The position numbers were made by a program, and so were the translations under genes. Positions 1 through 64,000 of a stretch of DNA of 64,000 bases are shown piece by piece. Position 1 is the first letter of the stretch. Each line of letters starts with the position of its first letter. Source of the stretch: Rugalucina vietnamica (taxonomy: Eukaryota > Mollusca > Bivalvia > Lucinida > Lucinidae); the NCBI GenBank assembly GCA_964017185.1, contig OZ024882.1, positions 41,585,431 through 41,649,430 of the forward strand, in the 5' to 3' direction. The notes beneath the pieces are model-generated. The model did no database searches and had not been told where the DNA came from. It saw nothing but the letters and a program-made list of their open reading frames with translations.

Positions 1-118
1 GAGCCATTTTCATCTCTTAAGTATGTGTCTGACGTTTCAGATCTGTGTCATCTTAGCTTTACGACGTATAATTTTAGCACAAATTACATCCGAATTATAA
101 GACGTAATCAACAGTGTT

Positions 119-402
119 CATCAGGAAAACATGTCCGTGAAATGTATACCCCCTTATACCCCACTTTTATATGGTAAAAATGGGGTATGCAGGGGTATAC
201 CTATTTTTCTTATTTTTTGTCCAAAAAATAAATTGTGGGTACTCTTTAGAACGCCTCGCCGAGGCGGTTCTAATGTGTACCAACGGTCTATGTTTTGAGC
301 AATAATACTAAAAAATATCTTTCTTTTTTTTTCTGATGAAGTTTTCAATTTTTACATCTGAAAAAAAGGCTCTGCATATTGCATGGGCAAGTTGTCGCAA
401 TA
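119..402 (+). repeat. Family A palindromic MITE, copy 1
   Basis: Begins TCAGGAAAACATGTCCGTG and ends near GCATGGGCAAG-TTGTCGCAA; the ends are imperfect inverted repeats. The centre is a perfect short palindrome around GCCTCGCCGAGGC, flanked by GGGTACTC and GTGTACC. At least six copies lie in the window in both orientations. Confidence 0.8.
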
Positions 403-443
403 TTCTGTTCGGTTTACTTGCATATAAGAGTTCTTGGTAATAT

Positions 444-600
444 AAGAATCTCATATGGGGTTCTGTCCTAGATGGAAGTTTCCAACCCAAGGGATGACCG
501 TGCTGAGCGGAACCGAGGCTCCGCCGAGGTTCCGCTCAGCACGGTCATCCCGAGGGTTGGAAACTTCCATCTAGAACAGAACACCATATTAGATTCTTTT
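444..600. repeat. Perfect-stem foldback element (~157 bp)
   Basis: A near-perfect inverted repeat: TAGATGGAAGTTTCCAACCC and GACCGTGCTGAGCGGAACC on the left return on the right in reverse complement. The loop is only a few bases near GAGGCTCCGCC. It lies upstream of the CEMIP-like gene start. Confidence 0.85.
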
Positions 601-896
601 TCTTGCACAACAACCCCCAAAATCTGGTTTATTTCAAGGTTTTGCGTATTTTTTTAGCCTGGGTGAGAACACCTGGGTGAGATGCAATTTGATCACCCAG
701 GCAAAAAGTGTGGCTATTTCTGTCTGGTGTGCAAGAAAATGTGCTACAATGCGCTGCGGTAATTCATGCGGCGGTTTAATTTTTGTGACCTCAAGTATGG
801 AGTCACACAACGTCATGGGAAAAGCCTAATAACCTTGGCTGCGTTCGAATGTTTTAGGGGACAAAGAAAATTAAATGATCTTTCAGAATTACATTA

Positions 897-1149
897 CACC
901 TGGCCCCGAGGTTATAAAACTTCTTTCAACTTAGCTCAGCTGAGACTTAACTATGTCCTGTTAATAAATGCTAAAATGCAAACATCTGTTGGAATTTTAA
1001 CATTTATTGGCAGGATAAATTACAGGTTTTGTTAATCTTAACCTGAATTTTAAACCAAATTTGAGAATTTCTGTATTTATGAGAATTTTCAATTTCATGC
1101 TTAGTTGAGTTGAGCATGAAAAAAAATCTTATAACCTCGGGGCCAGGTC
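897..1149. repeat. MITE with ACCTGGCCCCGAGGTTATAA termini
   Basis: About 250 bp bounded by ACCTGGCCCCGAGGTTATAA at the left and its reverse complement at the right. A second inverted pair lies inside (CTCAGCTGAG and AGTTGAGTTGAGCATG). It ends less than 200 bp before the first coding exon, so it could overlap the promoter. Confidence 0.78.
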
Positions 1150-1325
1150 TTGTAGTATTAGAGAATCATTATGTTCGCTGCATGTGGTTGAAAAGTCTTC
1201 ACACACTATTTTAGTATGATGTCACCATTTGACCGCCAGTGTAGCTGATAAGACTTGTATAACTTTCCATTAAATTTTAAACGGACGCGACCTCTGTAAG
1301 TCGCAAGCACTTCTGAAAGATTGCT

Positions 1326-1451
1326 ATGTCATTCATCAGAGGTAGTATTCCTTTAATACCTCTATTTTTCGCGGTCGTTTTTGGAATTTGTCCCCACCAA
1401 GAACATGGATTGAAGAGGTGGTCTCTGGCAAGCACATGGCCACACGGGAAG
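1326..1451 (+). CDS. CEMIP-like exon 1: signal peptide and start of G8
   Basis: 42 codons from the ATG. Residues 8-20 are hydrophobic (IPLIPLFFAVVFG) and are followed by CPHQEHGLKRWS and WPHGK, the usual start of a G8 domain. The donor GTGAGT follows at 1452. The exon ends in phase 0. No other ATG upstream gives a better leader. Confidence 0.85.
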
Positions 1452-4400
1452 GTGAGTACGTCACAAGTTATCAGTGTTCATTGTTCTTGTTATTCTAGTT
1501 ACGAAGATAATTTCACTTTGTCTGTAAAACTAAGATGATCGATGTATCAGGATAATGGTTTCTTTTTGTTTTACAATACTTCAATCGAAGGTCCTTTAGA
1601 AATATTTGTAAATGTGGTAGCAACTCAACCATTATTTCAAAGTAAAACATATATGCACACATTTGCCACTCATGTATTTGAATGTTCACATATACACATG
1701 GACGACAGGCACCATGAACACACACACGTAGAAACGTAGACTCCATTCCAGTCGTTATTAAATCCCGTGGTAATAATTTGCAATAATTCGGCAAATATAT
1801 AGGTTACTGTATGGGCGTTACCTCATGAATACGTTATTGGGTACGGTCTATTTTTGACTGAGGTAAAAGCTAAACGTACATGTATATAGTTAAAAGATTC
1901 AACTCACATGTTTTCCGTTAGAAAATAAGAATGAAAATGAAATACGAGTTTGTCTAATGCACTGGAATGGACAAAATATAGGAAGCTGATTTCTAATGGT
2001 AAATGTGTGACAGCGGTCTAGGCTGACTGAGTTCGAGTTTTCCATAATCTCCCTACTTGAACAGGTGGACTCGCCGATCACGCCCAGATATGACTATTAA
2101 AGTTGCCACCCATACAGTAACCTATTTGCCCAATTATACCTCATATAGATTTCCCGTGTTAAACTTCCACAGGAATAATAAGCCAACGTGTATAACATTG
2201 CCACATGTAGTCTTGATCTGTTAAACTTGCAGCCACATGCTGGTTCCAGCGTGACGATCAGCAGCCATGTTTTACTTGACGAGTCCCCACCGGAACTGGA
2301 TCATATTCAGATCGAGGCTAATGGCAGGCTTGTTTGGAGTCCCTCGGCTAACATCACATTAAAGGTTAGAAAGTGTATGGCTGTAGACACTGATTATTTT
2401 CCCCCGTAATTTATCATTGATTCGTAGCGTAATAATTATGCACTAGTCATTTGTAAGCGAGGACCCTAAGTTCCCGGTAGAATAGCGGAGATTTTGACTT
2501 TTCCTCCAGCAAACCACTGCCAAAAGCTCTGCACTGCGGAGGAAGCCGTTTTGAAAATGCCTGCTAATTTCTCCTGCACTCAAAGGTAAAACTCCCACCG
2601 CTCATTTTCATGGTTAGCACCGCCTCCCCCTGGACTGGAGGGATGGGGGGGGGGGTGTTGGTCGTGGTTACAAATGACTAGTGCATAACTTTCCGCTACG
2701 TCATATGTACATTTATACTTTACTACAACGCAGAACCCCATCATAACGAGATGACTTTGATCTCTTGTAGTTATAATTTGCCTTCGATTTTCTGTCTCAA
2801 ACCCCATTTGGTATCATCAGTAATGATGCGAAAATACCCTTCAGATGTTTTCCCAGTACATAGCTTTTATAGCTGAAAGCGCCTTTGATGACACTTAAGT
2901 ACCCAGACAGAGTGTCGATTTGACGTACTTTCCTTAGATCAAAAACAAACCTTTTAGCCATGAAATTGATAATAGTTTTGCTTGTTGTTGTTTCTCGAGA
3001 TATACTATGAAGTCATCAGGAAAACATGTCCGTGCCATGTATACCCTTTTCAACCCCACATTTATATAGCAAATCTAGGGTATGCAGGGGTATACCTATT
3101 TTTCTTATTTTTGCTCCAAAACATAGATTGTGGGTACTCGTTAGAACCGCCTCGCTGAGGCGGTTCTAACGTGTACCCATAATCTATGTTTTGAGCAAAA
3201 TTAAGAAAAATGTCAAAAATTTATACTGAAAAATTTCAACTTTTACAACTTAAAAACCTTTATATTACATGGGCGTGTTTTCGTAATGACACGAAGAAGC
3301 CACACAACGGATACATTGTTGGTATTAGAATGAAACGTTTTCCACCTTGAAAATTAAAGAAACCTTGTAGTCAGTGCCAGTATCGACAGAGAAAAGAAAA
3401 CAACCTTCTGTACTTTAAGAGGTCATCTTCATGTTAATATAGTCAATACATGTTCATTCAACAGCACTTTAAATTTATATATACCTTGAGTCAACGAAAA
3501 TTTACGTTTTTCTTGCTACCAACATGACAAGAGAATTGTGTATATTTATTGTTTAAAAGAGCATTAACAATATTTTAATCAGTTGAAGAGAATCTACATC
3601 TCTGGTAGAATGGACATTGGTAGTGAGGATTGCCCGTTCACTGGTCCGGCACACATCATACTTACAGGTAAATCCGTTATTAAATGCTTTGAGCTGTTGT
3701 GGTAAGCAAAGGCAGACGATGTTTGTCTTCTGAGTTTTGTATTAGAGCAATAGTTGGATCAAACTAATACGGTGCAGGTGGAGCCGTTCAAGGCCTAAAA
3801 TTTCTCTTGATGAAATTGGACACAAGTGACGGTTATCCCGATGAGCACAAGAGTTATTTAAAGACAGATGTACGTAATTGAAGGCGCTCAAAGGAACGTG
3901 CGTATCTAAGGGTCGAAACGTCATTATTACGCCGCATTCGTGACGTCAGTTTTCGCTTGAAACGTCATTTCTAGCGTCAATTTACGTTCGGAATACGAAA
4001 ACGAAACTATATCCATACAACTATGTAGAGGACTTCAGAAACGTAAAACGTTTGATAGTATCTATTATTTTTGCTCAAAATATAGATTGTGGACATGTTA
4101 TCCCGAAGAAAACAGCATTTCCGCGACAGTTAGCAATATTGAATACTAAACAGTGTCGGAAATTTTGGCGCAAAATCGACGTCGCGCGTAAAATGTACTG
4201 AATTCAGCAACGACTACCTCTCTTCGCACGCTTATAGCAGGGAAACGAATCCGGTAACTAAGGACTTTCTCGTTATCTATATGTAGTTCAGGAATTTCTC
4301 TAATACATATCAGTTTTTTAAAAAATCCTACCGTGGATTTTTTTAAATATATGAAGAAAATTAACAAAAAGGGGTCTAAAAATCGCATTTTACGCTGACG

Positions 4401-4842
4401 TCAATATAATTTCGCTCTCAAATTTGACGATTTTGAAGGCCGATATCTCGAAAACAAGCTCGGAACGGTATCGATTTCTTTTCATTTTCGTATGTAGGAC
4501 ATCAAAATACACTCACATGCAAATAATAAAAAAATTCTACCGTGAGGTCAATTACGTACATCTGGCTTTAAGTCTGACAAATATGTGATACATGCAAGTA
4601 TGATGATCCGTAGGTAGAATTAAATACACACATGTGGAAATAATGTTGCATATAGAAAATATTATAAAATACCGTGGTTTCAAAACTTCATTCTTAGGTT
4701 ATCTACGAGTACGTAATTAAATGCCTCGTCAGTCACCATGTACATGAGCTTACGTCCCTCGTCGTAGACTTGCGTGTAATTGCGAAAACGAGTTTGTTTG
4801 CTTATTGTATTTCGTCCCGCTGTTGACAGGGACGTAAACTTT

Positions 4843-4890
<48 letters not shown>

Positions 4891-7800
4891 ATCGACGGAT
4901 TTCTCTTACTGATGACGAGGCCTCAAGCGATTTACGCACATGCCAAATTGCTCCATCATAGAGCAGTTTTATCAATTCAGGGCGACGAGGAGAATACCAC
5001 GCCACAGATTCACTCGGTATGCAAATTGGCGGGAAAGTGATTGTAGTCGCAGATGGTGGGACTATAGAAATACATGGTCAAAAGAAACTGCCATGGACCA
5101 AACTAGTCCGAACTGTCCCGAAACTAAGCAACAAGAATGGTTTACTGTATGATCATAAGGTTTGTGTTTGGTGTACGCTAATGGCATCAGTGAATAAAAT
5201 TACTAGGGGCCTAAATAGTTCCTAACATTTAGTTAAAGAGCAGTCACACAGAAGGGTATAATCCAAACGCACGACAAGCATATGAAAATCTCAACACGCT
5301 GAAGATTTTGGACAGAAAAAATATTTTCTTAAACTCGTTCTAGCAGTCACACATTAGCGTGTGCCGGACGTATAAAGATCTCAAAATGCCGAAAATTTGG
5401 AGTACGTTTGTTTTACGTCCCAGACACGCTACGCATACGCTATAAGCGCGCATCAAACATTTAACGCCTGTCTCAAACACGCTTAGGACACGTTATTCAA
5501 GCAATATCTCGTAAAATCGGAACGCGCATGTAGCGTACACTAGTGGGCATAAAACTTGCGCCAAACGCGTTCAAAGCGTATTCAACGCACATGTAACATG
5601 ACGCGCATGAAACTTATTTGAAACGTATAAAAGGTGCACGTCGGAGACACGCCGAGGTCCTAGAAAATTTTTAAGCATGATTAAAATATCTTTTTGAGCC
5701 CAAACGCGCCTTGAACACGCACCGACCTACAGCCTATTTCGACGTACACCAAGCGTACAAAACGTACATATAGCGCGTTTATTACGTGTCTCCAACGTGC
5801 TTCTGACGTTTGTTGAATTTTACATTCTTTTTAATACGTCCGGCGCGCGTTTGGATTATAGGCTATTGTGTGACTATTTTGAGCTGTTTGGTCCCGATGG
5901 TGAATCTATGACTAGTAAATGAAGCATCACTAAAATCACCTCCATAGTGCGGATTATATTATTTCTTTCGGTCCTTTGAGATCAGTAAGAATTTTCAGGG
6001 TATTAAGTATTGCTACGTTTAGAGTCATCTTCTAAATAATGTTTTAATTATTTGACCTTCTTAAGCCATGTGTCTTTGATTTAGACTTCTCTTGTGTAAA
6101 TGTTTGACATTGCTGTATATTTATCTAGCTGTCGTCGCCGGTTTATTCAGGGTCAGTGACGAGTGTTCAGTACCCGAAACTGCGCAATATGGCCCATACT
6201 ATCGTCATTTGAACGTTTGCGTTGATTCCAAAGGATCAAACTTTCATATTTTATTAATTCATTTAAATGTAGCCAGGTCTTAACATAAGTTGACACCCTT
6301 TGAGCATTTAGTGTCACCACCAGTGTTGTTAACCTAATATCTACTCATTTAGTGCACAAAAGTGTGAAGTTTAGTTGCAACTGCACTGTGCTGAAAAAGA
6401 AAACCAGAAAACCAGAAGAGTCTCACGAAGTAATTGATTTGATACATGTAACAATGCACAATGATTAATCATCCGGGAATATTTCCGCCCGATGCACTAA
6501 TCTTCGCTAAAATAGGTCAAGCTGAATAAACTACTTTCGAGGTGATGGAAATGCTTGTTCGGCAATTTAAAAAAATCTGCATGTTCAGCAAAGATCAACG
6601 AATACTTCAAGAAAAAATATGATATACTGTAGACGTGATACATTTCACGGCATTAAAGGCTCCGATGGATGGGACATTAACAAACAGTAGTAAATAATTG
6701 TAATACCGGTAAAGAAATTATCGTTGCAGTATTTCTTTCGGTGAATTTTACAGACAAGTTCTAACAAAGACAAGGAAAATTGGGAACACGCAGTTGTTGC
6801 TTACGTCATGAACGTTGATTCGAATAATCACGTGACTGTCCGTCAGTACCAGAGCTTCGAGTTGTTTTCAACGTGGCAGGCAGCTGCTGAAAGAACAAGA
6901 CTGACGACTTTATTGCACAGTGAGTACATTACATGCATGTTTTGCCAATGTTTAGTGCATGCAACCCTCAGTCAAGAAACATACATGTAACAATGATTCT
7001 AGAGTAATGTAGAGACAACTAACATAAAAGTATTGAACGTGTACAGAGCCTTATAGCAAGAAACATTAGTTTAATAGTTCATTAATTATTTGGGGACGGA
7101 CAGCAATACTGTGTCAGTGTTTTGTGCATGCAATGACAAACACATAGCAAGATCACTATTCCAGCTCAAAGATATATAGAGGATATTTACTTTTTTGAGG
7201 TGAATACCAAACATATTTCATCGAGTGAGTTGAAAACATTAAAATTTTCACGAGTGCGTAGCACGAGTGAAAATTTAGATGTTTCCAAGTCACGAGATGA
7301 AATATATTTGGTATTTACCGATAAAAAGTAAATTTTCTTTTTATTTTATACAATACACGGGCATTTTCCTATTCACAAAGCAGGCGGTGACAATGCAAAA
7401 ACCAAAAGTTTTTGAAAACACAAATAATTTTGGTACCACATTGTTCCTAACGTTCTAACTAAGAAAATGAATACCCACACTTTATGTTTTCGTTCGTAAA
7501 TAACGGAGTTATAGGCATTTGAATTTCTGAAGTGAGGCACATTAAATGACGTCAAGTGAATGGAAACGTCAGAAGTAATCCAAACTCTACAGTGAAAATA
7601 TCGGCTGATATCAATCACTAGTGAAAATATCAAAAATCAATTCTGCAGTGAAAATATCACTTTTATCCATTTTTGATATACATTAATTTCACTGCTAAGT
7701 ATAAAATAAATGATATAATTATAGTCAGAACAATCCAAGCAAATGCGACAAACAAATAAATGAATAACATGAATTAACACTTACATATAGCTCACATTAT

Positions 7801-10800
7801 GAGCCCACTGTCCACCACGGTGGGCAGTAAGGAGTTCACATGACTTTGTCTATACGATGACAGCAACAAACGTGGTACATGGAATGAAAAGTTACATTAC
7901 GAAAACTTGTCCATGCAATATACAGCGATTTTTAAAGTTGTAAGAAAATGAAAATTTTCAGTAGAAAATTTTTGATATTTTTCTTAATTTTGCTCAAAAC
8001 ATACATTGTGGGTACACGTTAGAGGCGGTTCTAACGAGTACCCACAATCTATGTTTTGGTGCAAAAATAAGAAAAATAGGTATACCCCTGCATACCCCAG
8101 TTTTGATATATAAAAGTGTGGTTTAAGGGGTATACATTTCACGGACATGTTTTCCTGATGAATGAGGGTGACCCCTGGTACATGTAACTCGCGTTGTCAA
8201 TTAGAATAAATACCGGTTTACAGCACATGTGGATGCCACTTTTCAGGTATCAGCAATGGTGATTACTTGCTGTTGGCTGTGAGGCACAATGTCCACTTTG
8301 GAACCGGCGATCTGTCAACTATTTTCGACGCATTTGAAACCCTGGCGTTTGGCAAGATTACCCAGAGCAGTGTTTTCAGAACGTTGAAGGAATTTGATGC
8401 GTATACAGCCATAGTTCATAAGTGTAAGCTTCTTTAGTATTTGCCGCTTTATTTTCTCGTTTTATCAGACGCACCAGCGAACGTTGGGTCGATGTTACGT
8501 TTCTCGAAAAATATAGCGCAATTTCTTTTTTATATGTATAAAAATATGGAGTTTCCAAAAGGAAGTAAAAATGATAAACTTTTGCATTTATAGGATAACA
8601 CTGTATTTTATCTGTAACAGCACTTTAAATAGTTTGTTTAGAATGAGTACACGTTTTCTGATTAAAAATAAGATTAATCAGAAGAGGATATATCACAAAC
8701 AAACAGCAATGTGATTATAGAATCAGCAGTATGTCCGGTAGTCCCGGCATCCCAGCAGACATTTGACGTCAGTTGGACGTCAGATTGACGTCAGACTCCG
8801 ACGTCATAATGACGTTGAATTTAGGTTGATTTTTAAAGTTTGTTTGACGTCAAAAACAGACGTCATTCTGACGTCAAAAACAGACGTCATTCTGACGTCA
8901 GAAAAACAACGTTGGTTTGATGTCTCAAATGTGACGTCATAATGACTTTGGGGTTAGGTTGATTTTGAAAGTTTGTTTGACGTCAAAAACAGACGTCAAT
9001 CTAACGTGCTAAAACCGATATCGTGAATGTTTGTTCTCAGTTAAATTAACATTCTGAAATCCTGAAGTGGATTCTGTAGTGCGGTGATGCACTATTGTTA
9101 TTCCCTTTCACTCCTTTGATAGAGTTATTTTTTTTTTTTTTTTTTTTTTTTTTTTCCTGGGCGAGACCAGTACTATAGTAGGTTGTTTTTTTCAGTGGGT
9201 TTGTTGTTCCGGGAGCACCCGAAGGCTCAACCGGGAGGTTGATTTTTGTTGTTGTTTTTGGAGAAGCCCGGGATCGAACCTGCGACCCCTGGTTTACAAG
9301 GCGAGTGACTTAACCACTGCACCACGGAGGATAGAGTTATTCGGGTTTTTTTCTTCCTGGGAACCAACCAGTACTAGGGTTTGCTTTTAGTTACCTTTCC
9401 TGGGTAGAACCAGTACTTGGAGGTTGCTTTTCCCGGCGAGCACCCGAAGGCTCAAACCGGGGTTTGCTTTTTGTAATACCGTTCCTGGGTAAAAACCAGT
9501 ACTAGGTTGATTTTTTTTTTGTTTTTGTTTTTCGTTTGACACCGTTCCTGGGTCCATCTTAACCAGTACTTGGATAAACATTTCGGGATATACAAAATGT
9601 TAAACTGATGTTGGTATATCTGATGTTGGTATATCTTATTCATGTCAAATTTTATTGCTATATGGTGCTAAAACAAATAAGACATTAGTGAAAATAATAA
9701 GACTATTGTGAACAATCAATAATTTAAAATGGTGAAATAAGTATTAAAATATACAAATTTCATTTTCGTCTTAATAGAAGGTTTAATAATTTAGTGAAAG
9801 ACTTTATTTTGATTAACAAATAATTATTTTTTTCTAAGTTAATTAAGCATGGTGATTTCCGATACGAGACCTAGATATGGCTTTTTTAAAAGTGGCTATG
9901 TTGAAATTATTATTTGAATTTGATGTTGTTACTTTTGCGCAAGAAATTATGTCAGTTCAAGGGCAGCTAACTCTGTCGACATATGACGTTAGACTTACGT
10001 TTGAATCCGGCGTCATTTCGACGTCATATCAATACGTCCACTGACGTCAGGACTGGACGTCAGGTGGACGTTGGTTATTGGTTGTATGACGTCGTGACCA
10101 AAATACAACCAATATCTGACGTCAAGTTGACGTCAGATGCCTGCTGGGGACGTGTTTTTCATATATGTCGACAGAGTTAGCTGCCCTTAAACTGACATAA
10201 TTTCTTACATATATTATGTATTATCATATGACGTCGCTGTTTTCCAGTGGATAACGTCATGTCATAAAAATCGTATGACCACACGTGTAATAACACTTTT
10301 GCGGGAATACGTAACGTCATTGACGACGTCCGTAACAACAATGTAAATTTGCATTGAAAATATGTCCACTTCGAAGGCGATAAAATCCTATTTTAGAAGT
10401 CATATGATAAAACGAATCTTACACTCGTGGTCATTTCATATGAAATTTATTAAACTCGCTGAAGGCTCGTTTAATAAATTTCATATGAAATGACCACTCG
10501 TGTAAGATCCTCTATATAATATCAAATTCAAATAATATTTCAACCTTGCCACTTAAAAGTCATATCTGAGTCTCGTATGGGAAATCCCATATTTCGCCCT
10601 CATGCTTTATTAATGTAGAAAAAAAATGATTATCTATTAATCAAAATAAAGTCTTTCACTAAATTATCAAACTTTCAATTAAGATGAAAATAAAATTTGT
10701 ATATTTTAATATTTATTTCACCATTGTTCAGAATAATCTTATTTCTCACACTAATGTCTTATTGGTTTTAGCACCATAAAGCAATAAAATTTTGCTTAAA

Positions 10801-13800
10801 TAAGATGTACCAACATCAGGCTAAATTAATATCTTGAACATTTTGTATGTTCCGAAAAACTCTAACCAAGGAGTGAAAGGGACTATCAAAAGTGCATCAC
10901 TGCTCTTCTGAATCCACTGTTATTCAAAAATGCGAAAAAATATACACTTTAAACTATTTAATTTACATGAATTCAAACGTCGTTTTTAGGACGTCAGATT
11001 GACGTCAGCTTTCAGACGTTAAACCGACGTTGGCTTTAGCACGTCAGATTGACGTCTAGTTTTGACAACAAACAAACTTTCAAAATCAACCTAACTCCAA
11101 CGTTATTATGACGTTGGAGTCTGACGTCAATCTGACGTCCAACGGACGTCAAATGTCTGCTGGAAGTAACATAGAAAAAAAAAGAAAGAAAGAAAGCAAA
11201 AGAAACACACGAAACGAATGATCTGATTTCTACCCAAAGTGAAGTTTCATTAATTTGCACACCACACATGGTCAGAAGTATGAAAAACACAAGGTCTAAA
11301 TCACGTCTTGATTACGACGTCTAACTGACGAACTAGTTTGACGTCAAAACAACGTCCAATCCAGACGTCCAAAAGACGTCAGGAAATGACGTCTGATAGA
11401 CGTTGGAAATTGGTTATATGACGTCGCAACCAAAATATAACCAATATCTGACGTCAAACAGACGTCAGGTGCCTGCTGGGATGTATACAATAACTCTCTA
11501 AACTGTGTTAATGTAATTCTTCTTCTCGCAAAATCGTCCACATCATATAATGAAGTTGTCACATCATATATGAAGTTTGCGCATTTAATGAAGTTTGCGC
11601 ATATAATGAAGTTATCGAACCATATAATCAACTTGATGCATATTAAGACAATAGCCCATAATATAATGAGAATCATATATAATATAATGAGGTAGTATCA
11701 GCATATAATGTAAGTCTACCATCATATAAAGATGTTTACTCATCATATAATGTAAGTCTACCATAATATAAAGATGTTTACTCATCATATAATGAAACTT
11801 TTCATAATATAAAGAACCTGGTCCAACATATAATGGACTTTTCTCATTATATAATACACACTATACAACATATAATCAAATGCGAGCGGGATATAATGAC
11901 GATGATGAATCAAATGTTTTTATTCCTTACCATCAGAGAGCTTTGGCGTTCCATATTTCATCAACATTTTCTCAATTAGAATACATCAAACTTGATTGAG
12001 ATACTGATTTTACTCCGAAAATACGTTTGTTTAATGTTTCAAAGCCACCGGAGGATCTCCCTCAGTAACTGAAAACGTGTCACGAGCCGTCAAGAACGGC
12101 GTCATGTACTCACGTTCAGCAATGGTATCGGACAACGGTAACGTCAAACTGACGTGCGAAAGTTACATTGACGAGAAACAAGGATGGAGGGACTATGTCA
12201 ACTTCAAAGCCATGACAAAAGACGGCGGATTTCCGAAATTAAGGCTCTTGGAGGATGCGAGCACGTGGAAGGAAGGTGTGGTTTGTTTTTAATCACTGAA
12301 ATATACATTAAAAGTTACGCATGTCATACTTGTATTCATAGTTAAGTGCACAACAGATGTTACAAGAGTCAATGATACATTACAGACTAATGCGAGTTTT
12401 GGTCTTCATTACCCAAGCTTTGGTTTTATTTGAGCCCGTGGCCCCCTTGCTGGTTATCGTGTGACGCAATTGTACTGTTTGTACCGAATTAAACACATCT
12501 TGCGCCCGGCTCATAGATAGAGCCCAGAAAAATTAATCAGCAATTGACACCCACATGAAGTTTTGTGTGTTAAGCCCCGTTTACACATTCACGATTTTTG
12601 GCTACGGTGCCGCTACGATTCGCCACGATTTGTAAAATCGTCGTGTACCGTGGTCATTCGTAGTAGAACCGTGGTGAATCGTGGTGAATCTTGATGAATC
12701 GTGGTGATTCGGGAAACTCTACGGCAGCGCTACGGAAGTTTTAAACTGTTTAAAACATTCGTGGCGTACCGTGGCGAATCGTGGTGGTAATTGGGCGTGG
12801 CCTAATTCGTAGCGCAACCGTAGCGGAATCGTGCTTATTCGTACTGACACCGTAGCTATATTCGCGGCTATTCGTGAGAGATCGTAGCCAATCTTGGAGC
12901 TCCGTAGCGAAACCGTGGAATCTTTGACACCACGAACTCCCACGATTCACCACGAATTGTGTACGGTTGTCCTACGAATCATCCACGGTTTCGCTACGAA
13001 GCTCCACGACTGGCCACGACGGCTACCGCCGTGAATCGTACTAGAACCGTATCGAACCGTACAAGCACCGTGAGCATTCGTTGTGCCATCGTGGTTAATC
13101 GTCATTGACCGTAGCGTTGCCGTCATGAACCGTCATTGATTCGTAGCGATACCTTACAGACACCGTACTAATATCGTAGACATTCTTACTGGAATCGTAG
13201 TGACATTGAATATTTCCACTTTTCGCCACGATTCATCCCGGTCCACCCCGATTTTTCTGACCATGAGAAATCGGGGTTAATCGTGGTGAATCGTAGAGAA
13301 AACCGTGAATGTGTAAACGGGGTTTTAACATTATGATGGGGCTTTTAAGTACACCATATTCACAAAATAATTTTATTTGTTTTCTACAGGTGATAAAGTG
13401 GTCCTGACGTCAACTGACTTCGACTGGAACCAGGCAGAGGAAGCCACAATCGTGCATTGTTCGGACTGTACAAGTAAAGAAGTGAGAGTAGATTGTAAGT
13501 GACTTTGCTATTGAAAGGGGAGGAGGGTGTAACTGAAATACTAAAATACAGAAGGAATGTTTGTTCTTCTCTGAAAAGCTGCTTTCTTTAAAGTCCCATC
13601 TTTCCATATTTTTTGTGCAATGAAATACGTACAATATCATCTTAATACCATAGTGTTAATTTACCATAACTTGTAAGACACACGCGAGCCCTAAAATATG
13701 CCTCAAAGAAATTATTCACCATTGTAAGTATCTACGGAATGCTGTTTATTTTGGAACTTAAATCGTCATGTGATTTCTACTACAGTGGAAACAAAATACG

Positions 13801-16800
13801 AACATTTCGGGGAGATTATCGACCGTGTAGACCAGAGAGGAGAGGTAGCCCTGCTAACCCGGAACATTGTTATAGAGGGAGAGGTGGAGAATCAATGTGT
13901 CACCAGTAATGGTAACTGTAACAAGTGGGCTATCGATACTTACGGAGGGCATTTCAAGGTACACTAAGTTCTGATTATTTTTCTATGTACCAATTCTTCC
14001 ACCTTTTTCGAACTTCAGTGAAGGACTGGAAACATATAGAGACATTTTAATGTTCTTGAAAATGTACTTCTCTCAATTTAATTACTTAAAATCTCAGGCC
14101 TTTTGATTAAACAAATCTGTTAAGACAAAGGTAACCAAGAATCGTATTTTTGAAATAATATAATCGTACGTACATTGTACAACACAGTGTTTGCAGTCCA
14201 TCTATAACTTATCGTACGATTTTTCAGTTTTTGAAGGGAGCAACTGTTCACATTGAAGGTGCCGAGTTGTTTCACATGGGGCAGCAGACTGATGTGGGTA
14301 AGGGATTGTTCACGCAGTGACTTTAACTTTTTTTTTTACTTCTTCATGTTGTTTCAAAATAAATTCCAAGATTAATTAGAAATAAAGAGGATCAAACATG
14401 TAAAAACTCCGAAAATAAAGTTAATACAAATATCAGCTTATCTGTGCACGCAATCCTTCAGTTAGGAGTTGTGATACATATAAGCATTTACCTTTACTAC
14501 TGGCTAAGACTTGGAACCTTTTATTGATGCAACCGTGAAGACGGAGATTTTTGTTATAGGTCGGTATCCATTGCACTTCCATATGTGCTTTGATATGCGC
14601 AATGCCACGCATCCGCCATATGTACGAGAAAATTCCATCCATGACGCATTCTCGAGATGTATAACAGTCCACGGCTCGCATGGAGTGATGGTTTGATATT
14701 TATTTCATTGACTGACAAATAGTTAATATACCAAATATTCAAATATAACACCAAGTGAATTCTTTTGAAAAGATTTAAAGACAAAGATACATGTACACTA
14801 TGAAGATGAAGTTAAGCCATTTGAAATATGCCTCTTTTAAGTGCAGAGTCATGCTTTAGATCTCCGATTATATTTTATTAACCCATATTTGACGAATGGA
14901 TTTTCCCATCATTATCATTAGGGTGAGTTCAATTTCATTTTTAGGGGTGTTAGGAATGATTTTTTATCTCATTTTTCGATGAAAATTCTCTAAGCAAACA
15001 GAATAGCCCCAGATGAGACGCGGCGTTCTGTGGCGTCACATCTGGGGCTATTCTGTTTGCCTATGTCTCATAAATTGTGAGACTATGCAAAACCAAACAA
15101 TGCGAAGAGATAAATAAGGAAATAAAGTGTTGGAGGGGTGTTTATTTCGATTCATGTTTTCAGGTTAAAGACAACGTGTGTTACAATACATTAGGCCACG
15201 CCTACTTTATAGAAGATGGTGGAGAAAAAGACACAACGTTTGACGGAAATTTGGCAGCAAGTGTGAAAACGGGAGAGCTTATTCCTAGTGATAAGTTTGT
15301 ATTTGCTTATATTTTCAAGGAAACCGGTTAATGTCTGAAGATTATCATTATAAATATTATTCGATCTATTATCATTTTAATTAACATTCTGATGGTTTCA
15401 GCGAATAGATCAGAATATTTGTCTTGGCGTTGCGGTACTTAAGCAATTTGGTGTAGTATATTGGTTAACCAAGGGTTTATAGACACGAGGTGTATCGTGT
15501 TTGAGCTTCACTTTCTAGACGGCTTTCGTACTGTGTGCACGTATCCAAACAAAATTTTGTATAGATCATCCTATGTTTCATAGTATTACATGCAGTAAAT
15601 TCAGCACTTTGCGCAGTAATCTACGTCCTTTCTTCCGCACACTGACAGAATAAAGCGCGTCAAACTGCAATTTGTGTTGTTGTTGTCTTTGGGAATTAAG
15701 ACAAGACCGTATCGAACAATCAGTAATTAATAACCATTTTCACTTTCAATATTGGGCTTTAACAACAAAACAAAAGTTAATAGGTACACCAAGAAATCTG
15801 CAAAACTGGACTGGATTTCTTGCCTGTTTCAAACATCAAGTCTTGACCTTTTTATATTAAGATTTTTATTTACTTTGCTTTGAATCATTTTGATTTCAGG
15901 AAACCAGCTAATTTCTGGATCACCAGTCCACTAACAAGACTAAGAAATAATGTTGCGGCTGGTGGGATGGTATACTTTCAAAATGTTTCATTCTGGCACA
16001 AAAAAAACATAGATTAGTTCCATTTCGTGCCGTGCCACTATCTGTTAATAAAAGAAAGATATGTAACAATTTTGCAGTATAGAACGTATTCTTGATGAAA
16101 ATTCATTTTAAGGTAAGATATGAACAACACAGCTTTATAAGTTCAGCTCTAAATATGCCTTAGATCATTTTAGAACTATACTTTATGAGCCAGAGGGAAG
16201 TTTATATTTCCAGCATTTATGATTGCAATTCCATGCCTTTTCATAAAATATGTATACTACATATAATTGACAGGGACATGGTATATGGTTTGTTTATCCA
16301 ATTCATCCACTGGGGCCCTCTGCAGACAAAGGTTTTCTACAAGATCACGAGGCGGACCACACTGCTATCTCTGAGTTTGATAACAATGTGGCTCATTCAA
16401 ACGTTCTAGTTAGTAGCCTTTTAGATTTTTAAAAATATTTCGCGAATCTTGTTTCGCGGAATCAAGTGGTACTTACCCCATTAAAGTTTTGTCTTTCTAA
16501 AGTCAATGCTAAAATACTCGTTTTACAAAATATGTAAAACAAAAACAAACAAACATAATAAAACATTCACTGTGTCTCTTCCAGGGACCTATAAACAAAG
16601 ACATACCATATGAAGAAAGAAACAACAACAACAACAAAAGCATATGATAGAAAAACATCGTTACATTAACCGATTGCTTCTTTCCCTCTATTGAGGAATT
16701 TCCTTCTCTAATGGCCGCTTATGTCTCAGTAAACACCTTTTCTGGTTGTGGGTACATGTTCGAACCGCCTCGTCGTGTATCCAAGATCTATGCATAGGAG

Positions 16801-18850
16801 CTGAAATAAGACCTCGGTACAACACAGTTTTACAAACAACATATAATTTATACGTTACATGAATATTTTTGCATTCTGTTTGATTTTTTTTATCAGAGTG
16901 GTTTATTTGCGGACAGTCGGCTATTATCAGATGGTAGTGTCGGTGATGGACAGCGCTATGAGCCAAAGGTAGATCCTCTGAACAAAACATCACCTGGGAA
17001 AGAAGTCGTAATCAATAGACTTACAGGTACACGATGTAGCAGACACATGGGTATTTATGTCAAATTATTGATATGACCAATAATTTAAAAAGAAAGCACA
17101 TTTCAAAACTCCAAATTCAGTTTGCACTAAATATCTTAGCTACGTTTTATACTTAATATGTTATAAGATCAAGGCTTAAATATTTGTCTGTGTCTGACCG
17201 ACTTGTTCTTCTCCATGACAATACATGTATTGACGTTGGTTGTTCTGTCTTATGATTATAGCTATTTCATGCCAAACGTTTTGTAGATTTATTACTCGTT
17301 TGACTGATTTAAGTCCTTGAATTTATTCTAATATATTTCAATAATTTATTTACAGCGTATAAAAATTCTTACCAAAATGCATGGCTAAGAGGAGGATGGT
17401 TTCATCTTAAGAAATGTTCGTAAGTAAACTCGCCTACGTGTACCTTTTTTATATCAAGAGTTCTTGTGGTTGTGGCCCTAAAACCTAAAAAGTCTCACCG
17501 TACATCCAATTAATGCTCTTATTTTTCCAGTCCTCAGGGGTTGCTTGCAATCGGGTTGTATTTTCCTACCTCTGGTGGGAATTTCATTCTAATTGCGCCT
17601 TTTCCTGATCATTGCCTACTTGTATCAGATTACAGAATTGTCAAAATTTCATTGTTTCGTGTCTAGACAAAGTATGGTTTTATCATTTCAATGAAACTGG
17701 AAAAATACTGTCAAACAAATAACTATTTATTAAAGATTAAGGTTCAGATTCCGTTTAGGCAACAGAAACCATGAAACGAATGATGCTTGCTTTACAGATT
17801 TACATTAATGCATACACTTTTGTTCATATTTCCCCCACATGTGTTGCATGCAGTTAGAAGTATTTTATTTCAATTTCAGGCTAGCGGACAGTGTCAAAGC
17901 TTTAACATTCGCTAGGTATAACCAACTATTATAAGAGCCGCGACGCAAGAAAACGGGACTTCGGGTTTCCGACCAGGTCTGACACAAACCGACCTGTACA
18001 GTCGCAAAAAAGAGCTAGAAGCTTGAAATTTTGGAGTTAAGTAGAGGAGGAATTGTACTATCCGTGTAGCGAAAACACAGGCGCTGATCAGCTTCGCGGT
18101 TACCGCGAAGCTGATCTGCGCCTTTGTTTTCGCATAGGCAAATATCCGGTTTTCTCGCGTCGCGGCTCATAATATAATTATAGTGTGTGAAAATTCATAT
18201 TTTATAAAAGAAATTATCCAGTACTGAAGAATTGGCTGTTTGATAGGCTTATTGATAATACATATAGAAATATTAGTAAACTTCATAGTTTAACCATTGC
18301 TTGTATGAAATCTACTTGATGCCTTACAGTTAGTCATCATGAAATCATGTCCGTGTAATATATACCCACATATACCCCACTTTTATATAGCAAAACTTGG
18401 GTATGCAGGGGTATAATATTTTTTATTTTTTGCTCCAGAACATAAATTGTGGATACTCGTTAGAACCGCCTCGATGTTTTGAGCAAAAATATTAAAAATA
18501 TCAAACTTTTTCTTCTGAAAATATTCTATGTATGTTGTGAGGGCGAGTTTTCGTAATGTAGTACTTGGTTTATATTTGAGCCGCATCGTGAGAAAACCGG
18601 ATTTTTGCCTATGCGAAAACAAAGGCGCAGATCAGCTTCGCGGTAACCGCGAAGCTGATCAGCGCCTTTGTTTTCGCTACACGGATAGTACAATTTCTCT
18701 TCTTCTCAAATCCGAAATTTCAAGCTTCTAGCTTGCTTCTGTGACTGTACAGACCGATTTGTGTCAGACCTGGTCGGACACCCCGAAGACCGGTTTTCTC
18801 GCGTCGCGGCTCATTTCTTTTTCATGTTATAAAGAAAGCTACAGACTTAA

Positions 18851-18902
<52 letters not shown>

Positions 18903-21900
18903 TAACACACATAATCAAATTTTAAAATCATGATTTTAAAATAAATTCATTTAAATTTGTGTTATAAGTAAACAAATCTGATCTTAGACGAATGATAACA
19001 TTCTATCTCTGTAGGTCCAGTAGCCAGGAACAGTTCATTAGCGACAGTGTTATACTAGGGATGTCCAAGAATCTGGGAGAACCTGCCGTAAACTGGACAA
19101 GATCGTATGCTCTGTCATATGACCCGTATGTGTTTTGTCCTACATCTTAACAGTTCGATCTGTACACTGAAACTATGATTTTATGGTAAACTAGAATGTG
19201 TCATATGAAACAGAATGATAAACTATGCATATACGAAGAATATAACGAATTTTTGAACAATATAATACAGTTACTGTATACTGTTGCTAGGATTTGGCAA
19301 TACTAGCCATGAATAACAAATTTACGTATACCTTACATAAGCCAAATCTAAAGGGCGGGTTTTGTTTAAAAGCGATCATTATAATCAACCCGTCCTGTTT
19401 ATACATAATATGTACAAATAGGCAGGCAGTGTGGTACCTGTTCGGTCATAAGGAGTAGGACCCTAGTGTATGGCTCAAATGGTCTACAATGTTCACTGAC
19501 ACACAGGTGCGTACAATATTTTTGCATTCTGTTTATTAATTCTGTTCAACACTTTCATAGCCATCACCCAGTCCAAGGCTTTACGTTCTACGACGGACCT
19601 GTATGGGCAAAGAACATATGGTTTGATGATTTTGTAACGACCTCGTCCTACAAAGCAGGAGCTATCGGTTACGAACTGTTGAATGATTTCACCAGTTCTG
19701 CAGTCAGTACAGTTAGGAATGCAAAGTTTGGGTTCGTAGACGGGGTAAGCATTTAACTGAGCCGCCTCGTGGAAAAACCAACAATGTGGTTTCCGAATAG
19801 GTCTGACACAAACCGGGCTGTACAGCTACAGAAGCAGGCTAGAAGCTTGAAATTTTGGATTTAAGTAGAAGAGGAATTGTACTATCCGAGTAGCGAAACC
19901 AAAGGCGCTGATCAGCTTCGCAGTTACTGCGAAGCTGATCTGCGCCTTTGTTTTCGCCTATGTAGATTGTTGGTTTTCCCATGGGGCGGCTCAACTTATA
20001 ATAATGAATGTATCTCATGTTGTACTTTTGTCCATTTGGCCTGCTTATTTAGAGGGCACAAGCTGCCGTGCAAATTATCGTGATAACATTTACCATTTTT
20101 GAAGGTTGATGAACTCTGGCGTTCCTGTATTTTCGTAATGTATTGTCAAGAATTCATCTCTCGCACAGCTCAGCATGCTTCAGGCATGGTTTTAAACTCT
20201 GTGTTTTCATTACATGCATATTCATACAGTTAAGAAAACGATGAGCAACGCTAAAGCAAACCTGGGGCCAGTTTCATCAAAGTGTTTAAGACAAGATTTT
20301 GTCCTTGAAAATGTCCCAGGACGTTTTAAAGACAAAAATCGTGTTTCATCAAACTCAAGAAATTTAGGAAGTTCTCAGATTTTGTCTTAAACGTAGGACA
20401 ACTATTTCGGCGTCCTATCTGACAATTTTTGTCCTAAATTTTGTACATGTACTAGAAATTGGTTGATTTGGTGTTTTTCGTCCCACTCAAGAGCTAATGT
20501 CATATGGAGACGTGAGCTCGGTTTAAAGACTCATCCGAAAGACTGGTGTGCTAGAAATGGCTGCTGCCTTTCAATTGATATTGGGAGGCTGAAGAAGATG
20601 CTGACCTACCCGTGTCCTACATGCAGAATGTAATATAGGTAACGTATTTGTTTAGAGAGAGACGCTCGTTTGTCATGACCAATCTTCCACGAAGCCCTCA
20701 AAATTCATAACATTATGTATAGTTAGGTCTACTATCCGCCGCCGCTGCTTTTAAAGAGACGTTCTTGCATAGATATCTATGCGCATAGCTGTTTGAGGCC
20801 GTTTTCGATTGGTCGAAAGCCGTGTTCAAATAGCAAAACCCATGTTCAAATCATGAAATTCACGTGCCGTTTGAACATGGGTTTTGGGCGACGTCATTGG
20901 TCAATGCGACGTGACGTCATGTGTTTCGTAGAAACAAAATGGCCGACGTTGAAGAAGCTCCGCTGTTTTCGGTGGGTTTTTACGTTTGCTAATGTTATTT
21001 TCAAGAGATTTTAAGTGGATTAGAGTGAAAATGCAAGAATAGCGATCAACCATGGTTTGTTTCAGTGTTCAAACATTCGCTGGATCACTCGGAAGGTGTT
21101 TGAACACGCGGCCTGCGGCCTTGTGTTCAAACACCTTCCTCGTGATCCATCGAATGTTTGAACACTGAAAACCATGGTTGATCCCTATATTAATTAGAGG
21201 CCGGTGATTATGTACATGCTCAGTTTATCTTTGAGAGGCGGCAACGACGTCGGAAAACACACACAGATGAATGGACGTACAAACAGAGGGACAGAATTAA
21301 CCCAACCCTGAATTGGAAACCCTCTATTCATATTATATAAAAGTACAATGGGTCCTCATAAGTTTGAAGGATCGTCCTTAAACATTTTTATATCGATATT
21401 TTGAAATCTGAATTTCAACGGCTTGTTGAACACCGCTAAAATTTCACAAAAAAGAATTCTATTAAGTTGACTGTGTCAGAAATATCGAGAACACATCTAG
21501 TCGACGCTTAGACAACTTAAACGTTAAGATAGCAAGCACGTTTCAAACCCTACTAGAATTAAAATGCAAACATTGCTTTTTGTCAGACGCGCATACGTAC
21601 AGTCCCAAATACTGCTTTGTCCCAAAACAAATTTAAGAATTTTCTTGAATGTTTATTTATTCGAAAATGTGCCCTTTTAATTCACCAAGACAACCTATCA
21701 AAATCAATGCTATAAGAAACAAAGTCTGTAAATATCAAATATCCTCATTTTTTCCACGTTTCACCCCACCAGTTAATTTCAATTACGTTGGCGTCAAGAA
21801 TTTCAAGATTGGCGGTTAAAACTTACAAAGAGGGATCTTTTTCATACGTATTTTTGCCTAAGTTTTGTCATTTTTTATGAAAACGAAATAATTTGGTCAA

Positions 21901-22422
21901 AAAGAATGGTTCATTAGAGCCCTACTCGGGCACCCATCCCCGAACCTTCGCCACTGTGATACATGTTTCAACTTATCCAACTGGCATTATTATGGGAATA
22001 ATGCAACTTTCAGATGTGTATAATATAGACGATTTGGCTGATCGATTTTGAGCACGACAAGTAAATTAAGTTAAACATCAAAAGCTGGTGTTATTTTATA
22101 TCACCGACCGTTCCAAGGCGTGTTGTCGTTGTGTTTGTTTTATAGTTTGGTGTTAAATATTCTGCTGTTTGCAATTTTATGTACGTTATTAACAGTTTGT
22201 TAATATTATATATGTGACAATATCTGACATTTTTGGTCTTGTGAAGTTAAAAGTCGGAAATTCCGATTTTAACAATTTTACATTTTTTAAACGGATATTG
22301 AAAAGCTTAAATGAACAGCACTTCAGATAATTTTACGCGAAATTGACAAATTATGCAACGTCCTCCCGGGAACGTCCTCAGTTTGCTTCTTGTGTTTACC
22401 CCTAAAGTGATAAAAAGCATTG

Positions 22423-22474
<52 letters not shown>

Positions 22475-25400
22475 GTTTGTTACACTGAGTTAAAGGGTCT
22501 TGATATTGTCCTCATGCAACTAATATATATTACATTATAGAATTTGATTATTAAAGCTCTTGATAGAAAGGTTTCTTTGAATGAACAAAAATCCAATTAA
22601 TGTTGCCGGGTGCTTTTCCATGACGTCACATTCAATCATCTTTTGTGACGTTGACATCGTACCTCCAAAAGATCGCAGAGTACGTCACATAGAAAAAATT
22701 ATGAGCGTGTTTTCGTAATGAACACACACACACACACACACGCACACACGCACACACGCACGCACATCAGATAGGCAGAGTATGTGACATGAAGAGCAGT
22801 CATACATTAGTAAGTAAGACTTGCGCTAAAGATTCGGGACGTATTACAATCAATTTGCTTCTTAATCTTCAATTAATCACACAGTCGCATGCAATTCAGG
22901 CACGCTGGCAAATGTGGAGTACGTTTGGGTTACGCCCAAGACACATTAAACAAACGCCACAAGGGCGTATCAAATATTTATCGCACGTACCCGCTTGGGG
23001 CACATTACTGTTCAAAGCGTTCGGCAAGCGCCCAAACCAATGTATCGTAAAATTGGAATGCCCATGTTTCGTACATTGATGTGCCTGCATTCAGCGCATC
23101 GATAACTTAAGTTGAACTTATCGGAGCCCAGTCTTGAGCCCAAACGCGCTCGGAACGCGCACCGACGTATATATAACGATGTACAACAACGAGCACCAAG
23201 CGACATTATCGTTATCGTCTTTTCCATTGAACCTAATGGAAACGTCACCGTTTGCAAATAAACAATAATTCACTGCAACAAAATAACGCGCGTAAGGTGG
23301 CGTTTTTGTGACGTCGCACATAAACATTCATGTCCATCGAGAATGAGTCCAGTGGAAAACCTTTTGAAATGTAAGCATTTATTTATTACTGGTGTTAGAA
23401 TCGAAATAATTTTACTTTACGGTGAATTATCTTTGATTAACGCGTGATGTTGTCGGGCAGATGCGATATTTAATATCTCCGGCTGCGCCGTCGTGAATTA
23501 ATACATCGCAATCTGCCCTCCAACATCCCGCGTTAATCACGATAATTCACCGTAAAGTAAAATTATTTCTAAATGACGCGGCTGTAACGCGTTTCTAAGG
23601 TGTCTCCAACGTCACGTTTGATGAATTTTGCACTTTGTCAACATGTCCGGTGTGCGATTGTCTTCGTTAACGCTAATGTGTGACTGCTATAAACAGAACA
23701 TTATTTGACAATTTTATGGTTGTTTAAAATTTACAAAATATTCTTCTTTATACCAGTTCTTTTTCTTCGCAATTTAGACGAGTGATTAAAACTTTTGAAA
23801 AAGCTAAAACTTTTATGGGTATTACACAGCTAAAATAAGATCGCACGTGATCAAGCACATGATATTTATGGGGCCCAACAGAAGAGCATAGTTAAAGTAT
23901 GACACTTTTGATGAAACGCAGAATTAAGGCCGTAGGACATTTTAAGGACGTGTTGATGAAACCGACCTAGACATGTCCCAGAAAATGTCCTAGGACACTT
24001 TTAAGATTTGTCCTAGGAACTTTTTTGATGAAACTGGCCCCTGGTTCATAGTGAGGTCCTTTAGAAACAACCACGTGGATTTTAAGACGAAGATGATATG
24101 TAAATTGTACATCTAGCCCTTCCTTGATTGGACAAGATCTATTGTAACATTTTACTGACGAAAGCAAATGTGCACTATAAAACTACAAATATAAAACAAG
24201 GTAAGCGAAACATTAGAGCCGCCTCATGAGAAAACCTACAATCTGCATATGCGAAAGCAAAGGCGCAGATCAGCTTCGCAGTAACTGTGAAGCTGATCAG
24301 CGCCTTTGTTTTCGCTACACGGAGAGTACAATTCCTTTACTTTCCAAATCCAAATCTCCAGTCCCTAGCCATCTTCTGTGCTTGTACAGCTTGGTCTGCT
24401 CGGACCTGCTCGGAACCTCATTGTTGGTTTTCTCACAGATGGCTCATTTGTTGGTAGTATAAACATGTACATACTGAAGACCAACCATGTCCCCACATGA
24501 TGATGAATTAAACGTTTTCTATTTGCAATTTAAGCCAACAACAGGTAACCGAGTATACGATGGCGACGAAGGGCTCCACGACTTCTCTCGACGTGATGGC
24601 GACAAAGCGGCGACATGTCGAGATTATGACGGCTCTGTGACGGGACGTCACGTGGCAAACGTGGTGAAACCGTGGCCGTTCTACACGACGTCTCAGTGTA
24701 CATACAGACAGAACTGGAATATGGCGATATGTCCCCATACGTATGGCAAGGTTAGAATATGAGCCTGTGCATGAGAAAACCAACAATTTGCATAGGCGAA
24801 AACAAAGACGCAGATCAGCTTCGCGGTGACCGCGAAGCTGATCAGCGCCTTTGTTTTCGCTACACGGATAGTACACTTCCTCTTCTTCTTAAATCCGAAA
24901 TTTCAAGCTTCTAGCCTGCTTCTGTGACTGTGCAGCCTGGTTTGTGTCAGACTTGGTCGGAACCCCAAATTGTTGGCTTTCTCATGCACAGGCTCATATA
25001 TTTGCTTCTCATACATGCTTCCTTCATGTTGCACTTTTCTAAGAAAAAAATGTAAAGACTACACATGCACCATACGGTCATGGGTGCACAAAATATGTTT
25101 GGGTTGCCTTCGCCTTTACAGGCATTAGGCCAGTTTTGACTATTAATAATGGTATAAGGGTATAAAAAGTATTGTAATCAAAACAAGGAACAAGACGAAA
25201 TGTCAATACATTTTACTCCAAATTTACTGTTCTCAATTTAAAAGTTTTTACTTCAATAAGAAAATCAAACTGTTTGAATCTGTATACCACATCTTTGTCT
25301 CAAGGGGATGCCAATTGTCAAAATCTGATACTTGTATATTTTTTATCTGTATAAAGAAAAAATATTATTTTACCAAGGAGACTGGATATTCTTGAAACAT

Positions 25401-28400
25401 TCTTGTATGAGTCATTCAAACATCGAATACAGAATATTTTATGCCCAATAATAGAGGACTCAGCAACACGCTTATCAGCAGTGTATGAGTTACTTCCTTG
25501 TTTGATTCTATTTTCATCCGTCTGGCATGCTGGTTAAAGTTTACTAAAAGCTATCACCATAAACATGGTCTCCAAATCCTGACTACAATCTTTGAAAGTT
25601 TCTCCACTCAGAGATTCAAGTTTCATGAGGAAAACAGGGTATTTATCATTATGTGCTGAAAACCTTGTTCAGCAGGTACAGTAAATAGTATGATTTCTCC
25701 CAAAATATTGACTTTTTGTTCGATGTACTTTCAAAGATTGTAGCCAAGAAGTTGAAGATCATGTTGCTGGTGATAGCTTTTAGTAAATTTTACCCAGCAT
25801 GCCAGACGGATGAAAACGGAATCTAACCATGAAGTAACTTGAACAGTGCTGATAGCCGTGTTGCTGAGCTCTCTAGAGCTGAGTTTTTTGGCATGAAATA
25901 TTCTGTATTCGATGTTTGAATGATTCATTCAAGAATGTTTCAGGAATATCAAGTCTAAATTGTCATTTTTCTTTATACAGGTAAAAACTATACAAGTATT
26001 AGATTTTGACAATTGGCATCCCCTTTAATGCACATGGCTATTTGATTATTCAGAAAAACGCCTATGCAGTCATTTAACTATACAATGACATTATAATTTA
26101 GTACGGAGTACATCTATTTGTCATGCCAAATAGCATCAGTACATTTAGCAGTAACTGCTGGTTCTCCAAAATAAAGGTTTTATCTCTTATCCCAGATACG
26201 AATAGCAAACTTCGGTCCGCGGGACACTGGCCACACTTTCCCGATCATGGTTAGGGATGATATTCCTCAGATCAACGAGACACTTCGAATGAACACCCAT
26301 ACTGCCGACTTTGTGGTAATTCTGGGTGGAAGTCATACCTACACTCTTCACTGGTCAAACTACGTACCCGGACATATTGATATCTATAGTGATGGGATAG
26401 AAAAGTGAGTAACGAGCCCTTAGTTACAAAAATAACAAATTAAACTTAATGATATAAAAATAAACAAAATAAATAATATGGATGGTGAGAAGTGAAGAAG
26501 CACTATCGATATCATTTTATGTAAAATAGTACACCTTACGCATGCATGTACTGTATACTTAGGCTGAGCAAAAAATAAGTTCGTGGACTTTGTCAATAAA
26601 ATCAAAAACACTGATGCGATTTCTCTAAAATTACCATATTATTGCAGTCAATTTAATTCAAACAAACGTGGAAAGGTTCAGACAAAGCGCCTGATAAACG
26701 TTGTTGCTACGACAATTTGTTTATGCGTGTTAGCTCTACCCGGAGCACTCCAGGACGTTAACGTCATTTGACACCAGAATTTCTGTATACGTTGGCCGAG
26801 TCAAAAGTTCCTATAAAAACATTATTTCTCATTTGACTTCAAGCAAATTTTCATATCTTTATTCCCCATCCGTGAAGGATTACAGTCGGAAGTTTAAGGC
26901 AAATCGAGAGAAAATTTTATTTTTATAACAATTTCTGCGACAGACGTTAGGATTATCCGGGGCATGGCATCCCGTTTACGTTGTTTGACGTAGATTTGTT
27001 GCTTACCCGCTGGCTGTTGTTTTTAAAAGCTATTTCTTTGTAACTAACACTTTGCAGACCATCGAACCATGTTGATTGTTTCAGTTCTGATGTGTCTTTA
27101 GCTGTTTGTAACAAATTAAACGTTTCTGTTGTTTTTCTTCGAAACTATTGCACAAATTTCATCGATGTGCGAGTTTCCGCCATTTATCTGTAACGTCATT
27201 TTTACTGAATTTTTGCTTAGACTTGTCTTCCAAAAAGTGTCGCTGTAGCGTTGTGTTTTGAATGCGAGGACTGAAATTTTACACTCCAAGCCGAATTATA
27301 TCATTATAAATTTTTCCATAATTTTATGAGATTTGGATTGGGAATTTTTTAATATTTTTATATTTATAAACATGTAAACAGAGATATTACGGCATGCTCC
27401 GGGGTAGCAAACCCCACGTGTTTGTCGATGTAATGTAACCTATCAAGATAAGATTCGACAAATAACATTTTACATGAATATTGACAATAGACCATTATTA
27501 CATTTGTGAAAAAACGAAAACAATCGGACGTCAATTATGAAAGTTATTAAGAATGTCCGCAAACTTTTTGCTCGCCCCTCGTATGTATGACGTTTTTCAA
27601 TGATTGCGGCTTCAATGATACAGTCAAAATTATTCGTTGAGGTTGTAGTCTTTTTTGCCAGTTTTACAACCCTTTTGAGATTATTTGAGCTAATATGGGA
27701 GAGGCCAATCATTAGGTTGGGCGAAAACGGTAGAACCCCGAGAACAACCACCTGGCACACCCGCAAGCATAACTTACATTGTCTCACATGTGCCCCGTGT
27801 GGGACGCGAACCCACACAAGGCACAGCGATGAGATAAAACATCTAATTATAACTTAGTTTATCTAAATCAACAAAGGTATTCTACCCCTAGTTTGAAGAA
27901 AATAACTTTCAAACATTTTATTTTGAAAGGCACTTGAAATTACGCTTGTGGTCAAAATGCTAAAAATAAAAGTGAGTGAACTAATGTCACGATTTTTCTC
28001 TAGAAATAAGCATGTTCGATTCGGCGTTTGCCTTCCAAGAGATGCCACATTTGATTTGTATACATATGCTCCCCATTGGATGCCCCACTTGAGACAGTGG
28101 ATTGCGGTGACGTCACTAGCTGACCTTGACAACACTGTGAATGACGGGAAGAAATATTATCATGATAAAACTACGGGGTAATCTCAAACTTTTTTTTATC
28201 GAATGTTTTGATAATGTTTAAAACACGAATTATGTGAACTATAATAGCAGTTATGTGAACTTTATATAGTAGGATTTTTCCACATGCAAAATGCAAATAA
28301 ACGGATTAGTGCTCGGTACGCTTTCACAGAAGTTCAACATAAGAATACTTTGTTGCGAACTGTTTAGGAAAACATAGAATGTATAAGTTCATATATTCAT

Positions 28401-31400
28401 TTGTTACCTAGAAAACAATGCAATTCGAAGCCTAATATGTATGTATTAAGCATATTACTCGTATTATACAAATCTTACGCAGATGTCAATTTAGGTGTTA
28501 GTCCCATCAAACTAATGCCATGATGTAACGCTTTCTTTTCTTTTGTTCTTCATTTTTATCGTGTCGGTGATACGTGTGATTGTATAAACGACCACAAACA
28601 TACATCGTAGTCTCTCGTTCCATTTCAGAATGCTTTATTTCAAGTTTATAAATGTTTATGACCGCTCTGACAACGAGACACATCCCTGCCCTCAGAACAA
28701 GTGCCCCATGGTTCAGATTAGGATTATCCATGGTAACCGCAATGATGCAGACTGCAGGAGCCGATTGTACCATAATATACATTCAGCAGACGTAAGAAAC
28801 AGTGAATGAATATTTTGCTTGTATTAAGATACGATTAACTGTTGGTGGTGGTATCGGTGATTTCCGAAAAAAAATAGAATTTTAGGTGCAAAATTATCGA
28901 CAATCACAAACAGTAATGCCACGATAAATATGCACAAAGCAATATGTATATTGGTGTTCAAAGGTGTTTAAAAGTATATCTAACTATTTTAACGCAATAG
29001 TATCAGAACAGAATAAATTTGAAATGCCGTTCTATATTTTATGTATCAAAGTGTAGTATCCCACCGTCACATTTTTGTGGTTTTTGTGTCTTCATGATGA
29101 TTTAATAACTGGTGTCGTAATTACGTTGAATGTCACTCCTTTTCAGAATCGACATATTTCATTGCGTCACGATACAAGCCATTTATCAGCTAGCAGTGCC
29201 CACCCACCAAGTGTAAGATGCCGCAAATACATATCTAAGATATCAACACATAATTTTATTGGGCGCCACATTTTTGCCCTTATAACATTGAATGAAATTG
29301 TGTGGATAAATGAGAAGTGAAATTATTGCCACAAAGTATCACTTTCAGAAGTCTTAACTATTCCCTAATATGCATTTGCAACACACATGTTGAATAATAA
29401 AATTCAAAATCCATTAAAAGAACTTTAGCCATGCATGTAGTATAAAACGCAAATTTTGGGCTCACATTATTCAAGAAATAATGATGGTCTTTCTCATTAG
29501 TGAGAGACGAATGACCAGTATTAAGTCTAGTAATTATTTAAAAACATAAAACTATCCACTTTCTTTTCCATCTAAGAAGATTATAAGAATTATGAGCTAC
29601 ATGTACCGCACCAGAAAACCAAGAATCTGCATATGCAAAATAGCGCCTTTGTTTTTGCTACACGGATTGTACAATCCCTCTTCCTCTTAAATCTGAGATT
29701 TCAAGCTTCTAGCCTTCTTCTGTGACTGTACAGGCCGGTTTGTGTCGGACCTGGTCAAACCCCAAATTGTTGGTTTTCAAATGCGTAGGCTCATATTATA
29801 TTGCATGCAGTCTAAGCGAAAATAGTAGGCATTTGCTGGCTTTTTTGCACTTTGTTCCTATTGAACACAGATTATGAAACTTGTGTGTTTACAGTCTTGG
29901 GGCGCAGGGCCTACCAAACCGTTCCTGAACCGTATACCGGTCGATGGTGGGTTTGGACACTGGACAGTCTGGGGCTCCTGCAGCAAATCATGCGGTGGTA
30001 AAATCATGGTTTCATGTTCTTGATTTTATTTGGTATTCGGGGTTTCCGATCAGGTGCAACACAAATCGGCCTGTACAGTCACAGAAGCAGGCTAGAGGCT
30101 TGACATTTTGGATGTAAGTAGAAGAGGCATTGTACTATCCGAGTAGCGAAAACAAAGACGCTGATCAGCTGTGCAGTCACTGCACAGCTGATCTGCGCCT
30201 TTGTTTTCGCATTTGCAAAAATCATATGATGCGGCTCATTTAGTTGTTTAATTATAACAGTTGGCCAAACGCTACGGTTCGCGAATAAGCTACATGTAGC
30301 AACTACATTTATGTAGACAACGTGAATATCTTATGCTATCAGCGGTAACATGTAATATACGTTAGATTATTTAAGTACGCAATGTTAAATTGCAAATTTA
30401 AAGTATTCTAAAAAAAATTCGGACCACAACAACTTTATCATATCATCAGATTTGTATTTTGTTAGTACATGTTTATGCTTTTACGTGGTTATTTCAGGAG
30501 GACAGCAAGAGCGGTCCCGGGCTTGTGACTCACCTCTACCCGCACACGGAGGCAAGGACTGTCAGGGTAGCCACAGGGAGATGAGAGCCTGCAATACCCA
30601 CCACTGTGGTACATATTATAATACTTATCGTCATTTTTGGAATGAGGGTGGTATTTTTATAATTACTATCCTGAAATACAAACAAAGTTTGATTTAGTTT
30701 TAACATACTTATTTTCAACATCAATTTGGCATGCGAAACATATTCACATACAATAACAAAGTATATGCTATTAGATTATATTTTGAAAGGAAAAATGGCG
30801 GCGCACATGCATACGTCTATATTTGTGATTAGATATTTCAAATAATTATTGGCGATTTGGTCTATTTATCTACTACATGCACACGTACATGCATCAGGAA
30901 AACATGTCCGTGAAATGTATACCCCTTTATACCCCACTTTTATATAGTAAAACTGGGGTATGCAGGGGTATACCTATTTTTATTATTTTTGCTCCAAAAC
31001 ATAGATTGTGAGTACTCGTTAGAACCGCCTCGCCGAGGCGGTTCTAACGTGTACCCACAATCTATGTTTTGAGCAAAAATAAGAAAAATATCAAAAAAAT
31101 TACCAACCAAATTTTCAATTTTTAAAACTAAAAAAATCTCTGTTGATTGCATGGGCATGTTTTCGTAATGGCACCCAAACAACCATCATCTTTGCGATGC
31201 AAACATTGTCCCCAATGTGTCCTACTGCCGTCTATATTATGATAAAGTATAGGAACACTACTACCCTACTTTCTTCTTTCCAGCCATAGACGGTGGTTTT
31301 AGCGCTTGGTCACACTGGAGCGCGTGTACTAAAGTATCAGGTTGCCATGGTTACAAGAAGAGGTCAAGGTCATGTAATAACCCAACCCCGAATTATGACG

Positions 31401-31453
31401 GGGCTTATTGTCACGGATCAGATGAGGAAGTTGACACATGCCTTGTTTGTTGA
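1326..31453 (+). CDS. CEMIP/TMEM2-like secreted hyaluronidase-family protein with C-terminal TSP1 repeats (26 coding exons)
   Basis: Twenty-six exons with GT-AG borders and matching phases sum to 3582 nt, 1193 aa plus stop. Order of parts: hydrophobic signal peptide (about residues 1-21); G8 domain (about 25-150, with WPHGK and HGQKKLPWT); ILEI/FAM3-like domain (about 178-288); a region collinear with the CEMIP parallel beta-helix (about 300-890, with HMGQQ, YPLHFHMC, FSRCITVHG, NAWLRGG, FYDGP); a further CEMIP-like stretch to about 1066; then two thrombospondin type-1 repeats (about 1086-1193). CEMIP and TMEM2 (CEMIP2) bind and depolymerise hyaluronan outside the cell. The present protein has no second hydrophobic segment, so it should be secreted like CEMIP rather than anchored like TMEM2. 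Vertebrate CEMIP ends in an ILEI-like domain and has no TSP1 repeats, so the tail differs. The substrate is inferred from family; a mollusc enzyme might act on another glycosaminoglycan. No broken codon or frameshift was found. Confidence 0.9.
1783..2136 (+). repeat. Family J MITE with GGCAAATATATAGGTTACTG termini, copy 1
   Basis: Left end TTCGGCAAATATATAGGTTA, right end CAGTAACCTATTTGCCC. Both inner arms share TTTTCCGTTAGAAA words. A second copy lies inverted at about 31.65-31.97 kb, so copies bracket the CEMIP-like gene. Confidence 0.75.
2233..2364 (+). CDS. CEMIP-like exon 2: G8 domain
   Basis: 44 codons, phase 0 at both ends, acceptor CTTGCAG and donor GTTAGA. It contains DESPPELDHIQIEANGRLVW, the G8 pattern of a beta strand ending in a hydrophobic G-x-L-x-F/W. 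Confidence 0.88.
3013..3289 (+). repeat. Family A palindromic MITE, copy 2
   Basis: Same structure as copy 1, in an intron of the CEMIP-like gene. The central hairpin (GAACCGCCTCGCTGAGGCGG) is intact, and the right end reads GGGCGTGTTTTCGTAATG. Confidence 0.8.
3583..3667 (+). CDS. CEMIP-like exon 3: G8 domain
   Basis: 85 nt between TTTTAATCAG and GTAAAT, phase 0 to phase 1. It encodes a short stretch with MDIGSEDCPFTGPAHI, the G8 IGSE-C-P motif seen across CEMIP and fibrocystin proteins. Confidence 0.9.
4848..4889 (+). repeat. Poly(A) tract (~42 A)
   Basis: Uninterrupted A run in intron 3, about 90 bp before exon 4. It could be the tail of a degraded retroposon or simple slippage; no SINE head was recognised beside it. 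Confidence 0.8.
4981..5159 (+). CDS. CEMIP-like exon 4: end of G8 domain
   Basis: 179 nt, phase 1 to phase 0, acceptor ATTCAG, donor GTTTGT. It carries ADGGTIEIHGQKKLPWTKL, the strongly conserved G8 tail. A shifted reading frame over the same bases also stays open and should not be used. Confidence 0.92.
5238..5879. repeat. Element with AGCAGTCACACA termini and ACGCG-rich body, copy 1
   Basis: The left end AGCAGTCACACA...ATAATCCAAACGC is mirrored at the right by GCGTTTGGATTATAGGC...TGTGTGACT. The inside is a run of variants of AACGCGYRTAAAACGTGC. A nested start (AGCAGTCACACATTAGCG) at about 5342 suggests one insertion within another. In intron 4. Confidence 0.75.
6754..6919 (+). CDS. CEMIP-like exon 5: ILEI-like domain, first half
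   Basis: 166 nt from TTTTACAG to GTGAGT, phase 0 to phase 1. It reads ENWEHAVVAYVMNVDSN and then FELFSTWQAAAERTRLTTLL, consistent with an ILEI/FAM3 fold (strand, then helix with a spaced partner). Confidence 0.82.
7170..7695 (+). repeat. Family I repeat with symmetric GATGAAATATATTTGGTA arms, copy 1
   Basis: It contains CATATTTCATCGAGTGAGTTG and a mirrored AAGTCACGAGATGAAATATAT, followed by GATATCA-rich sequence. A reversed copy occurs at about 39.65-40.05 kb. Confidence 0.65.
7894..8162 (-). repeat. Family A palindromic MITE, copy 3 (reversed)
   Basis: Reverse orientation: begins CATTACGAAAACTTGTCC and ends ACATGTTTTCCTGATGA. One arm of the central palindrome is shortened, leaving only AGAGGCGGTTCTAACG. 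Confidence 0.8.
8247..8423 (+). CDS. CEMIP-like exon 6: ILEI-like domain, second half
   Basis: 177 nt, acceptor CTTTTCAG, donor GTAAGC, phase 1 to phase 1. It contains ISNGDYLLLAVRHNVHFG, the ILEI signature in which a hydrophobic LLLAV strand follows a G-D turn, then FETLAFGKI. Confidence 0.85.
9128..9330 (-). mobile_element. tRNA-Thr-derived SINE with target-site duplication
   Basis: Read on the minus strand, it starts with a tRNA-like head having an A box (TGGTGCAGTGG), an anticodon loop CTTGTAA (Thr, UGU) and a B box (GGTTCGATCCC). A body containing GAGCCTTCGGGTGC follows, then a ~28-nt A tail. The 12-bp word GATAGAGTTATT flanks it on both sides (9118-9129 and 9330-9341), which fits L1/RTE-type retroposition. 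Truncated body copies follow at 9350-9580. Confidence 0.85.
9350..9580 (-). repeat. Truncated tandem copies of SINE body
   Basis: Three or more repeats of CTGGG-AACCAGTACT separated by TTTGC-rich spacers, with one GAGCACCCGAAGGCTC word. They match the SINE body just upstream but lack the tRNA head. Reading frames here are repeat artefacts. Confidence 0.65.
10405..10510. repeat. Central palindrome of the CRE-rich foldback element
   Basis: CATTTCATATGAAATTTATT and its mirror enclose a short GCTGAAGGCTCG loop. The outer arms are ACTCGTGGTCATTTC and GAAATGACCACTCGTG. Confidence 0.8.
11538..11905. repeat. Degenerate CATATAATGAAGTT tandem repeat
   Basis: About 15-20 imperfect units of CATATAATGAAGTT or CATCATATAATG, spaced about 20 bp. 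It follows directly after the foldback element in intron 6. No coding reading is supported. Confidence 0.7.
12045..12275 (+). CDS. CEMIP-like exon 7: linker to beta-helix region
   Basis: 231 nt, acceptor GTTTCAAAG, donor GTGTGG, phase 1 to phase 1. It reads VSRAVKNGVMYSRSAMVSD and then KAMTKDGGFPKLRLLEDAS. It follows a 3.6-kb intron filled with repeats (8424-12044). Confidence 0.82.
12570..13328. mobile_element. TTAA-flanked non-autonomous element built of CGTGGTGAATCG words
   Basis: TTAA at both borders. Terminal inverted repeat CCCCGTTTACACATTCACG at the left and its reverse complement at the right. The inside is almost wholly variants of TCGTGGTGAATCGTAGCG on both strands. TTAA targets point to piggyBac-type mobilisation, which is inference since no transposase is present. 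It sits in intron 7, and minus-strand reading frames across it are repeat artefacts. Confidence 0.8.
13390..13494 (+). CDS. CEMIP-like exon 8
   Basis: 105 nt, acceptor TTTCTACAG, donor GTAAGT, phase 1 to phase 1. It begins GDKVVLTSTDFDWNQAEE, which is collinear with the GDKVV-STDY-QAEE block of CEMIP. Confidence 0.92.
13786..13958 (+). CDS. CEMIP-like exon 9
   Basis: 173 nt, acceptor CTACTACAG, donor GTACAC, phase 1 to phase 0. It contains GEVALLTRNIVIEGEVENQC and ends DTYGGHFK, the CEMIP block L-S/T-RNI-V-GE-E--C followed by D-FGGH. Confidence 0.93.
14228..14297 (+). CDS. CEMIP-like exon 10
   Basis: 70 nt, acceptor TTTTTCAG, donor GTAAGG, phase 0 to phase 1. It reads GATVHIEGAELFHMGQQTD. 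The ELFHMGQQ motif is a CEMIP-family hallmark. Confidence 0.92.
14560..14690 (+). CDS. CEMIP-like exon 11
   Basis: 131 nt, acceptor GTTATAG, donor GTTTGA, phase 1 to phase 0. It contains RYPLHFHMCFD, VRENSIHDAFSRCITVHG and GSHGVM. The HFH pair and the SRC-TVHG block are the most conserved CEMIP/TMEM2 motifs in this protein. Confidence 0.95.
14990..15065. repeat. Family K hairpin (GCAAACAGAATAGCCCCAGA), copy 1
   Basis: AGCAAACAGAATAGCCCCAG and its reverse complement are separated by about 25 bp (GACGCGGCGTTCTGTGGCG). Related copies lie at 43.5, 48.45 and 52.18 kb. Confidence 0.75.
15164..15294 (+). CDS. CEMIP-like exon 12
   Basis: 131 nt, acceptor TGTTTTCAG, donor GTTTGT, phase 0 to phase 2. 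It reads NTLGHAYFIEDGGEKDTTFD and ends near TGELIPSD, matching the GH-FF-EDG-E--NTFD block of CEMIP. The reading frame runs on past the donor as intron. Confidence 0.92.
15900..15969 (+). CDS. CEMIP-like exon 13
   Basis: 70 nt, acceptor TGATTTCAG, donor GTATAC, phase 2 to phase 0. It encodes KPANFWITSPLTRLRNNVAA, equal to the FW---P-N-L--C-AAG segment of CEMIP. Confidence 0.88.
16274..16408 (+). CDS. CEMIP-like exon 14
   Basis: 135 nt, acceptor AATTGACAG, donor GTTAGT, phase 0 at both ends. It reads GHGIWFVYPIHPLGPS and then EFDNNVAHSNVL, matching G-GFWF-F---P-GPS and F-NN-AHSN of CEMIP. Confidence 0.92.
16897..17026 (+). CDS. CEMIP-like exon 15
   Basis: 130 nt, acceptor TTTTATCAG, donor GTACAC, phase 0 to phase 1. 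It reads SGLFADSRLLSDGSVGDGQ and PGKEVVINRLT. It precedes the AYKN start of the next exon. Confidence 0.88.
17356..17419 (+). CDS. CEMIP-like exon 16
   Basis: 64 nt, acceptor TTTACAG, donor GTAAGT, phase 1 to phase 2. It reads YKNSYQNAWLRGGWFHLKKC, the AYKN---GAWLRGG block of CEMIP. Too short to show in a simple ORF scan. Confidence 0.92.
17880..17915 (+). CDS. CEMIP-like exon 17 (36-nt micro-exon)
   Basis: 36 nt, acceptor CAATTTCAG, donor GTATAA, phase 2 to phase 2. It encodes LADSVKALTFA and corresponds to the FADN-IGLTLAS stretch of CEMIP. The phases on both sides only join with this piece in place. Confidence 0.85.
   Translation, partial: ASGQCQSFNIR
17935..18168 (-). repeat. Family B hairpin MITE, copy 1
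   Basis: About 234 bp with GAGCCGCGACGC termini and a 4-bp target duplication (ATAA/ATAA). The internal near-perfect hairpin GATCAGCTTCGCGGT sits between AGGCGCTGATC and GATCTGCGCCTTTG. Located in intron 17. Confidence 0.88.
18334..18557 (+). repeat. Family A palindromic MITE, copy 4 (hairpin deleted)
   Basis: The ends match other copies, but the second half of the central palindrome is missing (AGAACCGCCTCG runs straight into ATGTTTTGAGC). It lies between two oppositely oriented family B elements in intron 17. Confidence 0.78.
18578..18812 (+). repeat. Family B hairpin MITE, copy 2
   Basis: Opposite orientation to copy 1 and in the same intron. Flanked by ATTT/ATTT. The termini read GAGCCGCATCGTGAGAAAACC and GCGTCGCGGCTC. 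Confidence 0.88.
18852..18897 (+). repeat. Poly(A) tract (~46 A)
   Basis: Homopolymer in intron 17, about 40 bp after family B copy 2. No retroposon body was recognised. Confidence 0.8.
19015..19125 (+). CDS. CEMIP-like exon 18
   Basis: 111 nt, acceptor CTCTGTAG, donor GTATGT, phase 2 to phase 2. It contains QEQFISDSVILGMSKNLGEP, matching Q-I-NSLFVGES-N-G. A 1.1-kb intron with two family B elements and one family A element separates it from exon 17. Confidence 0.9.
19561..19744 (+). CDS. CEMIP-like exon 19
   Basis: 184 nt, acceptor TTTCATAG, donor GTAAGC, phase 2 to phase 0. It reads HPVQGFTFYDGPVWAKNIWF and ends KFGFVDG, matching P-RG-QLYDGP--I-NC-F. A family B hairpin element starts 15 bp after the exon end. 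Confidence 0.92.
19759..19992 (-). repeat. Family B hairpin MITE, copy 3 (next to exon 19 donor)
   Basis: Begins 15 bp after the end of exon 19. Target duplication AACT/AACT. The hairpin core CAGCTTCGCAGTTACTGCGA is intact. Confidence 0.88.
21035..21190. repeat. Palindrome with GTGTTCAAACA arms
   Basis: GATCAACCATGGTTTGTTTC...GTGTTCAAACATTCG at the left mirrors CGAATGTTTGAACACTGAAA and CCATGGTTGATC at the right. The loop is centred on GCGGCCTGCGGCC. Confidence 0.82.
22423..22473 (+). repeat. Poly(A) tract (~51 A)
   Basis: Longest homopolymer in the window, inside the 3.8-kb composite. Confidence 0.82.
22722..22768. repeat. CA/CGCACA microsatellite
   Basis: About 47 bp of CA repeats with CG interruptions (ACACGCACACACGCACG). 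Confidence 0.85.
22795..23689. repeat. Element with AGCAGTCACACA termini, copy 2, interrupted
   Basis: Same ends (AGCAGTCATACATTAG and CTAATGTGTGACTGCT) and ACGCG-rich body as the copy at 5.2 kb. It is interrupted near 23.40-23.58 kb by an unrelated foldback element. Confidence 0.72.
23405..23578. repeat. 170-bp palindrome with ACGGTGAATTATC arms
   Basis: TTTTACTTTACGGTGAATTA and the mirrored TAATTCACCGTAAAGTAAAA enclose AACGCG-GATGTTG and GGGCAGAT-GCGAT arms. The centre reads CGGCTGCGCCG. It interrupts the AGCAGTCA element copy 2. Confidence 0.82.
24216..24445 (+). repeat. Family B hairpin MITE, copy 4
   Basis: GAGCCGCCTCATGAGAAAACC to CTCACAGATGGCTC, flanked by ATTA/ATTT. Located about 90 bp before exon 20. 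Confidence 0.85.
24535..24750 (+). CDS. CEMIP-like exon 20
   Basis: 216 nt, phase 0 at both ends, donor GTTAGA. I placed the acceptor at TTTGCAATTTAAG because the nearer AACAG would shift the frame. It then reads GNRVYDGDEGLHDFSRRDGD and YDGSVTG, matching the DGDK--VFHDVDGSVS block, and ends at NWNMAICPHTYGK. A family B element starts 11 bp after the exon end. An open frame on the minus strand across this exon is a shadow. Confidence 0.88.
24761..24995 (+). repeat. Family B hairpin MITE, copy 5 (next to exon 20 donor)
   Basis: Begins 11 bp after exon 20. GAGCCTGTGCATGAGAAAACC and CTCATGCACAGGCTC termini, flanked by ATAT/ATAT. Confidence 0.88.
25302..26027. repeat. Long-arm inverted-repeat element (~725 bp)
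   Basis: Arms of about 330 bp: AAGGGGATGCCAATTGTCAA at the left returns as TTGACAATTGGCATCCCCTT at the right. Further mirrored blocks include GCATGCCAGACGGATGAAAA and AATATTCTGTATTCGATG. The arms have diverged by scattered substitutions. In intron 20, about 170 bp before exon 21. Confidence 0.85.
26196..26404 (+). CDS. CEMIP-like exon 21
   Basis: 209 nt, acceptor CTTATCCCAG, donor GTGAGT, phase 0 to phase 2. It reads IMVRDDIPQINETLRMN and then FVVILGGSHTYTLHWSNYVP, matching I-KND-P-----L and the GYTIHW block of CEMIP. Confidence 0.92.
26558..27580. mobile_element. Mariner-like non-autonomous remnant (~1.0 kb)
   Basis: The left end TA-CTTAGGCTGAGCAAAAA and the right end (reverse complement TA-CGAGGGGCGAGCAAAAAG) form imperfect terminal repeats next to TA dinucleotides, as for Tc1/mariner. 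Inner terminal words GTTCGTGGAC and GTTTGCGGAC also pair. No transposase frame was seen, so it is a deleted or MITE-type copy. In intron 21. Confidence 0.6.
27640..27832 (-). repeat. tRNA-derived SINE fragment
   Basis: On the minus strand, a B-box-like GGTTCGCGTCCCACACGGGG is followed by a SINE-like conserved body (GGTGGTTGTTCTCGGGGTTC). No A box is present, so it is 5'-truncated. The reading frames here on both strands are not genes. Confidence 0.6.
28004..28177 (+). CDS. CEMIP-like exon 22
   Basis: 174 nt, acceptor TTTCTCTAG, donor GTAATC, phase 2 to phase 2. It reads NKHVRFGVCLPRDATFDLYT, matching W-RVGLCYPRGTTF, and ends KKYYHDKTT, matching YYWDE--G. Confidence 0.92.
28629..28791 (+). 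CDS. CEMIP-like exon 23
   Basis: 163 nt, acceptor CATTTCAG, donor GTAAGA, phase 2 to phase 0. It reads MLYFKFINVYDRSDN and CPMVQIRIIHGNRNDADC. This is the last block that aligns with CEMIP (LLFLKL ... C--IKI-A ... DC-A). Confidence 0.9.
29594..29792 (+). repeat. Family B hairpin MITE, copy 6 (hairpin deleted)
   Basis: Ends as in other copies, but about 35 bp of the GATCAGCTTCGC hairpin are missing between GCATATGCAAAATA and GCGCCTTTG. About 100 bp before exon 24. Confidence 0.8.
29895..29997 (+). CDS. CEMIP-like exon 24: start of first TSP1 repeat
   Basis: 103 nt, acceptor TTTACAG, donor GTAAAA, phase 0 to phase 1. After a spacer (SWGAGPTKPFLNRIPVDGG) it reads FGHWTVWGSCSKSCG. WTVW fits the C-mannosylation W-x-x-W motif and CSKSCG fits the O-fucosylation C-S/T-x-S/T-C-G motif of TSP1 repeats. 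Confidence 0.92.
30038..30237 (-). repeat. Family B hairpin MITE, copy 7 (5'-truncated, next to exon 24 donor)
   Basis: Starts about 40 bp after exon 24, lacking the outer GAGCC terminus at its left. The core hairpin has changed to CAGCTGTGCAGTCACTGCA with compensating changes in both arms. Confidence 0.82.
30498..30608 (+). CDS. CEMIP-like exon 25: end of first TSP1 repeat
   Basis: 111 nt, acceptor TTATTTCAG, donor GTACAT, phase 1 to phase 1. It reads GGQQERSRACDSPLPAHGG and then CQGSHREMRACNTHHC, a canonical TSP1 second half. Symmetric phase-1 borders are typical of shuffled extracellular modules. Confidence 0.93.
30892..31170 (+). repeat. Family A palindromic MITE, copy 5
   Basis: Full copy with an intact central palindrome, in the last intron of the CEMIP-like gene, about 115 bp before the final exon. 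Confidence 0.82.
31284..31453 (+). CDS. CEMIP-like exon 26: second TSP1 repeat and stop
   Basis: 170 nt, acceptor CTTTCCAG, entering in phase 1. It encodes a whole second TSP1 repeat (FSAWSHWSACTKVSGC, YKKRSRSCNNP, then EEVDTCLVC) and ends in TGA right after the last cysteine. The CSxSCG fucose motif is replaced by CTKVSGC, so O-fucosylation is less likely here than in repeat 1. Confidence 0.9.
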
Positions 31454-32975
<1,522 letters not shown>

Positions 32976-33345
32976 AGAAAAAGTAGGCAATGATCAGGAA
33001 ATGGTGCAATCGGAAAGAAAATTCTACTCCAAAGACCGAGATGGTAAAAATCTAATCTGCACTCAGGTACTCATTATGAGAAAACATATCGTAAGCCGAG
33101 TGAACAACTATTTCCCAATAGGCGGCCACTCAGTAACCCGAACTTAGCTAAAACTATGAAAAGGTACAAGTAGACAAAGATCAGGAAAAGGCGCAATCAG
33201 AAAACGATTCTCACTCCAGAAACCGAGATGGGAAAAAAACTAAATTAACAATTAGTACCATGAAAACATAATCGTAAGCCGAATGAGCAGCTATTTTTCC
33301 AGTATGTGGCCACTCAGTTACCTAAACTTACTAACTGAAACATTT
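32976..33345 (+). repeat. Family F repeat, two direct copies
   Basis: Two direct copies of a unit with TAGGCAATGATCAGGAAATG, ATCGTAAGCCGAGTGA and GGCCACTCAGT-ACC. Family F is the commonest repeat in the downstream half of the window. Confidence 0.75.
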
Positions 33346-33479
33346 TCACGAATTTGTTAGTATATCACTGTGTGGATTCGATACACAGAGGTCATTTAAG
33401 TGATCTTAAACCGAATGCTGTATATCAATCTCTTCAAAAAAAGGAACAAATATGTACATTAATACTGCCATGGGGACTG

Positions 33480-34330
33480 TCAGTCGTGGGGGTTTCATAA
33501 GATTGACACCTATGCTACAACAATTACCCGATTAAATACGGTCCGCCAATATTACTTGTTTATTATGTCAATTAATATTTGAAACCTGCTGAGTGCCCCT
33601 ATGTACAAAATCTATTTCTTGAACATAATCGTGATAAACTGACTTGAGCAATTTGAGCATTCTTCAGAAAAGCAAGGAAAAAATATTTTATAGACATATT
33701 TAACCCTGTTTTCATTTACGATATAAGACTAACAGCCGATACATTCGTTGAAACGCCTTTCAAGAGATCTCAAATAAAGCTGTAAATCTATCTCATCCAA
33801 AAACGAACATACATGTACTTGCATGAATTTTAATAAATTCAGAAGCATTGTGCTGTCCATTCTGGGGGTTGTTAGGGTCATCAGATTGACACCTATGCTC
33901 TTACAATTACCAGGTTAATTATAACCCGTCAATATTTAGTGTATATGATGTCAATTACATGAATATGCTACTAATGGTGTGTCCAAAACGTACTGAATAA
34001 TTAATTTCATGAATAAACTCGTGGCGAATGGCATAGCATACTTTAAAATGGCATACATGTGAACCAGTGTCAAATGACTATATTGTGTTTCACAAACATT
34101 TGCTTTAGCAAATTTCTGTTTAATTAAATTAAATAAGTAATTGCTGGGACGCTTAGACACCTTTGAATATATTGATTTATTACGTCAGCAACGCTGAGCC
34201 GTCAGGTTGTCACCTTAAATCTTGTGGGGTTGTTAGGGTCATCAAATTGACACCTATGCCTCTACAATTACTAGGTTAATTATAACCTGTCAATGCTAAT
34301 TGCATATTATGTCAATTATATGCAATACAC
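33480..34330 (+). repeat. Family H: three direct copies at ~370-bp spacing
   Basis: The word GATTGACACCTATGC followed by ACAATTACC-GTTAATTAT and ATGTCAATTA occurs at about 33.50, 33.88 and 34.24 kb. Spacing is about 376 and 361 bp and identity falls between the cores, so this is an old tandem array or three insertions. Confidence 0.7.
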
Positions 34331-34339
34331 TCATGACAC

Positions 34340-36770
34340 TAGCCGTATGTCCGGAAATTATTACCTGTACACGTACAGATAATAAATAAAAGTTAAAACT
34401 GCGATCCTTTAAGAGATCCTTTAAGAGCAGTGACCATTATTGAGATAGGGAATGTGCCATACAACGGTTTCGGCTACTAAAGCTTTGTCAGTTACTCGTT
34501 AGATTTGGAAACATGGAACGAAAGAAAATAACAGTATTTTAACGTTCAACAGGGTAGTCGATACAAAGACTTCCATATTCCAAATGGAGTATCTTACATG
34601 TATGTGTTGGTTTGTTGATAGACATGCAGTGTTTTACATGTACTACTTATCTTTCCCATTCACTCCCATTATATTTTCACCTAAATCAAAACTCATTCTT
34701 ATGCTTCAGTATAAATCTTAGCGGACCCCCAACTCATTCAGCGGCTTAGAGTACGCGCCACACCGCATGCAAATGCAGCAAAGAAATAGGGGGTTAGCCA
34801 GCATGTATTTTTTGCTGTTTATGGACACCCCCAAAACGATCACATTTGATAAATGAGAATTCAAAATCACTACATCTAACATGGGAAAATATAGTTTATT
34901 ATTAAATCACACTATTGATAATAAAGGTTACAATATCGTATGATACAGGCGGTTGATAGATACTCATGATCAATCGTAGGTAGCCCTATATTAAATTTAC
35001 TGCCGTAAATATGCTAACACTTTGGGCCAGTCGCTTACAACGATATGATTAAAGGCCCCTGTCCTAAATAGTGCTGATAGCAATATACGATGCGCATTTT
35101 AATGCAAATTCAGTCGCTAGTCGTTAACATACATCGCAAAGAGGAAAAGTGAAATACGCTCCCCTTGTCTTACTCCATGTAAATGGCTCAAAAGTGTTAT
35201 CATGCTTTGCGTTTGGTTTAAGGCGACTCTACAATCAATCAACACTCTTCTCGTCTAAATATGAATCTAGTTGTTAAATTGCATTGTTGCAATTTTACCA
35301 ATTTTGATCATATTACATGTAGCACACAGCCACATGAGTTTTATTGTTAATATTAACCTACAATAGCTCATTGCTTCTTTCACATCGAGTTCAGCTTATA
35401 TAAGTGCAGCTGTACTTCTTGGAGGACAAGGAACGACGTGTATACTATTCTCACACCCTACATGTACCTAGGTGATAAAAAGTAATTTAAATAAATAATA
35501 AAATTGACATCAAGACATGTACATTTCCCAGTTCTACATCGCAACTGTCAGTTGAGCAACAAGTTATGAAACTTAACATGTAAACCGTCTGGAATTTGTG
35601 ACCATAATTACACTGAAGCTATGGTCTACAAATTGTTTTTGACATGCGCGGCACGGTGGCGACAATTTGTACATAGTGGTACATGTATATGTTCAAGTAA
35701 TCGGCTTTGTAATGTTTATGTTCACAAGTCTTTGGGGCCACGTTGGCGCGACTTGGGAGTTTGATTTATGAAGCTCTAGTCGTAGAGAAAAATAACTTTG
35801 ATTTGTGGCTTAGCGTCTCAATCAACAGCAATGGTCAAGTCTTTTCTACTAAAAAAAAATAATAAAAAAAATATAACTTCTACTCAAAATAAGGATGTCA
35901 TGACACCAAACAAGTGCTCCTTAACATAACCACCCGAGTAAGCCAATAAGGCTAATGTGTATAGGTTGACTTAAACAACTTTTCCTGGGCAAGCAAAAAT
36001 GGCCATACATGTAGCATACAGCATGGTTGAAGCTTTGGAATGCATACATGTATAATTAAACTTGAGCGATATTTTCGATTCTCACTCTACATAAAAGCAA
36101 ACCATTATAACTCAGTATATTTGGTAGTCGAGCAATAAAAGGTGTGTCACCCGTTTTATATATGAACAGGTTGTTTGCATACTGGTTACATTTGATACAA
36201 ATGATCCGTTCTACCATTGAATGAGTTGACTGATCTTGATATATGATTCAGTGGTCATATATGTACACGGAACGAGCATGACGCCAGATAGTCTAAGTTG
36301 TCAAACAGAACTGTATACTTGATGGTCAAAACAGAGTATACGCGAGGGACCACCGCACAAGATTATTTATGCTTTGTGTCTCGTTGCTGCATAAATATGC
36401 ATCTGGTCATAAAAAGTTGTGGAAATAGCTACGGAAACAGACAAAGAGACGGTTTACATTGACGCTTATAAGGGAGTAACATGTTCAGAAGACATAAATG
36501 TTGCCTTTGCTCGGCAGTAAAAGCGTCGCTCTTCATGGTGGCATAAACAACATTTGCGAGTATGGTTTGTTCTGTCGTAGCAATGTGTGTATGATTTATT
36601 CGACAAACATATGTATGTACGACCCAGATTAGAAGTCATACATGTTACAGATTGTTGTGCATGACAGGCTTATCATAAGCCTATTCAGTAGCATATAGAT
36701 AGTGAGTAAATTGAGTAAGAATCTCTTTCCAGCAATTTCTTAAAGACCTAGATTGCTATCTTTTGATAAT
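34340..36770. other. Intergenic, no supported gene
   Basis: AT-rich sequence with no long frame and no exon-like pattern. A word pair CCTTTAAGAGATCCTTTAAG near 34.4 kb recurs inverted near 42.4 kb (GCTCTTAAAGGATCTCAG), marking a dispersed repeat. Confidence 0.5.
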
Positions 36771-37085
36771 CTAAGCTGGACATGACACTAGAAACCTATT
36801 GGCCTGACAATGACTCTGAACACACGTAGGGGCCCCGAAAGGAAAAAAAAATCAAGGGAGACATGTTTGCTAAACAGATAATTATAGAACCAGTAAGGAG
36901 TGGTACCACTGGTTCTTTTAATGGTCCCTTTATTACCCCCTGCGGAGATGACAATGTTCATGACAATTATTTGATCTCTGGACAAGCAGGGGTCATAAAC
37001 CGAATAAACAGTGGTACCAGGAGCTACAGAATCTATCCATTTATCTCTTTCTTTGGCTTTGAAATCCGAGTCAAAGTTCCGTATG
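36770..37085 (+). repeat. Family G repeat, copy 1
   Basis: Shares GACATGACACTA, TGACTCTGAA, GTAGGGGCC and GGGGTCATAAACCGAATAAA with copies at 44.8 and 50.3 kb. The 76-codon frame inside is not a gene. Confidence 0.65.
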
Positions 37086-37205
37086 CAATTTGAACGCGTA
37101 CATCGATGATTTAAAAAAAGGTATTTGTTTCAGCCAAAATGCTTACAATTGTGCCATTGGAGAATCAAACAATGGCGAATGCTAAAATATAGAAAATAAA
37201 AACCA

Positions 37206-37455
37206 GGGCCCAGTTGTTCAAAGTTTCGTTAGCTTAACACTGTCGTTAAGCCCTTATTTTGTTATTCAAAAGCAAATACGTTGTTATTATTTGTTGAAAA
37301 AAATGTGAGAATCCTTTGCAATTGAGAATCCTTTGCATTGCAAAGGATTCTCACATTTTTTTCAACAAAAAATAACAGTGTATTTGTAATATTGCCATTT
37401 GAAATTTTAGCAAATCGTTAACTAACGACTTCGTTAATTTTGAACAACTGGCCCC
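37206..37455. repeat. Foldback MITE with GGCCCAGTTGTTCAAA termini
   Basis: GGGCCCAGTTGTTCAAAG at the left and TTTGAACAACTGGCCCC at the right. An inner palindrome of about 80 bp contains ATGTGAGAATCCTTTGCA and its mirror. Its outer GGSCCAGTT matches the termini of the 3.8-kb composite at 20.3-24.0 kb. Confidence 0.85.
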
Positions 37456-37459
37456 AGTA

Positions 37460-38390
37460 TTTTGAAGACTCGAGCTTTTTATTACAGGAAGTGTCTGTTT
37501 AAATTATGATGTCTGTCACAATGTAAGAAAAATACACACGCATTTTCATATTTGGGGCAAACACCTTGGTTTGGCGCATAACTTAATTCAGCTTATGACA
37601 TGTACTGAAAGTATGAAACGTCACATACGCGAAGATACAACAACATGAACTAAAGGGGCAACGTTTTTGCCACCCTGCGAGTTTTATTACCTGGGATACC
37701 TGTTGAGATTTAAGTAGGTTGTGACCTAACTACTGGTCTAGGTAAGTTTGAGCCTCAGTATTACACTTGCATTTGTGGTACCACTGTTTATTGGTTTTAT
37801 GACTCCTGCTAGTGCATTGTGATCCATACATCAAAACACTGTCATAATTATGTGTTCATGAAAGTTAGCTACATGTACAAGGTACATGCTTATAAAACGT
37901 GATATAATATTTGCGTTTGAAAACGGTGTTTCTCAAGTCCTTTTATTGGGATATGACGGATGATGTATAAATATTTAAAAAAAATATTTTAAAATATTTT
38001 AAAACTATTCAAATATCATCTAATCAGTAGATAATCATAAACATATGATCAGAATATGATGCCAGCCCATTGTTTATAAACGTACATGTAAGACATGCTA
38101 AAATGTTTGACTTATTACATAATAACTAAAATTCTTAAAACAATAAAGCGTTATTGCGTTTTAGATTAAGAAGGTGTGGGAGCTTATTGGATTACGTTTA
38201 TGTTTTGCTTAATAAAGAAGTTTACAGAAGAAGAAAAATATTTCATAAGTATAGGCCTATTTGCCCTTGAGCATGACAAATACAAACACAATTATGGCGA
38301 ACAGTATATACATGTACCTTCAAAGAGTAGCATACATACATCTCGTATATAATAAAACTCATATAAAATTTACAGGAGAGGTCGTACCAC
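37460..38390. other. Intergenic, no supported gene
   Basis: AT-rich, with no exon-like signal seen on either strand. Confidence 0.5.
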
Positions 38391-38394
38391 TGCA

Positions 38395-38735
38395 TAAGAT
38401 GAGGGTGAGGTTATGGCCATGTAAAACCGATTTAAGCCTGCCAGTAATTTTCATTACCGATCGTTCCAAGGCGATACTTCTGTGGTGTTTATTTTTGTTT
38501 TATGTCTTCGTGTTGAATTTTTGTGTTGTTAGCACTTTATGTGCGTTTTCGAATTTTTAGTTAAGTTTGGGTGGCTGAGTGGCCACCTATTGGGAAAATG
38601 GTTGCCCATTCGGCTTAAAATATGTTTTCTTAGTATAAGTACTTGATTGTTAATTTAGTTTTTTCCAACCTCGGTTTTTGGAGTGGGAATTTCTTTCTGA
38701 TAGCGCCATTTCCTGATCGTTGCCTACTTTTACTT
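38395..38735 (-). repeat. Family F repeat (reversed)
   Basis: Contains TTCCAAGGCGATACTTCTGT, GGTGGCTGAGTGGCCACC, CATTCGGCTTA and TTCCTGATCGTTGCCTAC, the reverse of the family F word order. Confidence 0.75.
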
Positions 38736-39650
38736 TTAAACGTTTTTGCTATTTATAGCCATGGCGGCCATCTTGGTCAGGTGACCTGGGCCATAAACAA
38801 CTTTTGTTCCCCCTTCCTAAGGATGCTCCTCATGAAGACTAATTTGGTTTGCCTAGAAGTTTCAAAGGAGAAGACCATTGAACATTGTGAACAACAACGA
38901 CGGACGACGGACCATGGGTATACTATAAGCTCACCTTGTAAGCCTAAGGGCTCAGGTGAGGTAAAAACCTGTGGATCATTGCTCGAGAAGTAGTTGCATA
39001 TATTACACCTGTAACACGTCTGTTATGACATATGGGATTATGTATTGTTGACTGTCATAATTAATGACGTTAGAAGTACCTTTTTACGTACGGTTTTGGG
39101 AATGATAGTCAGTTAGAGTTAAGGCAGCTTTCACACAGAAAGGGCCTATTTAGGAACAATATTTACAAAATGAAGAACTTGAACTTATGTTTAGGTCTAT
39201 TATTATGTTTAGTTGGAATAGAATATTCGTATGGAATGCTTTCAAATTGGAGAGGCAAGTTGGATTATACACGTTGCATACTATAAAAATGGAACATGTC
39301 ATAAAAAGACGAATAGGTTTCATGAAAAATCATTTACATGTTTTCGTACTTTTTTTCCGCAAATCATAATAGTGTTATGTAAAATGACACTAAAACGCCG
39401 TTCGATATATACTTTAGGCCAAAAGATCCGCACGGGTAACATTAATACGTACAACAAAAACCGATAAAAAATTAGTTTGGTGAAAAATACATATCAAAAT
39501 GTTAAAATAAATGTCACAACTTGGATAGCTTGAAGCTTACCGCGGTGCAACTTATGAACGTGGACATTCCTGGACGTTCCTGGCTAATTTTGTCAGCAGA
39601 ACCTATTTGGTGCTAAGTCAGCGTCTTCCCGGAGTCGCGTACAGTTTCGC
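38735..39650. other. Intergenic, no supported gene
   Basis: One open frame of 116 codons (38643-38993) begins inside family F and has no recognisable domain. Confidence 0.5.
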
Positions 39651-39654
39651 AAAA

Positions 39655-40045
39655 TGTTTGCCCCGAAGATCTGTATTTTATACTTCACCGTGAAAACCAA
39701 TCTATATCAAAACTTGATAAAATTGGTATTTTCATTGATATGAAATTTCACTGATATAAAATCTTACTGATATCAATAGTCACTAGTGACTGATATCAGC
39801 CTATATCTTCACTGTAGAAGAGGAACTACTTTTTTCAGTTGAAAGTATAAAATAAAAAGAAAATTTGCCTTTTTTTCGGTGGATACCAAATGTCTTTTTT
39901 TCGGTGGATACCAAATGTATTTCATCTCGTGAGTTGAAAACATCAAAATTTTTACTCGTGATGCGCAGTCGTGAAAATTCTGAGTTTTCAACTCACTCGA
40001 TGAAATATATTTGGTACTCACCTCAAAAAGCAAATATCCTCTACT
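39655..40045 (-). repeat. Family I repeat, copy 2 (reversed)
   Basis: Shares the GATACCAAATGTATTTCATC and TCACTCGATGAAATATATTT arms and the ACTGATATCA-rich flank with the 7.2-kb copy. An 18-bp stretch (TTTTTTTCGGTGGATACC) is directly duplicated inside it. Confidence 0.65.
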
Positions 40046-40445
40046 TATCTCAGTGTAATGACCTCAGATTTTCACACGTAGACGCTCTGAACGCACATCG
40101 ATCTGCAACCATGTCAGTTCAAGTGAAACGTTAGTATTTATTGCATGCTTATGCCCATAAAATGCTAAATAAAACATGTTTTAGGTTCTTCAAGATCTAG
40201 CCGCTCTACTGCACGTAACCATCGTCACGTAGTCAGCTTCATAGTGAGTTTTTTTCCAAATGTTTCACGGTCAGATGAGAGTTGAACTTCAATATCAATA
40301 ACACAACAAATATGTACATAATCGGTTACATGTACACAGAAGCAAGAAAAACGCGAGATTTGACGTCGTGAGTATAACAGCTGACATGCGCGACAGTACA
40401 TGAAAAATTGAGCAAATGTTTATTCCCGGTATTGGCGAATAATAA

Positions 40446-40724
40446 CATTATGAAAACATGCCCATGCAATAAACTGAGATTTTTTAAAGTGTAAAAACTG
40501 AAAATTTTCAATAGAAAAATTTTGATATTTTTCTTATTTTTGCTCGAAACATAGATTGTGAGTACACGTTAGAACCGCCTCGCCGAGGCGGTTCTAACGA
40601 GTACCCACAATCTATGTTTTGGAGCAAAGATAAGAAAAATAGGTACACCCCTACATACCCCAGTTTTACTATATAAAAGTGGGGTTCAAGGGGGTATACA
40701 TTACACGGACATCTTTTCCTGATG
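40446..40724 (-). repeat. Family A palindromic MITE, copy 6 (reversed)
   Basis: Full reversed copy with an intact central palindrome, in the intergenic region. Confidence 0.82.
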
Positions 40725-40729
40725 AGAAA

Positions 40730-41790
40730 GGAATTAAATTTCACAAGAACATCTTTGCTCCATTAAAGTAAATGTTTTCGTTCCATGCAGAATTTTTGGC
40801 CTTAGGTATACGCATGAATAAGTCCATCCAGTGATAATAAATGCATACAGTCCCGGACTGTTTAAAGAAAACGAATCAGATTTTGCGATTCGCGGTGGAC
40901 ACCAAGCGATTTTATGTAGCGGTATATTTTACGTGTTACACTGTGCATTCATGTCGATCTCTCCGAGTTATAATGCATACAACAAAATACAAATAACTGC
41001 TAAATGCATCCCGAAATAAGTACACATATAAATAAGCGAATTCATCTTGCAGTTCCATAAACTAAAAGCGTTTCACTTATCTTAAGAAAAATAGACATAG
41101 CGCTTTCTTTTTTCTAATAGTCCAATCAAATTAAACGAATAAAATTGTAACCTGAGGTGGATCATGCCAACAACATAAGTAAATTTATCAAAAAAGGTAT
41201 AAGAGAACCCAGATTTCGTATTTTGTGATTGGGGAAGTTTTTTCACTCCGTTGTGCACTTTCTTTTATTATGATTAAGAAATGACGTTCATTTCTTATTT
41301 CTTAAACTAGCATGAAAGTTTCCAGTTCGGCTGTGCACTGATTCTGTCTACCTGCCTGTCGATTCCAGTTTTGTGACTACTAAACAGATGGCAATACCTC
41401 GCTTGGATCAGCTAGATATCTTGCTCTTCATGTGTGTTGTTAAACGTGTTGTAATGTCATGCATTGTCCGTTCTTTTCCGCCCTGTGCCTGTCATGAGAA
41501 TTTGGTTTTGAATCTTAATTGCATTCATGTGCCTTCCATCATGCTGATTCATTGTAGTAACCGACATCAAAAAAGTGGCATGTTGTACCCATTGTCGGAG
41601 TTGATTTGCTTGTGTCGGCAATGGTGGGAGGACTATCTTCACTGGTCGCAAACATATTTCATTTACGCTGCATTTGCAATGGTGTATCTAATGTATTCTA
41701 ATTGTTATTACTTCCCGATGTGTTAATTGCACAATTAAGTCACATAATTATAAGTGCATATGTCCGTCCTTTGAACCCTTCGTAATTAAT
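40730..41790. other. Intergenic, no supported gene
   Basis: The largest frame (41373-41726, 117 codons, initiated at GTG) includes QWWEDYLHW and several cysteines, but no splice, leader or family match supports it. Confidence 0.4.
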
Positions 41791-41794
41791 AAAT

Positions 41795-42051
41795 GAGTCG
41801 CGACGCGAGAAAACCGGTCCTCGGGGTTTCCTGGACGTCTGACACAAAACCGGTCTGTGTAGCTTCAAAAGATGGATAGATGCTTGAAATTTCGGATTGA
41901 AGAAGAAGTGGAATAATACTGTCCGTGTAGCGAAAACAAAAGGCACTGATCAGCTTCGCAGTTAATGTCAGCTTCGCAGCAGTTACTGCGAAGCTGATCT
42001 GCGCCTTTGTTTTCGCCTAGGCAAAAATTCGGTTTTCTCATGGCGCGGCTC
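41795..42051 (-). repeat. Family B hairpin MITE, copy 8 (arm duplication)
   Basis: GAGTCGCGACGCGAGAAAACC to CATGGCGCGGCTC, flanked by AAAT/AAAT. One hairpin arm is partly duplicated (CAGCTTCGCAG occurs twice), making this copy about 23 bp longer. Confidence 0.87.
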
Positions 42052-42054
42052 AAA

Positions 42055-43155
42055 TATGACACCTTAATGTAGTATTACTCAGTGGACAGTATTACTTAAG
42101 ATGCACATGAATATTTGGTGACAATCATTGCTTGAAAAAGTGATAGTATTGCTTGTTATTGTTTCGCCATAAAATTTAAGTTGTTGGTGGCAGTATTTAT
42201 AAGCACCACGAGTCGTCAAATATAGGGGCTTTTCTAAACACCATTTAATATTTTAGCCTCATTTGGATAATAACGACTACCCTATTGAAAGTTGCAAAAT
42301 TACAGTAATCATACTTTGGCTCCATGTTGCCAAATCTATAGAGTCACTGAAGAGGCTTAATTAGCCGAAACCGGTATGGCCCACCCCCTTTCTCATTAAT
42401 ATGCTCACTGCTCTTAAAGGATCTCAGTTTTATTTTTGTTAATTATTACTTCAAATAAACTGATACAAAGTATAAATGCTTCAATTCCTTTGACAATCAT
42501 TATTAATAAAATGAACTTGAACAATAAATATACTGGAGATGCGGGATTCGAGCTCGCGTAGCCAAGAATTTTTAAAGTGCATGTACATTCTCGTACTTAC
42601 CATACTTACTTACTCTATCCACTTAGTCATGGTTACCACAGGAGATATATACATTTACTGAAGATGATTTTGTCTTATTTAATACACATTTTAGTTATTT
42701 TATTTGATTTATATTTGGAACTCACTGAATCTATATTCAGAGCATATTTCATCCTAAGACGTATAATAGAAGAAAAAAATAGGACAATCCAGGATACGAC
42801 GTATCCTGGTTCAAGACATGTGCTTGGGTGTATTTAAGGGCAAAGTTACTGAGCCAAACTTATCACATAACACGTCAGAAGAAGTTGAATTTCTTCTTTT
42901 GCCAAATTCTTCTCAAAATACTGTCTTTAAATCTGGTATCTATTCTCAACACAGTGACGACTTTGTTTTATGTCTATCATTAATCACATTTAAAAGTGAT
43001 CAGGAGTGCTAAAAGGTTTCAGTCGAACATTTAAGTATTTTGTGTGCACATGCTGTGCCGCGTTTACTGCAAATGCATTTGTGCTATAACTTGACAGAAT
43101 GTAATGATAAACGACTTTGAGACGAAAACTACCCACTATTTTGATGAGGGTCTGC
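42055..43155. other. Intergenic, no supported gene
   Basis: Includes the dispersed-repeat word near 42.34-42.43 kb. Several frames of 60-90 codons lack recognisable features. Confidence 0.45.
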
Positions 43156-43157
43156 TT

Positions 43158-43385
43158 CCAAGGCGATACTTCTGTTGTGGTTCTAATTGTTTAATGTTTT
43201 GTCGTTGAATGATTTGTGCTGTTTGCACCTTATGTGTGTTTCCATATTTTAGTTAAGTTCTGGTAACTGAGTGGCCGCTATTGGGAAAATAGCTGCTCAC
43301 TCAAATGAGTTTTTTTCCCATCTTGGGTTTTGGCTGATTGCGCCGATTCCTGATCATTGCCTACTTTTACCTTTTTCTAACTGAC
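43158..43385 (-). repeat. Family F repeat (reversed)
   Basis: CCAAGGCGATACTTCTGTTG, GGTAACTGAGTGGCCGC and TTCCTGATCATTGCCTAC in the reverse family F order. Confidence 0.72.
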
Positions 43386-43469
43386 CAAGATTTGGGGAGT
43401 TTATTTCCATATTCAAACTCGTCTTATTAATCAAACTGCCATAGTAACTGCCAGCGATAGCCAACGCAA

Positions 43470-43565
43470 TTTTTTAACTCATTTAAGCCTGGCGTCCCTT
43501 TTATGGGACATAGGCAAACAACAGCGCGGCGTCCCATCTGGGGCTATTCTGTTTGCTTAGAGGCA
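43470..43565. repeat. Family K hairpin, copy 2 with extended end
   Basis: CTCATTTAAGCCTGGCGTCC, then ATGGGACATAGGCAAACA, and finally CATCTGGGGCTATTCTGTTT. The extended end is shared with the copy at 52.18 kb. Confidence 0.7.
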
Positions 43566-44285
43566 ATTCACCAAATGAATAAAATGGGAGAATCCACTCG
43601 TCAAGTGGGTTAACATTGCTGCCTGTGAGAAACTGGATTTTCATTTTGGTGCCGGAAAGCAGTGTATCCGTGGTGACAGTTTATGAACAGGACAACAGTA
43701 CGAGCTTAAAAAGTGCCCAAGAACCCTAAGGCTGTCATGTTATCTCTGAATACAACCAAATCGGTCTTGCCGCTATGTGTGACACCGCCCTAGACCATGG
43801 CAGAACCGTCTCTTAATCGACTGACTCAACCACACATGGGTCAGTTTGCCGTTCCCTATCTCTTATTATATTAAACGGACTCAACGCTATTTTTTCGAAA
43901 AGACTTCTGCCTGACATACGGCCACAAATTAGTCTCCTGCAATATCGAGATTCGTCAATGAACAGGACATGTTATCCATGAATGGCCAAAGAAAAATGGC
44001 AAAATTTTAACGTTTACGTTGCATTATAGGTTTGGCTCAGTATACATGTAATAAAACATTTGGTGGAAAGACCTTCTGTATATTCAACACTACGTTCATG
44101 TTATTACATTTTGCTTTGGTTTATAAATTTCTCATAAATTTCTTTTACATTAATGGCAAAGGCAATTTAATTTTAGAAATCGTACAATGCTCACGGCAAT
44201 GCACGTGAGTCCTTTTTAATCCCATACAAAAAAGAATACAACTTGTTATTGTCGGCAAAGTATTTCAATTTTACACATTTTACAG
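43566..44285. other. Upstream region of interrupted-defensin locus 1; leader exon not found
   Basis: By analogy with locus 2, an exon encoding a signal peptide and ending in phase 1 should lie upstream of 44286. I did not find a convincing one here. Confidence 0.4.
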
Positions 44286-44462
44286 AGGTACAGAATCACT
44301 GCCGTGCTGAAGGTGGCTACTGTATAAACACAATCCCACCCCAGCCCCCAAGACCAAAGAAAAGGCCACAAAGACGACGTATGGGCCGACGGAGAGGCAT
44401 GCCAAGAACTCGGACCAGGAAGGGTAGTAGAATGACCGGTGGTGCACGAGCTGGAGCACGAA
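44286..44462 (+). CDS. Interrupted defensin-like locus 1: exon with C1-C2 and basic linker
   Basis: Acceptor ATTTTACAG, donor GTAAGA. It enters in phase 1 (two bases finish a codon, probably E) and leaves in phase 1. It encodes VQNHCRAEGGYC, a C-x2-E-G-G-x-C motif with six residues between cysteines as in beta-defensins. An extremely basic linker follows (PRPKKRPQRRR, GRRRGMPRTRTRKGSR). The next exon supplies the remaining linker and four cysteines. It matches the cysteine exon of the locus at 55-58 kb in phase and motif. Without the first exon the gene is incomplete in this annotation. It is secreted only if the missing exon supplies a leader. Antimicrobial function is inference from the frame and charge. 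Confidence 0.72.
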
Positions 44463-44804
44463 GTAAGATATCATAATATATACCATTCATGAATTAGAGT
44501 AATGCCAATTTAAAGAAATAAACAATGCCATGAACTTACCAAAGTAAACTCAAGGTTGTATACATGTGTAAATTGCTATACAGTCGTCTGTAAATTGCTG
44601 TACCACACGTCAGTAAATTGCTGTACCATTATGTGTTTCTCGTTTTTTGCTGTACCATACGTCTGTAAATATCACTAGTCTGTAAATTGTTTCATTATAC
44701 ATTAAGTTTATTGTTGTTCTTTACGTCTCTGTAAATTGCAGTAGCAGGCGTCTTTTAATGTCTATACATGTATCCCTACCTATTGAGGGTCTTTAAACGA
44801 TCTC

Positions 44805-45140
44805 TTATGAGGGACATGACACTAAAACCTGGTGGCCCGGTAATGACTCTGAATTCATGTAGGGGCCTCAAAGGAAACTCAATATTAATTGCAGAAGGAA
44901 ACAGTTTTACTGCATATTTTATCATGGACCATAAAACAATAAACAGCAGTACCACATGTATTATCCACCAGAGGCCTATTTACTACTCCCAGCAGAGATG
45001 AGATAATCGCCTAATTATGCCGCTGCTTTGATCGATGAATCATATTGCATCAGAAGGGGTCATAAATCGAATAAACACTTAAGCAGGGGTCATAATTCGA
45101 ATAACAACTTTAGCTCCTTTTGAGACTCTCCCTTAAAATT
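44805..45140 (+). repeat. Family G repeat, copy 2 (in the intron of locus 1)
   Basis: GGGACATGACACTAAAACC, TGTAGGGGCCTCAAAGGAAA and GGGGTCATAAATCGAATAAA match family G. The last word is partly duplicated. Confidence 0.65.
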
Positions 45141-45186
45141 GCTGTACCATACGTCTAAACATTGTTGTACCACGCATCTGTAAATT

Positions 45187-45421
45187 GAGCCTGTGTTTGA
45201 GAAAACCAACAATTTAGGTTCCGACCAGGTCCGACACAAACCGGGCTGTACAGTCACAGAAGATGGTTAGAGGCTGGAAATTTTGGATTTGGAAAGTAAA
45301 TGAATTGTACTGTCCGTGTAGCGAAAACAAAGGCGCTGATCAGCTTCGCAGTTACCGCGAAGCTGATCTGCTCCTTTGTTTTTCGCCTATGCAGATTATT
45401 GTTTTTCCCATGCGGCGGCTC
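45187..45421 (-). repeat. Family B hairpin MITE, copy 9 (abuts a splice acceptor)
   Basis: GAGCCTGTGTTTGAGAAAACC to CATGCGGCGGCTC. Only 21 bp separate it from the terminal exon of locus 1, so the pyrimidine run GTTTTTCCC before the acceptor lies in the element. Confidence 0.87.
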
Positions 45422-45442
45422 AGTTGTCATATCACGTTCCAG

Positions 45443-45807
45443 GACCAGGAGCTCAAGGTGGTGCTGCAGCTGGTCCCCCGCCCTACCAGGCCCCACCAGC
45501 TCAAAACACATGGACTCAACAAGGTCAAGGTCAGCAGGCCTGGAACCAACCTCCTCCTCAACAACAACAACATCAGCAGCAGCAATCAGGTGGCTTTGAC
45601 TTCTTTAGTAACCCAATGTCATGGATGTTCTTCCAAACCAGAAAGAAGAGGCAGGCAGCTCAGCCTGAACCTTTTGAGCCCGGGGAGGCGCCCCAGATAC
45701 AGCCAGGACAGTCCGTTATGAGTTTCTTGAATCAGAACTGTAGGAAAGCAGAGCCGGATTTTGCCTGTATGCAACAAGGTGGTTGGTGTTGCAGACCACC
45801 CCTTTAA
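45443..45807 (+). CDS. Interrupted defensin-like locus 1: terminal exon with C3-C6
   Basis: Acceptor ATCACGTTCCAG, entering in phase 1 and ending in TAA at 45805-45807, with AATAAA at 45829. It encodes a Gly/Pro/Gln-rich linker (PPPQQQQHQQQQ), an aromatic patch (FDFFSNPMSWMFF), a furin-type site RKKR-Q, an acidic Pro-rich stretch, then NCRKAEPDFACMQQGGWCC and RPPL. Cysteine spacing is C-x8-C-x6-C-C. With the preceding exon, the C2-C3 gap is 145 residues. The exon starts 21 bp after a family B element. Other frames over the same bases are longer but have no splice or motif support. Confidence 0.75.
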
Positions 45808-45828
45808 CATTTGATGACGGTTAGGAGG

Positions 45829-45834
45829 AATAAA
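45829..45834 (+). promoter_or_regulatory. Poly(A) signal of interrupted defensin-like locus 1
   Basis: AATAAA 22 bp after the stop codon. Confidence 0.6.
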
Positions 45835-45839
45835 GGTGT

Positions 45840-46590
45840 GTTTTCCCATTGCTTTATAGTAGTAAATCGAATATGAGTGAACAACATGACGTATTAAAAA
45901 ACATTGAAACATTCTGTGACGTTCGCAGATTCATTTGTGATACTTCAACAGACAATACAAGGCATATGTATTTGGAATGTGACACATCTGTTTTAGCATC
46001 GTGAACTAAAGTTGTTTCTGTCACAAATGCCCTTTATTGTCCAAAAATGAAAACCTAGGAGCATTTGAATGAACAATAATCAAGTCTAAGCTCTGACATT
46101 TCAAGTCTTTAAATCTAAAGACAGTCTCTAATACATTTAAATACAGTTTATTATCAGTTCTGAATGTTTGTCAGCTCTTAGAACTGATACTAAGAATATA
46201 ATATCTTGAGGTATTCTATTCTATGATGATAGTAGTTGACTCACGTCACAGAATTACCGTTACAATTATGAATGAAATGAAAGTATTTGACCAATCGGAA
46301 CAGGCGTGTCATTCAGATTTATAACGATAAATCTGTGACGTAAATTTACTACGATCATAATAGAGTTTTAGAACGTGAAATCAAAATATCCCAAAACGTA
46401 ACTAGTTGTTCAATGACATTGGGTTAAAAGGCCACACGCAGGTGACATTTTGGGATAAAATGATAACAAGTTTAAATTATTTAGATTAAACTCATCTCTA
46501 TGATAATTTTATGTCAAATATTTTGACGTTTTAGCAAAATTTGCTGTATTCAGCTTATCATCTTTGCTGTGGTCCCGTTTATTATCGTAA
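45840..46590. other. Intergenic, no supported gene
   Basis: AT-rich sequence after locus 1, no exon-like pattern. Confidence 0.5.
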
Positions 46591-46595
46591 TAATT

Positions 46596-46815
46596 GAGCA
46601 TTTGCACGAGAAAAACAACAATTTACATTTCCGACCAGGTCCGACACAACCTGGCCTGTACCGACATAGAAGCAGGTTAGAAGCTAAGTCGACATAAGTC
46701 GAAGAGGGAATGTAATATCTGTGTAGCAAAAACAAATGCGCCAATCAGCTGTTTTGTTTTCGCATATGCAAAAAAACAAACAAACCAAAAAAACGGTTTT
46801 CACATGATGCATCTC
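46596..46815 (-). repeat. Family B hairpin MITE, copy 10 (degenerate)
   Basis: Recognised by CCGACCAGGTCCGACACAAC, GTGTAGCAAAAACAAATGCG and TTTTGTTTTCGCATATGC. The central hairpin is largely lost. Confidence 0.7.
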
Positions 46816-47308
46816 AATAATTAATGACCAAACCTTACCTTTATGACATTCAACGTTATATATCATAAATACTGGGTCAAAAATAGCTCAGCCGTTAATA
46901 TCTGTCATGACGAACTTCCAGAATAAACATAAATCGTGGTTTTAAGTCACTTTTTCTCATAAAAAGTCAGGTTTTGCGCTGAGCTGGATATTATGCACGC
47001 CACAGAAATGTCGTTCTGTTATAATACGCCTTTGTTGTTGAACTGTTATTGAAAAAGCTATTTTGACAAAATGCGTTAAAAGTGAAACAATCTGCGTTTA
47101 AACCAAAATGTCTAGTTTGGATGTATTCATGAACTTGCAAATGTTTGATAAAGATTGTATGTCTATCATGCCAAATGCAGTAAATCAGAATAAAGTACAG
47201 CAGACTGAAATTTGATTTTCTGTAAATGTTTTACGTGAGGTAAAATTTTGTCTGACTCGTTGATTCTATAAATTTCTTACTTTAAAATGTTTTTTTCTTC
47301 TATTTGCA

Positions 47309-47421
47309 GATGATACATGTAATACTTACTATATAAACGGGACAGAGGTGGCGGAGAAAGGAAATCGAGGTTGGCATGGCCAGGCATCGTCTTTGGATTT
47401 GGAAGAGTGCATTAAATTGGT
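47309..47421 (+). pseudogene. Possible orphan PAN/apple-like exon
   Basis: After TTCTATTTGCAG, an open stretch reads DTCNTYYINGTEVAEKGNRG and then WHGQASSLDLEECIKLV before TAA. The Cys, INGT and SLEEC-KL words resemble the first half of a PAN/apple domain. There is no obvious donor, no partner exon and no second half, so it is either a relic or the end of a gene whose other exons I cannot see. Confidence 0.3.
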
Positions 47422-47424
47422 CTA

Positions 47425-48445
47425 ATTTAAAGACCTGTAGTACAAAAAATAAGAAAGGATCAGTCATGTTGTCAGTGGAAGTCGAATTGCCTCCTCTTTG
47501 TCACGAGTTTTCTAAATTTGTACTGTCTTTATTAAAAATAAGTCAATCCTGTTTTCAGTTTTATCAGATGTCGGAATTTTCTACATTGTAATATGCAATG
47601 TATATCAGAGTATATCGTGTATGCTTACGAAATAAGCCCTCTTCCTACAACATGAATTCATTCATGGTACATGTATCCGAGTTACATTCAAACCGAGATT
47701 TTGTACCACATCTGTCAACATTGTAATATTTTCTGAATCGCAAGAGCCGTCCTCCCTTTAAAAACGTGGTCAGTCACATGGCAACATAAGGATAATCCTT
47801 TTAAATTATACATACTCTTTTAGGAGTCTAATGTTTTAATATTAAAATGCATAATTATAAGGGACATTATAATGTGTGCAAATTAAATGATGGTATCACT
47901 TAACTTCATACTTTAGAACAGAGATCTGACCAGCAAAGATATCTTTAAACTTTTCACTAAACGCATCATTGATAACGTCAAATATACTAGCATGCACCTT
48001 AACCGGTATATCAATTATTTATCTTCAAGGATCACGCCAAGTTTTCGGAATGCTCAATGCCCATTAACAAATTAAGACTGTTTCTTATATTAAGAAATCA
48101 TGTTAAAGCAGATTGATTTCCAAGTGTATGTTCATAAGACACTACATTCCATCGATTTATTTAAAAGGAAACAACGAAGTTAGCAATTTTAAGTAACCGC
48201 ATGTATATATTCGAATCTTAGATTCGGATAGTTCCAAACGTTTAGTGTGTATATTTGTGTACAGTTATTATAAAGTTATTGAATACAGTGTGTAGCATTG
48301 TTGTTTGTTGAATCCAGCAGCAGTAGCATGCTTAACATCCATTCCGCCAGTGGTATTCGATTTAACCTATTAACCAATCATTATCAATTGGATAAGTCCA
48401 CTTCCAGGTTTAGGGATATCAGGTGCGATTTTGATTATTTTATGA
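47425..48445. other. Intergenic, no supported gene
   Basis: AT-rich, no exon-like signal. Confidence 0.5.
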
Positions 48446-48447
48446 AA

Positions 48448-48530
48448 TTTCTCTAAGCAAATCGAATACCTCTGATGGAACGCAGCGTTCTGTTGTGTCA
48501 TATCTAGGGCTATACTGTTTGCATATGTTC
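48448..48530. repeat. Family K hairpin, copy 3 (diverged)
   Basis: CTAAGCAAATCGAATACCTC and CTAGGGCTATACTGTTTGC are diverged forms of the family K arms. Confidence 0.6.
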
Positions 48531-48579
48531 CAGGCTTATATGGCTCAAGGCCACCGATACCAAGATGATTCTTCTGTGA

Positions 48580-48720
48580 TTCGTTTTACACTGTTTTTAC
48601 GATATGTTTTCCAAGTAAAAGCGCCTAATTGTCAATTTATTTTTCCCACCTTGGTTTTTGGAGTGGGGATTTCTTTCTGATTGCGCCTTTTCCTGATCAT
48701 TGCCTATCTGTTCCTTTTCG
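48580..48720 (-). repeat. Family F repeat fragment (reversed)
   Basis: CCCACCTTGGTTTTTGGAGT, then GATTGCGCCTTTTCCTGATC and ATTGCCTA. Confidence 0.7.
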
Positions 48721-49094
48721 CGGTTTTGTATGTCTTCGAATTTCTCTGCTTTACACATCGTGTTTGATTTGAACCCATGGTCTTCTTTCTGTTAATTTTG
48801 CGCTTCAAGAGCAGAATTATAGTTTATGTGATGTCCAGTTCCTGGAAATTGTCTAGGTTGGGATTTTGATTTTAGATGTACATTATCAGTTCATATACTT
48901 TCAAATCTTACTTTGCTTTCACGTCAAGACATTTCCTCTATTTCTTTCCAAAATTGAGGCCATTAACCATCTACGGACGTGCCACGTATGTAGGCTCAAA
49001 CAATCGCACACCATTAAGAATTTTGAAAAGAAATTATTGTATAAAGAATGGTTGCAATTACAATGATTAAATACGTTGTTGTTGTTTGGTAGAT

Positions 49095-49640
49095 AGGGTG
49101 AGAAAGGTATTTGATTTTAAGTAATCAGTGTTAAGGAAATGGCACAATCAGAAAGAAATTCCCACCATAAAAGCCGACGTCGGAAAATCTACATTAACAA
49201 TCACATACTTACAAAAAGAGAACATATCGTAAGCCGAGTGAGCATCTGTTTCCCAATAGAAGGGCACTCAGTCCGAACTTTACTAAATATATAAAATAAA
49301 GTGATAAAAAAAACCCACTTAATTACCAATCAGGTACTTTTACAAAGAGACCATATCGTAAGCCGGGCGAGCAGCTATTTCCCAAGAGACGGTCACTCAG
49401 TTACCCTAACTTAAATAAATACAAGAAAACGTACATAAGGTGCAAACAGCTGAAAACTCAAAAATCGAAACATGAAACAGTAAGAACCACAACAGATGAT
49501 CGCCTTGAAATGATCAGTAATATAAAATACTGGGGCTGAAATCGATATCACATGCGCCTAACCTCACCCTCAGCTTCTGCAGAGCTTCACAACATTTAGT
49601 TCGTTGTTCGGTCCTCGTGTTTTCGTCGCTAGAATTGGCT
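49095..49640 (+). repeat. Family F repeat, tandem copies
   Basis: Two partial copies (GAACATATCGTAAGCCGAG and ACCATATCGTAAGCCGGGC) followed by the family end AGCTTCTGCAGAGCTTCACA and TTGTTCGGTCCTCG. The latter words recur inverted at 49.99-50.05 kb. Confidence 0.72.
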
Positions 49641-50724
49641 AGACAGGGTTCCGCTGGTTGTTTTCTTACACGTCCGTTCTTCAGTGAATCAGTGATGACA
49701 TCTTCGGCAACTCTATAATATACAGTCTTCCTATTTCTTGATTCTACAATTACTGGATTTTAAACATTCGATCGGAGCTTCATGTCTGCTGCTTGGCCCA
49801 CCGGGGTTCAGTTAAATGGTGCTTTTCTTTTGCTCCAGATTTGCAGTAATGTCGGTTGGCTTTCCGGGGATCTCCAGTTACCGGGCAGCTTATTGTATCT
49901 GTGAGTCCTCGTTTCTGATTCATCAAGGTGTTTAACTGTTTATTATAATTTATATGGTAGTCCTTGATAATTTATTGACTCGTTAGATACTCACTACGAG
50001 ACCGAACAACTAACTTAATGTTGTGAAGCTCTGCAGAAGCTAAGGGTATAGGCAAAGACAATCGATATATACGATCTTTGAAAAAAATATAGCCCGGGGG
50101 GTCTTCAATTGTTGATGTTAAAATAAGTCAGAAAAATCTGTGAAGTTTTCCATGCTGAAACTTGGTTTATTTTTTACAAATACATGATGCAAAAGAGTAA
50201 ATAAAAAAATATAGACATGATCTGATTAAAAGACGCTGGTTCACACTAAGGACATTTCCTGATACCCAAAGACCTGTACTCCTGTTTATTGAGGGTCATT
50301 AACTATTCAATGATAAGGGACAGAACACTGAAAAATCTGGTGGCTGACAATGACTACACAGGTAGGGGCCTAAAGGAAATTTCAATATTGAATACTTACA
50401 TTTTTATTGCAATAGCCCTAGATCAAAGTATTTTTCTTGGTGTTATTCATTTCCCAATGAAAAACATTAAGTCACATGATCTAGGGGCCACGCCTATGGG
50501 AGGGGCAAAGTCAAAACCAGCCAGTGACGTTGTTTGTTTACTCTTGTTGGCGTGACGTCGGTCGCGTATCGCCATGACGTTAAGCGCGAAATTTGACGTT
50601 TTGGCTGATCCAAAATTACATTAAGTCGGATTTAATGCCTGTCTAATAAGTTAAAATGAAAATGAGCGATGGTGTAAGCAATTAAAAATCTGATACTTGA
50701 TTGATAATATAAAATGTAAATATA

Positions 50725-50878
50725 AGTATTGAAATTCAGGTTTTAGCTTTCACTGGATGATGAAAAACATAAGTTGTTTTAATGTCTCAGAGAAGCCCTT
50801 CGGGCTTCACAGACATTAAAACAGCCTAATGCTTTTCATCATCCAGTGAACGCTAAAATCTGAATTTCAATCCTTAAC
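50725..50878. repeat. Palindrome inside the family G insertion
   Basis: ATTGAAATTCAGGTTTTAGC, CACTGGATGATGAAAA and GTTTTAATGTCT are mirrored around GAAGCCCTTCGGGCTTC. Confidence 0.85.
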
Positions 50879-50937
50879 TGCAGAGGAAGGCAGTTTTACT
50901 GCACACGTTATCAGGGGCCATGAAATCAATACAAAGA

Positions 50938-51018
50938 ATTATGGACAATTCGGACCTTGGCTAATTCTGCCCTAGTCAATTCGGACCCTAAAAAATTCGG
51001 CCCTAGTCAATTCGGACC
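50938..51018. repeat. Short tandem repeat CTAGTCAATTCGGACC
   Basis: Four to five imperfect units of about 16-18 bp with AATTCGGACC or AATTCGGCCC cores inside family G copy 3. Confidence 0.7.
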
Positions 51019-51179
51019 TCGACCACAGTGGTATCACAGGTATTACCTTTTAGGGGCCTCTTTATTACTTATGACGCGCCTTTGATCTCTAAATCATATT
51101 GCACCATTAAGTGTCATTAACCGAATAAATAATGGCACCACTTTAGCTCCCTCAAATTTTACCTCTTTAACTTAACGTT

Positions 51180-53630
51180 CTGTCGGTTTCACGACTGGTG
51201 TTTCTCTCTAGTTTCACGACTGGTGTGTCGTGTACTTTTCATAGCCGCCGATCCGATGGTCAGTCAATATATCATTTATACGTATTTCTTTGAAGTTGAC
51301 CTGCAACAAAATTCACGCCTTGTTGACCTTAGACATAAGACTGGAATGAAATGACCACAAATGGCTATAATTCATTATCAGTTTCATTACGTGAACGTCT
51401 CCATACGAACGTTACACTTTGTAGCGTCGTTGCCATAATAAGCACAATGATACTGTAGTGCACAGTAGATAGGGGAAGACCTATGCTTGTTTTAACAGAG
51501 GAACTTAATTATTTTGGAGTTTAAAACTATAAAACTGTCCCACAATTACACGTTTTACTCTGATAGTCGTGCACTGTGGTAGCATGATTTAGTTTTGAAC
51601 ATATATTTGTGGCAAATTAGTTGTACCCGCACGTAGAAGTTCACGTTATGCACATACTGTAAGGAAACGATGGGCCCTAGCGCCCATTAATAAATAATTC
51701 ATATTAATTCCCTTGCGGTTTTAAAAAAAAGTATAAAAAGCCGAAACACCTTCGCTGCTGTAAAGTACATTCGCAGGCGTCCAACGCACGTAAGTTACAA
51801 GTTACAGCATTCTAAAATATTCAAAATAAAGGAATTTCATAATGAATATTCTATAGTATTTTGGAAAAAAAAATTGTGGGATATCTCTTAGTATTAATTC
51901 ACCGCGATAACTGTATGGCAGAAGTCAATGTAAAATTCTTGTTACTTACCAGGGTTGGTAGGTCGAGTTTTTGGCGATTTTCTCAAATAATTAAATAATT
52001 GTTTTAGAAGAAGGGCAGTCTGACTCTATTATGAAAAATGTATGTTTCATTTGAAACATTTGCTAATTCCAAATAACATACACTTTAATTAATGTAACAT
52101 ACGATTTCAAACGTTACAGTACAGCAGATGCAGATTTCGTCAAAGTATTAAAATGCAGCTGCATCAAACGTCTTTATGCAAACAGAATAGCGTTTTGCGG
52201 CGTCCCATCTGGGGCTATACTGTTTGCCTTTGCCCCACAAAAGGAACATCAGGCTTAAATGAGTAAAGTTAACATGTAATTGAAGAGATTTATTATCTGA
52301 GTCAGCCATATTGCAGTTATTATCAAAATGCATTTTACACTGCCCTGAAATGATTGTCAGAATAATTGTCTATTATTTTACTGGCGTTAAGTTCACACTT
52401 CCACGAATGATGATTTTATGGGAGATGTGAATTAACCTTTGTATGAATGCAAACTATCAGCATGCTTATTGGCATACTGGAAATAAGCTTTATGTTCCAT
52501 AGTATCATAGTTTAACTAAAACATTAGTTGAGACGGTACAAAAGTTGAAGTTGAAGTCTAAAATTCAGAGGAACCAAAGCAAAGAAGCCACTTATCTAGT
52601 TTCAAGGGTAGTAGTTCACTCGCAGTACGGAGGACTTAATGTTCTGACGGAAGACGCTAGAAAACATGCCTGGGATTGATTGATTTAACTAAAACCCCTG
52701 GTAGGATACTTGCAATAAGCAGGAACCCAATTTAGCTGTTAAAAGCAAAAGAAAAAAAAAAGACAAAGATGACACCATCGAAGATGTACATGTAAGATAA
52801 TCTACTCAGCTTAATGGACAGCGGTGTGTCAGATGTACAGTGTTGCTCACAACATAGATTGCCACTGTAGAGAACAATTTGAGCGATTCGGTGTACCGAT
52901 AGCTACATTGAATGGGTCTCTTGCAGATGCTGATTAGACCTTTATAAAAGTGACGTCTGTCACAATTAGTAGTGAACGCAAAGTGAAGAGACAAAGAAAT
53001 TCCAAGGTGTATTGAAAACGATTTATTGTTGAAAACAAATGTTAACACTACACTTCTAAGTCCAGATGAAAATAAGATTTAAATGTACCAGAATTCTGAC
53101 AATTGAATTTAAAGTTCCAATCAAAACACCAGACGGAGAAGGAGAGACACTACTAGACACAAAATACAACAAAACACATGAAGAGGAAGGTGACCATCAT
53201 TTTTTCCAATAACTTAAGGTACATGTAGCCATGTGGTGAGGCTTTTAGCAAAATAATAATACACAAAAGAAAAAAAAAGCACAAATAAATCACAGCAGAA
53301 TTGCATTGGAGTGGTTATCTGTGATGAATACTTAGCTTGAATGGTTAGTGGCTCGTAGCAACCTTTGCTTATAAAGGAAATATAATATGGATTCAAGAAA
53401 AAGGAAAATAACAAGACAACAACAACAACAGAAACACCAAGAAGGAATTAAAATCGGGACCTGCACAAGACGTGTGCCGAACCCAACAAAGCGTTCTACA
53501 TAAGCCCTGGAACAGCATGGCCATAGCTCATTTCCATCCAGATCCATGGCAGAAGTGCGGCATTTTCATGGTGGCATATATGTATGTGTTGACAATGATT
53601 GACATCTCTGTAGTTCTATTCTTTACAGAA
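51180..53630. other. Intergenic, no supported gene apart from family K copy 4
   Basis: Short frames on both strands without splice, leader or motif support. Confidence 0.45.
52178..52262. repeat. Family K hairpin, copy 4
   Basis: TGCAAACAGAATAGCG and CATCTGGGGCTATACTGTTT, with the extended end CATCAGGCTTAAATGAGT mirrored relative to copy 2. Confidence 0.68.
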
Positions 53631-53631
53631 A

Positions 53632-54305
53632 AAGGTACAAGTAGGCAAAGATCAGGAAAAGGCGCAATCAGAAAAAGATTCCCACTCCAAAAACCGAGGT
53701 GGGAAAAAACCAAACTAACAATCAGGTACTTATACCATGAAACATATCGTAAGCCGAATGAGCAGCTATTTTCCCAATAGGTGGCCACTCAGTTACCTTA
53801 ACTTAACCAAAAATATGAAAACATACATAAGGCGCCAACAGCACAAAAAAATTTTTATACACCAAAACATAAAACAAAAAGAACCACCACAGAAGTATCG
53901 ACTTGGAACGATCAGTAACACAAAGTTACTGGCGGGCTTAAACCGATTTTACATGGCCATAACCTCACCCTCAGCTTCCGCAGTGGTTCAGTGATATACA
54001 AAAAATAAGAAAAATCGTATTAAGAAAATACTAAACATAGATACCAACGATTAACATGAATAACGGAAAGCAGGGTGAGCAGCTATTGAAGGTATTAGGT
54101 GGTCACAGTGCTAGCTTGGACAGAACAAGTAAAATGCAGAGGGCTAAGTGAACAGCCAATTTATAATCGGGTGGCCACAAAGCCTTATCTGAGAAAAAAT
54201 TCTGGATCGTTTTCTAAAGTTCAAGGAAGGCAGTTATCAGGAATACACAAGTGGAAAAGAACCAAAAATTCAAATAGGTCCTGATACAAAGAGAACATAC
54301 CTAAG
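53632..54305 (+). repeat. Family F repeat, full copy plus diverged second copy
   Basis: GTAGGCAAAGATCAGGAAAA, CACTCCAAAAACCGAGGTGG, ATATCGTAAGCCGAATGAGC, then TAACCTCACCCTCAGCTTCC. A diverged copy follows at 54055-54305. Reading frames on both strands here are repeat artefacts. Confidence 0.75.
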
Positions 54306-55300
54306 CCCAGTGACAAGCCATATCCCAAATTTAAACGGGTGGCGACTCAAATATTAACTAAATATCTGAATACCCACATAAAAACGCAAAACGGCATTAT
54401 ATATTAACGTTTGAATCAGCGGCTAAATAAAATGAAAGTGTTAATTTAGATCCGTTATTGTTGTTGGCTGAGACTGGCCTAGATACACATTTTATAATAC
54501 ATTGACTGTAGCATTAATTGATTCGTGACTATCAACATATTTCTGACAACTTGTCAAATACAAGACACATACGTCTATTTTTTGTTGAGAGAAATATTTT
54601 TTGTTGTTTCTAAATTCGGCTATCATACACAACAAAACAAATGAATAATATTGATAATCATGTATCATGCTGTGTTAACCCATACTCAGAAATACAATGT
54701 ATAATTTCAAATCATACTCAAACATTTGGAAATGTTCCACAAATGGGCGTTCAGCAAATACTTTACATAGAATCACAGTTTTGGATGATATTCATCTGAA
54801 TGGTATTATTTCGCGAGACATGCGTGCCCAAAATGTGTTGTCCAAAATGTGTTGTCCACATGACAAACACTCATATAGGCTCCGATGCTGTGCAAACTAT
54901 AGAGCGGCGATAGATCAATTCCTAAACAGGTAGATTTTGTGAAGCTATAATTTGAAAATACTGGACGATGCATAGTTAGATTCGTTATAAATAATGTCCA
55001 ACAGTACACCTAAGTCTGTGATGCCTTGTTGTCCTTGTTTTAGGTATTGCGTGAAACGGGATATTCATCCATTTTGATTTTGGATATGAACCCTTTATCT
55101 GTACCTGTTGTGGGACACGGGATATTCAGGAATTTGGACATGTGATGAAATTTATTTTGGAAAAAGTTTATCCGTTCGTTCAACAGAGCCTTTTAGTTTT
55201 ATTTAATCAAATATCAAAGTTTCTACTGTATATACGAGTACCATGCATTTTCTTACTATGAGTATCATGTGAGAATGGTTCATCATAAATATCAATTTAT
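54306..55300. other. Region upstream of interrupted-defensin locus 2
   Basis: No supported gene. The stretch TTTATTTTAG at about 55296-55305 is acceptor-like, so the 5' UTR of locus 2 may be spliced. Confidence 0.4.
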
Positions 55301-55343
55301 TTTAGCATTGTGAGTTGGTACAGTGCTGCTGTTGAGGGTCACC

Positions 55344-55461
55344 ATGCAGTTGGTGGTAGCAGCTCTAGGATGCCTCCTCCTGGCACATTGCGTCGGTGCC
55401 GGAATTTTCGGATGGGGCTGGGATTTCGGTAACTACAGAGATGCCAGGTCTAACTACAATG
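55344..55461 (+). CDS. Locus 2 exon 1: signal peptide and Trp-rich N-terminus
   Basis: ATG in ACCATGC context. 39 codons plus one base, donor GTATGC, phase 1. Hydrophobic leader, then AGIFGWGWDFGNYRDARSNY. A TTTA repeat starts 14 bp after the exon. Confidence 0.8.
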
Positions 55462-57671
55462 GTATGCAGAAATGATTTTATTTATTTATTTATTTATTTA
55501 TTTATTCCGTTTTATTTTAGCTCCTATTCATCATTGTCGAAGTGCAGCCACCGCTTCGTGAGTACATATGCAGTACCGGCGTTGGTAAGCACACAAGTCC
55601 CTGCGCAATCTACCAATTATAAAGCCAACGCGTGTCCCATCAGAATTGCAATCATGTATTAATGGATTTTAAGATGAAAAACAAAGAAATGTAGATATGA
55701 TAAGGTAAAGAGTATATAAAGGCATAAGCGAAAATTTCTCGACGTAGACTTTTGATTGCGAAGAATATTTTTTGTTTGCATGAATTGTTACTCTACGTCT
55801 AAGACAACAACCATGGTCATGTTGGGACGTTATCTGTTGAAAGGGACGTCAATTTGCAAACAAACTTTTGCAATTAAACGGAATTCTACAAGTCTGCATC
55901 TAGGGATTTTCGTTATGTATGACTCTCTCCTCATTTAAATAACACAACATATATGTATACTGTTACATGTACATGCATTTCAGGTTATCTTTCAGAAATA
56001 GAAAGTCCAAGAATAATTGAATCGCACCTTCAACAGAACACATATCCCATATCATACTGTCCCAATCAGCCGCTATGAATTCAAAGACGGCGACATTAAT
56101 ATACGCGTTTACAGCCAACTTCATGCTGTTAACAGTTTTCTTATCTTCCAATTTTAGAAATGATGACACATTGTGAGCGGGAGGGTGGCTCGTGCATTGA
56201 TGTTGATTTCAACACGGGCTATATTGGCGGTGGTGCCACCACCGGCGGTGGAGGGGGTGGTGGAGCCGAAGAACAGGAGGGTGCCCCGAAAACTACTACC
56301 GCAGCCCCAGCAACCAATGCACCTGCTCCAAGAAACTTGAAACGCCGCCCGTTACTCGCCAGACGCTCGGCCATCCGTCGCCCCGCGGGACGTCCCCGAA
56401 GACGAAGACAAGTGGGCGGTTTTAGGGCACTCGACTACTTCGCAATTAAACGGAATTCTATACGTCTGCATCTAGGGATTTTCGTTATGTATGACTCTCT
56501 CCTCAGTTAAATAACACAACATATATGTATACTGTTACATGTACATGCATTTCAGGTTATCTTTCAGAAATAGAAAGTCCAAGAATAATTGAATCGCACC
56601 TTCAACAGAACACATATCCCATATCATACTGTCCCAATCAGCCGCTATGAATTCAAAGACGGCGACATTAATATACGCGTTTACAGCCAACTTCATGCTG
56701 TTAACAGTTTTCTTATCTTCCAAATTTAGAAATGATGACACATTGTGAGCGGGAGGGTGGCTCGTGCATTGATGTTGATTTCAACACGGGCTATATTGGC
56801 GGTGGTGCCACCACCGGCGGTGGAGGGGGTGGTGGAGCCGAAGCCGAAGAACAGGAGGGTGCCCCGAAAACTACTACCGCAGCCCCAGCAACCAATGCAC
56901 CTGCTCCAAGAAACTTGAAACGCCGCCCGTTACTCGCCAGACGCTCGGCCATCCGTCGCCCCGCGGGACGTCCCCGAAGACGAAGACAAGTGGGCGGTTT
57001 TAGGGCACTCGACTACTTCGCAATTAAACGGAATTCTATAAGTCTGCATCTAGGGATTTTCGTTATGTATGACTCTCTCCTCAGTTAAATAACACAACAT
57101 ATATGTATACTGTTACATGTACATGCATTTCAGGTTATCTTTCAGAAATAGAAAGTCCAAGAATAATTGAATCGCACCTTCAACAGAACACATATCCCAT
57201 ATCATACTGTCCCAATCAGCCGCTATGAATTCAAAGACGGTGACATTAATATACGCGTTTACAGCCATTTTTACTTCATGCTGTTAACAGTTTTCTTATC
57301 TTCCAAATTTAGAAATGATGACACATTGTGAGCGGGAGGGTGGCTCGTGCATTGATGTTGATTTCAACACGGGCTATATTGGCGGTGGTGCCACCACCAG
57401 CGGTGGAGGGGGTGGTGGAGCCGAAGCCGAAGAACAAGAGGGTGCCCCGAAAACTACTACCGCAGCCCCAGCAACCAATGCACTGGCTCCAAGAAACTTG
57501 AAACGCCGCCCGAAACTCGCCAGTCGCTCGGCCATCCGTCGCCCCGCGGGACGTCCCCGAAGACGAAGACAAGTGGGCGGTTTTGGGGCACTCGACTACT
57601 TGGCTAGAGAATGCTGGAACTGGGAATTTGACTTCAGTTGCCATGGAAAGGGAAACATTTGCTGTTACTAG
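55344..57671 (+). CDS. Interrupted defensin-like locus 2 (secreted cationic six-Cys protein)
   Basis: Exon 1 joined to the third copy of exon 2 gives 158 aa. It has a leader (MQLVVAALGCLLLAHCVG, cut probably after VGA or CVG), a Trp/Gly N-terminus (GIFGWGWDF), C1-x6-C2 with C-x2-E-G-G-x-C, and an 87-residue Gly-, Thr/Ala- and Arg-rich linker. A furin-type site RRRR-QVGG follows, then C3-x8-C4-x6-C5C6 ending in CCY. The spacing equals locus 1 apart from linker length, and C3-x3-E-x-D-F-S/A-C4 is also shared. A beta-defensin fold would pair C1-C5, C2-C4 and C3-C6 and tolerate the C2-C3 loop. The fold and antimicrobial role are inference. A different cystine fold or a matrix protein cannot be excluded. 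Confidence 0.72.
55476..55506. repeat. TTTA microsatellite
   Basis: About seven TTTA units just inside intron 1 of locus 2. Confidence 0.85.
56158..56510 (+). pseudogene. Locus 2 exon 2, copy 1 (lacks C3-C6)
   Basis: Acceptor CAATTTTAG intact. It encodes THCEREGGSC, the Gly-rich linker and RRRRQVGGFRALDYFA. It then runs into what was intron sequence (IKRNSIRLHLGIF) and stops after 116 codons from the first in-frame ATG. There is no good donor, so if used it would give a truncated two-cysteine protein. Could also be an alternative 3' exon. Confidence 0.75.
56730..57088 (+). pseudogene. Locus 2 exon 2, copy 2 (lacks C3-C6)
   Basis: As copy 1, but with the two-residue AE insertion (GAEAEEQEG) shared with copy 3, and with the same out-of-exon tail and stop. 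The acceptor CAAATTTAG is intact. Confidence 0.75.
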
Positions 57672-57672
57672 G
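57313..57672 (+). CDS. Locus 2 exon 2, copy 3 (complete)
   Basis: Acceptor CAAATTTAG, phase 1, stop TAG at 57669-57671, donor GTACGT right after the stop. This is the only copy that continues from ALDYLA into ECWNWEFDFSCHGKGNICCY. It differs from copy 2 at about eight bases, nearly all changing the amino acid. A minus-strand frame across it is a shadow. Confidence 0.82.
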
Positions 57673-57958
57673 GTACGTGCACATTATGAATTCTACATGT
57701 ACCAATTGTTTTGCATGAGTAACGTTCTGGTTGCATCGTAAAATGCGAAAACAATAATTTAGGATTTTTAAACTATAGTGCATCATTGATAGATACTTTT
57801 CTAGATAATAGTCTCGTAAATACAATAAATACATTTTGTGTTAAACGAATACCCGTATGTAAGATATGATTGACATTTCTTCTTATCTTCCACTGCATTT
57901 AAAATAGATTTTAAAATTTTATCTAATGTAAGCATTGTCTGATTTTATTCTTTTCTAG

Positions 57959-58100
57959 CCTACGTCCTAGTACATCGGCAGTGATGACGACTCTCGACCA
58001 GATATCGACACTAGCGAGTTTGCCAGACTGCTAATTATAGAACAATGAATAAATCAACCATGATCAATTTCTGTGATTTTGTATGCAAAAATAAATATTG
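57959..58100 (+). other. Probable 3' UTR exon of locus 2
   Basis: Acceptor TTCTTTTCTAG at 57948-57958. The exon is non-coding and contains AATAAA at 58048 and again at 58090. The stop codon lies just before the upstream donor, so the intron falls in the 3' UTR. Confidence 0.55.
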
Positions 58101-58356
58101 TGTGCTGGGTATAAATATTTCGTTTTTGTTTCTTGAATTGATGCTTTACCAGCGTATATCAACTGAGCGGGTCTAACTACCTACTGAAGGACGTTTGTTT
58201 GAGTAAATGAAAAGAAGAAAATGTAGACTTTGTCAGCTTGCAAAGTGCAAACTACGAAGAATTTATAGATAGGGTGTGTTTACTGCCAAATTATCATCCA
58301 CCACATATCAAAACGTGTGTCAACACTAAAATAAGTTCTAAGGATAATTAATAAAT

Positions 58357-58571
58357 GAGCCACCGCATGGGAAAACCAACAATCTGCATAGGCGAAAACA
58401 AAGACGCAGATCAGCTTCGCAGTAACTGCGAAGCTGATCAGCGCCTTTGGATAGTACAATTCCTTCACTTTCTAAATCCAAAATTTCCAGCCTCTAACCA
58501 TCTTCTGTGACTGCACAGCCCGGTTTGTGTCGGACCTGGTCGGAACCCAAATTGTTGGTTTTCTCACAGGT
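58357..58571 (+). repeat. Family B hairpin MITE, copy 11
   Basis: GAGCCACCGCATGGGAAAACC with an intact CAGCTTCGCAGTAACTGCGA hairpin. A short deletion joins GCGCCTTTG to GATAGTAC, and the right terminus is degraded (CTCACAGGTTG). Confidence 0.83.
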
Positions 58572-58814
58572 TGAAATGCAATATCGCCGGCGCAGCTGAT
58601 TGTTGATCCACTACAGTGGTTAACGTTGTCCTAAGATTTTTGATTCATCATGGCTTAATATATAATTTATTTTGTTTACCGTGATGATTTATTGACTTGT
58701 TAAAGATTCACCATGGGGATCGTAAACATTGAAGCTCACTTTATGTTTTTATGTTCACTTTGTTTCATGTTCTGTTGTCGAGTTTTCCCGCCTTAAATGT
58801 GCTTATTCATACAT

Positions 58815-58990
58815 TAAGTTAAGTTCAGGTAACGGAGTATCCATCATTAGGGGAAAAGCTGCTCGTGGCTTACGATATGTTCTCTTTGAATATGAACCTG
58901 AATGTAAATTTTGTTTTTCACACCTCAGTGTTTAAGTTGGCAAATTCATTCTGATTGCACAAGTTTCTGGTCATTGCCTACTCTAACCGT
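58815..58990 (-). repeat. Family F repeat (reversed)
   Basis: GTTCAGGTAACGGAGT, GCTGCTCGTGGCTTACGATA and TTCTGGTCATTGCCTACTC in the reverse family F order. Confidence 0.68.
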
Positions 58991-59835
58991 TTTTAAATGC
59001 CGGACTTTTATTTCTAAGTCTTTTCTTTTTTATTTACTCTTTTTGAAGTGTGGGGGCGTTCTGGTTATATTTTATAAAGTACAGTTACCCCGTGACATGT
59101 CGTTCAGATTTAAAAAACTATGACACACCCCTATGACAATTTTCTCCGAATTTGTCCTTGATCGAGTCTAGGCACGTGATGACTACCTTGAAAATGTGAA
59201 ATCTGAATACCAAATTTATCTAAGATCACCTTTGCATTTTAATTAGGAATAAAATGATAATGAATTGAAATTAAACAATGTTTCTAAATCATCACGCAGA
59301 CTATTTTAATCAAAATGCTTCAAATTATGCTAGTATGTTTCGGAGTCATTACACGTCTTGTACTTAAGAAGAGTCAAACCGTCACGTATTGTTTGGAACC
59401 CATTTATCATCTAATAAAATAATTGTGTTTTTGTTTCTATGCTGCCTGTATAATTCTGGAAGGGTTCATGGGCAAAAATGCCCTTTTATTTTCAAAATGG
59501 CCCCTACATTTGGCACGCATCGGCCAGTTTTTTAATGAAAGGAGATAGGGAATGATGTTTTTATGTGAGAGTTTTTCTCAAAATGGCCCCTTCCAGTTTT
59601 AAGCCAACAATATCCCTGCTATAGGCGTGAAGTTGTCTTAGTATAGAAATAAATTCTTTGTACTATAAGAAGCGTTTCGTATGTCACGGCATCGTAAAAC
59701 AAATTGAAAAAAATGAGCTTCATGGATGATCAAGAACAATATACATGCTTGTTTGTGCCATACTGAACAGAACAAGTAATTCGCACCAAAAGTATATTGA
59801 TGTACATTACTTACTGTACAGGTAAAATAAAATAA
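58990..59835. other. Intergenic, no supported gene
   Basis: Contains two CAAAATGGCCCCT words and a block (GTGACATGTCGTTCAGATTT ... AATCATCACGCAGACTATTT) that recurs in diverged form at 60.67-61.07 kb. Confidence 0.5.
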
Positions 59836-59837
59836 AT

Positions 59838-60230
59838 GAAAGATACGAATAGAAAATGGCGCAAACAGAACAAAATTCTCACTCTTAAAACATAATTTAC
59901 AATCAGATACCAATACTAAGGGAACATATGGTAGCCAAGTGAGCAGCTATTTCCCAAAAGATGGCCTCTCAGTCACCCAGACTTAGTTAAGTAATTAATA
60001 ACGTACATAAGTTGTGCAAACAGCACCAACACTGAACGCAAACCATAAAACAATTGGAACCAGAACATAAGTATCGCTCTTTAAGGGACAGTAATATATT
60101 AATCATTCAGGTGAGATTTAACCAGTTTCAAAGGCGCCTAACCTCATCCTAAGCTTCTGCAGTGGTTCACAACATTACGTTAGTTGTTCGGTCCTCGTAG
60201 TGAATCTCTAACTAGTCAAGGACTCATCAC
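59838..60230 (+). repeat. Family F repeat
   Basis: AATGGCGCAAACAGAACAAA, CATATGGTAGCCAAGTGAGC, AAGCTTCTGCAGTGGTTCAC and TTGTTCGGTCCTCGTAGTGA. Confidence 0.72.
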
Positions 60231-61094
60231 AGAAAAGCGAATTAATTATGATAAACACCATTACAATATGCTTCCCGGCTACAATTAACTCCGACCCTAA
60301 CCAAAAGTTTTAAGTCGGTGCCATCATAGAGTCTGAAGTCCGACCCACCGGCGTGCAATTAAAGAAGGAAGCATAACTATCAACCATGATTGGGTTAAAA
60401 ACTAAACATGCAGATTGTTGCATCACATACATCACATGTACGTTATAGCCTATACGTTTGTAAAGTATAATGATTTTTCTAAACTGACCATGACATATTC
60501 TATGGCAATGTAAAATTTGTTGACACATGAATTTGTCAGAAACTTTGTATCATGTGAGCTGAAAGTTTGTACATGTACATGAAGACAACAGGTTAAGAGG
60601 TGTGTGTGGGGTGGGGCGTGGAGGATGGTTGTTGGGGTGTGGCGGGTGGGTTTGGTGGTGGTTATATTATTTCAAAGCACAAATACGCCGTGAAATTTCG
60701 TTCAGTTATAAGAAAATTATGACTGATTTGCGTTTTGGTTATGTCAGAATACAAGTACAAAATGAGCGCGTTTAGTCACGTGATGTCCATCTTGAAAGTA
60801 AAAAATCTGAATTACAAATCTATTTAAGATGACAATCGGCTTCTTATGAATGAAGCCTAGTGACACAGATATAATTTAGCATTTTAAATAACAATAAAAC
60901 GATAATAAAATTAAATTAAACAATGTAACTGATTCATCAGTCAGGCATATTCTAATTAGAAAACTTGAAATAATGCAATCCATATTTAAAAGTCATCGCA
61001 CGACTTGTACTTAAGAAGGTTTAAATTGTCACCTGTAGTCTGGAACCTATTAATCATCTAGATCTAATAAAACAATTGCTCTGCTGTTTAAATA

Positions 61095-61470
61095 TGCGTG
61101 AAAGTAAAAGAAGCTATGATCAGGAAATGGCGCAATCAGAAAGAAAACCGAGGTTGGAAAAGAACTAAATTGACACTAAGGTACTTATACTGAAAAAAAA
61201 ACAACATATCGTTAGCTGAGTGAGCAGCTATTTCCCAATAGGCGGCCACTTAGTCACCTAAACTGAACTAAAATAAGTAAGGTGCAAACAGCACATAACC
61301 TTAACATCAAAACATAAAACAATAAGTACGATCAGTGGATAAAATTACTGGGAGGGGGTAAATTAGTTTTACAAGCGCCTAACCTCAGCCTCGGTTTCTT
61401 CAGTGGCTCACAACATTTAGTTAGTTGTTCGGCCCTCGCGGTGAATCTCTAACTAGCCAAGGAATCATCA
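61095..61470 (+). repeat. Family F repeat
   Basis: GCTATGATCAGGAAATGGCG, ATATCGTTAGCTGAGTGAGC, GGCGGCCACTTAGTCACC, then the same TTGTTCGGCCCTCGCGGTGA end as the 60.2-kb copy. Confidence 0.73.
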
Positions 61471-61639
61471 AGGAAAAACAAATTTATTGTGATAACCACC
61501 AAGATGAATTAAAAACCAGTACTCACAGACACAATAAGCTGCCTGGCAATGCGGGAGACCCTTGGATGCCAAACAGCTTATTGAAATCCGCCAAACAGCT
61601 TATCGAAAACACCAGTTGAACCCCGGTGGGCCAAGCAAC

Positions 61640-63500
61640 AGGCAAGAAGCTCCGGCCCAACCAACTAGAGTGAATAGCATTAATCATGGTTTATATAGTA
61701 TAATGATTTTTCTAAACTGAAAAGAAAAGGCATTCCCTCGTATAAGTTAATTTAGTTTGTAAACCAAGTCACCATAAAATTCTGGTTCCGAAAGGCTCTC
61801 ACGTAAAAGCGTCTTTAACCCAAAATTAAATTTGGAAATTAATTCATAGTGCCTACTATAAAGTTTCGAAAATGTTGTTTCGAAATTTATGATACCGATA
61901 CTTACTTCCATAATCAATGCAGCTTTACTATTTCCTCTCATCTTTTAAATTTGCAAGTTATCAGAAAACTGATCTACTCAGGTACATGTAGTATCAAAAT
62001 GATGTGAAAATCTTAGTGTGTTATCAAATTCGCGCCTCGCGTGCGCGGGCTCGAAATGTTTCAAAATAAAACGCCTGCTGAGTATATGGTTATTTCAAAA
62101 TCAAAGAAAGAAATTCTCATTGATTTTCCGTACCCGTATTTCAATACACTGATCGAAACCTCTAGTGGCTGCAGATAGCAAAGTACCAAAAAAGCTCATA
62201 CTATTAAAATTTATTCTAACCAAAATATTACAAAATACCAAGCAATAAGATCATTATGAATAAAATAATTTTGAGCACACCCATGAAATCGATGACCATT
62301 CTGGAGTATAAGCAGCACTTTTGGATGGAATGAGACTAGTAATCTCTACCTTGAATATATCTGAAATAAATAGAAAACGTGTCTATAGTTCAGGATAAAA
62401 CAGATTTACGAGACAAGCTGGCCACTGTGTTTCTGGGCGGATTTAGAACGATTAATTCCAAGATAGAGAAAATGTGACAATAGTTGCCATCCTTTAGTAA
62501 TCTTATATCTTGCAACGCTAATTCTTGCGTAATTTAACAAAATAAATAAATAAAAGAATACTCGCTTTCTCATAAATGTGTCCAAATCTACATTTACCAC
62601 CATGAAGTATATCTACTGACATGGTTTTAAATAATCTTATTTTTGTTTTGACAGCATGTGGGCAGTGGGTGGAAAAGCGGTTTGACAGCATTAAAATACA
62701 AACTATGTAGTTCGCCTTGCTGCATCTGTCACTTATAGGGTCAAAAGGTTATATTTGTGGACAGGCAGGCAAAGTATGCGACAAACATGACAACTATTGC
62801 TAAATCTCGTACGGCACATTCGCAAAAAGTAGATACAATCATGTAAATGTCACTTGCATGCGATGGACATATAATAAAAATTCCAGTTAAGCCAATTTCG
62901 TAATTTCGATTGAATCTCGGCTATTCAAGCTAGCGTTGGAAGCAAATGTAGTTCGATGAACTACCGCACAATAGGCTATGTGGTGGTTTCATTGAACGTA
63001 TATAAACCATTCCACAGGAAAAAAAGTAGAAACTATTTGAACCATTTTGTGAACAAACTGCCGAAACTATTTACATTCTATCAATGGGTAGAATTCAAAG
63101 GGACATGGAGGAAATATACTCCTCAAAAAATTCTAAGGGCCAATGTATTATTTCCCATATATTGTACTTTCAGGTACCCCAAGTTCAGCTCAAATTAAAT
63201 TGGAATCCCAAAGGACGCAGATACCCCTTTGCATTTGCATTATTTTTGATATTGCCTGGAAGATAATGAATGTAAGAAATTTGAAACAGAAAACACCCTG
63301 TCAAAACCTGTGACCTTGTGTAGTGCCATTAAATTTTGGTTAAGTATTGGATGCTTTAAACAAGAATATATGGAAAATATTACAGTGGCCCTTAGATTTT
63401 TTTGATGAGTATACTTATATGTGATTCCGTTCATATCTGGTAACTTATTTTTGTGTTATGTACTGTATATGTATTGAATGTTAAAAATTTAACACAAATA
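61640..63500. other. Intergenic, no supported gene
   Basis: Frames of 60-80 codons on both strands with no leader, cysteine pattern or splice support. Confidence 0.45.
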
Positions 63501-63521
63501 AAATAAGCTCAAAAACTTACA

Positions 63522-63637
63522 TTACCACCAGTCGAATAAATTCTCAAACATGTCTCCTCCACCATTGAACCACCCACTAAACCAATTGTTTTCTAGAGGC
63601 TCAAAGTCGAAGTCGATCCCCCAGTCATCACCATCAG
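63522..63637 (-). CDS. Trp/Asp-rich exon on the minus strand (partial gene)
   Basis: On the minus strand, TTTCTTTCTCTACACAG is followed by an open exon entering in phase 1. It reads DGDDWGIDFDFEPLENNWF, then SGWFNGGGDMFENLFDWW and TAA. A strong GTAAGT follows the stop by one base, and a weaker GTAATG overlaps it, so the last residue is uncertain. The sequence is highly acidic and aromatic. The Trp/Phe/Gly/Asp mix resembles the N-terminus of locus 2 (GIFGWGWDF), and the phase-1 border matches, so it may be an exon of a related gene whose leader lies beyond the window. No family is recognised. Confidence 0.45.
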
Positions 63638-63689
63638 CTGTGTAGAGAAAGAAACTAAAGTCAGCCTTTGCACAAGAAAAAAAAACCCA

Positions 63690-63800
63690 ATAAATTGTGC
63701 TGCCGACCAAGACTGACACCAACAGACCTGTACGTGTAGATACAGAGGCAGGTTAGCGGCTTGAAAATTCGGATTGAAGAAAAAGAGAAATTGTGGAGGT
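63690..63800 (-). repeat. Family B fragment
   Basis: ACCTGTACGTGTAGATACAG, GGCAGGTTAGCGGCTTG and GGATTGAAGAAAAAGAGAAATT match one half of family B without hairpin or termini. Confidence 0.5.
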
Positions 63801-63834
63801 AAGACTGAATATAATACGATATAACCCAGTTTTT

Positions 63835-64000
63835 GTATTTTATATTACTGATCGTTCCAAGGCGATACTTCTGTTGTGTTTCATGTTTTGGTGTTGTACT
63901 GTTTTGTGCTGTTTGCACCTTGTGAACGTTTTCATATTTTATTTAAAGTTTGGTAACTTAGTAGTTTGGGCCGCAAATTGGGAAACAGCTGCTCTCTCGG
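63835..64000 (-). repeat. Family F repeat (reversed), cut by window end
   Basis: CGTTCCAAGGCGATACTTCT, GCTGTTTGCACCTTGTGAAC and GGTAACTTAGTAG in the reverse family F order. Confidence 0.7.

Follow-up and report, generated by a model that had tools for sequence, protein, structure and literature searches.

Two related genes of Rugalucina vietnamica with a six-cysteine, possibly defensin-type frame opened by a long linker

The window analysed here, a stretch of 64,000 nucleotides of the Rugalucina vietnamica genome, holds two genes (gene 1, 44286-45807; gene 2, 55344-57671) with a common cysteine plan, C-x6-C ... C-x8-C-x6-C-C, and raises the question of whether this plan is that of a defensin whose second loop has become a long linker. 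A first-pass annotation had reported the six-cysteine plan at two loci, and both half-motifs were found where it had placed them. The C1-C2 half-motif reads CRAEGGYC in gene 1 (44300-44323) and CEREGGSC in gene 2 (57327-57350), and the C3-C6 half-motif reads CRKAEPDFACMQQGGWCC (45739-45792) and CWNWEFDFSCHGKGNICC (57612-57665), respectively. Its linker lengths of 87-145 residues also agree with ours, with 145 residues between C2 and C3 in gene 1 and 87 in gene 2. The features of the two genes, with the basis of most (a slash marks the splice junction), are:

44286-44462, forward strand: gene 1 exon A, with C1-C2 and the Arg/Pro-rich first part of the linker, phase 1 at both ends (acceptor, donor and half-motif)
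44463-45442, forward strand: gene 1 intron, within the linker (matching repeats, both in the window and genome-wide)
45443-45807, forward strand: gene 1 exon B, with the Gly/Gln/Pro-rich remainder of the linker, C3-C6 and the stop (open frame, half-motif and acceptor)
45640-45654, forward strand: RKKRQ, furin-type site in the gene 1 linker (sequence motif)
55344-55461, forward strand: gene 2 exon 1, with signal-peptide-like MQLVVAALGCLLLAHCVGA and GIFGWGWDFGNYRDARSNYN; donor ATG/GTATGC, phase 1
55867-57601, forward strand: tandem array of three units, ~575-585 bases each and 96-98% alike
56158-56511, forward strand: copy 1 of the gene 2 main exon, with C1-C2 and linker, ending in unrelated codons and a stop in place of C3-C6 (open frame)
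56730-57088, forward strand: copy 2 of the gene 2 main exon, without C3-C6 (open frame)
56397-56411 and 56975-56989, forward strand: furin-type site in copies 1 and 2 of the gene 2 main exon (sequence motif)
57313-57671, forward strand: gene 2 exon 2 (copy 3), with C1-C2, the 87-residue linker, C3-C6 and the stop (half-motifs and open frame)
57558-57572, forward strand: RRRRQ, furin-type site in the gene 2 linker (sequence motif)

Judged by their alignment, the frames of the two genes are related, as those of paralogues: 11 of 38 columns are identical when the shared cysteines are left out, and the alignment score was matched by none of 200,000 shuffles. As a chance baseline we used 150 simulated windows of 64 kb (first-order Markov), in which C-x8-C-x6-CC appeared 0.087 times per window and twice in none, while both C-x2-EGG-x-C and C-x3-E-x-DF-x-C-x6-CC were absent from all 150. 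The linkers, which had been described as differing completely, are fairly described in this way; their alignment is no better than that of shuffled linkers (p 0.33, 2,000 shuffles), though an Arg-rich tract is present in both. A tblastn pairing of these tracts (E 0.018) was rejected as a sign of linker homology, the best alignment falling within the shuffles. The proposal of selection for the cystine frame fits diverged paralogues that kept the frame and not the linker, but two sequences are no proof of it.

The exon joins assumed by the first-pass annotation turn out to be unnecessary for the linker of gene 2, whose six cysteines lie in one exon; in gene 1 they are needed, the C1-C2 and C3-C6 halves being connected solely via a predicted splice. 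The predicted splice sites of exon A are the acceptor TTTTACAG/AG and the donor GAA/GTAAGA, and exon B has an alternative acceptor at 45394. Dispersed repeats in the gene 1 intron extend to 7-20 bases before the predicted exon B acceptor. An AATAAA signal follows exon B of gene 1 (45829) and exon 2 of gene 2 (57824). The exon of gene 2 that carries C1-C2 and the linker stands in three tandem copies with C3-C6 only in the last, so that the two truncated copies lie between the full copy and exon 1, for which protein searches of the genome gave a single copy. Between copies 2 and 3 there are five replacement changes of codons and one silent one, numbers too small for a test, and they do not hint at constraint on the linker.

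Simple exon scans, which may overlook a first exon lying far away, found no first coding exon with a signal for gene 1 in the 44 kb upstream. In 1-44285 there are seven candidate starts that have a phase-1 donor: three (171, 180 and 38399) fall within repeats, and four (1326, 27600, 27615 and 33823) are by eye unlike a cleavable signal. It is improbable, in our estimation, that the genes no longer work and are remnants, or copies in decay, within DNA rich in repeats, although the signal exon of gene 1 may be missing, the main exon nearest to exon 1 of gene 2 is truncated, repeats nearly reach the exon B acceptor, and the codon differences between copies 2 and 3 point the same way as far as so few can. 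Decay would not be expected to leave the cysteine frame and shared residues intact in paralogues whose linkers no longer align, and in both genes the frames stay open until a natural stop, the splice sites fit and an AATAAA signal is present; the distance of a first exon could account for its escape from the scans.

The reading that we prefer, with slightly less than even confidence, is that the two genes are a divergent pair of the beta/big-defensin type (trans-defensins) in which the C2-C3 loop turned into a disordered basic insert. Each gene is predicted to have a phase-1 intron ahead of C1 (in gene 1 from the acceptor alone), with the split codon being the fifth before C1. Big and beta-defensin genes are described in PMC7203481 as having a phase-1 intron where the cysteine-coding region begins, and the predicted splice sites of the two genes agree with this plan. 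Vertebrate beta-defensins (PF00711) share with the two frames the first pair C-x6-C, the G before C2, the E four residues after C3, the last cysteines adjacent after about six residues, and the phase-1 intron. The G between C1 and C2 and the E after C3 are over 80% conserved in beta-defensins (PMC8116387); both are present here, the conserved G before C4 is absent, and the conserved R between C2 and C3 falls within the replaced loop. Among the seven non-cysteine residues common to both genes inside the frame, 4/7 are found in beta-defensin 3 and 2/7 in beta-defensin 106.

The differences from beta-defensins are equally clear. The order of the cysteines is right and the outer spacings are 6, 8, 6 and 0, but the C2-C3 loop, 3-4 residues long in beta-defensins 106 and 3, is here 87 and 145 residues long; C3 and C4 are separated by nine residues there and by eight here; and the conserved G two residues before C4 is replaced by F. 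The cysteine module is not cationic, its charge (K+R minus D+E) being 0 in gene 1 and -4 in gene 2, and a furin-type site lies inside the frame.

Profile searches gave weak results for the defensin families. The natural sequences of both genes did not match Defensin_beta (PF00711, curated cut-off 21 bits). When the C2-C3 loop was cut by hand, to five residues at first, no profile matched either gene; with three residues, tried second, Defensin_beta was found by gene 1 (E 0.008, 16.6 bits) and gene 2 (E 0.27, 11.7 bits), both below threshold, and the best match to Defensin_big (PF14862) was that of gene 1 (E 6.4). The gene 2 precursor, natural or as signal plus short loop, matched no profile, and no Pfam family matched either gene above its curated cut-off. 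Of 100 cysteine-fixed shuffles made, we scanned 75 in the same three-residue frame (all 50 of gene 1 and the first 25 of gene 2), and Defensin_beta matched 1/50 and 0/25, respectively; five-residue-loop shuffles (n=8) gave no match. Since shuffles also reached Diedel (E 0.0048) and HNH_3 (E 0.0095), the E value of 0.008 for gene 1 is not remarkable by itself.

Structural comparisons were no more decisive. A PDB search with a profile of both genes gave no match, loop-shortened gene 1 matched beta-defensin 106 (E 0.09) and beta-defensin 3 (E 0.44), and gene 2 matched antibody chains. One of four shuffles matched P9R (E 0.05), a beta-defensin derivative, and given this match we discounted those of gene 1 as evidence. 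The structure check that had been proposed for a beta- or big-defensin fold, which has a three-stranded sheet, returned no confident fold, with a mean pLDDT of 56.7 for the AlphaFold2 model and no Foldseek match of note.

These results also bear on a rival that we consider doubtful, namely that the genes belong to a secreted, cysteine-rich family specific to their lineage, which has no kinship with defensins and came to a similar spacing by convergence. Its members might be proteins of mucus, adhesive or matrix, or cysteine-rich peptides of some other kind; the linker would be the working part, with the cysteine ends as a clamp. Such a family would explain the lack of a family match above cut-off and of a fold match, the neutral-to-acidic module beside a low-complexity linker, and the weak matches of shuffled frames, including P9R; it would leave to chance the phase-1 intron just before C1, the conserved G and E positions, and the finding of Defensin_beta by both short-loop genes as against 1/75 shuffles. 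The beta-defensin likeness noted at first pass thus survives in its intron phase, its two residues and the rarity of short-loop matches in shuffles, and is weakened by the charge of the module and the lack of a confident fold.

Further members were sought across the genome. In 20 loci that together span ~100 kb to either side, a motif scan found six weak matches, and in no case were both halves present. Whole-genome searches with protein (four queries) and DNA returned no copy beyond the two genes and the truncated ones, along with the intron repeats; the protein searches, which scored no more than 1 to 4 candidates, could have overlooked distant members. Two weak extra protein matches (L034, with one stop, and L040) were read and look unrelated. 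PF14862 had three matches, none over cut-off, and PF00711 had 14, with one over cut-off (C17, 21.3 bits with its neighbours); this match, the one read of the 14, is a short frame without the CC ending and was judged not to be a defensin. Viral-contig and genome-contig collections held no relative, as expected for animal genes. The earlier statement that no described family has this layout is not contradicted by Pfam, NCBIfam, PDB or the literature, the sources that the search covered.

Both linkers contain, upstream of C3, a furin-type site (R-x-[KR]-R followed by Q) absent from the first-pass annotation, and one clear R-x-[KR]-R site was noted before C3 in each. The net charge of the linker is +18 in gene 1 and +7 in gene 2. 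We propose that the two paralogues, if expressed, yield secreted proteins of the beta/big-defensin lineage, with an upstream exon for the signal peptide (identified in gene 2 alone), a phase-1 intron before the six-cysteine region and, in place of the short C2-C3 loop, a long insert that would be disordered and that includes an Arg-rich tract. Together the two flanks would adopt a defensin fold, bonded C1-C5, C2-C4 and C3-C6. A proprotein convertase may then cut between the R and Q of the site before C3, giving two chains joined by C1-C5 and C2-C4, the first bearing C1 and C2 plus a positively charged tail and the second, acidic, starting with Gln and carrying C3-C6. Binding to negatively charged surfaces, bacterial membranes among them, might fall to this tail and not to the cysteine core, in a putative role in defence. 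This two-chain step is less likely than the lineage and layout, and we regard as unlikely a split defensin in which the loop is a cleavable disordered cationic arm, two of three disulfides are interchain and the core is a neutral-to-acidic anchor.

A two-chain precursor could also be hormone-like, the linker serving as the connecting peptide does in insulin or relaxin, and the signal-like exon, the basic cleavage site and the cysteines flanking a variable linker would suit it. We consider this very improbable; the order and spacing of the cysteines are unlike the insulin pattern, no Pfam match was found, and with one clear site per linker the first chain would keep the linker.

The phase-1 intron before C1, the signal-like exon of gene 2, the furin-type sites and the weak short-loop Defensin_beta matches are new here. 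If our preferred reading of a defensin-type pair is true, 87-145 residues and a cutting site in the tightest loop would show how far the scaffold can open, and would amount to a natural two-chain design with charge moved off the core. The two half-motifs with the phase-1 intron provide a search template for relatives that escape ordinary profiles owing to the split in the motif.

Big defensins (PF14862) resemble the two genes in the phase-1 intron that opens the six-cysteine region and in a secreted precursor with a basic cleavage site. They differ in their hydrophobic N-terminal domain, nothing like which is seen in gene 2 (~20 residues separate signal from intron, and no big-defensin profile matches), and in having the basic site before the mature peptide rather than between C2 and C3. 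According to PMC7203481, big defensins are thought ancestral to beta-defensins, the departures described there include losses of the N-terminal domain, and shorter non-canonical big defensins occur in Dreissena and Ruditapes. Centrocins of sea urchins (PMC4805251) are made as one precursor that yields two disulfide-linked chains with activity in the cationic one; they have one interchain disulfide and no six-cysteine frame, and their interchain is removed; the likeness is one of working principle only. The Gln that would start the second chain has parallels in both groups: the oyster big defensin is cut after R-N-K-R at the end of its prodomain, and its N-terminal Gln was assumed to be cyclised to fit the measured mass (PMC3182236), and one centrocin light chain seems to be pyroglutamate-blocked (PMC4805251).

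Two predicted genes on the forward strand (window = C14:41585431-41649430 of a 1.09 Gb genome in 47 contigs) encode one six-cysteine frame, C-x6-C ... C-x8-C-x6-C-C, opened between its second and third cysteines (C2 and C3) by a linker of 145 residues in gene 1 and 87 in gene 2.

Features of the two loci (exons from predicted splicing)
44286-44462, forward strand: gene 1 exon A, with CRAEGGYC inside
44750-45077 and 45198-45425: dispersed repeats in the gene 1 intron, with dozens of copies genome-wide among the matches listed
45443-45807, forward strand: gene 1 exon B, CRKAEPDFACMQQGGWCC, then stop
55344-55461, forward strand: gene 2 exon 1, starting with a signal-peptide-like stretch
55867-57601: tandem array at gene 2, three units, 96-98% alike
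57313-57671, forward strand: gene 2 exon 2, CEREGGSC, 87-residue linker, CWNWEFDFSCHGKGNICC, Tyr, stop

Both cysteine halves and the linker of gene 2 lie within exon 2 alone, and its predicted precursor has 158 residues. AATAAA follows the stops at 45829 (gene 1) and 57824 (gene 2); scanning the upstream 44 kb for a signal followed by a donor, a simple approach, identified no first coding exon for gene 1. The mature N-terminus of gene 2 (55404-55460), before the phase-1 intron, is Gly- and aromatic-rich (GIFGWGWDFG...).

The first-pass annotation had described a common cysteine plan with shared half-motifs, and this is borne out: in a cysteine-anchored alignment the genes are identical in 11 of 38 other columns, a BLOSUM62 score equalled by 0 of 200,000 shuffles and an identity equalled by 2 of 200,000. 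Simulation of 150 windows produced the second half-motif (C-x8-C-x6-CC) 0.087 times per window, never twice in one, and the ten-residue C-x3-E-x-DF-x-C 0.007 times per window; the remaining, more specific shared motifs were absent. The linkers, described as unlike each other, indeed align no better than shuffles (p 0.33), and have lost detectable similarity or never had any, as far as alignment can tell. Since the frames agree beyond shuffles and the linkers do not align, the two predicted genes are a non-chance pair of paralogues in which the frame was kept. At 48850-48879 an open frame reads CLGWDFDFRC, which matches gene 2's CWNWEFDFSC at 60% and lacks the CC end; this likeness is probably chance.

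The natural sequences matched no Pfam or NCBIfam family above cut-off, their sole listed matches being New_glue (E 0.16) and Glycoprotein (E 1.4), both in low-complexity parts. Manual shortening of the loop to three residues brought matches for gene 1 to Defensin_beta (E 0.008), EF-Ts_N (0.15) and Defensin_big (6.4), and for gene 2 to Defensin_beta (E 0.27). These sub-threshold matches of both genes partly support the proposed likeness to beta-defensins; at five residues neither gene matched, and the gene 2 precursor with signal and short loop also gave no match. Among cysteine-fixed shuffles, Defensin_beta was matched by 1 of 50 from gene 1 and by none of 25 from gene 2; in one scanned set three of 52 members did so, two of them the real sequences. 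An E near 0.01 is unremarkable alone, because single shuffles reached Diedel (0.0048) and HNH_3 (0.0095); the weight lies in the two real sequences pointing to one and the same family.

A PDB search returned beta-defensins 106 and 3 for gene 1, antibody chains for gene 2, and nothing for their joint profile. Of four shuffles, two had no match, one hit NFAP and collagen, and one hit P9R, a beta-defensin derivative, at 0.05 along with other chains. Of seven shared non-cysteine frame residues, four equal beta-defensin 3 and two beta-defensin 106, an illustration more than a test because these two chains were picked by similarity.

According to PMC7203481, the cysteine-coding region of big and beta-defensin genes alike has a phase-1 intron at its 5' end; in both our genes the codon that a phase-1 intron is predicted to split lies five codons ahead of C1. 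Of the positions over 80% conserved in the comparison of PMC8116387 (G in C1-C2, R in C2-C3, E and G in C3-C4), both genes have the E and the first G and lack the last G; the R falls within the replaced loop. Most likely the pair represents a diverged form of trans-defensin whose C2-C3 loop has been opened, its fold, cleavage, expression and function being putative. Our searches of the 1.09 Gb genome found no further family member, nor any big-defensin match above cut-off. The literature searched, which took in few subscription papers, describes no defensin carrying an insert of this kind; as the search covered no animal protein database, the layout is provisionally new.

Both linkers contain R-x-[KR]-R↓Q (45640-45654 and 57558-57572). 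Oyster big-defensin prodomains are reported to finish in R-N-K-R, which PMC3182236 terms a furin-type target; cyclisation of the N-terminal Gln of the mature peptide was assumed there so that the calculated and measured masses would agree. Given the beta-defensin pairing Cys1-5, 2-4, 3-6 (PMC7203481), a cut here would yield two chains linked by two disulfides. A marine invertebrate is known to make two-chain peptides from a single precursor, the centrocins (PMC4805251). The charge (K+R minus D+E) is carried by the linker, at +18 in gene 1 and +7 in gene 2, against 0 and -4 for the respective cysteine modules, and the C3-C6 chain left by the cut would have a pI of 4.6-4.8. AlphaFold2 (five rows from the window) gave a mean pLDDT of 56.7, with the linker mostly below 50 and the ends, modelled with short strands and a helix ahead of C3, at 72-78; Foldseek against PDB returned six matches (E 7.9-9.6), none meaningful.

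The array of C1-C2-plus-linker exon units is young. Its first two copies (56158-56511 and 56730-57088) carry the acceptor, C1-C2, linker and RRRRQ and lack C3-C6, reading on into unrelated codons and then a stop. With two of three units so ended, exon 1 could therefore splice to a truncated form; joined to the nearest copy, it would yield a protein whose sole frame cysteines are C1 and C2. Over the 95 codons compared, one silent change and five replacements, each of the five within the linker, separate copy 2 from copy 3, too few to judge selection.

In gene 1 the second intron repeat extends nearly to exon B, and repeat matches stop 7-20 bases short of its predicted acceptor. An alternative phase-1 acceptor within the repeat, at 45394, has a richer pyrimidine tract than the predicted one and, if used, would add residues to gene 1, one cysteine among them.
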